This document shows positions 1 through 64,000 of a DNA stretch of 64,000 nucleotides, in pieces; the stretch's first letter is position 1; every line of letters starts with the position of its first letter. The notes beneath the pieces are model-generated. The model was given only the letters and a program-made list of their open reading frames with translations, was not told where the DNA came from and did not search any database. The stretch is from Medicago truncatula (taxonomy: Eukaryota > Streptophyta > Magnoliopsida > Fabales > Fabaceae), in the NCBI RefSeq assembly GCF_003473485.1, contig NC_053046.1, positions 11,046,001-11,110,000 on the forward strand, written 5' to 3'. The position numbers and the translations under genes are program-made.

Positions 1-337
1 TTCTTAAGAAATGACCAATTGATGTGGTAAGTGTACTGAATTATTTTTTTTTAAAAAAGGACAAATCATCAAGAGTATGATGAAGACTGTGCTGCTAGCC
101 TTCATTTCTCCACCGATACTATGGGGGAATATGTTAGACATTTAGGTAAAAAATTCACTGATAACAAAAGAAAAATAGCTACTTTGCATGATATTTTCCA
201 CCAAGCATACTTCATGTGGGAAACAATTCCAGTAGAAATAAAACACAGGCTTAGTGCTCTCAGTTGATAAAGGAAAAAAGATACCAACAGAATATCAAAA
301 ACTGCATGATATAGTTTTTCCTGACAGACAACTTCAC

Positions 338-2446
338 CTTGTTCAACAATGCCAGGCGGTGTTCGTGGTGACTTTCCTGACAACTGCAAACAGAGCACAT
401 TCTTATCAAGGAAAATTGAAGAGGTGGAGACAATGAAAATACAAAGAAAAATTAACAGTTAACGCTTGTTAACCAAATCAGAAGATAGCATTTTGATTTA
501 TAAATTCAACACTACAGCCTGATAATGATATCTAGATATGTACAGTAAAAAAAAAATACAATAATAATAAATTTGATATCCTTACATCTATATCTGTCAA
601 TGATGGACCCAGCTTGTCAGCCAATGCAGATAGATGCTCCTTTGCATCCTAAAAGGAAAAATTCTCATTTAGCACCAATTTTACTGTTTTTGACCAAAAC
701 ACATAAACAAATGAAGAAAGCATAAACGATCCAGAACAAGAAAATGTGCATCCCACAATAATTATAATTCTAAGAATAATTATAATTCTATTTTTCAAAA
801 TAAGAAAACAAATCCTAAATGAACAATTATCCTGGAACCTCCAACAGATCCTACAAAGAATAATTGATCTGGAACCTCCAACAGATCATTAAAAGTAGTT
901 CAAAGTATAGGCATTAACATCAATCTTGTTGTACACATACAAAGGCAAGCTTTTATCGCACTCTATACTCAGTTGAAAATTATGATGCCTAAAGTCTTAA
1001 ACCTATTTAATAAAGATCAATTTGACTTGTAAAATAACCACTTGATCTTAACAAATAAGAATCTATGCACACTACTAAATCAAATCTTCCAAAGTTGAAT
1101 CTCAGGTAATTCTTTAGTTTAGACAACCATACTGCGCCAATATGTCCAAACTGCATCCTTTTTTGTTTTTCAAAAAGCTACAATAAAGGTTTTTGTAAAA
1201 ACCTGTCCTCCTCCCAAAAAATAATATATCTCAAAACAGTAAATATGGTTTTTTCTTTTACAGAAACAGTAAAAATGGTTTTAAATCTTCTAATATAAAA
1301 AAGTTTAGCAACTTCAAAACCCTCCGCATACCAATCATGATGATACTACAATAGCTTAGAAATTTCAGGAAACTACTGAGAAGGTGCGTAGGGAATCAAT
1401 CAAGCAAAATAACAAATATATGCATGCAGAAGCCCGATCTTGGTTCTCAAAACATTTCAACAAGCAAGTTCACAGAAACATCAAAGGACACATTAAATTA
1501 CCTCATCAAGATAATCAACATCGAGATCACCAGAATTATCAACATTTCCAAACATGAACCCGAGAAAATGATTACCCTTGCCAGACTCCTCATATTCTTC
1601 TTCATCATCTATCAAGCCAAATTATTGAACATACTGAGTTAATGAACTATATAAACCAAAAAAACGAAGCTAAATAAATCAACACCGCGTCAAACTCACA
1701 GACAAACGGCTTGACATATTTCAGCACATAGCAATTAACAATGATGCCACCAAGTCAATCCTACTTTAGGGTTTGTTTAGGGGAGAGATTTTGGAGGGGA
1801 GGGGAGGACTTGTTTTCTCTTCTAAATTATGAAAGCTATAAAGTATGTTAAAAAAATAATGAAGTGCAATGAATTGTTATATGTCATGTAAATGAATAAA
1901 GTGTGATTGAATTGTTATATGATCATATACCATGGCATTCTTTCACCTATTTTAAATTCTCAAATATATACTAAAATATAAGACTTAGCCCTCCAAAATC
2001 CATCTCCCAGATTTACCCTTAATGACTAAGCCTATTCTTAAAGTGCCGGTGCAACTAGAAAGCTTAACTTTCATAAACATCCATTATAAGCAAAGAAAAT
2101 ACATCTAGATTCTCGGTGATACATCAATCGATCATTTTCACAAAATTTAGAAGCGAAAACTCCGTCCCACTGCTCCTGATTCGTATTTATCATTACTTAA
2201 CTCGATGCCCAGAGTTGTTTATTTGAGTAAACTAGGGTTTCATTACATTTCTAGCTTCTAATAGTGCTCCTTCAAAAAAAAAAAAATTAATATTGAATCT
2301 GAGAAACACTATAATTAAATTTCACATTCATACACTTCCACTTTCTCCTAGTTCCTTTAACTTCTGATACTCCTATTCTAAAATCTTCAATAAACAAAGT
2401 TACCTTCGTTTCTCCCATCTTGTGAATTATCCGAATCATACCCCAT
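338..2446 (-). CDS. TAF1: TAF1 (TFIID subunit 1), 5' exons, continues beyond left edge
   Basis: TAF1 is the largest TFIID subunit, a nuclear scaffold and bromodomain protein that acts at RNA polymerase II promoters. Four coding exons can be placed on the minus strand: 2404-2446, 1502-1608, 586-648 and 338-383. All phases agree and every junction is GT/AG. Exon 1 begins MGYDSDNSQDGRNE. Exon 2 carries the segment FMFGNVDNSGDLDVDYLDE, which is diagnostic of the plant TAF1 N terminus. Exon 3 reads DAKEHLSALADKLGPSLTDI, and exon 4 LSGKSPRTPPGIVEQ. Together they give 86 codons plus one base of a protein normally near 1,900 residues, so most of the gene lies to the left. Exon 4 is read as ending at a gtgaag donor (337-332), because reading on past it loses all similarity to TAF1. 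Intron 1 carries a MITE. Identification is strong; the left-hand continuation is inferred. Confidence 0.85.
1766..2031. mobile_element. MITE inside TAF1 intron 1
   Basis: The left end (about 1766-1803, ttagggtttgtttagggg) and the right end (about 1997-2031) are inverted copies sharing the core gagattttggaggg. The interior is AT-rich and non-coding, with short repeats such as gaattgttatat. This is a common layout for small non-autonomous DNA transposons in legumes. It lies wholly in the TAF1 intron and does not touch the splice sites. The family is not assigned. Confidence 0.55.
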
Positions 2447-2459
2447 GTTGTTGTTGAGC

Positions 2460-2640
2460 GGATCAAGGTTTCAAAAAACGGACCGGTACCGGAATTGCGG
2501 ACGTTACAAAACGGTATCAGCGGCCACCGTGACCGTTTTTGGACCTTTTCACGTCGAGAACAAAAATCACAGGAAAATCGCCGATACGGAACGCCGTTAC
2601 GGACTCCGTTACAGACTTGAAAATTCAGAAATTTGAACAG
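2460..2640. repeat. GC-rich insert-like block abutting the TAF1 start codon
   Basis: About 180 bases that are much richer in CG than the surroundings, starting roughly 14 bases upstream of the TAF1 ATG. The block contains repeated variants of acggaccggtaccgg and gttacggactccgttac. The composition change at both edges is abrupt, which suggests an insertion into the 5' UTR or promoter. An open frame on the plus strand (2445-2636) is not convincing as a gene. Origin unknown; a DNA-transposon remnant is the simplest guess. Confidence 0.35.
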
Positions 2641-2860
2641 GAGAAGAAAGAATCTTATCTTTTGTGCAAGTCAGGCATCTCAAACCTGAATTTTATCTTT
2701 TTTACACAAATCAATTACTTACTTCTCTTCCTGCTTGCGATTTGCGATTCTGGTGTTGCTGTTTCTTGCTTCATTCTCTTTGTTCAGGTTTGCGATTTGC
2801 GATTTGCGATTTTGCTGTGTTTCTTTCTTTTTTTTGAGATGGTTTATTCATATATTTATT
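2641..2860. other. TAF1 upstream region with gcgattt repeats
   Basis: This stretch holds several copies of ttgcgattt (around 2737-2812) in pyrimidine-rich sequence. It would be the promoter side of TAF1. No gene or clear promoter element is seen. Confidence 0.3.
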
Positions 2861-3589
2861 TTAAATATGGCATTCGTCCATGTAATTTCAGACGCATTTT
2901 GATTTTTTTCTTTTGTAAAATAAAAAAATATTTTAAAAATATCCTGCAAAAAATTAAATTGTTTTGACCATATGATAGTTGCTGACTGTGCAACTATAAT
3001 TGCTGACTATGCAACTTTTGCCACATGATACTGACCTGGCATACCACATAATTAGTTATTTATTTTTTTTCAAAATTTTTTTTTAAATTAAAAAAATCTG
3101 AAAATAAATTTAAAAATCATAAAAAAAATTAAAAAAGCTGAAAATTAAATTTTTGACTTTTAACTAAATTTTTTTTTCTTTCAAAATTCTGAAAATTCTT
3201 TTTTTTAATTAAAAAAATTCGAAAATAAAACTGAAAATTATATTTTCAAAAGTTATAAATTTTGAGATTATATAATTTTTTATTTTATTTTTCAAACATT
3301 TATTTCCAGATTTAAAAAAAAAAACTAATTTCCAATTTTTTCTTCATTTAAAAAAAATGGAATTTTTTTATGATTTTTTTATTTATTTTCAGTTTTTTTA
3401 ATTTTAAAAAATATTTTTAATGATGTGGCAACTGCCATTTGGCCAAAGTCATCCCATGTCAGCAAAAAAGTGGGGTCATGGATGTTTTTAAAACAAAAAA
3501 AAAATTGCAAGGATGTTTTTAAATTTTTTTTTACAAGGACGAAAATCAAAAAGTACTTTAATTACAGGGACAGAATGCATATTTAAGCC
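2861..3589. mobile_element. Long-TIR MITE, (gg)cttaaatatg family, copy 1
   Basis: The left end (2861 on: ttaaatatggcattcgtcc) matches the reverse complement of the right end (to 3589: ggcttaaatatgcattctg). The inverted similarity runs inward for well over 50 bases with poly-T/poly-A spacers. The middle is A/T homopolymer with no reading frame. Two more elements with the same terminal sequence lie at 34242-34668 and 49152-49534. The 9-bp duplication seen around the 34-kb copy argues for a Mutator-type origin. Flanking atttatttt and atttattta may be the duplication here, but the left border is blurred. Confidence 0.6.
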
Positions 3590-3647
3590 ATTTATTTATT
3601 AAACTCAAACAAAAAAAAAAAGTGTGCATTCATCTCTTATTTATTAA

Positions 3648-3734
3648 GTATCCGCGTGAGTTTAGCTCAGTTGGTAGGGATAATGCATAATATATGCAAG
3701 GTCTGAGGTTCGAATCCCGGACACCGCCAAAAAA
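3648..3734 (+). mobile_element. Short tRNA-derived retroposon (SINE-like) with perfect 16-bp target duplication
   Basis: The unit carries a perfect Pol III A box (tagctcagttgg, 3663-3674) and B box (ggttcgaatcc, near 3707-3717) and ends in seven A residues. The sequence atctcttatttattaa flanks it at 3632-3647 and again at 3735-3750 without mismatch, the mark of target-primed reverse transcription. It is not a working tRNA: the acceptor ends pair poorly and the anticodon region is a palindrome (gcataatatatgc) without a proper seven-base loop. A decayed relative lies at about 24745-24815. Confidence 0.75.
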
Positions 3735-3750
3735 ATCTCTTATTTATTAA

Positions 3751-4267
3751 ACTCGAGGTAATTTTAAATTGATACTCTTAATTTGAGTATTTAGGTAACA
3801 AATACTAGATGAAATTTTAGAGAAAAAATTGGGACTTTGATGTTAGAACTTTGAACTTTGATTGTATATGTTGTTGTGATTGTGATTTTGTTGGTGGATT
3901 ACATCATGGCTCATCAACAAATTCTTCATATAACTACCAACAAATATAACCACCAAGAACTTCTGGATTGTTTGATTATGTCTTTGGAAGAAGTGGAAAT
4001 AACAATGATGAAGGTGATAGTGGAAGTTATGATCATACACATCGTTCTTCCTGAAGTGGAAGAAATAGTCACAAGAAAAGGGGTTTGAATTGTGACCCTT
4101 TTAAAAATTAGTCCTGAAACTTAAATAAGTTTATCTACTCAAGAAAGTTCTTAGTAAGAGTTAAACAAATAAAAATATTTGTTAATTAATAAATAGAAGG
4201 ACCAGAGAACTCTGGATTGTATATTTAAAATTAAGTAAATAAAAGGACCAAAGAATTCTGGAATATA
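3751..4267. other. Non-coding, possible serine/asparagine-rich coding scrap
   Basis: Between about 3900 and 4080 one plus-strand frame reads as a Ser/Gly/Asn-rich string interrupted by stops, which might be the decayed tail of an RNA-binding protein. The evidence is weak. The rest is plain AT-rich sequence with no clear feature. Confidence 0.25.
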
Positions 4268-5087
4268 TTACTGAAATAAATAAAGGGTGTGTTTGATTCA
4301 GCTTTAGATGGAATTGATTCTGACATAATTGATTTTGATAGAATTGATTTATGTTTGGATATAATAATGCAGAATTGATTAGACAAACTGAATGTTGTTT
4401 GGATAGTTTTCATCAAAATTGTTTTTGAATGTATGGTTACTAAAATGGACATAGTTAAATTCAAGTAAATGTGCATAATTGAATGTATATGTATATTAAT
4501 ACTAAATGTATATATATTATTTAATTTAAATAAATAAATTTTCTATATATTAATTTAAAACATAATAAATACGATCATCAACTAATTTTTTTTTACAAAG
4601 TATTTGTTGATATATTTTATATTTTTTGATAAATATATTTAAGTTAAATAATACTAGAGTTAGTTGCCAAAAATAATCAAATATAGTGTAAAAGAAAAAA
4701 TGCAGTAAATTTGAATGGGGACACCGTAAAGGAAAATCCAAAACTTGGTAGCTCATGACCATAAATATTTTACAGGGGCTAATTTGGTTCGCTAAGTTTT
4801 TTGATTAAATTTGGTTCATCAAATTAATTAGAAAGCAAAAGGAAGGGGAATTGCTAAAGGACAATAAAGGAAAATAATAGGTTCTAATAATTAAAATATA
4901 AAATTTAATGTATAATTGATTCTATGAAAGCCATAAGCTATAAATTGTAGCTTTAAGGATAATTGTTTTTTGAGGATAGAAACAATTCTGAAAAACCAAA
5001 CCAAACAACATTGAAAATTCAATTTCCACTTTTGAGGCTTGTAGAAGTGCTTCTTGTTGCTGAAAAACCAAAACAAACAGGCACAAA
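4268..5087. repeat. Degenerate MITE-like sequence with attgatt and tgtttgg ends
   Basis: The left part (4268-4480) repeats the words attgattttgatagaattg and tgtttggat. The right part (4910-5087) ends in runs of aaaaaccaaaacaaacaggc, the inverse of tgtttg-type ends. Both are typical of legume hAT/Harbinger-like MITE termini. The two halves do not pair well over long distance, so this may be two decayed elements. No gene is seen. Confidence 0.35.
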
Positions 5088-6779
5088 GTAATAAAGGAAC
5101 GAGAAAAAATATTCATATTGAGTATGATATGTAAAAAAAAAATGAAGTACAGATGTGGGAAGAAACAACAAAAATATATTGCACATAAGAATCATGTTTT
5201 TTTGCGAAGTCATATTCTCTTATCAAACATAATCAAGCATGTATCATGATTAATATGCATTTCAGTTTATCATCTGAATAATGACAATTATGATCAATTG
5301 ATCATTTTCAACAATTTTTTAAAACGAGAGAAAATAATTCATTAGTGGAAGCGATGAAATCAGAGTCATTTGACACAATGTCAAAAATATTTCTCTCTTC
5401 AAAGATTTTCATGTTGAATATTTTTCTAAATATTTTCAATGGGTAAACATCTTTAAATGAATATGCAATATGATTTTCTCATTATAATAGAAATCAACTA
5501 CATGTATTTAGAATTTGGAAAACACACATGTTCATAATCAAGTATGTGTTTAAACTTATCTCTAAGTAAGTGTGCTTGTGTGAGTTATCTTAGGTACTTA
5601 TCTTTCAAGTTTTCATGCTTAAAAGAGATTCTAAACACATAAGATGAGTTTGAAGAGAAGTATTTATGCAACATATTTATGCACAAACATATACTAGTAT
5701 GCCATTGATGTTTATATCTATTTTTGTCTCCAAATTTTGCAAGTGCAACAAGGTAGACATTCAACAATGATTAAACAAAATATTCATGCCAAGAATATGT
5801 TCAATATTAGTTTAGGAACAAAATATGTAAATCCCTTTTTAGATCAATTTTGAATTTATTGTTAATATATTAACAATTCACACAATTATTCTCTTGTTAA
5901 ATATGATTTTTATTTTGTTGAAATCCTATCAACGATAAAACTCAATTAAAATATTCATATTGAAAGACATTGAATATGATTTTTAGATAAGTCATCAAAA
6001 ATCAATTCATGAAAATACATATGTAAGAATAACATATGACATATATTGTATCGAAATCATGATATTTTGATATTTTTCTTGTTCTAAATCTCATGTCTAT
6101 CATCCATTATGATTAAGAGACTAACTCATGGAGTTTTAGCGTATTAATGATCAGGGATATGTTTTCTATAAAAGATATAGAAAGACGTTTACATAACAAG
6201 ATATTGATTAATAATGCAATCAATATACATTTAAATTTTTGCCTAAGAAATATGAACTTACACAAGTGTTAATTCATTAGGCTTATACATGCAAATTTTA
6301 ATTGATCTTTGTGATGAGAACATTCTCAGCATCATAAAAAGTTCAAGAACAAATGATGCGTTTCTTTTGAAAATCTTTCAAAGATAAATCCTAAATTATG
6401 ATCCATTTAAAAACATGTTTGGAGAATGAAATTTTCATAATCCATGTTAACATATTTTCAAAAACCATTTTCAAAATATATCACTTAAGAATCAGGAAAT
6501 GAATATGTCAATGAGTAAACTATAACAAATTTTATGAACATCTTCAAATTTCATACAGTTATGAAATTTTATAATTAAGGTATTTTTATGATCCAATTCT
6601 AAGGCATATCATGATATGTCATCTTAAGAACAAATTTTAGATGAACCATTAAAAGTAAGAATGATTCAAGGTGCATTGTATGCGAACGCTCACTAATCAT
6701 AGGATTTACTCATACCCTGATATAAATCATCACTCACAAGTGTGCAAAAGTAAATGTGTGAAATGAATCAACAAGTTAA
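5088..6779. other. AT-rich intergenic region, no feature recognised
   Basis: About 1.7 kb of AT-rich sequence with many short stop-bounded frames. No protein similarity, RNA gene or convincing repeat boundary could be recognised on either strand. Confidence 0.4.
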
Positions 6780-6825
6780 ACTACTCAAGATGTAAAACAA
6801 ATATAATAATAAATATATAATACAT

Positions 6826-7068
6826 GCTCGATTGTTGGTAAAGACTAGAATAGATTTGATGGCAAAAGACTTGAGCAAAACCGCATTGGACATTGCAATG
6901 AAGAGAATATTATTATTAAGTGCTGGAGCGAAACTTGCCTCACGAGTCACTGATATTCCTCCCTCGGTTGCGCAAAGACTAAGATCATCAAATCCCGACA
7001 AGAATAAAAAAAGTGGTAATTTTTATGCGTCGTATTATAAGAGATATATTAGACGAACAACATATTAG
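6826..7068 (+). pseudogene. Ankyrin-repeat protein fragment
   Basis: The plus frame reads KTRIDLMAKDLSKTALDIAM, then an LLSAGAKLASRVTD segment. This matches the end of the ankyrin array and the linker to the PGG membrane domain of plant ACD6-like ankyrin proteins, where AKD..xKTALDIA followed by LLxAGAK is usual. Only about 75 residues remain; the upstream repeats and the downstream transmembrane domain are absent. Similarity is by eye. It is most likely a stray pseudogene piece. Confidence 0.45.
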
Positions 7069-8880
7069 TGTTTCATAATTAAAAAATATCATATTAAACA
7101 TACTTTTCAATTACGAGGAATGAAACAAAATAGTAGTTTACGGTAATAAAATAAAATAATATTTTTTGAAGTCTTGCTAACGAATACAATGAACACTCTT
7201 TAAGGATTATAAAATAAGAAAGTATTCCATATAAAAGTCAAGTAATTCAATTTTCAATATCTAAACTTTCATAAAAAATTACTATTTAAAAGGTCTTAAC
7301 AGAGCCTTGATTAAAGACATTGTAAGCATTTCCCTTTAAAAAAAAAAACAAAAAAATCAAAATTGAAATCAGCACAGCAATGTTCGATATATATAAAAAA
7401 AGGTAGCACGATATGCACTTGAGAGGTGTTCTTAGTATAATAGATAATTAAGTATTTTTCATTAACGACACACATTTTGTATTTTAATATTTATTATAAA
7501 AATTAACTATATCACATCAGTAATCATGTTCATCTTTATTTAGTATATTATTCATGAAGATAACAAAATAACTAGGTGAACATAAGTTGGACCGCTGACT
7601 AATCATAGGATTTACTCATATTCCTGTGTAAATTTTGGGTTGCGGTGTGTTTTTGCATTGTTTTTGCGGTGATTTGGTGTTATTTTGTGTTGCTGCCTTG
7701 TTGTGTTTAATGCGTTGTTATTGCTGCATCCATGTTGTTGTAGTCGCGCTATTGTTGATGTATTGTTGTTGCACTGTTGCCGTTATTGTCTTGTTGTTGA
7801 TGTGTTTTCTACTCTTTGAGGCCTTGCACTCTTTGATGGAAGTTGTGTGAATCATTGTTGCTTCATTTTATTTATGTTAAAGAATTGTGTTGTTGTTGAC
7901 ACTTAGAAGATTATATGTTAAAGCAATATGCCATAAATGTTTAAATGATGAAGATTATTTGTTGATGATGTTTATTGAACGAATTTAGATGATGATTTAA
8001 GTTGATATGATGAAGATCTAGATAAACCTTGTTGAACGTTAATGACGAAGATATGATTTTTATTCTATTTAGGTGTTGTTTTTTTTTTGTAATTTGATTT
8101 TAAAATGTAATCATTTTCTTAAAATAATTGCTAATTAATTAAAACTAGCTGAAAAAATCAAATGAAAAATAATTATAAAAGCCAAACTAGCGTACCACGT
8201 TATCAAAATTACACCGTCAATATATTACATCTACGTTTTTGTACAGTCTTATCATGTTCCTCGAAACTCAATCAGAAATCGCTCACATTAAATAAAGATA
8301 TATTTAACCCTTTTTCTTTAAAAAAATATATTTAACCCTTTTATTTTTACTTGTGATTGTGATAACACCAGGTGTCATAGTTTTTACGGCTGTAAACTTG
8401 TCATCTATCTAATCACATTTCGCTTTCTGCTTTTTGGTTATGTCTCTCGCTTTGCTTTTGCATTTGGTTTAGTCTGAAATAAAAAAGAAAAAGCTAAAAT
8501 GTACAAAAACAAAGCAATAGTATTAGTAATGGGGTTTAACCAATCATTCCATCTCAAAGCCGGTCATTTTGGTGAACAACTACAAGCTTACTGTACATAA
8601 AATGAAACACATTAGCACATCTAATTTTTTACACGAATGACTAATTTCATTAATAGAACCACTTATTCAAACAAAATGAGCAGAACCTAACTATATGTTT
8701 AGTTGTGAGAGACAGAACAATCTTTTGTAATTATTAATCACCAAACAGCAAACCCATTAAAACGACGTAGCCAGCTACCCACTTCACAAAACCAGACAAA
8801 CAGCCACTGTCCCCCCCTTTTCTGTTTCTCCCAACCAAAAAAGAAACACTCCTTTTCCCTTTCTTTCTTTCATTTCACTC
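7069..8880. other. Intergenic, with a TTG-rich low-complexity tract
   Basis: Positions 7630-7870 are rich in tgttgttg triplets and give a spurious Cys/Val-rich reading frame. The rest is AT-rich. The last 120 bases (8760-8880) turn C-rich (ccacttcacaaaacc, cccccccttttctg), as expected for the promoter and 5' leader of the following gene. Nothing else is recognised. Confidence 0.4.
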
Positions 8881-8947
8881 TTTGCACCCCCACCACAAAA
8901 ACCAAAACCCCCCTTTCACTCCTTTCTTTCTCATACACTCACCATCA

Positions 8948-11900
8948 ATGGCAGAACAAGACGAACACGAAGAAATGAGGAAGCTATTTTCATCCTACAT
9001 AGGTCTAAGCTTCTCTGTCTTCTTAGCGTTGCTTCCAACAAACCTTCGAGAACATTCTCAACGCACCATTCGTGCAGAAGAAGAGCTACGTCAGCTAAAA
9101 TCACGCCGGCAAGAAGACTACAAAGCAAACGCAAGAGTCGCTGAGATCTTCGCTTCACACAGAAACTCATGGCGCGATGAGGAGAAGCGTCTCTTACGGC
9201 GAATCGACGCCGCGTCGGAGGAGATCGTGAGGTTGAGAGCGGTGGTGGAAGATTCTAAGGCGCGTGTGGAGGATCTTGAGCGTGAGGTTGTTGAGAGAGA
9301 TGAGATGATTGGGTTTATTTCGAGAAGGTTTCAAGAGGAGGAGGGATTGGGTGGGTGCGGGAGTAGGGAAGATATGGTGGGGAACACTGCTGAGGAAGTT
9401 GATGTTATCTATCAACAACAACAACAACAGCAGCAGCATAATCAGCATCTTCCTAATGGGTTTGATTCTGAGTTTTCTGGTGGTTCTAAGTTCTGGGCTG
9501 AGAAAGCTTCATTATGGCAGGTTTGTTAAATCACTATCAACTTTTTAAATTACCATGTGTTACCCTTTTGGATTTGATTCTCTTTTTTGTTCAATCATTG
9601 AAACTCTATTGCAGTAGAAAGTGTTAGTTGAGGTTTTTTTTAATATTATTTTTAATCTAAAAGTACAGTTTATATATGACAATTTTATATGATAAAATAA
9701 TCTAAAAGTAGTTGATAAATGACAATTTTACATGATTATAATATGATATAAAGATGATGGCAAACACATGCTATGAAGTCCGGTGAAAGACATGACACTG
9801 ATAAGTAGACACGGTTTATAGTTTAAGAAAATGAAATTGATTGAATGTAATTGGTTGTGTTGTGTAATAACTGGCACATGTGAAACATGAGACACACCTT
9901 TGATTGAAGGTGTTGGTGTTACATACAAACATGATACTGATATGTAGACATCGATAACAATTTAAGAAAATTAAAATGATTGAATGTAATCGCATATATG
10001 TGTCAGACAGGTGACTAGACATTGTTGGGCAACATATGCTAGTACTTCTTTACTCTGTAGTGTATCTAGAAAGTAGTTCAGGGGTAAACTTTTTTGTATC
10101 CTGTTCTTTTACCACACAGCTTTTTACTCGATTTTCAAGGTAACTGACTTTAGGAGATTCATTTTCTTGGGTACGGTAGAATTGGACCCAACTTTTTTAT
10201 GTATTTGTTGTGGCAACTGGGGTCCTTGGGAGGCCATGTTCAGTTCCTTTTACCATTCAAGTTCATAGTGGTGGAGCCATGTACATCCATTTGTTATTTG
10301 TCTGTTTTTGCACCATCTCTTGTAGCAATGTGTACCCTATTTTTTTTGGTTTTGTTGGTCCACTTTAATTTTTAGCAGGCATTAGTCACTGTTTATATCT
10401 AGTGCTGAAATCTAGGGTATGCTTCTCCGGGTTGTTTACTGTCTCTGCCGGTGACATGGTTGCAACTTGCTAATATTGTTTGGTTAGGGTAGGGTGTATT
10501 ATTGAGATAGAGAATGTCTTTCCCTTTGCTTGCTATTTGCTAACACTGGTCTCTTGCATGGTTTTCCTGTTTGCTACTGCAAAGGACATGTGCTTGGAAC
10601 TAGGAACATACATGTTTTTGCTTCAATAGTGGTTAAATAAACTAAAAGCACACAGTAAAGAATTAGACAATTCAAAAAGCACCCACCAGGGGGTAATTAG
10701 TTTTATCTACTTACAGCTCTTTTGTATAATTGGTGTTGTAGTCTTTTTCTTTGTTTAACTTTGATTTTTATCCTAAGGCTCCAGTCCAAAAAATGTGTAG
10801 TTAATACTTTATAATTATGTTTCTTTATTCCCTGTTCTCTCTGTTTGGATGTCCCTAGAAAGGTGGTTAAACTTGAAATTGTACGATCAGTCATAGGATT
10901 TTACGATCCGTGATACGTTCCCTACATCACTGTTTGTTTGTGAAAGATGGCTTTGATGAGAAGAACCTACCAAATATAAACAGCAACATACATTTACCAA
11001 ACTCCATTTAACACCCTTCAACTATATGACATTGCACTTAATTTTGGAAGGCAGCTAAGAGCTCTTCTGCCTAAAATCTTAAATAGTATTACGAATGAGA
11101 TCTGTTTCAACAATGTAACATTATGACCTAAGGTCATTTGACTCAACACAACAGTATTTATTCCATCTGAAATGCAAACTATAATGTTGTTAGGGTTTGT
11201 CTCTATAATTTAGTTGGCAAATCAAATGTGTTAGTAATTGTCAACTAAAAGTTGAAGTTGGTTTCTGATCTTAAATGTTTATACGCCTGCAGGATGTACA
11301 ATATGAATCCCTTGAATCAATGTATAATACGAAACAGTTTGTAGCAAGGTAAATGTTTGATAGTCTAAATGCAGATAACTTTTGTAGCATTTGCCATTAT
11401 TCTCCAACTAAATGAAGGGTAAATTGTTTTTCCCTCAGAAGGGAGTCCCCCTGGAAGGTAGATGGCGATTCAGCTGGAGTTTCCTCTAAACTTAAACTAC
11501 TTGAACAGGAATTATTAAATCTGGATAAGATTGGTAAGGATGTTCCGTCCAAGGTATCATCCTCGATAAAGAAGCAGGCAAAGAGATATCAATCACTTTC
11601 AGAAAAAATTGACGAGTTATGCAGACGAATAGTAAGTAATCCGTGTTTGCTTGTTTTTGTTTATCAAGTTTGTTATCTTGCAAATACCCAAAACAATGGT
11701 CCTTGCTTATATTAACATTATCTTTTATTGTTTCACTTAAACCCGACACATGTCTTCCTGTCATGGGACACCATTTGCTGTTTTGGGCCTGATTTCTCTC
11801 TTTTTCAAACAGGCTAGTGATCCGTGCGAACCCTCCCTCAGTTCAGAATTTCGAACCCAAACTCAAACAGAGTTTTTACTGGAAGCATTCCGGCTTCAAC

Positions 11901-12163
11901 AGGATGCATCTGAAACTGCACAGAAGCTAATGGCATTGCATACTGAAGTTGGGAAATCCCATTACAAGGATGAGTTGAGAGGGGAGATAACACTAACCAC
12001 AAGACGGTCTATGGACTCGATTCGGAACAACTTCAGAGAACTCCAGCGAAATCTGGAGATATGGTTGGCCAGAATAATTGGCGATCTTGAGGGGATTCTG
12101 GCAAGGGACGGTGCATCTCGTGTAAGAGAATATTACATTTCTAGATATCCTTTTGTTCAATAG
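8948..12163 (+). CDS. Coiled-coil protein of unknown function, 4 exons, 390 aa
   Basis: Exons 8948-9520, 11293-11348, 11439-11631 and 11813-12163 join in phase with GT-AG introns to give 390 residues, MAEQDEHEEMRK... to ...YYISRYPFVQ. The ATG at 8948 is chosen over the in-frame upstream region because it has a good context (atcaATGGC) and starts the conserved part. Residues 10-35 form a short hydrophobic stretch (SSYIGLSFSVFLALLP). Residues 40-135 are a strong heptad coiled coil rich in Glu/Arg. A run of eight Gln lies near 153-162. The C-terminal half (about 275-390) is again helical, with the conserved ending ARDGASRVREYYISRYPFVQ. The layout looks conserved across plants but I cannot name the family. 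Function is unknown; a structural or vesicle-associated role would be a guess. Confidence 0.8.
9521..11292. other. Long intron 1 of the coiled-coil gene, with a degenerate tandem repeat
   Basis: The intron contains two diverged copies of a roughly 78-bp unit at 9788-9868 and 9927-10003, both carrying acatgayactgata and tgattgaatgtaat. They belong to the gacac-rich dispersed repeat listed elsewhere. The remainder is ordinary T-rich intron sequence. Confidence 0.45.
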
Positions 12164-13223
12164 AATCGGAGACTGGTAGGAAACCTCACTTGCTCAACCT
12201 AACAAGTTAGCTCTTTTGATATGTAAATTGTTGAAGTACATAAAAGTGGTAGTTGGATATTCATGGGAAATGTAATCATACCACATTTGCTAATATTGCC
12301 ATCTTGAATATATGCTCTTCTTCACACCCCACGAGCACATCCATCTTAAATGCATTTGTCCATTTGCGTATGAAACAGTAGAGAAATGTAACTGCAAAGA
12401 TAACTTTTATATAGCAAATCACAAGAAAAAACTCAAACACACATATCCTCACATCCATTACTATTTTCCTTGTTTGTTCTCCTCTATCACGTCTCTGTAT
12501 GTTTCTTCTTCCATTTTCACTTGTCTCCTTATAGTTGGTTGTCTTGTTACATTTAAACTTTATAATTCTTCATCAGGAAATCAATGATATACATACATAT
12601 TCGATTAATTCCCTAAAAAAAATACATTTAACCTTTTTTTCCGCGCATATAAAATTTACAGAAAAGGATGATAATCAACGGATTTTACTTTTTGCCTTAA
12701 CATAACAGTTAATTTTCTTCTTCAATTTCACTGTTGTCTAGTACATGGAATCGTCGGGTTTTATTTGCACCATGCAGATTGATTTATTTAAGGTTTAAGT
12801 AACACACATATGATTTTGTGCAACTACATCATAACGAGTTTCAATGACATTCACCTTCATTACTTGTGAAATTATTACCAGTACTATCTTTACGTCTTTC
12901 GTAATTATTCATTAAACTCGGCAACACTCACTATTTTAATAAGATTGCAACTTTTTTTGGTAGTTGCTTCAGAGCTTTATCTTCTGGATTAGGTCTGAGT
13001 AAACAAGAGTGAACGGGAAGGAAACTTAGCTTTGAGTGATACCTCAGCTCAAATAGAATCATATCATCAGAGTTACATTGATGTACTTGTATTCACTATT
13101 CATAGACACCCAACTCTAACCTACTCTTACAACTAGAACTAATTGAATCACAACAAATTTTACCAACAATTTATTCCTCTCCTATTAGGTTTCCATGGGG
13201 TTGCTTGAAATTGGAGTTGATTA
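12164..13223. other. 3' flank and intergenic sequence
   Basis: 3' UTR of the coiled-coil gene followed by AT-rich sequence. No gene, RNA or clear repeat is seen. Small open frames at 12276-12587 lack codon structure or recognisable similarity. Confidence 0.4.
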
Positions 13224-13373
13224 AGTGTGTGTTTGGAGTGGCGTTTATTTTTCAAAACTGCGGCAAGAAATCACGTTGTCGTGAAAGCTAGGAAAGAAAG
13301 CTTCTCAATTTCCACGAAAGTCGCTCTTTGAAACGTGGGTTTGGCTTTCCCACTGCCAAACCAAACAGGCCAT
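13224..13373. mobile_element. Small MITE with gtgtgtttgg / ccaaacaggc ends
   Basis: About 150 bases bounded by gtgtgtttggagtggcg and its imperfect inverse gccaaaccaaacaggcc. The interior also folds back (tttccacgaaagtcgc against the left half). It is non-coding and typical of short legume MITEs. Related end sequences occur near 53490-53600 and 59710-59930. Confidence 0.5.
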
Positions 13374-13508
13374 AAGCTAAATTCTACTATTAAAAAGTCC
13401 TTGTATTTACTATTAAAAAGTTCACAAGTAAAATTTTCACTCAGTTAATAAAATAAACAGAGAAACTTTTACTGCAAGTGGTTTAATTCTACAAGAGCTT
13501 AATTTATA

Positions 13509-13651
13509 GAGAATTGTTGTTCCCACATATAGTATGGCTGTGCCACACGAGTAAAATACCAAAATGCCCTTCGGCAGTTAACTGCCGAAGTTTTAAGTAA
13601 ACCGGCGGCAGCAAACTACCAAGGATTTCCTCGGTAGTTAACTGCCGAGGA
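13509..13651 (+). repeat. Left terminal inverted repeat of the MULE
   Basis: About 143 bases inverted relative to 20265-20407, with roughly seven differences. It contains one perfect (13572-13587) and one near-perfect (13632-13647) copy of the palindrome cggcagttaactgccg. It may also act as promoter for the plus-strand ORF at 14115, as MULE TIRs commonly do. Confidence 0.9.
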
Positions 13652-14114
13652 AATCCTGCCCTACAAAATCTGGCAGAATCTCCTCTCCTCTCATACATTA
13701 TCTCAATAATTTCTTCAAATTTCTCTCAAACTCTCTCTAAAAAACACACCCAAATCCAACCAACTTTTTTCAACAAAATCACAAGTAAGTAATTATAATG
13801 CTATTAACTTACATTTTAGTTGTTATAAATGTTTTGGTTTTTTAGTTTTTGAGTACATTTATTATTTGTTAGTAGATTTACATGTTATAATTAATTTGTA
13901 GGCTATATGTTAGTTGATTAATGTTGTTAAAATATTTGCATGATGTTTATGTTATATGATTAATTTTTTTATTTTAGTAAGAGTATATGATTTATAATTT
14001 TAGGGTTATTTTTATGAATTTTAGGGTATAATGTGCACATCAAGTGTTCGATGAAATGTTTGAATGAGTTTTTGATTCATTGTTTTTAGTTTCTTATTGT
14101 GTAGATTAAAAACA

Positions 14115-14462
14115 ATGGCCGGATGGATCGACGTTCATGCGCAATTCAACGGCGGAGAACCTCAGAGGTTGAAGGTTCGGTGCCTTGGTGTAACGTTAAG
14201 AGGTCTCAAGGATAAACTGACTGAATTCAACCAAGGAGTCAACCCCAAAGACACAAGGATGGTGGAACACGTTTGGTATAAACGTCCAACGCTCGACGAG
14301 GGGAGAGTATCATTCACTTGGGTGGAATTAACGAACGACGAAAACGTCACGACCATGTTTTGGGAGCACAGCATGTTCCAGTGGATCGATATGCGGGTGA
14401 AGTTGGTTAGATCAACTGAAGATATCATCGAAAGTTTGATTCCGCCAGAAGATCGTCATTAG
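14115..14462 (+). CDS. MULE accessory ORF, PB1-like / MuDR N-terminal domain, 115 aa
   Basis: Reads MAGWIDVHAQFNGGEPQRLK through to SLIPPEDRH. The start at 14115 is the first ATG, and the frame is open with good codon quality. The pattern (short beta strands, a GVTLRGLKDKL helix, a DEGRVSFTWVELTNDENV segment, then MRVKLVRS) resembles the ubiquitin/PB1-like N-terminal module found before the transposase in many plant MuDR-type proteins. Here it is a separate gene on the opposite strand from the transposase. A diverged relative is encoded at 16174-16518 on the minus strand. It might act in multimerisation or as a partner of the transposase; that role is inferred. Confidence 0.7.
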   Translation: MAGWIDVHAQFNGGEPQRLKVRCLGVTLRGLKDKLTEFNQGVNPKDTRMVEHVWYKRPTLDEGRVSFTWVELTNDENVTTMFWEHSMFQWIDMRVKLVRSTEDIIESLIPPEDRH

Positions 14463-14472
14463 TTAGGGTAAG

Positions 14473-14802
14473 GTGCATTCCAACCACAACAATTGTCTTC
14501 CTTTGAATGAGATAAATTCAAACCTGCCAAACAACAGGACTCGAGCATTTCGCTCGGCATTCATGTTTTTCCTTTGAAAAGATTAAATTCTTGTTAGGCT
14601 GGTTTAGATGTAGGTATTAAGTGTGAAGGAATGAACCTCATTTCGTTGGCACTTGAATACCAGCGTCTAAAGCACGCCTAACAAAAATTTATTCTTTTCA
14701 AAGGAAAACATGAATGCCGGGTGAAATGCTTGAGTCCTGTTGTTTTGCAGGTTTGAATTTATCCCATTCAAAGGTAACACAATTGTTGTGGTTGGAATGC
14801 AC
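14473..14802. repeat. Long inverted repeat 1 (hairpin-forming, 330 bp) inside the MULE
   Basis: The two arms (about 160 bases each, centre near 14637) are close to 90% complementary by eye. The hairpin opens with gtgcattccaacc and closes with ggttggaatgcac. It starts 10 bases after the stop of the PB1-like ORF, so a read-through transcript would fold into a long, nearly perfect RNA stem. Such stems are typical Dicer-like substrates in plants. No protein is encoded. Confidence 0.8.
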
Positions 14803-15037
14803 ATTCCAACTGCAACAATTGTCTTACCCTGGATGGGGCAATTCAAACTTGTTAATTGGCAGGACTCCAGTATTCGATGAGCATCTTGGACAATGGTATT
14901 CAAGTGTCAAAGAATGCACCTCATTCTTTTGACACTTGAATACCATCGTTCAAGATGCTTATCGAATACTGGAGTCCTGCTGCTTAGCAAGTTTGAATTT
15001 GCCCCATTCAGTGGTAAGATGATTGTTGCAGCTGGAA
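14803..15037. repeat. Long inverted repeat 2 (hairpin-forming, 235 bp), paralogous to repeat 1
   Basis: Arms of about 115 bases centred near 14920, roughly 90% complementary. It directly abuts the first hairpin. The arms are related to those of hairpin 1 (shared attccaac..caacaattgtc, aattcaaac, caggactc), so the two arose by duplication of one foldback. The arrangement resembles a young microRNA- or siRNA-generating locus. Confidence 0.8.
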
Positions 15038-15248
15038 GGAAAATTTCAGAATCTAATGTGTAATGCAATGTAATGTGATAACATATATTTTGTTTTGAAT
15101 GGAACAATAATTATCTTATTTTGTTTTCAAATTTATTTATTCCAAATGCAATTTTATTTTAAATACCATAATGTCAAACAAAATGTGCGCGACAGAAAAA
15201 TAAAACATAAAAAAATCCAAAACAATTAGGCATTAAAAGCCATTACAT

Positions 15249-15506
15249 TCATTCTTCCTCGTCACACAAATCAATCGGCTTGTCCGCTACAGTCCCTGCG
15301 GTACCTTGTTTTGGTTGAGGACCGAAATAGCATGTCCTCCCGCTCCTCCTCAACCTCGAGTGATTGTACACTGGCACCTTCAAACCATTCTTTTTTTCGG
15401 AACCATCGCAAACAATTCCATGCCACGTCATAGGAGATTTTTCTTTTTTCTTCTCATCACCATGAACGTTACCCTGATTCTGATTCTGAGACATATCTAC
15501 ATTCAA
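15249..15506 (-). CDS. Small MULE-internal ORF, 85 aa, unknown
   Basis: Begins MNVDMSQNQNQGNVHGDEKKK and ends PIDLCDEEE. It is hydrophilic, with a basic middle (NHSRLRRSGRTCYFG) and an acidic end. Upstream, at 15811-15886, lies a cluster of three copies of the MULE palindrome, which suggests its own promoter. It could equally be one exon of a longer gene. No family is recognised. Confidence 0.4.
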   Translation of the reverse strand: MNVDMSQNQNQGNVHGDEKKKEKSPMTWHGIVCDGSEKKNGLKVPVYNHSRLRRSGRTCYFGPQPKQGTAGTVADKPIDLCDEEE

Positions 15507-15810
15507 AATAAAAAGGCGATCAATTCAACCTATACTAACCTAAACTATCCTAACAATTCTAACCTAAACTATCCTAAAATATCATAAAATCAACATAATC
15601 GAACCTATGTAATCGAAATTTAACAAAAAATAACATACAATTCGACCACAAAGCAACAATGCAATAGGATTCAAAAAACTTACTTGTTTTTGTGATTGAA
15701 ATTGGCTTGTAATGACTTAAAATGATTCGAAATCGCAACTTTGATACTCAAAAACGCAACAATGGAGTTTTGGAAACTCCTATGTTGTGTTGTTCTTATA
15801 ACAATTTCCT

Positions 15811-15886
15811 CGGCAGTTAACTCCCGAGGATTTCCTCGGCAGTTAACTGCCGCCGGTTGCCTTCAAACTTCGGCAGTTAACTGCCG
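15811..15886. promoter_or_regulatory. Internal palindrome cluster 1 of the MULE
   Basis: Three copies of cggcagttaactgccg (15811-15826 with one mismatch, 15837-15852 and 15871-15886 perfect), arranged as in the TIRs with the same ccggcgg spacer read on the other strand. It lies upstream of the minus ORF at 15249-15506. It is best read as a repeated binding site for the element's own protein or a host factor. Confidence 0.55.
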
Positions 15887-16173
15887 AGGAAAACTGATTA
15901 TGCAGACAGTGGGTTCTGCATAATTCTAGACATTTCCAAGCCATTTTTTCGACCAGTTTTTACCTGTAATTAAACCAGACAATTTCCAAAGGCTAAATAA
16001 TTCATACAATATTGAAACTCGGTCATAATCAAGATAAATGCAATATCTTTTACAATTGTTCATAATTAAATTAAACCGACATTTTGGTTAACATTAAACA
16101 AACGTTTGAAATTCATCAAAACATTACAAAGTCCATAATTAAACTACTCATCACACATCATTAAATTAAATCC

Positions 16174-16518
16174 CTACTTACATTCAACGCAATTACATAT
16201 GAAACGAACATACATATATAATATATTATCTTCCACCATATTCCGAAACATAAATCCGACGTCGCCGTCGTCGCGAATAAGCAAAGGCATATAGCTTGCC
16301 GTTTTCCATGCGTATTCATCTCTATCTTCTCCTAGGTTTATGCAAGGCATTTGACCAAACAAGTGACGTGTATATTGATTTTCACCAAGATGCTCAAAAT
16401 AAGTGTTAAGTTGTGCCTTCAAATTGTCAAGAGAGTCCGTCGACGTTATCATAACCTTAACCGTCTTTTTAAACGCGGAGTACCTAACCCGACCTTCAAT
16501 TTGTGCAACCTCAGACAT
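16174..16518 (-). CDS. Second MULE accessory ORF, PB1-like, 114 aa
   Basis: Reads MSEVAQIEGRVRYSAFKKTV to ...YVRFICNCVECK. It shares the layout of the plus-strand ORF at 14115: a strand, a SLDNLKAQLNTYF helix matching TLRGLKDKLTEF, an EDRDEYAWKTASYMPLLIRDDGDVG block matching EGRVSFTWVELTNDENV, and a final hydrophobic strand. The two are therefore probable paralogues in opposite orientation within one element. Its function is presumably shared; no experimental role is known to me. Confidence 0.6.
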   Translation of the reverse strand: MSEVAQIEGRVRYSAFKKTVKVMITSTDSLDNLKAQLNTYFEHLGENQYTRHLFGQMPCINLGEDRDEYAWKTASYMPLLIRDDGDVGFMFRNMVEDNILYMYVRFICNCVECK

Positions 16519-16806
16519 GTCTCACTTGAAATTTTTTGTAACAAAAGAATCATATATTAGAACAAAATTAAATGGAATGTAATAACGAATAAATGAAATG
16601 CGTAAACATTAAAAAGCTATAAATAAGTATTGCATTATTTTCACCACATAAAAGTCATATTATCATATATATATATCAATATAAATTACATAATGTTAGT
16701 TATATATTGGCCACCAAAAAATTGGCGTTACAATTTCGACCCCAAAAAATACATCGGTGTAATTTCTACCAAAAAAAAGAACTAACACCGACAAAAAAAT
16801 CACTCA

Positions 16807-16974
16807 TTAAAGGCCAAGTGATTGGAGAAGATCAAGTGACATAGAATCTTCCTCATCTTCCACAATAACTTCAAATTGTTGCTTTGGTTTTTCGGGAGTG
16901 TCCAACAAAATAGGCGCCGCGTTGTTTGACTCCTTTTGTGGTTTGGACGGTTTGTTTCCACTTTCAATAGCCAT
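16807..16974 (-). CDS. Small acidic ORF following the transposase, 55 aa
   Basis: MAIESGNKPSKPQKESNN... ending SLDLLQSLGL. The ATG is 6 bases beyond the transposase stop. The C terminus is acidic with a hydrophobic tail (EDEEDSMSLDLLQSLGL), a composition seen in activation or protein-docking peptides. It is too short to assign and may be a read-through tail or an artefact. Confidence 0.35.
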   Translation of the reverse strand: MAIESGNKPSKPQKESNNAAPILLDTPEKPKQQFEVIVEDEEDSMSLDLLQSLGL

Positions 16975-16980
16975 GAGCTT

Positions 16981-19764
16981 TCAGAACAACTCATGTTGAT
17001 CCAAATACTCATCTTCCCAAGTCACCGCATCTTCTTTCTTGTGATTGTGCCACTCCGTAGATGATGGAGGTAGTGGACAACCATTCTTCAAGGAAATAAG
17101 CACAAAATGATTTGGAATTGCCCCAAGGCACAAGATGGGAGTTTTTTGATTACCCGGCGGTGGTGGCCCTCTTAGTGGGAAAAACGATTCCGACTTTCCA
17201 ACTTCAAGATTTGTCAACACTACCACACACATTTTGTAATAGTTAGCAACAAGGTGTCCCATGTCCGGAAAAGTCAACCACTTATCAACAAGATGTGCAC
17301 AAGTTTTTGTATTTGCGGGAGGATGTAATCCGTTTAAAATGTAGTTATAACGATCCTCACCCGCAAATACTTCAACATAATCATCTCTATGATCCATCAA
17401 CTCTTGAATAAGATGTGTACGGATCATGAGATGATTTTTTTCGGTCAAGCCCATGAACTCGGCTATAGCCCGAAATCCGCAATGTCCGTCGCCGATAACA
17501 TCCACCACTTTTTCAATAAATGGAAGCATGAAGCGTGGCATATAATCAATAGGACGCATAACCGGGATAGCCTTAGGCTTTGGATACCGAGTAGGTGGTG
17601 AAAGTGGGGAAAATGATGTTTTACCAAGACGAGCACCTTTTTTCCTTTTATACGATGATGTTGTTGGTGATGGTGACGGTTGGCTATCCGGATTTTGGGA
17701 ATCAACAACCTCCCAAGAAGAAGGGATCCGACTAGTCGATGTAATTTTTCCTTTAGACCTCGCAATGTCGACTTTTTTCTTTGCTCCCTTGGTTGGTACT
17801 TTTTGTGGTGGTGGAGACATCAAGGTGGTTTCAGGAAATGCCAACTGCCGCAAACCCTCTTTGACCTCAAGCTTCATTTGGAAAGGGAGTTTCTTTAGAC
17901 GTTCAACAATAGCCTTCAACTCAACCTCGACACAAAAAGCTACTTCATTACTTTCTTCACCCATAGATAACCTAAGCCAATGGTGGTATATCTCATCCAA
18001 TAAAATTGGCTTCTCTTGAAGGAGTTTAGTAGCAATTTCGCATGCACATGGTAGCCCGTAAGATGTCCTTTGCACACAACCACAAATGTCATTGTCCATG
18101 CACAATGTTTCCCTACAACGTGTCTCTTCCAAAGCAATGTTGTCCAAGGCATATCTAGACACATGACCACCTAACCCCGAGTACAAGCTGACATCTTTGA
18201 ATCTATGTTCCAACACGCAAACACTGTGACCAAAGGATGTTTGTATAGCGGTGAATTGAAGCAACAACATGTCATGTATTTTCTCCCAACAAGTACCCAA
18301 ATCACCCACACTATTGTCCAAGTATTTCTTCAACAAAGCATGGGCCGATTTGACTCTGTTTGTGGTCCTACAACCAAGATGCAACACATGGTCTGTCCAT
18401 GCCCTCACAATTTTTTCCTTCACTTCATTCAAGGTGGTCATGGCATAATCTACAAAAATTGGGAAATCACTACATGAATCTTTGAACTCCACTAATGCAT
18501 TTGCATATAACTGTTGAGTGGGCGATTCAACCATAGCTTTCCATGTCTTCATTATCTTCTTCACCACATCGCGATTGCTCACCTCTTTCCCATCCTTTTT
18601 AAAGCCCAAAGGATATTTACAATCCAAGACACACCTTTGTTTAACATTAGCTTGCACATGAAAATAACAATTCATTGCATAACTTTCCGGAAAAACATGT
18701 GCAACCGCTTTCATCAAAGACATATCCCTATCGGTAACAATCACCTTAGGCATATTCATCTTTGACGAAAGAAGTTTACGCAACATCTTTAAAACCCAAA
18801 CAAAGTTTTCTTCTTTCTCATGTGTCATAAATCCAAACCCAACCGAATATGTCAAATCGGTTGAAGTCACCCCAACTACCTCAAACATTGGCATCCTATA
18901 CATGTTGGTTTTGTACGTCGAGTCCATAACCAAAACCGTTGGAAAATTGTTAAACAACTTAATGGATGTTGGATGAGCCCAAAAAATATCTTCAATAGTA
19001 TTACTTTCAAGTTGTGTTCTTGAGTAATAAGTATACTTGTGCTCCTCCAACTTCGAGATTAGATATTGCAACGGTTTCTTGTCACCCCTATTTGCCTTCC
19101 ATATTTGTTGACGTTCATTGTACACTTGCTTCACATTTGTCATGCAATGTGGTCTTTGGTTCTTCAAATGTATCAAAATATTTCTTGGAAGCATCTTGCT
19201 TTTTGTCAAGTCACGTACAATCTTCTTGTCGTCCTCCTTTAATCTACCGGCAAGAATGTGTCATTCTAAAGCCGGCTCCATGGGATGGTTGTGAACTCCA
19301 TTAAGAATGTTCAATCCCCATTCTTTTGTTTGCTTACTTTGATATCCACTAATCATGAATAAGCAACCGCATTTTCTTGACCCCGTTCCCGCATGCTTCG
19401 GTTTTTTTTCCAGAACTATGTGACTTCCACTCCTTTCACACACTAGTCGGAACATTGGATTGATCAAGCTTGATCTTTGTGTGACAATTGTAAATCCCGC
19501 CTTATTTGCTTGTCGACGCACCCACTCAAGCAATTCATCTCTATTTTTCGACTTAACGTCGTCTGAAAAAAACCTAGCCGTGTCGACCTCGTGGGGTTGA
19601 AGTGGGAGTACACCGGAGCCGCCAACATACTTTGAAGCTTCAACATGGACGGAAGCTCCATCTATGTTTGTTTTCGCTTCAACATTAGGCGGTTTGACAT
19701 CTCCGGAATTTTCGACAAAATTTTGTTTTGTCTCTCCCGGAACATCTTTCGCATTCTCTACCAT
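16981..19764 (-). CDS. MULE transposase with FAR1-type DNA-binding, catalytic, SWIM-like and OTU protease domains (one in-frame stop)
   Basis: One frame of 928 codons interrupted by a TGA at codon 168 (19261-19263). Residues about 75-165 are a FAR1/WRKY-GCM1-like zinc domain ending in NGVHNH. Residues about 270-380 hold the MULE catalytic core, with VLVMDSTYK (first Asp) and VIVTDRDMSL (second Asp), followed by a YAMNCYFHVQ segment. Near residue 565 a SWIM-like Cys cluster (CGCVQRTSYGLPCAC) has Cys where His is usual. After a Pro/Ser-rich linker, residues about 755-905 form an OTU-type cysteine protease module, with GDGHCGFRAIA (Cys near 762) and the His motif IPNHFVLI (near 885). The mature role would be cut-and-paste transposition plus, possibly, deubiquitination. 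Apart from the stop the frame is open, so the break looks recent (GGA to TGA is the simplest change). Confidence 0.85.
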
Positions 19765-19927
19765 TACTATAATTATACAACATATAAATATGAATTAACA
19801 ACTACATAATGTATAAACATCAATGCCATGATGAATTAAAAGAAAAAAAAAGAAAAAAAAACAAAAGAAAAAAAATTTGAAAATTTGGCAGTAGCTGCCA
19901 TTTTTTCGTTGTGAAAATTTTTCACAA

Positions 19928-20015
19928 GAGTTTCTCGGCACCTTGCTACCGAGGTTTTCCTCGGCACTATACTACCGAAGTTTCCCTCGGCAGTTAACTG
20001 CCGAGGATTCCCATG
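19928..20015. promoter_or_regulatory. Internal palindrome cluster 2, upstream of the transposase
   Basis: One perfect palindrome (19988-20003) and two diverged versions (ctcggcaccttgctaccgag and ctcggcactatactaccgaa) lie about 165-240 bases before the transposase ATG. This places the repeated motif in the probable transposase promoter or 5' leader, a layout suited to feedback by the transposase on its own gene. That function is inferred. Confidence 0.5.
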
Positions 20016-20264
20016 ACAGGGTTCTACGTAACTCACGTAGATACCCATAAAATAATACAAAAATCAATCAACTAAAATGCACAATACCTGTTTTTTTACG
20101 TCAAATGTGTGTTGATACCTCCTATGTTTGATGCTTGAATGATTTTGGATCAAGGATTGATGAAAAAAAATGGATTTTTGGATTGGAATGGAGATGAAAA
20201 ATGAAGTTGATGAAGAAAATAGAGTGTAGGGGGAGCAGGTGGCTATTTCATCTGATGAAACATA

Positions 20265-20407
20265 TCCTCGGCAATTAACTACCGAGGAAATCCTCGGTAG
20301 TTTGCTGCCGCCGGTTTACTCAAAACTTCGGCAGTTAACTGCCGAAGGACATTTTGGTATTTTACTCATGTGGCACAGCCATACTATATGTGGGAACAGC
20401 AATTCTC
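20265..20407 (-). repeat. Right terminal inverted repeat of the MULE
   Basis: Inverse of 13509-13651 over about 143 bases. It carries a perfect palindrome at 20329-20344 and a diverged one at 20269-20284. The outer end reads ...caattctc and is followed at once by the 9-bp duplication taatttata (20408-20416). Confidence 0.9.
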
Positions 20408-20734
20408 TAATTTATACTCTTCATTGCCACTTTTATTGAAGTAAAACACACGGAAGGTGGTGATGTTACTTTCAAGTAGAGAAAAGAATATTATCCTTAT
20501 TGCACATCTGCTTTTGTTTGTGTGTTTGTTTTTTTTGGTATGTTTATCAATTGTAATTAATTAATGAACCAGTAACCACATTTTTGTTTCCATTGTGATC
20601 AAACCAAGAAAACGGGTCATAAACTTTGATAATGAAAGCTTCATTCGTCATTAGCCGGCTTGTCACTTATAAGGTTCAATTATATCACTGTTACCATTTA
20701 TTTCTTTCTCTCTAGCTTCACATGATCATTGATC

Positions 20735-21214
20735 ATGGCAGATGATGATGGTGACCATCCTTTTTATAAGAACTCTATTGTACTACTTATTGTCGTGGGT
20801 TCAGCTGCATTTGTGGTTGCTTCAATGTACCGTGTCTTAGTCATTTGGTTTTGTCACCCTCAAAGTACCACCACAGATCAAAACCTTCCACAACCACCGC
20901 GGTTTGCCACGACACCAAGCACATCCTCATCAATAGTAAACCTAATTCCAACACACAAGTACCACAAGAGAAACAAAGGTGACGTTGTTACAGATGACGA
21001 AGGCGGCACATGTGCGGTGTGTTTGGGAGATTTTGAGGAAGGTGAGGAATTGAGGACTATGCCTGAGTGCTTGCATTCTTTTCATGTAAAGTGTATTGAC
21101 ATGTGGCTCCATTCGCATTTGAATTGCCCCGTTTGTCGTTCCAGTGCCGCCCCTTCGCCGGCAGTAAATGCACATCATCACAGTATAGATATGAGTCGAT
21201 TGGTGCGATGGTGA
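20735..21214 (+). CDS. ATL-type RING-H2 finger protein, 159 aa (tandem copy 1)
   Basis: A single-exon gene for a membrane-anchored E3 ubiquitin ligase of the plant ATL family. Residues 14-40 form one transmembrane helix ([18 protein letters not shown] onward). The RING-H2 domain uses Cys93, Cys96, Cys112, His114, His117, Cys120, Cys131 and Cys134, with the ATL signature Trp-Leu after the sixth ligand (DMWLHSH). The ATG at 20735 is chosen; the frame upstream has no earlier ATG. A TATA-like cttataagg lies at 20666-20674. ATL genes are typically intronless and often pathogen- or stress-induced. The MULE ends 327 bases upstream of the start, so the distal promoter of this copy has been replaced. 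The substrate is unknown. Confidence 0.9.
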
Positions 21215-21539
21215 AATTGACAAATTGTTAGCCTTGTTTTTATTGTAGAAGATTTTGGAGGAGTCACACTTGCAAAGTATAGACTACACTTTTAGTTTTA
21301 GATATACCAAAACATGCTATTCTGAATATATTATCACAATTCAGTTTTTTTAATAAAATTTGGTTGCTCCTTTAGTGCTGTTTTTGTGTACATACTTTTC
21401 AGCAATCATAATATCTGTTGGTTTTGAGCAATGTATGTCCTTAGTCAACTTGAAATATTGAGATAAAGATAAACTTAAGAATGACAAATAAAGAACTTCT
21501 TTCAACACAATTGAACCAGTGGCACTAGTTTCATTAGGC

Positions 21540-21924
21540 AAGTTAACTGGAACATAATTGATTCTCTTATAAGAGCTAAATAGGTCTAAAGAGGAACAAA
21601 TGTGATTCTTTACCCCAATGACGCCATATATTCAAATTATTTATCACTCTTAATTTTATAAAAAAATCTTATAATAAGAAAATAAAAAGGTAGGAATTAC
21701 CCTCAATGATAAAAAATAGATTATAGATTGCGAAAAACAATGGCAGTCAAATTTCAGATTTCGGTTCCTTTATTGAGCACGGCAAAAAGAGTTTTAGTAT
21801 GTCGAATGAAAGGGATTTTACTCAAGCACACACTTTTGTTACAACCTGGGATGGTATTAGTAGAACCAATTAGAAGAAGACATGCAAGTCGCGTGGGTCT
21901 TAACGCGTTGTTCTCGTTTTTCAA
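21540..21924. other. Spacer between RING copies, with conserved 3'-flank block
   Basis: Positions 21540-21605 (gttaactggaacataattg...) match 23353-23425 downstream of the second copy, showing that the duplication includes 3' flank. A short frame at 21728-21967 (MRKTMAVKFQISVPLLSTAK...) has no recognised similarity. Confidence 0.5.
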
Positions 21925-22415
21925 AAGTTCCCAAGTAAAATTTTTATTCAGGAAAGTCAACAAATAGAAACTTGTACTGCAAGTAATTAATTAACTTAAT
22001 TTGTATACCTCATTGGCACGGAATCTGCAAGCATTATTTTAAAGTAGTACTATATCAGGTAAAAGAACATTTATGAATTATCCTTCTTGCTTATCTGCTT
22101 GTTTGTTTGTTTGTTTGTTTGTTTGTATGTTTGTTTGTTTTATTATTCAAATGTCATGAATTTCTTACCAATTGTAATTAATTAATCAATCATTACAGTA
22201 ATCTCATTTTAATTTGTATTATGACCAAATCAAGAAAACGGTGCAAAAACATAAATAATGAATACTCTTGCATTCACCGTCATAGGCCGGCTTTTGTCAC
22301 TTCTTACAGTCTTACAAGGCTTAATTTAATAAAAAAAATTAGACTAATCTTATAAAGCTTAATTAAGATCACTGCAACCATTTCTTTCTAGCATCACATA
22401 CATGATCATTGATTT
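21925..22415. promoter_or_regulatory. Promoter of RING copy 2, preserves the MULE empty site
   Basis: 21925-22019 aligns with the two sides of the MULE joined together: 13419-13508, then 20417-20432. At 21998-22006 the uninterrupted sequence taatttgta stands where copy 1 has the duplicated taatttata. A gttt microsatellite fills about 22098-22142. A TATA-like cttataaag is at 22349-22357, 67 bases before the ATG, as in copy 1. Confidence 0.7.
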
Positions 22416-22943
22416 ATGGACGGTGATCATGGTGATAATCCTTTATCTGACAACGTTATTGTTCTACTTATTGCCATGGGTTCAGCATTATTTGTTGTTT
22501 CAATGTATCATGTCGTAGCCATCTGTTTTTGTAACCATCAACGTACCACCACCAACCCAACACAACCACCGCGGCAACCCGCGACACCGAGCCTCGAAGA
22601 AAACACATCCACATCAGTAGCAAACCTATTTCCAACACACAAGTACCATAAGAGAAATAAAGATGATGCTGTTCCAGATGGCGAAGGCGACACGTGTGCC
22701 GTGTGTTTGGGAGATTTTGAGGAGGGTGAAGAGTTGAGGACTATGCCTGAGTGCTTACACTCTTTTCATGTTTCATGTATTGACATGTGGCTTCATTCAC
22801 ATTCGAATTGCCCCGTTTGTCGTTCCAGTACCGCCCCTTCACCGGTGGTGAATGGGCAGCAGCAGCAGCAGCACAACATAGATATGCCTCATACTAATAT
22901 GGTTCCACTTGCTATCATGCAAAGTGGACTTGTGAGATGGTGA
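22416..22943 (+). CDS. ATL-type RING-H2 finger protein, 175 aa (tandem copy 2)
   Basis: Paralogue of the gene at 20735, in the same orientation about 1.2 kb downstream. It is intronless. A hydrophobic anchor spans residues 13-38 ([19 protein letters not shown]). RING-H2 ligands are Cys94, Cys97, Cys113, His115, His118, Cys121, Cys132 and Cys135, and the segment from [20 protein letters not shown] onward is almost identical to copy 1. The C terminus is longer, with a Gln run (about 150-154) and the insertion [12 protein letters not shown] before the shared LVRW ending. It is presumably an E3 ligase of endomembranes. Unlike copy 1 it keeps the original promoter. Conservation of the RING and of both ends suggests that both copies are functional. 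Confidence 0.9.
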
Positions 22944-23649
22944 GAACCTTTTTCTCTTATCTTGCCGAGAGGTAAATACCACATGAAATTCGCTCACATA
23001 AATGGGGAGATTTTGATTATGAGGATTTTGAGGAGTCACACCAGCAAAGTGCACACAACTAACTTAGGAATATCAAAACATGTTCATTGCAATTCGATTT
23101 TTTATTTTATTTTGTATATACTATTTTCAGCAATCATAATATCCTTTGTAAGTTACCAGTTTACTTACTTTTAAAATTATTAAGTTTGCTCAATCTTTTA
23201 AATTGTAACTACATCTCATCCATTTAGTTTCATACATATTTTATCAACCAAATAAAGAAAGAAAAAAAACATTGGTAAAAAACTATTTTTCGTCGCAAAA
23301 CAGATGAAAAAAAAATCCAATTTGGATTTGTAAAAGACACAAAATGTTCATGAGGCAACTAATTAACTGGAACATAATTGATTCTTTTATAAGAGCTAAA
23401 TAGCTCCAAAAAGGAACAAATGTGATTCACTACTATATCGACACCATATCACTACGAAAGATAATTATTTCTCTCAATCTTGTAAAAATGTATTATAGTT
23501 AGAAAAACCAAAAACATATTATACTTAACATTGAATAATTAAATGATTGATACATATCAAATCAAACTTGAGAGTTATCATTGGTTAGCTTTGTGTGTTT
23601 TATTTTTATTTTTACTTAATTACATTTTTCATCTTTTAACTTCCAACAT
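22944..23649. other. 3' flank of RING copy 2
   Basis: Contains 3' UTR and the duplicated flank block at about 23353-23450 that matches 21540-21630. The rest is AT-rich with no recognised feature. Confidence 0.45.
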
Positions 23650-24490
23650 AGATGAAGAATTGTTGCTTCATTTGTCTGGTAGACTTGAGAGACAAGCCAC
23701 CCTCATAGAAAGGTAAACAAGACTTTGCACAAGAAACTGTGCAAACTTTCCTAATAGTGATATCACCACTCAAAATAAATTCTTAAACCATTGATCCAAA
23801 GATAAATGATGAAAGAATATGTTAACATAGTTTGAATAACATATTTGTTAAGATGTACTCTTCCCATGGTAGAGGAAAGAGTTTCTCTCCAAATAACAAG
23901 TTTGACTTTAATTATGTCACACCGTCTTTCAAATGTATGATTTTAGATCTTCCCTTAAAAATTTGTACTCTTAAATATTTGAAAGGTGCATAAGCTAAAC
24001 TGTAGCTAATTTCACGTGCTACTATTGTACTTCTAGCAAGAATAACAGAAACAACATGGACATGACCCTTTCTTAGATTAATAATTTGTTTAGAGTATTA
24101 ACCATATATCTTAATTTTTTAATGTTTCTTTTAGAGCCTTCACAAAAGATTATAATATCATCAACATATAAGATACGACGGATGATAATAATGCATTGAG
24201 ATCTAAACATAAATTTAAAATGACATGATAACACTTTGTCAGAGATAACCCTAATAACAACCTCTTCTGCAATGTACTAGAGCAAAGGTGAGAGATTATC
24301 TCCCCGCCTAACTCCCCTAATGCAAGGGAAGTATCCCACAAAATTTACCAAAATAAAGAGCTTGACAAAGTTTAAGATAGTATTCTTAAAAAAAAAAAAG
24401 AATTTGAGACAGTAAGTATCCATAGACAAAAAATCTCATCGAAACCAAAGGCTTAAAGAACATGAATGGGAAAATGCCAATCTAGAGTAT
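23650..24490 (-). mobile_element. LINE (L1-type) ORF2 fragment, reverse transcriptase to post-RT region
   Basis: Minus-strand pieces read, in order: GYFPCIRGVRRGDNLSPLL, then ILYVDDIIIFCEGSKR (the YxDD reverse-transcriptase motif), then APFKYLRVQIFKGRSKIIHL, then scraps matching the downstream segment before the RT zinc finger. This order and these motifs are characteristic of plant L1-type non-LTR elements. The copy has several frameshifts and stops and lacks its ends, so it is old and inactive. Extent is approximate. Confidence 0.7.
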
Positions 24491-24744
24491 CAAAAACCTT
24501 TCCAACATATTTAATTATTTCAAATATATGTAATTTAAACATTTTCATTCATACCATTTAATTATACAATTCTTTTTGCAATTTTTTTTATACAACGCCT
24601 AAAATGTTTTTCAATTAATATAACCTTTACTTTTTAACTACTATTTCACTTTCATGAAATAAGTCTTTTTATAAAAATATATATATATTTTTTTAAAAAT
24701 GCACATATTTCTTATGAGTAAAGAAAATCAATGATATGTTCCTT

Positions 24745-24815
24745 TGAACTTAACTCAATAAGTAAAGTATAATGCATAATATATACAGATTTTGGAGTTT
24801 AAACCCCTTACATGC
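24745..24815 (+). repeat. Decayed tRNA-derived repeat, second copy
   Basis: Aligns with the retroposon at 3648-3734: ttaactcaataagtaaagta matches the A-box region, aatgcataatatata matches the unusual palindromic middle, and ggagtttaaaccc matches the B box. It is diverged, with no clear target duplication. Confidence 0.45.
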
Positions 24816-24829
24816 TTACTAATTCTTTA

Positions 24830-27280
24830 AGTTGAATTTCTCCGACTGCTATGCTAATCGACAAAAACAATAAAAATAAAAAATCAATGATATTGAACTA
24901 AATTTTATAATAAAAATGATTGCATGTGACAAGACGGAGCATATAGTTGCATGTGACAATTGAGGGAAGTTATTATTGTTATCATGTAAAGCCATGTGAT
25001 GCAGTCATGTGATGCTGGATCTTTCTATGTCAATGTCAGATCTTCTTGTATCAGTAGGATCCTGACTTTGCCAACTACTCTTTGTCCTTTCATTTAAAAC
25101 AACAATAACTAACCACGCATCCAATCTAGCAAAGTACAGGTACCTGTCCACCAATGGTCAACATGAATCACAAAACATGTCAATACAATTGTAGAAAAAG
25201 AGTGATTGCATTTTCATTTCGAGGGTTCCACAAAACAAATGAATAAATGGTTTACACAAGCACATTTGTAGAGCATTTTCTACAATTATAAATTAAGCAC
25301 ATTTGTTTAAATGCTAATTAATCCTTTGTTTAAATGCTAATTAGTCCTTTCTTGTCATTGGCTAATTTTTCTTTCGGGACAATTTTGAGACAATTCTATT
25401 CGCTGGATATAGCAATGTTGTAGAAAAAATATAGTTGGAAGAGAAGATATTACCAAAAGTGGTCAACCAGATTTATTGGTGAAAATTAATCATCGGTAAG
25501 TTCAATAAATATCTTACATTAGATGTTAAATTTGTCGGACTAACCAACTAATGTCTATGACAAAGCATACATTAGATGTATTCTTGATTAGTAGTAAATA
25601 GTTTGTTCTTCAATTACATGAGGGAACACTAACTCGAATGTGCTTAACTTTAAAGGATTTAGAGCATGATAGGTACTGCTTCCACTATCTCCAGTTCTTC
25701 ACTAAACAAATGAATAAATGGTTATACAAGCACTCCTAATTGAGAATTAGTGAAAAGACGCTCATGAAGCATGGGCCCTAGAACATGAAAAGTGAACGAT
25801 TCCATAACGCAACGTATCATATAAGACTCAAATTTGTAACACTTTATTGAGGGTGCTAATTTAGCTGGTGCTACATAGAAGACTGACCACATTGAAAATG
25901 TTCTTTTATATCCTTGGGATGCAATTCTAACTTCATTAGACAGCTTTTGAAATTGAATTAAACACAAACCTAAATTTTAAGGTGGTATCAAAATTTTATG
26001 ACAATAACCAAGGCCGCCAGCATATGACTAGTCGTGCAATCTGGCCATTTAGATGCTAAATCTTTTTTTTTTTTTTTTTTTTAAGGATAGATGCTAAATC
26101 TTTGAAAACGTGAGAATTGAAAAAAATATCCTAAGTACAACCAAAGATAATCTAAATACTTATAAGTTGCCTTACAAAGCAAGGTTTCGTTTACAAATAA
26201 CTAGTATATATTTTTCTTTCTTTTTTGATTTATAATTGTTTTCTTATCTCAACAATTGCAGTATGAAATTATAAACAAAAAGGTAAAAATGATGGAATCA
26301 AAGTTGTTTTAGCCACGCCATACTGAATATGCCCGAGATAAGAGCATTATTTGGTATGGTATGTATTAGATTTGAATCCTCTCCAATTGGAATTTAACAT
26401 GAATGATTATGTTAGTGATCTCACCATTAAAACGCATTTATACATTTTTTAAGTTGTGTAATCCTATAAATTTTAAGGGTAAAGATCATATATCACATAT
26501 TCAAGTTCTTCTGCTATATTCAACAACATAGGTTCAAACATTTTAAACAATCCTCTCTTATTGAATCCCAATATATCGCAGATTAAAATCGGTATGAAAT
26601 CTATTGTTTCTCTTGCCATATTCTACATAGGTTCTGGAGTGCTTGGTTTCCTTCTATTTGAACATTACTTGTTGTGACATACGCACATGAAAATGTCTAG
26701 AAATACTTGTAAAAATATCATTTCTCAAAAATATATTCAGGTTGTAATGCTATGAATCTAAATTTCCACCCAATCTGATGCAGACTTATTTGCATTAAAC
26801 TTTTATGCAACAAGTTTCCTAAAATTCAAAATCTCGGAAGAAATCTTGCACGACAGATGCAATGCAACATCATACCAAGTCCAACAAAGGTAATGGTTAA
26901 GTACAGAACAAGTATATTTTTTATTTGTTCTAAATATACAAGGACACACCTTGTGCCATGTGCATGGTTAACCAAGTTGCGGCTTCTAATGAAATTCAAA
27001 TTCATATGAGTGCAAGCGCAAGATCAAGCAATTAAGGTTGAAAGTAGAAATAATTTTAAATAAACAACACAGAAAATTTCAAGTTTCTAGCACATGCATT
27101 ATGTCTGCAGACATTTTCAGTAGTGATAAAGTTAACTGAACTCTTTGAAACATATCTAATTCAATACTGAATAATTCAGATAATATCTTATAGTTTTAGA
27201 TCAAACAACAAACACTGAAACTGTTTTATTTTCCAAACACTAAGAAACTTTTAGCATAGATTTAAAAAGCAAGGCGTGAC
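24830..27280. other. Intergenic region, no gene recognised
   Basis: AT-rich sequence with a repeated phrase tttaaatgctaattagtcctt (about 25307-25350) and a poly-T run (26065-26082). A minus-strand frame at 25722-25967 (80 residues) is open but has no recognisable domain or neighbours. No other feature is seen. Confidence 0.4.
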
Positions 27281-27287
27281 AATGTTG

Positions 27288-29191
27288 TCAAACAGCAACG
27301 CCAGCTGCTTCCAGAAGCTGTTTCACCTTAGTGATGTAATCACTCATTGCTTCCTCCTTGGATTTCCCTGCAATTAAGAAAAAAATTATGTCTCTTACAT
27401 AACACAAAAAAAAAAAAAAAAAAAAAACAATGTAGCACCAACATCGACACTTCAGATTGAAGGCGTGTCAGTACAACACGAACACTTTTACTTTGGTTTT
27501 CTACTTGTCGGTGTCAAAATCGTATCGGGTGTTTGTTTCAGCGTTTCATATCATAAAAGCACCATAAGGAAATAGAAACTAATACGGATAGCTGTACATC
27601 AAACTTGAAACTGAAGTTTATATTTACCTTCAACAGCCTTCCATGCATCCCATTTAGCTCTGTCCCTCATGTTGAACATTCCAGGACGTGCTGTAAATCA
27701 TACACAGATACATGAACAATCATAAGCCATCTTTGGATAAACAACTTAATTAAGCGCCTATAGCATAAATTCTTATCATGCAAGTGTTATGGATAACCCA
27801 TTTCTATAACAAACGATAAAATAAAGTCAAACTATTTTATAAACTATCATGGAGCTTATGGAAATATGCGAAAAACAACTTATATAGACATGTTGTAAGT
27901 TGATTCCATAAACTCTTAACAATCTCACAAGTGCTTATAGTTATGTCATTAGTAGATAAGCTCACATAAATTAATACAGATAGGCCTATAGAACAAAAGG
28001 AGGGTTGACTTTTAGAGAGAAAAGAATTCCTCGGGCAGCCAAAAGGCAAAGTGAGGCTTTAAGATAGGTGAGATCTAACAATGAACAAATATATGAGGAG
28101 GCATCATACATAATATTTTTGTCAGGATCAAAATAAAGTCGAGGCTATGGGCTAGGCAGATAGCTGAGTTGGGTAGGTTGAGGAACCTAAAGACTAAAGT
28201 AAGTGACGGCTTGTTTCTCTTGAAGCTTATGTCGGTCCTGACCACACAACCCCTTATTGTAGGAAGGTGACAGAGTGAACTCAAGCTCGAAATTATCGCT
28301 TACCGGTGTCAACATTTCCGACAGTGGCTTGCTTGTACAATCCATAAAGGATAAGCAAATCCTCATTTGATGGGCTCTCTGTCAAAGTCTTGACTTTGGC
28401 GGCATGCTGCTCAAAATCCTCCTGCATCACATTAACCAACAAACGTGTGATGCTTGAAGTACCATTTACTTTTACTCATAAGCACAAAATCAAGCATCTA
28501 GCTGAGTATATATAACAAGTTCAAATTGAGAACATAAACACGCAGAAAGTTTTGATACAAACTTCCATATTCACTACAAAGATAAAATTTAACAGTCCTG
28601 CATAAGATTAACCAAGCACTCATTTGAACAACAGGGTTCTTTGATAATATAACCAAATAAAATTCCCCTTTACATATTACCAATCTGAAAGCATGTGATT
28701 CTTCCTACAATCAATAACCCTCAAAAGAACAACCAAATGCATAGTGAAATTACAGCAGACTGTTACTTTTTCTTAATTCAAAACAAAGACAAAACCGTCT
28801 AATCTAAGAAAACAACGTGTGAAGTATTGAATTTGGGACTCATAATTCAAATTTCCAACAAAACATCCACCAATCTTAACCGCACTAACACAGACACCTG
28901 ATACACAACACTGACTCTGATAACAATTTAAAATAATAAATTGATTGAATGCATGTGTAAATTAGTTTTACACCAAAAATTAAATCCCAGTAATAAACAG
29001 TGTCACAGATCTGAGAAAGCATCACAGAAAGAAATACAGTCGAGATAAGATGTAATTGCTAACAGAAAATAATCTGAGCTAAATTAAATTGCTTGATATG
29101 ATACAAGTGACTATAGAGAGCGTAATTAAAGAAAAACAGAGGTTGAAATTGAAACATAATATGGATTAAGGAGATAAACCTGCAAACCCAT
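27288..29191 (-). CDS. ACBP6: Small cytosolic acyl-CoA-binding protein, 4 exons, 90 aa
   Basis: Exons 29180-29191, 28304-28421, 27628-27690 and 27288-27367 join in phase to give 90 residues, starting MGLQEDFEQHAAKVKTL and ending VKQLLEAAGVAV. This is a 10-kDa single-domain ACBP, the plant ACBP6 class that carries long-chain acyl-CoA in the cytosol. Landmarks are the YGLYKQATVGNVD loop, the RPGMFNMRDRAKWDAWKAVEG core with the conserved Lys/Trp ligand-contact residues, and the amphipathic last helix. The first coding exon is only 12 bases (MGLQ), usual for this family. Intron 2 contains a MITE and a gacac-type repeat. The promoter has a TATA box and a TGGGCC motif. There is no signal or membrane segment. 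The assignment is firm; the exact paralogue number is by analogy with Arabidopsis. Confidence 0.92.
27428..27560. repeat. gacac-rich dispersed repeat in an ACBP intron
   Basis: The block tgtagcaccaacatcgacac through tgtcggtgtcaaaatcg belongs to a dispersed family marked by repeated gacac/gtgtc words and the tgattgaatgtaat core. Relatives are at 9760-10010, 28880-28970, 46850-46990 and 57835-57985. A poly-A run (27409-27427) lies beside it. Confidence 0.5.
27736..27980. mobile_element. MITE, ggataaacaacttaat family, in an ACBP intron
   Basis: Begins ttggataaacaacttaatta with cttatagcataa words and continues with aacttatatagac and cacaagtgcttatag. The same phrases occur in order at 40886-41043 and 51125-51625, so this is one dispersed family. 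It is non-coding. Confidence 0.55.
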
Positions 29192-29277
29192 GATGCGTGT
29201 GTTTGGTTGGGAGATTGAAACAAGATTGAAATAACAGAGGAGGGGAAATTTGAGATATGCGTTACGTTCGAAGTGTG

Positions 29278-29306
29278 TATTTATAAACGGATACGAATTA
29301 TGGGCC
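29278..29306 (-). promoter_or_regulatory. ACBP core promoter: TATA box and site II-like motif
   Basis: On the minus strand TATAAATA occupies 29278-29285, 87 bases or more before the ATG at 29191. GGCCCA (29301-29306) lies just upstream of it. Both are typical of actively expressed plant genes. The transcription start is not mapped. Confidence 0.5.
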
Positions 29307-30850
29307 GTATAAGAATAATATTCCCACTCACGCGCGTATGATTAACGCGAGCATATCCATCACCATGAATCATATTCGTCTCACCGTTTTAAGAAGGTCA
29401 TAAATTTTCATAGGTGCCGGTTTTATCTAATTAACTAACTAACAATATGGTTTCAGTTTCGCTTCATTATGGTATGAGGGAAACATGTTAGAACCTTTGT
29501 TGGGGCAATAACTTGTCCAAAAAAATATCATGATGAAAAATGCTCATAAATTTTAAAATGTGTATGAGACACACTAACCTTTAAGTTTGATTTATGATCA
29601 AACATATTTTGTGCATTTGTACTTTCACATCAAGCGTATCTATCAATGATAATTTACAAAATAAAGTTCAGTCAATTTCTCTCATGCATTAGGTAAAAAA
29701 AAAAAAATATTATTTTCGACATAATTTTGGCTCACAAGAGTGTTATATTCTATCTCTTTTTTTGAATGATTTTCTACCTCAAGTATGAGAAACTCATGTC
29801 CTTTGGTGTAGATAATCAACCCTTTGAAAGAGTTTGTTCATGAATGGCTAGATTGATTAAATGGACAAACATTACACCTTTTCTCTAAAAGATCTTTATT
29901 TAACCGATGAAACTTTTCAAATATATTTTGAAAATTTCACTCAGAAAATATGTGTGAATTTAACTGGAATTTCTCCCTTGTAGGATTGAAAATCGGGACT
30001 TTACTGTAGGATAAACAGTCTTCAAAATTGCAGCAATATAAGTGGTATAACATAAAAAAACGGGTTCCGTCTACCGTTTCTTTTGGCACTTCAAGTTTTC
30101 TAGCAGAAGAGGTTGTTGACCTGCCTTAAAAGAGTAGTAGTGACCCTTTAAATGCAATTTTTAACGCTCAAAGTTCACTTTTAAAAACAGACAATCCTTG
30201 ACATGTATGCCCGTTTATTCAAATCAAGCACTAAAACGCAATCATAAAGTCATGTTCGTATGATTTGGACAATTACGGTACTGCTTCATTTTCCAATCCA
30301 TTGCAATTTCACAACAGTAAAGGTTGTAACACCAAAGTTCAAGTTCAGCAAGTTATAACACACAAGTTTTATTCAAAGATAGGCCAACCAAGAAAACCTT
30401 AAAAACAACACAGTTAAAACTTGTATTGAAGAGATATCAAAATACAAACAGAGAATTTATCTTGCATGGCCTAAGAAACTGTGTTCAGATTCAAATAAAA
30501 AGAAAAAAAAAATGTGATGATTTTTTTTAACACAATGTGATATTTAAAACCACTAATATTTTAAGCAATATATATTTGCTATTAGTAACTACGACAATAC
30601 TGGCAAAAATTAACTACGACAATATTTTTGTTTGCAGAAAAAGACTTGATATTATCCCATGAAAAATAAAACATGCTAATCTGACCAGAATGCTGGTTAA
30701 ACAAACAAACTTGAATAACCATAGTTCACAAATTAACAACAGCAACGATGATGCATGTCTCAGACTAAGCAATTTCTTAATAAAGAAAATCTCAAACAAA
30801 AATTGTCTCCCAGTAACTATCATATGGGTAAATTAGGGACTCAAACTTCC
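29307..30850. other. Intergenic between ACBP and eL13
   Basis: AT-rich sequence that includes the far promoter of ACBP and the 3' flank of eL13. No gene, RNA or transposon end is recognised. Confidence 0.4.
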
Positions 30851-30858
30851 TGGAGTTT

Positions 30859-33276
<2,418 letters not shown>

Positions 33277-33490
33277 TTTTTTACCTTACCTGCAAATATC
33301 ATCGAAGAAGACAGTAAATCATAAAAAAAAAGGAGTAATATAAGCATAATGACAATATTAACAGAGAAAATTGTAGAAATTGTTATTAATTGAGATTAGA
33401 ACGTGTAACGGGAAGGTGAGAGGCGCTAGATACCTGAGGCGGGTTTGGGAGCAGAAGCAGCTGGAGAAGATGATGGTTGAAAATGGAGAC

Positions 33491-33582
33491 TAGGGTTAGG
33501 GTTTAATCGATAAATGGATTCTTAAAGGAATGGGCTTATAGGTTGAGTCTATGTTAAGGCCCGAATCGTATACAATTGGGCC
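33491..33582 (-). promoter_or_regulatory. eL13 promoter: telo-box and site II elements
   Basis: On the minus strand aaaccctaaccctag (33491-33505) is a double telo-box. TGGGCT/TGGGCC-type site II words lie at 33532-33537 and 33577-33582, with ggccc at 33558-33562. In plants this pair coordinates ribosomal-protein and other growth genes through TCP and telo-box-binding factors. Confidence 0.7.
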
Positions 33583-33599
33583 AAGATTGAATTTAACGT

Positions 33600-34232
33600 T
33601 TTTTCAAATATTGCTCTTTAGACACCCATACTTTACTAAAATGAAGCCTCGGTGTTCCTTGTTAAATAATTTACGGACTATTTTGAAAAATTACCAAAAA
33701 ATACCAAACATGCATAGGAGAGAAAGCTGTAAACAAAACAACGAAGAATGTTTCATTCTAAAACTTGAAGCTCCAGTTATTAATTGTTTAGAACTTCTAT
33801 GCTCATTTATTTTTTTACTTTTAATCTCTTTTTCTTTAAAAACCAACTTTTTGGTCTGTGATAAAAAAGTTGACGAAATTTTTTGGTCAAGAAAGTGAAT
33901 TTGGATTAAACTTCCCTTCTTGAGGAAGATATATAGTATGTTGCTGCTCTGGTTTTCTTGAGAAATAGTTAGAATGATCTAATGTAGATGCATTATGGGC
34001 TATAAATTTGCAGATTTCACAGCGAAAAAAGAAAATGAGTTTCCCAATTATTTTTTTTGCGTTTGGTTCGGATGTTTGAAATTTTATGTGAGAAATGAAG
34101 AATAAATGAGAAATTTGTGATCAAAATCATTAACCTCAACAAAGAAATATAACATACACAATAGACAAATAAATTTGTTCCTTTTTCCATTATCTTAAAT
34201 AAATTGAAGATTCCATAAACTCATGCACATGT
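33600..34232. other. Intergenic, no feature recognised
   Basis: AT-rich. The 115-residue plus frame at 33551-33898 begins inside the eL13 promoter and has no domain, so it is not called. Confidence 0.4.
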
Positions 34233-34241
34233 ATAACTTAA

Positions 34242-34668
34242 GGCTTAAATATGTATTTCACCCTTGCAATTAGGAGTCAGTTTAAAAATTGTCCCGTAAT
34301 CGCTAATCTTGGCAATTTACCCTTGCATTGTTTAATCATTTAAAATTTCGTCTCTCTCCCCACTTAATCACTGCCATGTCACTAATTTGATGACGTGGCA
34401 ATCACTGCCATACATAAAATTTCAATTTTATCTATGAGTTTCCAATTCTTTCTTCAATATTTTGTCCTCTTCTTAAGGGCAAAATTGGAATTTCATGCAT
34501 GGTAGTGATTGCCACGTCATTGAATTAGTGACGTGGCAGTGATTAAGTTGGTCAAAGGACGAAATTTTAAATGATTAATGATTGCAAGGCTAGTTTGCAA
34601 GGATTAGTGAATACATGACCAATTTTTAAACGACCCCTACTTGCAAGGATGAAATACATATTTAAACC
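34242..34668. mobile_element. Mutator-type MITE, ggcttaaatatg family, copy 2
   Basis: A 427-bp foldback with long inverted arms (ggcttaaatatgtatttca against the inverse of the right end ggtttaaatatgtatttca). A perfect 9-bp target duplication, ataacttaa, lies at 34233-34241 and 34669-34677. The 9-bp size places the family among Mutator-like non-autonomous elements. It has no coding capacity. The gacgtggca words near the centre are themselves palindromic. Confidence 0.85.
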
Positions 34669-35039
34669 ATAACTTAATTTATACTAGCAAATATGCGATA
34701 TTACATTGATTACACCACTAATTGTCAAATTGCAGGCCTTCCATGAGATTTGGAATGAAGATACATATGAGAGAAGTACTATTCTCACTTCATTGAATTA
34801 GAAAGCAATACACTGAACATAATCACACATAATTTAATCTTGCAAACCAAATTCATTGAACACACTCATACACGCTTCCAGCTAGACACTTCTTCTCCCA
34901 CAAATGACCTTATAAATTTAGTTCAATTACTTATGAGTGTGAACACCTGAAATTCAAATCAAGAGGAAGCTTGTTATTGCCTTTGTATTTTGTAGGTTAG
35001 AAATTTTGATATGCAATCAATTAATGAGGAGAAAAAGTG

Positions 35040-37195
35040 TTAAGTATCAGGAAGTGAAATTGCAACAAAGTTATGCAGATTTTGACCATCTTCAAAAACT
35101 TCATGGGTGGGTCTTCTACCGGTAAGCATTTCCAACATAAGGATTCCAAAGCTATACATGTCACCACACGTGGACACTTCAGAACCCATTCCATACTCTA
35201 AAACATGTAGAAAAAGTTGTTGATACTATGTCAATGGTAATATGTTAAGTATTCACCAAAACATAGGAGAATTCAAAGAAACAGTGGAAGATTTAAGCAT
35301 TTAGAAATTAGAACAGACCTGGAGGAGCGTAGCCAATGGTTCCTTTTATTCCAATTGTACTAGTATTGCCATCGGTGGCTGAGACAAGTTTTGCAATGCC
35401 AAAATCACTCACATGAGCAACCATGTCGTCGTTAAGAAGAACATTACTTGGCTTTAGATCACAATGAATAATCAATTGCTCACATTCTTGATGCAGATAA
35501 TGTAATGCAGAAGCAACATCGATAATGATGTTTAACCTATCACCAAGGTCCAATGTTTTTGGATGCTCTGAATTTAAAATCTCAGGATGTAACCATTGTT
35601 CTAAGCTTCCATTTTTCATGTAATCAAAAACTAGTGCTTTAAATTCTTCACCTTTGTAATCTGTACTAGAACAACAGGTTAAAACCTTAACTAAGTTTCG
35701 GTGTCTAATGTTTTTGAGTGCATTACATTCAACAATGAAACTCTTGCTAGCTCCATTGTTTTGGAGGTTGAAGACTTTCACAGCAACAACATTACCTTCC
35801 GACACAAGATTTCCTCTGTACACAGAACCGAAACCTCCTGATCCAATCAAGTTTTTATCTGAGAATCCATCGGTTCCTTGATGTAAATCTTGGTATGAAA
35901 CTTTATCTAGTTGATCAATTGTTGGTGAATCAAAAGATGGTTTTTGGTTTCTTTTTTTCATCCAGGTGATAATTATAATAAATGAAAGTATGATAAGAAA
36001 AGAAACCACACTAACTATCACTGATACCAACCTGAAATTATGGTTTGTTGCATGTTTTCTACCTTTGATAGGGCATGATGGTAGATGCAAATCTGAAATA
36101 CCTCCACAAAGCTTATTGTTTCCTATCATTGCTACATGGGTTGCATTTCCAAAGACACCGTTTGTTGGTACCTCGCCTTCCAACAGGTTAAAAGAAACAT
36201 TCAAGTGTTTTAAACCAAAGATATTCTGTATAACATTTGGAATTGATCCATAAAATTGATTTCTAGAAAGGTCTAAATATAAAAGACCTTTGAGCGAAGC
36301 CAAAGAGGACGGTATTGTTCCATTGAAGGAGTTCCCTTGCAAGAGAAGGTATTCGAAGCTTACGCATTTGTTATGGAAGTGGGGATTGGTCCTGAGAATT
36401 GATTTCCCCCAATCGCACAAAATTGGAGATTGGGGAAGGCATGAAACATGTTGGGTGGAAGAGAGCCATAAAAGTTATTCATTGTTAGTGTGAGCTCAAT
36501 AAGTGATGAGATATTGTAAAAACAAGCTTTTGAGGTGACATATTTCTTGTGGAATATCTCCTTCTAAGTTCTAAGTTGTTATACACAAATGAAAAATCGG
36601 TTAAGCTTGAAAGATTCCCTATGAATGAAGGGATTCCTCCAGTTAATTTATTTTTCCAAATGGCCAATGATTGAAGTTTTTTCAAAGAGCCAATTTCATT
36701 TGGTATCTTGCCAATTAAATTGTTCCCTCCCAAATACAAGTCTTTAAGATTGGAGCAATGTGTGAGGTTTGTAGGAATTTCTCCTGCAAGAGAGTTATTG
36801 CTGAGTAAAAGTTGTTCCAATTGTAGCAACCGACCCAACTCTTGTGGAATTTCTCCATAGAAGCTGTTGTTCATGAGATTGAATTCTGTCAAAAAAGTGA
36901 GATTGCCAACATAGGGTGATATTGATCCATGCAACTGATATCCTTCTAGGTTCAACTTTGTAACTCTTTGATGCATGAGGCTGCATGTGATTCCATGCCA
37001 CTTGCAGAAATGGATGGAAGAATTCCAAGATTCAAGAGCTCCATTTGGGTCACGGTATATTGTTTCTTTGAATTTAATCAATGCAAAATGATCTGTTTGG
37101 TTTCCTAATGCTTGTGCAACAACTCTGTTTGGGCAAAAAAGAAAATGAAGGTATACAAACAAAAGTATAGGTGATAAGAAAGAAAAAGGCTTCAT
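35040..37195 (-). pseudogene. LRR receptor-like kinase (LRR-XII / EFR-Xa21 type), decayed
   Basis: Starts MKPFSFLSPILLFVYLHFLF (signal peptide), then the N-terminal LRR cap with WNSSIHFCKWHGITC and about six leucine-rich repeats. After position 36560 the frame shifts, and a block of repeats present in relatives is missing between the PNLQF and FEYLLLQGNSFNG segments. The open frame resumes (36420) with two to three repeats, a transmembrane helix (VSVIVSVVSFLIILSFIIII) and a kinase domain. The kinase has the IGSGGFGSVYRG loop, VAVKVF, HCDLKPSN and DFGIAKL. HCD in place of HRD makes it a non-RD kinase, the class tied to pattern-triggered immunity. Intron 35198-35318 is in the family's usual place. 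Exon 2 (35040-35197) ends early after ...FVAISLPDT, some 60 residues short. Frameshifts, a deletion and early termination together mean a pseudogene. Confidence 0.85.
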
Positions 37196-38660
37196 TCGGT
37201 TTAGGAGAAAGGTTTATGCTGTATATTTTTGTTTGTGTGGAAAAATTATGTTGGAATAGAGAAGAAACATATGCATTTAAATTATAGTGGTAAGAGGGAG
37301 CACTGAATGAGAATTTTAATTTTAATTATCTTCGCATTCAAAAAGATTAATGCAGAGTCAAGTCAATTGATACAACAGACAAAGAAGCACGACACATGCA
37401 TGGGAGCAAAAGTGAATCACAAAATTCACAATGTTATATGGACTTTTTATTGATGATATTTTTATTTGGTAGATAAAAGAAACACAAAGTTGTTAAAAAC
37501 TCACATACACAAATGAAATAGTCGGAATTCAAACACCTGATTTAATAATTTCGGCATTCAAAAAAATATCAAAGCATTATTTTCTAAGTTAGCCGGCCGC
37601 TTTTTTTTTTTGAAGGAAAAGTTAGCCGGCCACTTATTGTCCATATAAAAAAAAATAGCCGGCCACTTTTATTCTTTTTATTGAAACATCAATAGACTCT
37701 TTGTGCCAATTGTTCTTGTTACAAAACTTATTACCAGTTACCATTGTATGGTTTGTCTTTTAATTCATGATGATGATCAATATAAATATGTACGTGAATG
37801 GTTATTTGAAAAAGAATTGTGGGATGCGTAACAGGAACAAAGTATTTTATAAAATTGTTTTTTCTTTAGTTTTTTTATTCCAAGCACTTTAGAAATAATA
37901 GTAGGTGTTAGCAGGGACGAAGTAAGAAGATAAGGTTTGTGGGGACCAAATTTAAGAGTATAACTCATAAAGAAAAAGAATAATTTTCAAATGTATAACA
38001 AATAGAAGAAATTACGAGCACCATTGAGACAAATCCGCAAAATGTTTAAAAATGGTGATTTAGTTCGCGACTCAACCTAATATTTTGTTTGACAGGTTAC
38101 AATTTTTTGTTTGTGTTCGACGGATGCAACAACAACTTTAAGTGTTCGAGATTATTTATTTTACAAAAATGACATTTTTTGTTCAATTTTTTTCACTGTC
38201 ATATCTTTCATCTTCTTGATTCCATTGTTGAGAGTTTATCATGTTAGCCATCGTTGCGTTTGATGATAATATATTCTTTTTATTTTTAACAAATTGTGTT
38301 GGAAAAATAGTGCACTTTTCTATCGTTAATGTGTTAAAAGCTTCGAAATGTTGGATGGATTATACAGCTTTGATGCTTAGAAAATAAGATCTAAGAGTTA
38401 TTACACGTTTGATAGTCAAGAAAACCGATAGATGAATTGGAAAGAAAAATGTCATTTTGATAAAATAAAAAAATTGTTTAATAAAGTTAAAACAAAATTA
38501 AAATAAAAACATAAATTCGGATCAAAATATATAATTTGATAATTTTTTTTTTTTTTACAAATAATTTGCCATATTTGAAAGGATGGTTGTGTTTGTTTTG
38601 AAATGTGAGGGAAGAGGGTTGTAATATCATTTTATCTTTGAAGAGAGGATACAATTTACT
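37196..38660. other. Intergenic, no gene recognised
   Basis: Promoter side of the receptor-kinase pseudogene, then AT-rich sequence. The word tagccggcc recurs three times at 37590-37665 in inverted and direct order, perhaps a small decayed foldback. Nothing else is seen. Confidence 0.4.
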
Positions 38661-38663
38661 TCT

Positions 38664-39340
38664 TTATTTTATTTTAAATTTAAGAATTCCAGCCGCATCA
38701 TTTTGGAGAAAATTCTTGAGGTTCATCCGAGGAGACTCATGCCGAAGAAACTCAACATCAAAAGAAGCATTAAACTTGTTAAAAAAATACGCACATTGTT
38801 TTCCTTTCCTAAGAGTGTGATTAACCATAACATTTCTCTGCTCCAATAACTCTTTTATATCTTGAATTAATACAACATAAACATTAAACCTCGTTGGGGA
38901 ACCATTGAGGATGTTGATACAATGTAAAGAATCAGAGTAGCAAACAAAATCAGTAATACCTATTTCTTTGGCCAACAAGAGACCCTTATAGATGGCATAG
39001 AGCTCAACATACAAGATATCAGATGGATTTTGAATGTACCTAGAAAAGCCTGACAAGAAAAAATCTGCATCATTTCGTAAAATTCCTCCATAACCAGCTC
39101 TTATAGGAGATCCAAGGCAACTTCCATCAACATTAAGGATGTCACAAGAATGATTATTGTTGTTCCACTTGATGAATTAGTCTTCTTCGGTAGCATTAGA
39201 GATGGAAGGAGCAAGCTTTGAGGGTATCAACCGTACCTTAAATGTTGAAGGATAATTTAGCGTTCGACCAGTTCTCATTGCCCAAGCACATCATGTTTCG
39301 ATTCCTCCATGCCCACCAAATTGTTGCTGCAAAAAGGAAA
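38664..39340 (-). mobile_element. LINE-derived RNase H domain fragment
   Basis: The minus strand reads ILNVDGSCLGSPIRAGYGG, GILRNDADFFLSGFSRYI, VELYAIYKGLLLAKEIGI and CYSDSLHCINILNGS. This is the plant RNase H-like (RVT_3) module at the 3' end of many L1-type LINEs, with Asp (VDGSC), Glu (VELYAI) and Asp (YSDS) of the active site visible. A preceding scrap (IWWAWRNRN) matches the usual linker from the RT zinc finger. There are breaks upstream and no target duplication is seen, so it is a fossil. Confidence 0.75.
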
Positions 39341-40610
39341 AAGTAAGATGATTTATAATTAATAATGGTTTAGTTATAACTGACCATTAAATCCATAAAA
39401 TTAGTAATATTATGAGTTTAACTGAGGTTAATTAAATGATTTTGGTGGTCATAACTTTGATATACTCGTAGCGGTCTGATAGATAGTTCATTTTTTTTAA
39501 CCCACCATATAGTTTTCATTTTTTCAACATACATTTAACCTTCTACTATCCTAAAAAAAAAAAAAAAAACCTTCTAGTAAAAAAACACATACATTTAACC
39601 TTAAATGTTTTCGATCTCACTTATGAATCGTTATCGTAACCCAGTTTTTTTTTTTTTATCTTTCATTAAAGAAGATGATTTATGGTCAACTTTTGACCCA
39701 AAATTACTCTTCTAAATCATTTTTCTCTTTTCCTTTTATTTAAATAAGCGATTTTTATAAATATTTAGTTTGTTCTTTCGTGATATGATTGTTTTAGTGT
39801 GATATTATTTTGTTTGCCGTATTTGTGTGAAGTTGTTTGTGTTTTTCGTCTTGTTAGCGTGGTTGTTTGTTTAGATTGTCATATAAACTTTAATTTAGTG
39901 CAAAATCAATCAATAACATCAATATATATCATCAATATTACAAATCCGAATGTCTGAGTATTTAAGACATTTGAAGATTTGTAAGCTTATGCACTTTATC
40001 ATTTTATGATATTAGCATGAATATTTTGAGTTTGTTCATAGATTCATTTTTTTTTTTATTTTTAACGAATTTATATCTTATCGATGCACATTATGAATTT
40101 TTTTTGTTTGGGGAAACACCTTATCAATTTTAATGAATACTACTATCATTTATTTTAAGGAAGAAAAAAAAATTCCTTTTCTAGTTAGACTTTTGTGTCC
40201 TGTTCCACTTTTTTATTTTTTATATATAATATAAATGTTGTTCCACCTGTTGCACGTTCCACTTTTATATGTTACCGATCAAGATTTATATTCCATCTAA
40301 AACCACATGCATACATTTTTTATGTAGTTTATGGTTTATTTATTTATTTTGTGACAGATGTAGGTGATATCTTTTTTTTTGTTGACAAATGTAAGTTATA
40401 GTTTTTTTTTTTTTTTTTTTTTTTTTACGAAATCTAAGTGATAGACGACAGTTATACTACAGCTATTATCGGAAAGAGAAAAAAAGCCATTTTATTTCGC
40501 TGCCACCGTTTAACTACCACTTCAATCAATCCAAACACTTCCTTAACCCTTTTTAGTTTAATAACTTTAATCTCCTTTTCCTCTTCGATCCCACGTTGCC
40601 ACTGTACACA
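39341..40610. other. Intergenic, homopolymer-rich
   Basis: AT-rich, with long T runs (39642-39657 and 40401-40425). It is likely the upstream region of the transporter gene. No element is recognised. Confidence 0.4.
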
Positions 40611-40885
40611 GCCATGGTAGTTTTCCTTCAACATCAGATTCCACCGCACAAATTGTTATCTCATCGATCCTGACACTCTTCCAATTCTTTCATGGTTTGT
40701 TCAATTACTCTCATTTCTCTATTTTATTCTTTTCCAATTTGGGGTTACAATATTGCTTTGCTTTTTCAATTGATTCAGTTTTATTTTTTTGTTAATTCTT
40801 TCAAATTCGTCTCCAAGATCTGTTTTTTATACCTTCATTTATGGTATGGTTTCTGTTAATTAATGAGACTTTTTCCTTGGTACCC

Positions 40886-41043
40886 TTGTTGGATAAACAA
40901 CTTAATTTCCGGCTTATAGCATAAACGCTTATGTATAAGCTATTTCTATAATAAAAGATAAAATAAAGTAATTAGTTTTCGTATAAGATGTTTTCATAAG
41001 TATAACTTATGAAATTAAGTTGAACAAAATCCAAGCAGGCCAT
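40886..41043. mobile_element. MITE, ggataaacaacttaat family, in the transporter 5' UTR intron
   Basis: Opens cttgttggataaacaactta and closes with gttgaacaaaatccaagcag, an imperfect inverse. It shares internal phrases (cttatgtataagctatttct, ataaaataaagt) with 27736-27980 and 51125-51296. It lies between the probable 5' UTR exon and the coding exon. Confidence 0.55.
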
Positions 41044-41243
41044 TTTGTTATTAAATTCAATGGATTGAGACTCAAATTCAATTCTTTTTTTGGTTATTTG
41101 TATTATGTATGAATATAGGTATGTATTTTGATTTGATGTTATGATTATGATATGATATGATTCTAAGAAAAGAAGTAAACTTTTTTAGCTGGGTGCAGAA
41201 ATTGAGGACTACAGCATATAATAGACAACAAGGTTTTAGTGCA

Positions 41244-42671
41244 ATGGCAATGGGGGAGTTCACCGGGACCGGGAGCGAGTACGTGACCGTAGGTGAAGTG
41301 CCTTCCCCAAGAGCAAATCACATGAGGAAACTTTCAGTTCTACCACTTGTTTTTCTCATCTTCTATGAGGTATCGGGTGGACCTTTTGGTGTTGAGGATA
41401 CTGTGAAAGCAGCGGGTCCTTTGTTAGCTTTACTTGGATTTTTTGTTTTTCCTTTCATATGGAGTGTTCCTGAAGCTTTGATTACTGCTGAAATGGGTAC
41501 CATGTTCCCTGAAAATAGTGGTTACGTTGTTTGGGTTTCGTCTGCTTTAGGTCCTTTTTGGGGGTTTCAGCAGGGTTGGATGAAATGGCTTAGTGGCGTG
41601 ATTGATAATGCTTTGTATCCTGTTCTATTTCTTGATTATCTTAAGTCAGCGGTTCCGGCGGTAGGTGGTGGTTTACCTAGAGTATTTGCAACGTGGGGTT
41701 TGACTATAGTTCTTACTTATTTGAACTATAGGGGTTTAACCATTGTTGGACTTGTTGCTGTTTGTTTAGGGATTTTCTCGCTTCTCCCATTTGTTTTCAT
41801 GGGGTTTTTGTCGATTCCAGACATGAAACCTGAAAGATGGTTTGTTGAGACAAACCTAAATGACGTTGATTGGAATTTATATTTGAATACGCTGTTTTGG
41901 AATCTAAATTATTGGGACTCCATAAGTACTCTTGCTGGTGAAGTTGAAAATCCCAAGAAAAATCTTCCCAAAGGTTTGTTTTATGCTTTGATCCTGGTTG
42001 TTGTGGCGTACTTCTTTCCTCTTCTGATTGGTACCGGTGCTGTTCCGGTTCAGCGCGAGTTGTGGACTGACGGGTATTTCTCTGAAATTGCTATGATCAT
42101 TGGAGGAGTGTGGTTGAGATGGTGGCTTCAGGCTGCAGCTGCAATGTCAAACATGGGAATGTTCGTTGCCGAAATGAGCAGCGACTCTTACCAGCTTCTA
42201 GGAATGGCTGAGAGGGGAATGTTGCCAGAGTTTTTCACCAAGAGGTCTCGTCACGGAACGCCTCTTATAGGGATTCTTTTTTCAGCCTCTGGTGTAATTC
42301 TACTATCATGGCTTAGTTTTCAAGAAATTGTAGCTGCAGAGAATTTCTTGTACTGTATTGGGATGATTCTGGAGTTCATTGCATTCATATTGTTGAAGAT
42401 CAAACACCCGAATGCCCCTCGGCCTTACAAGGTACCAGGCGGAACGGCCGGAGCAATTATTATGTGCATCCCTCCTACAATTTTGATCTGTGTGGTATTA
42501 GCTTTCTCTTCCCTCAAAGTATTTCTTATAAGCATCGTTGCTATGGCAATTGGTATTGTGATGCAGCCTTGTCTCAAATTTATGGAGAAAAAGAGATGGA
42601 TGAAGTTCTCACACAGTCCTGAGCTACCTGATTTTGTCAATGGAGAGGACACTCAATCTTTGGTGCAATAA
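41244..42671 (+). CDS. PUT: Polyamine / L-amino-acid transporter (PUT/LAT family), 475 aa
   Basis: An intronless coding region for a twelve-helix amino acid-polyamine-cation (APC) transporter. It begins [20 protein letters not shown]. The frame is open 29 codons upstream, but a gtgcag acceptor at about 41194-41199 and the family's N termini favour the ATG at 41244, with a 5' UTR intron before it. Conserved family segments include [15 protein letters not shown] in helix 1, [38 protein letters not shown] and [18 protein letters not shown]. The region [20 protein letters not shown] is also close to Arabidopsis RMV1/LAT1 and rice PUT1. Those relatives import spermidine, putrescine and paraquat across the plasma membrane or endomembranes. 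Length and all helices look complete. The exact paralogue and membrane are not determinable here. Confidence 0.92.
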
Positions 42672-44369
42672 ATCTGTGCTGTTTCAATCTGTTCGATAAT
42701 AATGTGGAAAGGTTGTACTCTTTATGGTCCTTCAACCATAACAGTTAAACTTGTCACCTTATCCACAACACAACCACCATCAAAGGGAAGCTTTGTATTT
42801 CATGCTTTTGACACTTTAGCTATTTATCTGTCTGTCTGTAGTTTTTTTTTTTTGGTACCATCTATGTCTGTAGTTTTGTAATAGATGAGATGTCAGTTAG
42901 AAACTTGGAAGCTAGTATTTAGAATGTCTTTATTTTTGTTTGGTTCCCTGCATCAAATTTGTTATGTATACAAAATTTATATATTTTGAACATTAATAAA
43001 ATGATGTTGAGCAACTTACTTCAGCTGCCATTGTGTAAATGTTTTCATATTTTTGTAGTTATAGTTAAGTCTTAAGATTAACTGAAGTTATTGTAATAGA
43101 AGGGTTTGCATGTGTTCACAAATAAAAAGGGTGTACAGGTTTGTCTAAATTGCACCAAGAGCTGTTATCATATTCTGTTCAAATGTAGTACTTTTTCAAT
43201 TTTATGTTGTTTTATAGTATTAATGAAGCATAAGATAAACATTTGTCCATTTTATAAGTTTTATAATATTTTTCTTCAACTAATAATAATAAGAAAACAT
43301 GAATTCAAAATTTCTGTTAACATTTTTTAATTTTAGAATATATCTGGGATTTTTTAAAATGTAAAAACTTTGTTTGTATTGTTTCTATAATTGCATTCTT
43401 AGTTTATCTTTCATCTTCTCTATGTTGCAATTGTCTCACTACATTAGTCTTCATCTCCTTATTTGCAATTTAAAATGAACACAACTTTTAAAAAATGAAA
43501 ATGAAAATATTTTGAGAAAATAAACATGTATTAGAATTCAACTTTTTCTTTTTTAAAAATATATAAAATATTACGTTGTATTTACTTACTTTATTTTATT
43601 TTTTAAACTATTGATACGAAATAAGTTTCCATGCAGTGAATAATATCCATTTTCCATTGAATACATGTGTGTAAGATGAATCCTTCTTTTTATTTTAAAT
43701 ATATTTGACACTTGAAAATTTAACTTTGCAACAATACATCAATAGTGAGGAACTCATTAATCAGTTCTAAGAAAAACTTACAATTTTTATCTTTTTATGC
43801 TATGCAAGTTTGCACATGATAAAAAAAAAAACTCATTATCTATTCATCTTTTTTAAAAAATAAAATAAAAAATACATCATCTATCCATCTTAATTTTATT
43901 TTTTTTAGAGATATCCATCTTAATTTTTTTATCTACAAACATAGCTAACAATTTGCGAAAATTTAGTTAATGAAGTTGTCAATGAATTACATCAAATCTA
44001 GATGTATATTTTTCTTCTTCTAGACAAGGTGTATCTATTAACCATACTTTTGCACATCGTTAATATCAAATATTGCATTTGTTGAATTTTTAGAGTGTCC
44101 AAATATAGTTTCTAATTTTTTTTTATTGACATGTATACCCAGAAACAAGAAAAGAAAACTAACATTTTATTTTAACAAGAAGAAAAGAAAAACTAACATG
44201 TTCTAGCTTTTTATTTTCTTTTTTGGTATAAAGGGGCGTCTTTTTTTATATAACAAAAAACATATTTCTCTGTCAATTTAAAAAAAATAAGACTACTAAA
44301 TAATATTCACAAAGAAGTTTCCATAAAAAAAAGATATTCACAAAGTAGTTCTTACCTTAATTTATGACT
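42672..44369. other. Intergenic, AT-rich
   Basis: 3' flank of the transporter gene, then about 1.5 kb of very AT-rich sequence. The words ctatccatcttaatttt recur (43876-43930). No gene or RNA is seen. Confidence 0.4.
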
Positions 44370-45300
44370 TATCTTTGTCTTGGATATGGAAGCTCAACCT
44401 TCCGATAAAAGATCAAATTCTTTTTCAACTTGCTTACCATAACTCAGTGCCCACACTCTCTATGTTTCACCATCATAACATAAAATCCTCTCCTCTTTGT
44501 AATCATTGTGATGACGATAACGAGACCTTCCTCCATTGTGTTAGGGAATGCATTCACTCTAGAAACCTCCGACTCTATCTTGGTTCTCTTCTCCTGACTT
44601 TTTTACAACTTAGGATAGTCGCATCGCCAACCCTCATCTCAATCTCATTGTTGCAGGTGTTTGGTGGGCTTGGAGAAGCCGGAATTCAGTGTGTTTAGCT
44701 CATGAAAATATTCTAATCTTGAGGTTATCCTTAGTTGCTTGTACCATGCCTGAGACATTGAAACTCTTGCATTCACTCCTCTCACAATGGTTCCTCGAAA
44801 GATAGACATGTCAAATGAAATTTTTAAATCACACGTGTACTATTATTAATGTTGATAGAAGGTGTTTTGGTATCCCTACTTGAACTGACTTTGGTGGCAT
44901 AATAAAAAACTCTACAAGTATATGGCTTGCAGTTTTCTCCGATTATCTTGAAGGTTCTTCGTACATTCTTCACGTTGAGCTTCTAGCAATCTCCTGTGGG
45001 TATCTATAGGTAAAAGTATGGGCTTCAAAGAAGTAGTTTGCAACAAAGACTCTTCCCTCTAAATCAATCTTATCAAGGCATCCGCCAACAAGTTTCACTA
45101 GTATGTTGTGTTTATTCAAGACATTAAAGATTTGCTCCACAAAAAATTATTTTTAAAGTCTTTCACATGCTTTGTGAAGGCAATCAATACATTGAGTTCA
45201 TGGCTATGTTTTATCCATTGTTGTTCACGCTTCTCCTCCGTATGACGTCAAAGACTAGCTTGTTGTCAATGCTCGAGAGCCTTTGTTCTTAAGACTTTAA
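44370..45300 (+). mobile_element. LINE-derived fragment: RT zinc-binding and RNase H remnants
   Basis: The plus frame at 44375 reads WIWKLNLPIKDQILFQLAYH, NSVPTLSMFHHHN, and PLCNHCDDDNETFLHCVREC. This is the reverse-transcriptase zinc-binding (zf-RVT) domain with its Cys-x2-Cys...His-x3-Cys pattern. Further on, GVWWAWRSRN-like and VDRR-like scraps in shifting frames correspond to the linker and RNase H module. Several breaks make it an old L1-type LINE fragment. The 3' limit is approximate. Confidence 0.7.
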
Positions 45301-45609
45301 GCTTTCTTTTTTCTTTTCTTTTTCTTTTTGTCTTAGCTTTGCAACCCAAAACCAAATATTCACTAATTTTAGCTTTAGTTTTTTGTCAATTTAAATAATA
45401 TATAATATTCACTAATATTTTTTTCCTTAGTACGTCTATTTTCTTTACTACTTTCGAACAAAGTTTCAAAACTCGCAAATTGCGATTATTATTATTTTTT
45501 TCAAAAAATAAAATAATATTTCGCCACAATATAATTATAAATAAATACCCGCAAATTTAACCGCGAAATCTAAACATCAATTTGAATTTTCGAAAGAAGA
45601 AAGAATTCG
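45301..45609. other. Promoter and leader of the small coiled-coil gene
   Basis: AT-rich, with no distinct TATA box singled out. The leader ends ...cgaaagaagaaagaattcg before the ATG at 45610. Confidence 0.3.
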
Positions 45610-47325
45610 ATGAAGAAGAGAGGAAGAAAACCCAAAGTTTCCGATCTCCTCAAATCACCGTCACCGTCGCCAATAGCTTCTCCGGTGGAAAGTTCACCGA
45701 AATCAGCACTCTTCACGAGAACCGCTTCCACTTCCAAAGGCGTGAAGAGAGTAGCCGCCGCTCTTACCACCACCCCTTCTCCGCCACGCACCACTCACAA
45801 AGCTCAGAACAACATCTCCGATCTCAAAAGCCTCGCGTCTTCAACTATCGACGAACTCAAACGCCGCATCGATCGTTCTCACTCTGAGATTCTCAAAGAT
45901 CTCGAAGCTTCTCATTCTCGTCTTCACAAGCGTTTCAAGGTTTCTTCTCGTGCTTTCTCAATTTGTATAATCGCTTTGCTAAATTTGATTAATTCTTCAT
46001 AAATCGTTGATTCTGATCTGAAAACACTTTGAATTTTCTGATTTAACGGAATATTCACATTAGCAGGTTCAGATCTGATTAAGTAGATAATTAGATTAGT
46101 GTATTTGACGAATTCTGATTTAATCGAGATAGATTTTAATTAAGATTAATCCTGTGATTTATTCTTCTGTAGTAGAATCAGATCTAGTTTACTAGAAAAT
46201 GGAGAGAATGCAAGTAGAAAATTAGATAAGTAGATTCGCGTAGTTGATGAATTTTGATTTAGTTAATAGATCAAATGTTATGAAATTTGTTTTAATCGAG
46301 ATAGATCTTAATGAAGATTAATTGTTGATTTTTAACTGTGATGTTGCTAATTTAAAAAGTTTATAGATGCAGAGTCAAGGATGCCAGCAAGCGATGGATG
46401 AAGCTGAGAAGGATTACAAGAAGTTGTCTGAGCGGATTACTGAAAGTCGAGAGGCGATGAAGGTTATTAATCCTTCATTATCATTCAAAAAACTTGATTA
46501 AGATTTAAGAGACTAATATATATGGTTGTTTTTTCAGGCTTCTTATGAAGAGTTTATGGCTGAGGCACAGGCTACTGCAAATCGTGGTATGCATAGTAGA
46601 ATCAATTTCAAAATAACATAGTGCTTATGATCCAATTTATGGTTGTTATTTTATACTGCCTAGTGCCTATAGTATTATGTTATATAGCATGAATAGAGTG
46701 ATGGATGTTTTTGTAGAAATTACCATTTGCATGCTATTTGTATGTTTTTGTGGATGTTGATACATGAGAAGAATATCCCTAATAAAAAAAAATACATGAG
46801 AAGAATAAAACATACATGAAATAAAAGGAGTGACTTAAAAGCTATAAAACACTGACTCGGACACGATAATGACATTGAAACGTGGACACCGGTTACTATT
46901 TAGAAAATTGAAGTAATCAAATACAATCACAAGTACCACACCGTCAATCTATATTGTTGGTGCTACGTAGTTTAAAAGTCAGTCAAGTAGCATTCTTTTG
47001 ATATTTGTATTACAAGGTTTTTACTGATAAGCATTGATCATTATGCCAGATTTACCTTCTTTAGAGGATGAAAACTAGAATGTTGTTTTGCTTGGTTGAT
47101 GTGGTAAATTACCTGCTCATTGTTCAACATACTTCATACTTGTATTGAGATGTCATATCTCATGTGAATTTCAGCATACATGCACATAAATATTGCATTC
47201 TTTTGACGCCTGGTAATTTTCATTCAAAAATTTCAGCATGCAAAACTTCTATAAATGAGCTTTCGCAGAAGTATGAGAAGGCTATTGATTCTCTTCGAAA
47301 CCGTCATGGGATTTCATCAAACTAG
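45610..47325 (+). CDS. Small coiled-coil protein of unknown function, 4 exons, 187 aa
   Basis: Exons 45610-45939, 46367-46462, 46538-46586 and 47237-47325 join in phase to 187 residues. The N terminus is basic with a nuclear-type cluster (MKKRGRKPKVSDLLK), resembling an AT-hook core (RGRKP). A Ser/Pro-rich region with several SP sites follows (LKSPSPSPIASPVESSP). From about residue 70 to the end it is a helical coiled coil: DELKRRIDRSHSEILKDLEA, SERITESREAMKASYEEFMA, ELSQKYEKAIDSLRNRHG. The stop is in exon 4; sequence at about 47935-47990 could be a 3' UTR exon. The layout fits a small nuclear, DNA- or chromosome-associated protein, but I do not recognise the family. GC content of exon 1 is higher than that of the surroundings. 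Confidence 0.8.
46850..46990. repeat. gacac-rich dispersed repeat in intron 3 of the coiled-coil gene
   Basis: aaacactgactcggacacg, then cgtggacaccggttactatt, then aatacaatcacaagtacc and ttgttggtgctacgtag. It is the same family as the repeats at 9760-10010, 27428-27560, 28880-28970 and 57835-57985. Confidence 0.5.
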
Positions 47326-47329
47326 CTAT

Positions 47330-48620
47330 ATCATTTGGTGGGTGTGTACTGATTGCTTTATGGTAAGTATCAATTCTTGGCATCTTTCATGGTTTATGGG
47401 ATTACACTGTGTCTGTGTCTGTGTCTATTTATTCAGCCGTTCTGTTTTTCAATTCTTGATTCCTTGAATGATTGCATGCATGTTTTGTTGAAATATTCAC
47501 CGGGCTCCCAAGCATCACAAATATTTTTATGACTAATTTGACTAAATATAAGATTAAATGATAAAATCTCATATTTATTTTCTGTTTTATTTTTCATTTG
47601 TTGCTTTCACTGTAAGTGAGATTTTGAAGTAAAACAAATATTGCAAGTGTCAGTATGCAGTATAAACCTTACCACCAAAACTTATTTTTTGAAATTAATG
47701 AAAAAATGCAGCCATGTCAAGGATATCAGCATTCTCATACAGAGCAAATTTGATTTGTTTGTGCCCTCTAACTATTTCTAGTTTATAGAATTTTGTGATT
47801 ATTCATTCAGTTTTGGTTCTGGGTGATGGATTTCTGCACAGTATCATCTAATTTTATTTTTTTTAAAAAAATCATTTGACTACTGCTATCTGAAATTACA
47901 AATTTTGATGTTCAGGAAAGATAGAAGAAGAGCTGCCTGGATTCTGGAGGGCCATATGGGTGGATTAAAAGGAAGACTTATTATCCAGTGGTTTTATATT
48001 TTCAACTTCGTTTTGTTATTCTCATATACTTCTACATTGCAAAAGAAAAAAAATTAGGAAATACTCAGTTCATTACTAGTACTGTCAAATATTAGGCTGT
48101 TGCGTCACCAAAAAAACAAATACTTGGCTGTTGATAATTGTGATCTTGATGCATGTATGTGTATGTAACTATTTGGAGGAAGCAAGATTGAATCTAGATT
48201 TTGACATGTTGGATGTTTTTTTGAATATAATTGATTTTGTCTCGATAATTGATTGTGTTAAAGCTAGAACGTTGAGCTTTTGCCTCTCTACAATTGGTTT
48301 TTGACCTTAAATCTATTGTTCAACTCACTTTTAAATGAATTTCAAATATATCTAATTTTAAGAGAAATTCTAATACCTTCATAAGTGTGCCCATCGTGAA
48401 TCTATTGTTATTTTAATTAATTCAGGGTTTATCTTGTGTCCTAATTACTTTAAATACATGGTCATTCTAAACCAACCCAAGGACTAATTTGATTTCATTA
48501 ATATCAAAGAATGATTAAACTATTATTTGTGGTTAAAATACAAGGACGCAATTGATAATAATCAAACTTCATATTTCATCTTCAACCTCTTGTCATTGAT
48601 CCATTGATGGTTACACACAC
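47330..48620. other. 3' region of the coiled-coil gene and intergenic sequence
   Basis: Possible 3' UTR exon at about 47937-48010 after a ttcag acceptor. The remainder is AT-rich without a recognised feature. Confidence 0.35.
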
Positions 48621-48623
48621 TTA

Positions 48624-49876
48624 GGCTCTGTTTGGTAAAAATAGCGGATAGCTGATAAGCTAGCTTATAGCTTATAGCTTATAGCTGATGACTGATAGCT
48701 TATAAGCTAACTAAAGTGTTTGGTAAAACTAGCTGTTCAACTAGCTGATAAATGTAAAATGACATAAAAGACATTCTTAATTTATAATAAAATCATATCA
48801 AATAATATTTAAGTATTTGTAATTTCGTAATCTAAATTTTCTTTAAAAATATTTTAAAATAATGAAAGGTATAATTTCATTAAAATGTAACACAGTTGAT
48901 GATATATCTTTTAAAGAATAAAGAACATGTCCGTGAGCTTAAAAAAATAATAAAGAACATAACACTAAGATATATTTTCATAAAAAAATATAAATAAATA
49001 AAAACTAAAGGTATATTGTTGCGTTGCGTCAATTTTTTGTAAGGCATATTGTATGAAAAAAATAACAACGAAAGCCATAGAGTAAAAAAATAACACTAAT
49101 AGTATATTGTTCCTTAAAAAAAACTATTAGTATATTGTTCTGTAAAAAAAAGGTTTAAATATGTCTTTAGTCCTTGCACTTTCATCAGATTTTGGCATTG
49201 GTCCCTACACTTTTTTTTGTTTGGAATTGGTCCCTGCACTTTGTAAAAATATTGGTATTGGTCCATCTATTAACTTTCTGTTAAAAAAAAACACAAAATT
49301 ATTGGTATTGGTCCATGCACTTTGTAAAAATATTGATATTGGTGCCACGTGGCGTGAAATGATTGGGCCACGTGGCACTCCGTTGGTTTTGTGTTTTTTT
49401 TTATAACAGAAAGTTAACAGAGGGACCAATACTAATATTTTTACAAAGTGCAGGGACCAATGCCAAAGAAAAAAAAGTGCAGGGACCAATACCAAAATCT
49501 GATGAAAGTGCAGGGACCAATGACATGTTTAAACAAAAAAAAATGGTATATTGTATAAAGAGAATTACAAAGAAAGCTGGTTGGTGTATTTATTAACAAG
49601 GACTAGTAATATTTTCTAAAATAAATAGACAGTGGTATTTATTATGGAGCTATATTATAATAAATTGTAGTGGATAAAAATGGAAGAAAAAGTGAGAAGC
49701 TATAAACTATAAGCTCAAACGCTACTTGGAATAGCTTCTGAAAAATAGCTTATAAGCTCATGAAATAAGTTATAAGCTCATGGTGAAAAAGTGTTACCAA
49801 ACAGAGCTTTTTTTTGCCAAACGAGCTTATAAGCTATAAGCTATAAGCTAATTTAGATGTCTTACCAAACAGTGCC
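48624..49876. mobile_element. PIF/Harbinger-type MITE with a nested Mutator-type MITE
   Basis: The ends are ggctctgtttggtaa (48624 on) and the inverse of ggcactgtttggtaa (to 49876), flanked by tta at 48621-48623 and 49877-49879. A GGNNNTGTTTGG terminus with a TTA duplication is the PIF/Harbinger (Tourist-like) signature. The subterminal parts are packed with agcttata/tataagct words. The element is split by a second MITE at 49152-49534. An extra end-like sequence, ttaccaaacagagc, near 49795-49808 suggests an inner duplication or a second nested copy. Confidence 0.8.
49152..49534. mobile_element. Mutator-type MITE, ggtttaaatatg family, copy 3 (nested)
   Basis: 383 bases, with inverted ends ggtttaaatatgtctttag and the inverse gtttaaacatgtcattggt; the arms pair for most of the length (ggtccctgcactt words). 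The centre is the palindrome-like ccacgtggcgtg / gggccacgtggc. Flanking poly-A makes the 9-bp duplication (taaaaaaaa / aaaaaaaaa) only compatible, not proven. It inserted into the Harbinger-type MITE, so it is the younger of the two. Confidence 0.75.
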
Positions 49877-49879
49877 TTA

Positions 49880-50850
49880 GTAAGATATTAAAAAAAATTC
49901 AAAACAAACATGTTATTCCTATCAAATACTTAATCACTCCAAGTTCACTTTCTAATAATGAAATTTGTCCATCAACTTTGTCCTCCAAACCTCTTCATTG
50001 CCACTTTCCTTAACTATTGAAAGAACATTTTCCATCAATCTTGCCCTCCTTATCGACCACAACAGTTCCATTGTTTTTAAACTATCCTACTTCTCTAGCT
50101 TCCTTAACCTATACAAAGAATTGCAATTATCTTCATCATACTGCAAAAAGGAAAATCAATCAAAGACTAAAAAATCATAACGGTAAACAAAACGTTCCCA
50201 TTGTTTAACAAATTATTTGGTCACAAACCCAAATAAAATATGTTTGGCACACTCACATAGTTATATAATTTAAAGAGAGAAAAAATTAAATATTGTCAAA
50301 TGATTACTTTTCTTTTAATTTTTTTCCATTTGTGTGTGCCCAAATATTTCTAATTTGAATTTGTAATTATATAAGACTTGCTCACTATTTTCACAAACCT
50401 TTCACAAAGGGCATGTGTAGAAATATCTTCTTGGATGCATCAATCTTTCTTATAACACATTCTAGGACACCAAAAATCAAGCATTTTTATCTCACCATTA
50501 AACATATATACGACCACCACCCATCATTTTGATTTGAGTTTGAACAAGTTTTATTGAACAAATTTTGAAGATTTTATATCAGTAATGAGAGATTTAAAAA
50601 TTAGCGTTTCAAATATACAATATTGAAAAGGAATCGTTGCACAATAATTATGAATATTGAAAAAATTTCGATCAAATATGTCCTTGTAAACGTGAAAGCT
50701 GACTAACGTGTGTTAACGCGCAGACGTCATCACTTCTTAACAACTCAAATTAACGATGGACTAAATTGATCGAATATTATAACATTGAGGACATTATAGC
50801 CATTTCAATTAACTTAGAGAACGAGTAGAAAAGAGCATGTTTGGTTTTTA
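49880..50850. other. Intergenic, no gene recognised
   Basis: AT-rich sequence that becomes the promoter of the ankyrin gene at its right end. Short frames at 49965-50208 show no similarity. Confidence 0.4.
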
Positions 50851-50916
50851 GGACAAGATTTGGGGGCAAAACCGCGAGAAGAGAAGGAGAAAAGGAACAC
50901 TGAGCAGAAACAACAG

Positions 50917-53188
50917 ATGGGTAAACCAAATCCACAGAAATCGGGTACCGGCGGCGACCTTCACGCGGCGGCAAGGTCCGGTGATCTGATAGCAGTTCAG
51001 TCAATTTTGATTTCAAATCCTCTGGCCGTCAATTCCAGAGATAAGCACTCTAGAACACCGTATCCTCAATTATTAACGCAACCCTAACTATTTTTCGTAT
51101 CATCATTTAATCAATATATTTCATTAGCTCTTATGTCTTTACAGCTTATTTGCAGCTTATCATTTTAAATACTTATGTATAAGTTGTTTCCATAGTAAAA
51201 GGTAAAATTAAGTTTAAATTGTTTTTGTATAAGGTTATAAGTTGCTTTCATAAGCTATCTTTGATGACTTATGAGAATAAGCAGAAAATAGCTTATGAAT
51301 AATGTTACTAGCTAACCCACTTGGGTTGGTCAGGTGGGGTTGGTTGGGACCTTGGAGTGTGTTCTTCTCAAGGTCTTAAGTTCGTTTACCTCCGGTGCCA
51401 ATTTCGATTCGATGAGCTAGTCCATTCAGAGCCTTGCTCTGGTTTTAAATGGGTCTCCCACAGGTGGACAGTGGGATTGAAACCCTCGAATTAGTCTGTC
51501 CTTAGGCTGGATACCGAGTTTTCAAAAAAAGAACAATGTCATAAGCTATTTTCATAAGTTCTCTCAAACAATCTCACAAAACTTATGTTGGTAGATAAAC
51601 TCAAATAAATCAATCCAATTAGGCATCATTACATGGTTATCATTAATGACAGAGGTTTAAACCAAAAGTTGGGGCATGGAGGATCTAATCTTAGTTATGA
51701 GTTATGACATAGGGGAGTTTGGGCTCCCCCAAATATTTTAAAAGTAATGTATATATTTCTTTCTAAGGTAGTTGAGTTCATCCCCGCAACCTTAAACATG
51801 GAGCAAAAAGCAAGAAAATGAAAATCACACATGAAGGGATATGGTGTTGTGCTGGTATAAATATACCTTAGAAAGAAACATGCATATTATTGTAAAAATA
51901 TCTACAAGAACCCAAGCTCTCCTATGTCATAACTAAGACGCGCCGTTGGTTATCACCCCCAATTTTGTTACTGTTTATTATTCTCTCATTGTACTGAACT
52001 GAAATGCTATTTATCTGCTTGTTAGGGTATGCTTACATGATCCTGAAAATTAAAATTTTCTTGTGCGTAAGAATTGTGCTTCATGTTTTGCCTCTGTGTG
52101 TATGTGTCCATGGATAGTTGAATATTTATTCAGTTACATGATTGTGTTCTAGAGAGAAAATAAGGACGAAAACTTTTATCTGGGGTGAAGTTACTAGGTT
52201 TTTCTTTGGAATTTTAGCATTGCAATACTGTTTCTTCAACAATCACCTTTGGACCATAGACTACATTTTACATGATTGTATTTTGGGGAAAATTAGAAGT
52301 TAGGAAGATAATTTAATTTGGTAAAGTTAGTAGTAACTGGGTTTGACTTGGGAATTCTAGCACTGTCATATTGTTTCTTTAACATGCATATTTGGACCAT
52401 AGACTATATTTTAGATGACTGTGATTGGGGAAATAAGGAAGTAAACTTTATCTAGGCGAAGTAACTGAGTTTTTCTTGGTAATTCTAGCATTGCGTTGTT
52501 GTTTCTTTAACAACCAAATTTGAGCAATAGACTACATTTAGCAGCATTTTCTGGGCAAACAGAAGTAGTCAGTTACCTCTGCAAGAACAAGGCTGATGTC
52601 GGTGCTTCTGCTATGGATGATATGGCCGCAATACACTTCGCGGCACAGAAGGGACATTTAGAAGTTGTTCGAGCTCTGGTTTCAGCTGGTGCCTCTTTCA
52701 AAGCCTCTACTCGGAAAGGTGTGACTCCATTACATTTTGCTGTTCAAGGTTCCCATCTGGAACTTGTCAAGTACTTATCCAAGAAAGGGGCAAGTCTCAC
52801 TATCAAGACAAAGGCAGGAAAGACCCCGTTGGATCTTGCTACCAATGATGAAGTCCGCGCCTTTCTAGAGGGATTTGAAAAGTCAGCTAAGAATGGAGAG
52901 TCGAAGAACGAAGATAAAACTGAAGGTTCTGATCCAAAAGAAAACGAAGAATCCGATCCAAAAGCAGCTGAAGAATCTGATCCAAAGGCATCGTCCTCTT
53001 TAGGATCCGAAGGTAATTTGAGTTGCGAACCTCCTGCAGCTTCTGTTGATGAAGAAAGTGGTGAGAAAGAGAAGAGGAAGGGTAATGAAGATGATGCAAG
53101 GGAAAACTCTTCACATCCGAAAAAGGCGAGAGTTCAACTAAGCCATCTCCAAAGTTCAGATGATGTCCAAGAAGAAGAGACCCTGTAG
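50917..53188 (+). CDS. Ankyrin-repeat protein, 2 exons, 266 aa
   Basis: Exons 50917-51059 and 52531-53188 join at phase 2 to restore RTPLHLAAFSGQ. The start MGKPNPQKSGTGGDLHAAAR is in a good context (cagATGG). Residues 14-145 hold four ankyrin repeats: GDLHAAARSGDLIAVQSIL, RTPLHLAAFSGQTEVVSYL, MAAIHFAAQKGHLEVVRAL and VTPLHFAVQGSHLELVKYL, then a partial KTPLDLA. The C-terminal 110 residues are acidic and low-complexity, with three ESDPK-type repeats and a basic patch (HPKKARVQ). It is close to the small Arabidopsis ankyrin protein encoded by At4g19150. Ankyrin arrays mediate protein binding; the partner is unknown. The intron (51060-52530) holds a MITE, a SINE nested in it, another foldback, and a triplicated splice-acceptor region. 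Confidence 0.9.
51125..51625. mobile_element. MITE, ggataaacaacttaat family, split by a SINE
   Basis: The two halves, 51125-51305 (cttatgtataagttgtttcc) and 51531-51625 (cataagctattttcataagt, caatctcacaaaactta), together match the 27736-27980 element in order. A SINE separates them. It lies in the ankyrin gene intron. Confidence 0.6.
51306..51530 (+). mobile_element. Au-like SINE nested in a MITE
   Basis: About 225 bases, opening with a tRNA-like A-box region (cacttgggttggtcaggtgg), then ggtcttaagttcgtttacc at the B-box place. It continues with gagccttgctctgg, gggtctcccacaggtgga, and ends in an A-rich tail. Flanked by gaataatgt (51297-51305) and gaacaatgt (51531-51539), a 9-bp target duplication with one difference. 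The family resembles the widespread plant Au SINE by layout. Confidence 0.7.
51680..51945. mobile_element. Small foldback element in the ankyrin gene intron
   Basis: Left end tgacataggggagtttgggc and right end ...cccaagctctcctatgtcataactaag are inverted copies over about 25-30 bases. Internal words (tatatttctttctaagg against ccttagaaagaaa) also pair. Non-coding MITE; family not assigned. Confidence 0.6.
52160..52545 (+). repeat. Three tandem ~115-135 bp repeats spanning the ankyrin intron/exon 2 boundary
   Basis: Diverged units at about 52160-52289, 52290-52430 and 52431-52545. Each contains a version of taattctagcattgcat, tgtttctttaac, and atagactacattt. In the last unit the words caatag/actacatttag form the true splice acceptor and the first codons of exon 2. 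In the two upstream units the corresponding ccatag is a decoy acceptor followed by related but non-coding sequence. Confidence 0.75.
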
Positions 53189-53485
53189 GTTGGTAGAGCA
53201 TAATAGAATGGATTTTTTTTTTTTTTATCATAGTCTGTAATATACTAATAGTATCTGATTTATAATCCCTCTGTTGGGTTGGTAGATTGGGCCATCTAAT
53301 GACTGTTAATGACACTTTTCCTGAACTAACACAATATTATCATTCGACAGTTTGTCCTCTTGTTGAGTTCCTTTTATGTAGAAACCCCGAGTGTATGTTT
53401 TGCACTTGAAGGTAACAAGCTTTCTCTTTTTTCTCTCTAAGCAATTAACCACGATTGAATGAGTATTCGGTAGCGCAGTTTTCGT
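53189..53485. other. 3' flank of the ankyrin gene
   Basis: 3' UTR with a T run at 53213-53226. No further feature is recognised. Confidence 0.35.
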
Positions 53486-53497
53486 GCACTTACTTCG

Positions 53498-53603
53498 TGT
53501 GTGTTTGGAAAAATTCAATTCCACGGCCACACTGCACGTTTAGTTTGAAGCTACTGTGTGTTTGGAAAAATTCAATTCCACGGCCACACTGCACGTTTAG
53601 TAT
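53498..53603 (+). repeat. 52-bp direct tandem duplication in MITE-like sequence
   Basis: The unit beginning gtgtgtttggaaaaattcaa and containing ccacggccacactgcacg is repeated head to tail twice with one difference (agtttgaag / agtatgaag). The outer words (tgtttgg, and ccaaaccgaac near 53673) suggest a MITE in which the duplication occurred. Confidence 0.75.
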
Positions 53604-53689
53604 GAAGCTACTGTCTGGAGCTTCTAAATATCATGTTGGTTTGAGCATTGAGGCGCGAGAATTATAACTCTAACGCCAAACCGAACATT

Positions 53690-54790
53690 GGCTTCATTGC
53701 ATGCGTAAGCAGGCATTTGTGTACATAGGAGTAAATATTCATTTTGGTCATTAAATTTGAGGCATTTTGAAAATAGTTCATGAATGTATTAAAATTACAA
53801 AAACATCTTTAAAATTTTAAATGTACCTCTCATTAATCAGTTTGGTTCTCAAACGTGTTATTCAATAATAGATTGGTCTTTGGTGTATATTTTGTTAATC
53901 ATTTGATCAAGAACATTACTAATAAAAGACCCTTGACAACAATTTTGTAATCTTGATGCATTTAAATACTATAGTATTGGTGCTTTGCATGTTTGACGAA
54001 AAGTACTTATGGCACAATATTTGGGCACCCACGCGCCAAAATACATATCATTTAATTATTTTAAAAATATTCATTATTTAATTCTTTTTTCTTTTGTACT
54101 TTTTTACCAAATATGTGAGTGTGTGACCAAATATTGTGCCCAAAATGTAGTGTCCATCCAAGACTTCCTCACCACTTGTAATATAAGTGAGATGAGACAA
54201 ACATAGTGTGATACACACACATGCCATGTTGTGCACTGCAAGGGGGAAGGGAAATAAACCAAGACGCCTGCCTGCCCTTTTTAAAAGGAGAACATATTTC
54301 TTGGCCTTACATAATAAAGACACAAAGCTAAAACAACCAAGTTCAAGATAATAACAGAAATTTACATAACAGCACTGCTGGTTATATTTTAATTTAACTC
54401 ATTTCAAATACATTTTTCCTTAAAGCCTTGTAAATCTAGCCAAAAAACTAAGCACATGATTGAAGATAAATGAATCTATACTCTTGCAACATAGATACTG
54501 CTCAATTAAGCGACATAAATTTACAAAGTTGAGCAGCTACTGAACTACATTAAAATCTCTGCCGATCGAAGTTCTTTACAACTCATCCATTCTAACTTTA
54601 TTTCCTAAATAATGTTTCATTTTTTCTTTTAACCTAGTTTGTGATGACAATTTTTTTCTTTTCAAAAATAGGAAAACAATTCCTAAAACTGTTTCTATTG
54701 TGTCTCCTTGAACCCAGATGATGTATTAACCAAAAATCATAATGGTATAATAAATCTCACTGAAGGCTGCAGAATCAACCATTCCAAATT
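53690..54790. other. Intergenic between ankyrin gene and NPG1-like gene
   Basis: Decayed taaatattcattttggtc sequence near 53733 resembles the ends of the tttaaatatg MITE family but no right end was found. The rest is AT-rich 3' flank of the minus-strand gene. Confidence 0.35.
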
Positions 54791-54798
54791 CCGAATGT

Positions 54799-57700
54799 TC
54801 AAAGTATGGTGCTGAAACTTTCGATCGGATCAAATTCTTCCAGCATGGAAGCTGCCTGGAAGCAGTCCGCAGCATCACCCATTCGGCCATCGTGCTTGTG
54901 AATTAATCCCAAGTAATACCAAGCCATAGGATTGGTCGGTTCTATTCTAAGCGCATCAGACAGCATGCTTCTCGCAGCAGCAGGCAAAGCTTTTGAGCCT
55001 ATTTTATGAATCAAAGCACTCATTAAGATTTTGCTTGGAACATGGTTTGGTTCAAGTAGTATAGCATTAATAGCAGCGTTGAGAGCTTCTTGATTTTGCC
55101 CGTGTCCTTCAAACAAAATACCTGGTATAGAAGCGTATAAAAGAACATAAGTATATAAATATAAATATCATACAAGTTGACAATTCTTAGCTTTTGGCTT
55201 CATTTTTTATGTGCTATCTCCACATCCTCCATGAATGTGGCTTTGCAAGTTTAAACATTGATTTTTTCTAAGATTATAACGCGCAAATCTAGCACTGGCC
55301 AGTCATAAGCACTTTTCCGATATGGACATGAGTTTTGAAAATACGAAATCAAATCTATAAATCCAACATGCTAGAACGAAAAAACTTAAAGAGCACAAAG
55401 GATTTAGTCTTGCCTTCAGTACGCAAAATTTCTACAGAGTACTCCTTCAACTCTCTAGCCTTTTGCAAACAGATTTCAGCATCCTTCCAACGAGAAAGGC
55501 TAGCATATAAATTTGCAAGACCATGCCAAATATCAAATTCATTAACTTTATCATCTTCAACCTAGAAAGAGTTGACAAAATGAAATTAAGAATGATTTTG
55601 CAGTCAGTAAGCAACAAGCATCTCAAATTGTTAAAAAAAAAACTAGCATCTCAAATTTTCTTTTGGTGAGGGAGAGGCAAAACAAAACTGAAAGAAAGAA
55701 AGGATATATCCGCGTAACAACTAAAAAGGAAATATTAGAGCTTAAGAACAACATAAAAGGAAAAATACATGAAACAGTTTTCTTTTAACATCTAACGGTC
55801 TTTTCTTCCAAAAACAATATAATGGTTCATTTGTGTTCAAAATAACGATTCTATCATTCTATGAAACAACTTTATTTTAGATCTTCAGAAAATAATATAT
55901 TTAGCCAAGAAAGAAGTAACAAAACGGCTATATTTGTTGAGGTTGTTATAATTTTTTAAAACTCAACAACAACAACCAAGCCATATCCCACTATGTGGGG
56001 TCAGCTATATGGATCAAATTACGCCATAATGTTCTATCATATACCATTATTTTTCACTGCATCTAGGCAGCGATGCAGCGGCCCTTTCTCATTTGACACT
56101 GTACTCGAGCTATACAGCGTGTTGCTTCCAGGCAACGACCTAGCATTCACACTATTTTGTATTTGGTCCATGTCATAGAGATTCGACAAAGTTTTGCGTT
56201 GGTTGTTGAGGCCTAACACAACGCTCTCCTTTTACCCGGGCTTGGGTCCGACAATTATACCAAGGCTAACATAGGCAAGATTTTTTTAAAACTCAATCAT
56301 TGATTAAAAAAGTACTTTCACTTTATATAAAAGCATAAACAAGCTTGGCTCTATGAGGAAATACAATTCCACCAGGACGCTTATTGAGCTACTACTACAG
56401 TCTAAAGCAAAATCCATTATGATGAGATTGAACTAATTAAATGAAGAAAAAAACTTACCATAATCTGCTAAGCTCACATCAATGTTTTGCTCATATTAAA
56501 TTTAAGAACCTGTCAAAGCAGATAAGTAGATGGCAGAATCTTACCTTCGAACTAATTTGGAAAGACCCAAAGGATTTCCTCTGGGCTTGAACCAATGCAA
56601 GAAGGTAGCGATAGGTTTCGATAGCATCCATCGGTTTTGATTGGGAGATCTTCAGCTTCGCTTTAAGCTTAAGCAGAGGCCCCTGCTCCCATCTCACAGT
56701 CTGATCTAAAGCAGCATCTGTCACCACTTCAGCTTCTGGAAATCTTTGTTGTGCCGACAAAATCAGAGCAAGCAATATCCAAGCTTTCACTACTGAGCCG
56801 CCAGTTTCGTTGAAGAAATGACGCGCAGACCGCAAAGCAGAGGTCAGATTACGGTGTTCAGCGTACTGAACCGCCAACTCAAAAATCAGATCAGAATTAT
56901 TTTTCTCCAATCTAGTTCCCTCCTCCAATGACTCCAGAGCTTTGGACTGAAACCGAGACCTCTCGAAGTCAGAGGAAGCAACTTTAGCTTGCTTTCCAAG
57001 ACAAAGTCCCAACATGCGAAGAGCAACACCCTTTAAATGTTCATTTGGACCATGAGCATTCTTGATTGCCCTCTGCGCATGGCCGACTCCCTCACCGGCA
57101 AGACAGGTATTCTCACTGCAGATCTTAGCAGCTAATAATAACGATGTAAGGTCATCTGGCCGTTCGTGTTTGTGCAAGGACTTCCTTAGCAGATTCAAAG
57201 CACTGACATTTTGTCCGGCAGCACAATGACATAAAGCTAAAGAATTCCAACGATCGATACGATGGTATACTCCAGGCATCAAGTCTTCAAATTGCATTGC
57301 TAAAACGGAAGTTTGGCTACATACGGAAAGTGCAAAAGTTAGGTGCTCCATGATTGAAGGATCCCATTTTATCTTACCATGACCAAACTTTCTTATAAGA
57401 ATCATTAAAAGCAAAATGGCCTCTTCGAGATTATTTTTAGGCACATAAGAACCATCAACCTGAACTGCTAAACTAGGTGGACTTGCCTCCACACCACTAT
57501 ACAGCAGAAAAACAACAAATGATTTCTGAATTCTTGAACAGCAATCATTATCAAGGTTCCATTGACTAAGAAGGGCACGCCGATAAGCAGAGATTGCCTC
57601 GTCATAGCAACCTCCTTGTTTCCAAAGCTCTGGAAGGAGCTCTACTGCATGGCTGACTATCTCTTGCAGTTTACCATCCACTTGAAAATCAGGTATGCCC

Positions 57701-59580
57701 TGATAAAATATCTTCTCAACAGCATCAAGAATACGTTTACAGTCATTAGCAGCTTCTGCAAAATACATTAAATAAGTATTTCAAAGTTTTACATCTGATT
57801 CAGAAATATCAAATATAGCATTACTACCTATGAAGCAGTGACACAACACTAAACTGACACCTAAGGGTGCTAAGTTAAGAAAATAAAAGTGATCGAATGT
57901 AACCACATGTGTCAATGTTGTGTTGATGTCGGACACTGACACGTCGAACACCAATCGCGTTCGATCTGAAGTGTGGTGCTAACTACATCATTACTATAGG
58001 AGGAATCATTTCAGAAGATAAAGTAAGATTAAGAAAGTAAACAGGTGGAGAACAATTTTCAACAGTATTCAATACAAACAGCTTTTTTAGAATTAAAAAA
58101 AAAAAATCAATACCAGCAAATTTCCCCAGTTTTTGTTGGGACTTGGCTTTTAAGTAGATAGCTTCAAGCACCAAAGTAGCAGCATGCTGAGAGACTGAAG
58201 AAGGTGATTCTGTGCGAGTACGACCTTTTTTGACAGGCGATTTTTCAGAAAACGAGGGTTGCAACCGTTGGATGGCAGCATGGAGATCGATCCCATCAAA
58301 GACACGAAGAGCACCTTCTACATTACCTCTCTGATACTCCAACTTCCCAAGAAGAGCCCTTGCTTCCTGTTAAAGTTTCAAAAGAAATAATGGGCCAAAA
58401 CTTAGACATCTGATCCATTTATCCAGAAATATGTTGTGGAAGATCTTGAAAAACAAATTTCTCAGGTATACTTTGCATTGGTTTTACATATTTGTACCAA
58501 CTATTTGTCAAGTTTCAAATCCAATTAGGTAAGAAAATCATAATCTATAGCATAGTGAATGCTTACGTAAAATACAATCTCAACAGTGAACTCATTAAAA
58601 GAAAGAGATAAAATTTTACACTCATGAACATGGAAGTTTTATTCTTTGTGAAGGGAGTACTATACTATAAGGTTTTACTCATATTTAAATAAATTTATCA
58701 CCTAATTGTTTGGTGTTAAAAATGACAACTTAATTGCTATTAGCTAAAGAAGATAGGCATTAAAAAGTTTCAATGCTGAAGTTTAATATTTTTTTCTTTA
58801 CTAAAACTTTATTATTTTTGTCCTCATTTCTCAACCAACTCCAAACTCATACCATCAAAAAAGACAATCCTCATAAAAAGGGTTGCCTGGTGCACGAGGC
58901 TCCCACCAAAGGGGGTCTAGGGAGGGTAGATTTACGCGTTCTTACTCCCGCATGCAGAAAGACTGTTTGAAGACAGCAATTTTACTGCCGCGTCAATGCT
59001 TGCTCTCAAACAAAAAAATTGGTTGTGCAAAATGTAAATGATAGATAATGGAATCCAAACATAGCCTGAGGAGAAAAACTTCTACAACACAGAAATACTT
59101 AATGAATGACAGGTATGAACATATTTTCAGCAGAAGGTTCAGAGCCAGGACCAGATTCTTCTACACTAAAATTATGGTACTAGAAAAGCCTCATGTCCTC
59201 CGAATCTCAAACAATTCATTATTAACATAATTGATAACCTTGCCACTTGCTTCAATCGATTGCCCCAAAATGGGTATCCATTGTAAGACAACATAATGAA
59301 TCTTAACTAATTAGCAAAATGAAAGTAACAATCACATGTCATATTTTTATTAAAAGGCAACCTAGAAGGGGGAAAAACATGGCAGGCACAAGCTAGCAAA
59401 TTATGTGATCATCAACAAACTAACCTCAAAATTGAGTGACAACCCTTCTCGCAACGCAGATTCCGCTTCTTGAATATTTCCTTCATCAAGCTTAGCCTCA
59501 ACTTCTGATGCGGCCATGCGACTTCCATTGGCATGAACCTCTCTAACCGAAAACCTTTCATGCTCACCGGAGGACTCCAT
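54799..59580 (-). CDS. NPG1: NPG1-like calmodulin-binding TPR protein, 5 exons, 696 aa
   Basis: Coding exons 59425-59580, 58114-58366, 56545-57755, 55414-55561 and 54799-55121 join in phase to 696 residues. The protein starts MESSGEHERFSVREVHANGS and ends EEFDPIESFSTIL, matching Arabidopsis NO POLLEN GERMINATION 1 in order and length (about 704). The N terminus has VEAKLDEGNIQEAESALREG and EEARALLGKLEYQRGN; scattered TPR helices fill the rest (ISAYRRALLSQWNLDNDC, LRMLGLCLGKQAK). The C-terminal TPRs include MAWYYLGLIHKHDGRMGDA. NPG-family proteins bind calmodulin and, with PI4-kinase alpha complexes, act at the plasma membrane; NPG1 is needed for pollen germination. The intron after exon 4 begins with GC. 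A 5' UTR intron and a short overlapping uORF are visible. Intron 3 (55562-56544) holds a retroposon. Confidence 0.93.
55412..55414 (-). other. Non-canonical GC splice donor in the NPG1-like gene
   Basis: On the minus strand exon 4 ends ...ACTGAAG and the intron starts gcaag, where GT is usual. The reading frame, the known protein order (...TEG before the next exon) and the cag acceptor at 55122-55123 all require this junction. AAG/gcaag fits the strong consensus needed by GC-AG introns. Confidence 0.8.
55967..56279 (-). mobile_element. RTE-type non-LTR retroposon 3' fragment with target duplication
   Basis: On the minus strand the 3' end encodes YDRTLWRNLIHIADP, then reads ggttgttgttgttg. 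This is the typical C terminus and (TTG)n tail of plant RTE LINEs and their derived SINEs. It is flanked by attttttaaaactcaa (55951-55966) and a near-identical copy at 56280-56296, about 16 bases of target duplication. The copy is short (313 bp), so it was 5'-truncated at insertion or is an RTE-tailed SINE. It sits inside an NPG1-like intron. Confidence 0.7.
57835..57985. repeat. gacac-rich dispersed repeat in an NPG1-like intron
   Basis: Contains actaaactgacacctaaggg, tgatcgaatgtaaccacatg and tcggacactgacacgtcgaa. It is the best-preserved member in this window of the family also seen at 9760, 27428, 28880 and 46850. Non-coding. Confidence 0.55.
58878..58990. repeat. SINE-like dispersed repeat in NPG1-like intron 1
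   Basis: gggttgcctggtgcacgagg, then gctcccaccaaagggggtct, then tacgcgttcttactcccgca. These are the standard words of a plant SINE body (gccyggtgcacraagctccc ... taccctgc). No full ends or duplication could be fixed. Confidence 0.5.
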
Positions 59581-59587
59581 GATTCAT
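59564..59587 (-). promoter_or_regulatory. Short uORF overlapping the NPG1-like start
   Basis: An upstream ATG 7 bases before the main ATG opens a seven-codon frame (MNHGVLR, then TGA) that ends inside the main coding region in a different frame. Context at the first ATG (gagATGA) is moderate, so leaky scanning or reinitiation could tune translation. Confidence 0.45.
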
Positions 59588-59598
59588 CTCCCCACTAC

Positions 59599-60140
59599 CT
59601 GCACACACAACCATACTTTTCACATAAGTTTCACACTTTCTTTGTCCCTTTGACCCTTCAACGCCACTGCAAATTCATCATTCACATTTCAAAAAAGCCA
59701 AGTGCATGTTTGAATTGACAGTGTTTGACTTAATCACATTGTGTTACCGTGATTCCGACAAAAGCTACATTTTAGAATTTCAACAAAATCACGTTGCCAC
59801 CATGATCTTACCAAACTCACCGTGATTCCAAACAAGCGCAAAACAAAATTCCATAAACTTGGAAGTTTCAAAATCACAACAAAAAAAAATCTCCATTTCC
59901 CACACGGTAACGGATCCAAACAATGTCTAAAAGAATTTCAAATATCCAACAAAATACATTATTCATGAAATGGGGTTCCATTGTAACACAAAAAGAATCA
60001 AACTTTAAAAACAAAATTCAAAATTGCAAACAAAAAATCATTGGGTAGAAAAAATTAGCAGATCTTGGAAATGGAAGAACAGAGACTACAAAAAAAAAAA
60101 AAAAAAGACATGATTTAACGACTGACCAAAGCAACGTGGG
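59599..60140 (-). other. Probable 5' UTR intron of the NPG1-like gene, with MITE remains
   Basis: A gtgtgcag acceptor at 59599-59606 and a possible donor near 60128 (ttg/gtcagtcg) bracket AT-rich sequence. It contains MITE-like ends (catgtttgaattgacagtg near 59705; atccaaacaatgtc near 59912). Confidence 0.4.
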
Positions 60141-60179
60141 CACGGAGCAATGGTGAGAGATGCAAGAGTGAAATCAAAC

Positions 60180-61730
60180 AAGATCTAAGGGACACTTGGT
60201 TGTGATCAGCATTGGATGAAAGAAGTTAACCTATGTTGTTGTTGTTGTTGTTGTTTGTTAATGTTTGTTTTTGTTTTTGTCTTGTTTGAGAAAAGAACAA
60301 GACAAATGAAAAAGAACAGAAACATAAGAGTAGAGATCAACCGCTTTCACAGCACAAACGCAGAATCTAGTGAGAATCTGCACAAAATGAAATGGAATGC
60401 CCAAAAAATGTTACAAATAACTTATAAACTTATAGTAAATAGTAAGAGAAAGAAACTTATAACTTATAAGTTAATTTACAATTGAAAAGTTTAATTGATG
60501 GATTATAGTTGAAAAGTTAATTTATCAAAATTAAAATGTTTGATAAAATATTTACATAAGAGGATTAAATGACATTTTTTTTGACAAAAATAAAATGATA
60601 TTCATTCATTCAAATATAGAGTACATCATATACAAACATCGCTCAAAATGTAAATGGTGAAATACCCATGCTTTCGGATCTGTAACGTTGACGTCCAAAT
60701 CATTGCTTGAATTTGTAATTGATTGATGTAGATATTTCAATAGGAACTGAACAAACACCGCGACAAGACGCGAAATCAAACGCCGCACAAGACGACGAAC
60801 AAAACAACGCTGCACTTAGACAACGAAATCACAAAAAATACAAAAGGAAAAACTTGATAGATGTGAAAGCCACTTATTTAGATTAAAAGAAAAGGGAAAA
60901 AAAGACGTAGAGTGATGATTCTAGGTCAAAAATAACCTAAAACCACCCTCTCCTCGATGAACGAGGGAGAAAGAAAGTTTAGAGAAAAGTTGGAGTTTCT
61001 CTCCATAGAGAACTAGAGCCGGCTATAACTTGAGTTGCCTTCACAAGAGGATTAAATGACATATTTGTTTAATTTTTGATAAATTATATTTATTAACATT
61101 TTTTTACTTAATGTTTATTATTTTTTTAAATGTTTTAATTTATTTCAAATTATTTTCATGTCCAAGATGATAAATTTGATTTATGAATTTATTTGACATA
61201 TTTTGTTTAAACAAACTTATTTAACTTCATTTTTTTATAATTTTATTTAAAGTCAAATACTTTTCAATCATATACATTTTATAAAAATTTGAGATTTTTT
61301 TATTTAACTAAATTTACTTCACTATTTATAGTATATTTTATGAATCTAAAAAAATAGGCAACCTCCAATATACAAATCAAAAGCAAGGTAAAAAAGAAAA
61401 AATGTGATCAAGATGTTCAAACATATATTAAAAAACAAACAAGAGCCCCTCGCACAAGATATGTCACAGAAACCTGAACCTTAAATTTCAGAGTTACACA
61501 TCAAAAGTCCAAGCTACATCAAGTGGCCGTAAAACGAAAAATAACCAAAACCAAAATTACAAAACAACCTCTAAACACATTAACGGATTTAACCTCTAAG
61601 TAGGATAACCAAAATCGAATAAGATGTAGTACAATTTTAACCACCAGAAAGTTTAGAGTTTAACATTTTCAGATAAACGAGAAAGTTGTTGCGTCTAGTT
61701 ATGAAAAATCCTTATGTTACGATTCCTCTA
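60180..61730. other. Intergenic, with (TTG)n and homopolymer tracts
   Basis: A gttgttgttgttg microsatellite lies at 60236-60256. Words aacttataagttaattt at 60450-60480 recall the cttataagc MITE families. The phrase agaggattaaatgacat recurs (60557 and 61046), flanking an insert-like block of about 490 bases. No gene is seen. Confidence 0.4.
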
Positions 61731-61734
61731 AATA

Positions 61735-62285
61735 ATAAACAACACAAAGATCCAAATGATGTTATAAGCCATGCGAGAGTTATTGGAAAAACCTCAAAGC
61801 ACCCCAAACTGAATAGAATGATCTAAAAGATTCTCATGAAAATTAGCAGTAATCCATAACCATCCAGAAATCAAAAGACATAGTCGACTGTAAAAATCAT
61901 AAGTGAAGAATAAATGGTCACGGTCCTCCAGGACTACACATGCCGCCGAACAAAAAGAGTGGCATACTCCAAAATATTTCGCCTGCACAAATTATCTTTT
62001 GTCGCTATTCTATTTAGAAACAAATGTCAAGCAAAGATATTAACCTTTAGCGAAATCGCCTTGAGTCACAACACATGATTGAAGCCTTCATCGTGAACAA
62101 TTTCAGCAGCATGTAAATTATTATAGGCACTTATGACTGTGTACCGTTGTGAAGAATGAAGCTTCCAAACCCACCGTCTGCCATTCCAACTTGCAAAACA
62201 GCTTGAGACAATCGACCCACACTCTCCCTCATCAAACCTTCCTCCCAAGCGAACAACCTCCTCCACTATTTCCACGCCTCACCAT
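61735..62285 (-). mobile_element. LINE-derived RT zinc-binding fragment
   Basis: The minus strand reads WKLHSSQRYTVISAYNNLHA, followed in another frame by a KVNIFAWRLFLNRIATKDNL-like stretch and RRNILEYATLFVR. This is the region leading into and through the zf-RVT domain of L1-type LINEs. Several frame changes show that it is an inactive fragment. Ends are approximate. Confidence 0.65.
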
Positions 62286-62389
62286 TAACCTTTTACCCTA
62301 AAAAATACATCTCCACAACCTGTATGGGAGATTAGTTTTACCAAAAAAAAATGCAGGTAGTTGTTTTATTGTAATAATACCTAAAAAAC

Positions 62390-62605
62390 AATAAAATCAA
62401 ATTAATAAGGTTAAAATTGAAAGAAAATATAGAAAAACAATAAGTTATAGATTTAACGCTATTTGAAATAACATCTAAAAAATGCTATAAGTTGCTGGAA
62501 AAACTTCTTACCCAACTTTTTTTATTATATCAAAACAAGCTTATAAACTAGTCCAATAAATTTTAAGCTAGGTTATTTATTTATGTTGCCAAATAGAGTC
62601 TTGCT
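62390..62605. repeat. Decayed Harbinger/hAT-like MITE
   Basis: Contains aataagttatagatttaacg, aagcttataaactagtcc and the end-like ttatgttgccaaatagagtc. These match the taagct-rich Harbinger-type element at 48624 in general layout. Too diverged to set ends. Confidence 0.35.
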
Positions 62606-62689
62606 AGTCCTCCATGTACATTTTTACCAAAAACACAGATGTGACTAATTTTAATGACATGTCATCTCCATGTATCCGTCAATGTGAAA

Positions 62690-63080
62690 ATTAACATTTT
62701 ACCGATATGCTAAAACATATCTTAAATTAGAAGACACACATCTAGGACCTCAAATATCATAATGCACAATATCAAATGAAAATTTGAACTTTTTATTTGC
62801 ACTATTAGGAAAAGGCCCCCGAACATATTTGCCAAGTTGACAAGACTCATAGTTTAGAGTCGTTAAATGTGAAAGTTCTGGAACCAATACCTTTAACTTA
62901 TCCAGACTTAAATGACCAAAACAACGATGAATAATATTTAAAGATGTAGAAACACCAAATTATTGTAGACGTGAGAGGATAAAGGTAAATAAGACCTTGC
63001 TCCAATTTTATTTCTCATACTTGAACTTGTATAGAGAAAGAATCCGAACAAAATGTTAGGGTTAGGTAGCCATCAAACAC
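62690..63080 (-). mobile_element. Ty1/copia LTR-retrotransposon fossil (gag-pre-integrase to integrase start)
   Basis: A short minus-strand remnant of a copia-type polyprotein, covering the zinc-binding gag-pre-integrase segment and the first part of the integrase. No LTRs, primer-binding site or other genes are present nearby. It is broken in several places and looks old. Family assignment rests on the order and spacing of the recognisable segments. Confidence 0.6.
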
Positions 63081-63330
63081 TTGGAATGCAACCAGAGTGA
63101 CAAAAGCCCAAATATTTGCACAACATAGCCTCGTGTAATTGTTCATAACAGTAAAAAACAACACAATCGCAACGAAACCTTCTCAGGACACCTCAAACAC
63201 TAGACCATGAACTGGAAGAGGTTCTATCATAGTCAGAAAGGAGGAGAGAGTCGTGTGGCAATAACGGTGACACGAGTGGGTGCCTGTAGGGCGGCGCGTG
63301 GCTCACGTGCTAGAGAACAATTGTGACAAC
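63081..63330. other. Intergenic, locally GC-rich
   Basis: 63240-63330 is unusually GC-rich for this region (ggcggcgcgtggctcacgtg). No feature recognised. Confidence 0.35.
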
Positions 63331-63341
63331 GCGTGATTGAG

Positions 63342-63591
63342 TGAAAGTATCAAAGCTTTACCGTTTGAATTTCGCAGTTTCAAAATCATGATAGAGTGAA
63401 ATCATCAAAGAAATGCACAAAGCACGATAGAGTGAAAGTATGTCTATTAATGATTGAGATTTAACAAAAAAAAAAACTAAAGATGAGATTAAAATCCAAT
63501 TTAATACATTAAAGAAATGCACAAAGCATGATAGAGTGAAAGTATCAAAGCTCTACCGTTTGAATTTCGCAGTTTCAAAATCATAATAAAC
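63342..63591 (+). repeat. Nested direct repeats
   Basis: A 55-base unit, gtgaaagtatcaaagctyta and onward through ttcgcagtttcaaaatcat, occurs at 63342-63396 and 63537-63591. A second unit, aaagaaatgcacaaagcayg, occurs at 63407 and 63511. The order suggests a duplication followed by insertion of the A-rich middle. Confidence 0.7.
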
Positions 63592-64000
63592 AGGTGAGGT
63601 CTACGTTACCCTCTCTTGTTTAGGGGGGTAATTACCTTCTCATGATATCAACCAATCAAAATATAATTTACATAGGCAACATTAAATGTCAAATAAATGC
63701 GTCAATTTTTTCTAAAAATAAAAGAGTTAATCTTAATCATAAGGTAATTTTTAATACTTTTAATTTTTATTTAATTATATTAAGGTGTTCAATCTTAATT
63801 AATTTACACTACAAGACTTATAACAAATAAAATTTTACATCAAATTTATTTCATTTGAATGTCCTTAAATTCATCATTTACATCTGGAAGGGGTAGGGTT
63901 TACGAAAGTTAAGATTGTTCTGAAAACAACAAAATTGATGTGCAAAGTTGCTCTCAATTTTGGGTTTATTTTGATGTCAGGTTTGAATATTGAGTTAGAA
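63592..64000. other. Right edge, no feature recognised
   Basis: AT-rich sequence with no gene, RNA or repeat boundary that I can support. Confidence 0.35.

What the first reader, a model, noticed from the sequence alone, without database searches (positions are those of the whole stretch)
16981..19764. Transposase fused to an OTU-type cysteine protease
The MULE transposase frame continues past its catalytic core and SWIM-like cluster into a domain with the OTU Cys motif GDGHCGFRAIA (Cys near residue 762) and His motif IPNHFVLI (near 885). Other plant MULEs (Kaonashi type) carry a Ulp1 SUMO protease, so capture of a ubiquitin-family protease appears to be a repeated theme. A fused OTU domain could strip ubiquitin from the transposase itself or from host silencing factors.
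Basis: partly seen in the sequence, partly recalled or inferred. Interest (0 to 1): 0.72.

Follow-up and report, generated by a model that had tools for sequence, protein, structure and literature searches.

The report
Plant transposase fused to OTU-like protease
A plant jumping gene makes one protein that joins its DNA-moving enzyme to a domain that looks like a ubiquitin-removing protease; the copy here is broken, but relatives in the same genome share the design, some with the whole frame open, so the protease part probably helps the element to move or to survive.

Summary
The fusion is real, but this copy is dead. On the minus strand a FAR1/AFT-type DNA-binding region, a MULE transposase and an OTU-like domain share one frame inside a 6,899-bp element (13509-20407) with long terminal inverted repeats and a perfect 9-bp target duplication. 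The window copy has two in-frame TGA stops and has lost a conserved transposase acid.

The genome holds at least 150 matches to the OTU part. Five of 20 fetched close copies have an unbroken 995-codon frame. Four subfamilies, by my grouping, share the architecture. An OTU match lies within 3 kb downstream of 33 of 43 MULE matches of this type and 0 of 107 others. Cys and His boxes persist; dN/dS between subfamilies A and B is 0.21-0.25 in the OTU part, below the transposase's. The domain is a divergent OTU: below Pfam's cut-off, but a family profile finds OTUD5 at E 1.7e-4. No usable fold was obtained.

Ginger1 transposases carry OTU and some MULEs Ulp1; my searches found no OTU-MULE report. 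New variant of a known kind; deubiquitinase function is inferred.

The parts
13509..20407 (-). Whole mobile element (MULE), long hybrid form, 6,899 bp
   Evidence: Terminal inverted repeats and perfect 9-bp target duplication
20408..20416 (.). Target-site duplication TATAAATTA (left, in sense of the element)
13500..13508 (.). Target-site duplication TATAAATTA (right)
20262..20407 (.). Terminal inverted repeat, left
   Evidence: 92.5% match to the right end over 161 aligned columns, which include 13 bases outside the repeat (duplication and flank)
13509..13654 (.). Terminal inverted repeat, right
19276..19548 (-). DNA-binding region, FAR1/AFT type
   Evidence: PF08731 AFT E 9e-08 (over cut-off); PF03101 FAR1 E 4.1e-05 (24.7 bits, below cut-off 28.1)
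19261..19263 (-). In-frame TGA between DNA-binding region and transposase
   Evidence: same codon is TGA in L027 and L028, sense in the other 18 fetched close copies
18646..18936 (-). MULE transposase (RNase H-like) domain
   Evidence: PF10551 E 1.8e-26
18349..18351 (-). Position of the putative third catalytic acid: Lys here, Glu in the 20 other fetched close copies
   Evidence: assignment as the E of DDE is recalled from the motif; spacing D-64-D-127-E
17074..17556 (-). OTU-like cysteine-protease domain (limits set by me)
   Evidence: PF02338 sub-threshold in this copy; family profile vs OTUD5 structures E 1.7e-4
17479..17490 (-). Asp-Gly-His-Cys: Asp 17488-17490 and nucleophile Cys 17479-17481
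   Evidence: Cys in 45 of 47 and Asp in 44 of 47 independent places covered
17107..17109 (-). His of the OTU His box (IPNHFV)
   Evidence: His in 41 of 45 independent places covered, L036 (rearranged) left out
16981..16983 (-). In-frame TGA after the OTU-like domain; the family's frame runs on
16807..16980 (-). C-terminal tail (57 codons and stop) beyond the premature stop
   Evidence: the same tail ends the 995-codon frames of L009-L013
16174..16518 (-). Second ORF (114 aa), no Pfam match at E up to 1; part of the OTU-MULE
   Evidence: 150 matches scored in the genome, of 393 candidates
15249..15506 (-). ORF3 (85 aa), from the right end of a second element type
14115..14462 (+). 115-aa ORF, counterpart of an ORF of the PMD-carrying element
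13569..15886 (.). Right-hand segment shared with the PMD-carrying element (91.6% to L037)

Best explanation
This is a defective copy of a recently mobile Mutator-like family whose transposase carries a divergent OTU-like cysteine-protease domain at its C-terminus. Shown: the order DNA-binding/MULE/OTU-like/tail in one open frame without an intron in intact copies, the MULE ends and target duplications, recurrence of the arrangement in diverged subfamilies, and constraint on the OTU part between subfamilies. Inferred: the protein binds the element's ends through the FAR1-type region and the OTU-like part removes ubiquitin (or a relative) from proteins held there, either the transposase itself, so that it survives proteasomal turnover, or ubiquitinated histones and silencing proteins, so that the element stays expressed and mobile. 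I think these two sub-versions about equally likely. The triad would be Asp(C-3)/Cys/His, as in OTUD5 (recalled), because the residue two after the His is Val, Leu or Ala in most rows, not Asp or Asn.
For: Intact frames: 5 of 20 fetched close copies have 995 open codons from the DNA-binding part to the tail (copies were chosen in part for open frames). Target duplications: perfect in 13 of 20 fetched copies and in the window. Divergent copies: L029-L035, 7 of 7, show transposase plus OTU pieces in order; of 12 further divergent OTU places, 10 show clear transposase homology upstream, L058 only its C-terminal edge and linker, L060 none. Downstream OTU within 3 kb for 33 of 43 MULE matches of this type, 0 of 107 others. 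Catalytic-box residues kept. OTU dN/dS 0.21-0.25 in five A-B pairs, bootstrap ranges within 0.11-0.41; transposase 0.31-0.45. Profile match to OTUD5 E 1.7e-4; profile match to a host OTU gene E 1.9e-4 but only 47% probability, aligning the Cys boxes.
Against: No member examined reaches Pfam's OTU cut-off of 23.3 bits (highest 21.4 bits, C6:38928150). Sequence evidence covers only the Cys half; the His box is a motif match. The single-sequence structure prediction failed (mean pLDDT 38.2). Constraint is seen only between subfamilies: between B copies the OTU dN/dS is about 0.75 to above 2 (for example 0.039/0.052, 0.044/0.030, 0.063/0.026), and within A the counts are small and mixed. The five A-B comparisons share one A copy and related B copies, so they are not independent, and dS is near 1. 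His is missing in four of seven B copies. No activity, expression or mobility data exist here.
Confidence: 0.6

Rival explanations
1. The OTU-like part is a non-catalytic fold kept for binding (dimerisation, ubiquitin or chromatin binding), a pseudo-protease.
For: Divergent from Pfam's OTU model; mostly no Asp/Asn two after the His; His missing in 4 of 7 B copies.
Against: Cys in 45 of 47 and Asp in 44 of 47 independent places, His in 41 of 45. Three of the four B copies without His (L031, L034, L035) change frame or carry stops elsewhere; the fourth (L049) was not examined further.
Confidence: 0.18
2. The OTU-like part is a self-processing protease that releases the transposase from its C-terminal part, not a deubiquitinase.
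For: It lies near the C-terminus behind a Pro/Ser-rich linker; OTU-type proteases that process viral polyproteins are known (recalled).
Against: I saw no sign of a cleavage site; not tested.
Confidence: 0.1
3. A passenger fragment captured by the element (transduplication) with no role in it.
For: MULEs are known to capture host fragments (passages of PMC13317346 and PMC6431247).
Against: Same arrangement in diverged subfamilies and dN/dS about 0.21-0.25 between A and B; the four OTU-less relatives that I read look like deleted, truncated or rearranged derivatives.
Confidence: 0.05
4. Chance neighbour or frame accident in one copy.
For: The window copy has a stop in the frame.
Against: Open 995-codon frames elsewhere and 33 of 43 versus 0 of 107 association.
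Confidence: 0.01

Closest known systems
Ginger1 DNA transposons (C-terminal OTU or Ulp1 on the transposase), PMC2836005, passages seen
   Same: Transposase with a C-terminal OTU-like protease domain, TIRs, many copies
   Different: Ginger1 core is a Gypsy-like integrase, described in animals there; here the core is a MULE transposase in a plant
MULEs carrying Ulp1 (Kaonashi/KIU, VANDAL VANC-type genes; Mutator TPases with Ulp1), PMC13317346 and PMC2836005, passages seen
   Same: Mutator-like element with a ubiquitin-family protease; anti-silencing described for KIU-carrying VANDALs
   Different: The domain is Ulp1; KIU is a separate gene of non-TIR MULEs; here an OTU-like domain is fused to the transposase of a TIR element
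FAR1/FHY3/FRS host proteins (recalled; search listing of PMC6000157 seen)
   Same: FAR1-type DNA-binding region plus MULE domain
   Different: Domesticated host genes without TIRs and, as far as I recall, without an OTU domain
OTUD5/DUBA deubiquitinase (PDB 3pfy, 3tmo)
   Same: Best solved-structure match of the family profile over the Cys box and what follows
   Different: Match covers profile positions 15-70 only; no transposase
MuTAnT / AutoMuTAnT MULEs of Medicago truncatula (PMC4486113, passages seen)
   Same: Legume MULE with 9-nt target duplications
   Different: Transposase of five exons, 833 aa; TIR beginning GGGG; targets TA repeats; the word protease does not occur in the main text

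Membership tests
Mutator-like element (MULE) | MULE transposase domain (PF10551) | tested here: met
   E 1.8e-26, 92.9 bits, cut-off 27.6
Mutator-like element (MULE) | Long terminal inverted repeats | tested here: met
   about 146 bp, 20262-20407 and 13509-13654
Mutator-like element (MULE) | 9-bp target-site duplication | tested here: met
   Window perfect; 13 of 20 fetched copies perfect, 2 with one mismatch, 5 without a readable or matching pair
Mutator-like element (MULE) | DDE catalytic acids (assignment recalled) | tested here: met
   Met in 20 of 20 fetched close copies; in the window copy the third acid is Lys
OTU cysteine proteases (PF02338) | Reaches Pfam's curated score | tested here: not met
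   Highest score seen for this family 21.4 bits (C6:38928150) and 19.7 among the proteins scanned, cut-off 23.3; 9 of 11 members of A1 hit it at E up to 1, best E 0.0017. Hence filed as OTU-like, not as a Pfam member
OTU cysteine proteases (PF02338) | Asp-x-x-Cys box | tested here: met
   aligned with OTUD5 and OTUD3 and with a host OTU gene
OTU cysteine proteases (PF02338) | C-terminal His box in register | tested here: inconclusive
   Conserved NHF/EHF-type motif, but no profile alignment reached it
OTU cysteine proteases (PF02338) | OTU fold with aligned triad | tested here: inconclusive
   AlphaFold2 without alignment, mean pLDDT 38.2
OTU cysteine proteases (PF02338) | Deubiquitinase activity | not testable with these tools
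   needs protein
Ginger1 | Gypsy-like integrase core | tested here: not met
   No retroviral-type integrase core among the five families listed for the transposase piece; MULE instead
Kaonashi/KIU MULEs | Ulp1 (C48) domain | tested here: not met
   No Ulp1 match in the five window pieces scanned or in the 11 OTU rows
Kaonashi/KIU MULEs | Non-TIR ends | tested here: not met
   TIRs present

The most novel reading that the evidence does not exclude
A two-element mobile system: the OTU-fused transposase moves both its own element and a second element type with the same ends that carries a Plant Mobile Domain protein but, in the one example read, no visible transposase; the OTU part and the PMD protein together counter host silencing (ubiquitin-linked chromatin marks on one side, PMD-type silencing on the other).
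Probability: 0.2. Interest if true: 0.75.

Novelty: new variant of a known kind. Interest (0 to 1): 0.5.

Why it matters
Ulp1 in MULEs, OTU or Ulp1 in Ginger1 and OTU in Helitrons (passages of PMC2836005 and PMC6431247) suggest that removing ubiquitin-family tags helps transposons, but as far as I know no mechanism is settled. Here the protease-like domain is physically part of the transposase, in a family with open-frame, nearly identical copies, so its role could be tested directly. If it is a deubiquitinase, the element carries its own counter to turnover or silencing, and the family becomes a natural tool for locating ubiquitin-dependent control of transposons in plants.

Tried and rejected
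Relatives outside the genome: the search for related loci in genome contigs (8 pattern stretches, none confirmed) and viral contigs (no pattern match). Structure: single-sequence AlphaFold2 gave mean pLDDT 38; no fold search was made with it. BLASTP of the 114-aa ORF2 against the ORF2-like protein of the PMD element: no alignment, although the two look alike by eye. Within-family polymorphism by region: few changes, mixed result. PDB profile rows naming clostridial glucosylating toxins, a PDZ protein and an anion transporter (E 0.017 and worse, away from the Cys box): taken as chance, nothing fetched. Programmed TGA readthrough: rejected, since 18 of 20 other close copies have a sense codon at the first stop and none of the 20 has a stop at the second. 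Apparent OTU-less relatives: four of ten were read; all look like deleted, truncated or rearranged copies of this family (72-92% identity in the transposase piece), L064 still holding an OTU piece; for L062 and L065 a long insertion cannot be excluded, since only 2.4 kb was read.

Literature: nine searches. I saw no paper on an OTU domain in a plant MULE among the rows listed; some searches listed only 20 of 80, 15 of 771 and 15 of 16 papers. A word search of the main text of a broad MULE survey (PMC6446971) found no 'OTU', 'Ulp', 'protease' or 'peptidase'. The 2006 WRKY-GCM1 paper that may mention such fusions is not held, and no annotated plant protein database was searched, so priority is not settled.

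Full report
What is in the window. Minus-strand translation from ATG 19764 gives a DNA-binding region, then TGA at 19261-19263, then a 759-codon frame with the MULE domain and the OTU-like region, then TGA at 16981-16983, then 57 more codons in the same frame with a stop at 16807-16809. Pfam: AFT E 9e-08 and FAR1 E 4.1e-05 in the first piece; MULE E 1.8e-26, ZSWIM1-3 RNase H-like E 1e-14 and OTU E 0.02 (below cut-off) in the second.

Whose genome. The window lies in G000, 430 Mb in 42 contigs, unnamed. Eight large contigs of 43-65 Mb and this size fit Medicago truncatula (recalled, not tested).

Element ends. The reported span is only part of the element. Comparison with 20 fetched copies located both ends: 13509-20407, 6,899 bp, flanked by TATAAATTA on both sides. 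In the 20 fetched copies the 9-bp duplication is perfect in 13 (L009, L010, L011, L013, L014, L017-L020, L022, L023, L025, L028), has one mismatch in 2 (L012, L027), and is unreadable or unmatched in 5 (L015, L016, L021, L024, L026). The 14 of these 15 that are of the short form measure 4.5-4.7 kb.

Intact copies. The OTU region has at least 150 matches in the genome (625 candidates, 150 scored). Of the 20 fetched copies, which I chose partly for long open frames, 5 (L009-L013) have an unbroken 995-codon frame without introns; 13 of 20 have no in-frame stop, though some of these are frameshifted. Thirteen of 20 are 99.2-99.6% identical to another fetched copy over the gene, so the family moved recently.

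The window copy is dead. Besides the two stops, the residue aligned with Glu in the motif NRVESAH is Lys at 18349-18351; it is Glu in 20 of 20 other fetched close copies. That this Glu is the third DDE acid is recalled from the motif and the spacing. The first TGA is shared with L027 and L028, whose nearest fetched copies are others; recurrent change or gene conversion are both possible.

Is the domain an OTU? For it: a profile of 15 rows from four subfamilies finds OTUD5 (3pfy E 1.7e-4; 3tmo E 1.8e-4) and OTUD3 (4bou E 0.018) in the PDB, and aligns its Cys box with that of a host OTU gene (E 1.9e-4, probability 47%). OTU is the best Pfam hit for the four D members scanned (E 0.0012-0.0025) and is hit by 9 of 11 members of A1. 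Against: no member examined reaches the Pfam cut-off. A genome search with PF02338 gave 45 matches, 6 over the cut-off (one only with its neighbours in the frame), none of which is a place listed in the OTU-MULE searches. The aligned part is only the Cys half, other and unrelated PDB rows begin at E 0.017 in the same list, and the model is unusable. I therefore call it OTU-like.

Catalytic residues. Over 48 independent places (50 rows, two places counted twice there: L044/L050 and L042/L061), Cys is kept in 45 of 47 covered, the Asp three before it in 44 of 47, His in 41 of 45 covered (the rearranged copy L036 left out of all three). The close copies were picked by score, so their 21 of 21 is biased; the B, C and D rows carry the weight: Cys 24 of 26, Asp 23 of 26, His 20 of 24. 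Exceptions: Cys to Tyr in L051 and L055; Asp changed in L048, L052, L055; no His in L031, L034, L035, L049. As column conservation among B, C and D rows the three rank only 22nd, 40th and 51st of 157 (Cys, Asp, His), so they are well kept but not the best-kept positions.

Conserved architecture. Subfamilies are my grouping by identity. B (L029-L032, L034, L035) and C (L033) show transposase and OTU regions in order, most pieces at 44-62% identity. L036 is an internally deleted copy of A type. Of 12 further divergent places, 10 show clear transposase homology upstream, L058 only its C-terminal edge and linker, L060 none. L050 and L061 had been fetched before as short pieces.

Is OTU tied to one MULE clade? 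Among 150 scored MULE-domain matches (923 candidates), 43 have the 291-bp match typical of this family; 33 of those have an OTU match within 3 kb downstream, against 0 of 107 others; on the upstream side 1 of 43 and 0 of 107 (coordinates typed; all three lists are capped). Of the ten exceptions I read four.

Constraint. Against one intact A copy, five B copies give OTU dN/dS 0.214, 0.227, 0.247, 0.223 and 0.250, bootstrap ranges within 0.11-0.41; the transposase gives 0.31-0.45 and the DNA-binding part, readable in two, 0.47-0.48. Synonymous distances are 0.8-1.2 in these regions, so saturation is a concern. Between B copies the OTU ratio is about 0.75 to above 2, as expected for decaying copies; within A the counts are small: 0.44, 0.73 and 0.06 for changes in one, two to four, and five or more copies.

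How it may work. The FAR1-type region would place the protein at the TIRs; the OTU-like part would then act on ubiquitinated proteins there. Whether the target is the transposase or chromatin cannot be decided from sequence. [quoted passage not shown]

Second element type. The right third of the window element (13569-15886) matches, at 91.6%, an element elsewhere (L037/L038) that has the same end sequence and a perfect 9-bp duplication ATTCTTGTC, is 5,347 bp long, and encodes a Plant Mobile Domain protein (PF10536 E 4.7e-29), a 128-codon frame and ORF3; among its frames of 85 or more codons none looks like a transposase, though only three were scanned. The window element is thus most simply a hybrid of the two types; L020, L021 and L026 share at least part of the long form. 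PMD in MULEs is known (PMC5418596, passages).

Known or new. Transposase-OTU fusion as such is known in Ginger1; protease-bearing MULEs are known with Ulp1. The OTU-MULE fusion was not seen in nine searches of open papers (listed in Tried and rejected, some lists capped), but the library is partial and a key 2006 paper is not held. Verdict: new variant of a known kind, interest 0.5.

Noticed in passing
L037:1-7501 with L038; window 13569-15886: A 5,347-bp element with the same TIR ends and a perfect 9-bp target duplication carries a Plant Mobile Domain gene, a 128-codon frame and ORF3, no transposase seen; probably moved in trans. ORF3 has at least 150 matches in the genome (425 candidates, 150 scored).
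   Followed up: partly
L015:6040-6240: An OTU-MULE right end at 6065 is followed at 6091 by another left end; downstream lie frames that begin like those of the PMD gene of L037 (not scanned): perhaps two elements in tandem.
   Followed up: no
window:16174-16518 (-): A 114-aa second ORF without Pfam match is free of stops in many matches, including two beside OTU matches with five stops (C8:18606148 and C2:50057911); it may be under its own selection.
   Followed up: partly
window:19261-19263: The same TGA in three copies (window, L027, L028) that are not each other's nearest fetched copies: recurrent mutation, gene conversion or spread in trans.
   Followed up: partly
window:20729-21214 (+): A RING-H2 finger frame (ATL-like, recalled) begins about 320 bp from the element's left end; the insertion may lie in its promoter.
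   Followed up: no
window:35308-37195 (-): Leucine-rich-repeat and protein-kinase frames side by side, possibly a receptor-kinase gene that is broken or has an intron.
   Followed up: no
window:15804-15892, 19936-20010, 20262-20350: Palindromic CGGCAGTTAACTGCCG-type modules repeated inside and near the ends of the element.
   Followed up: no
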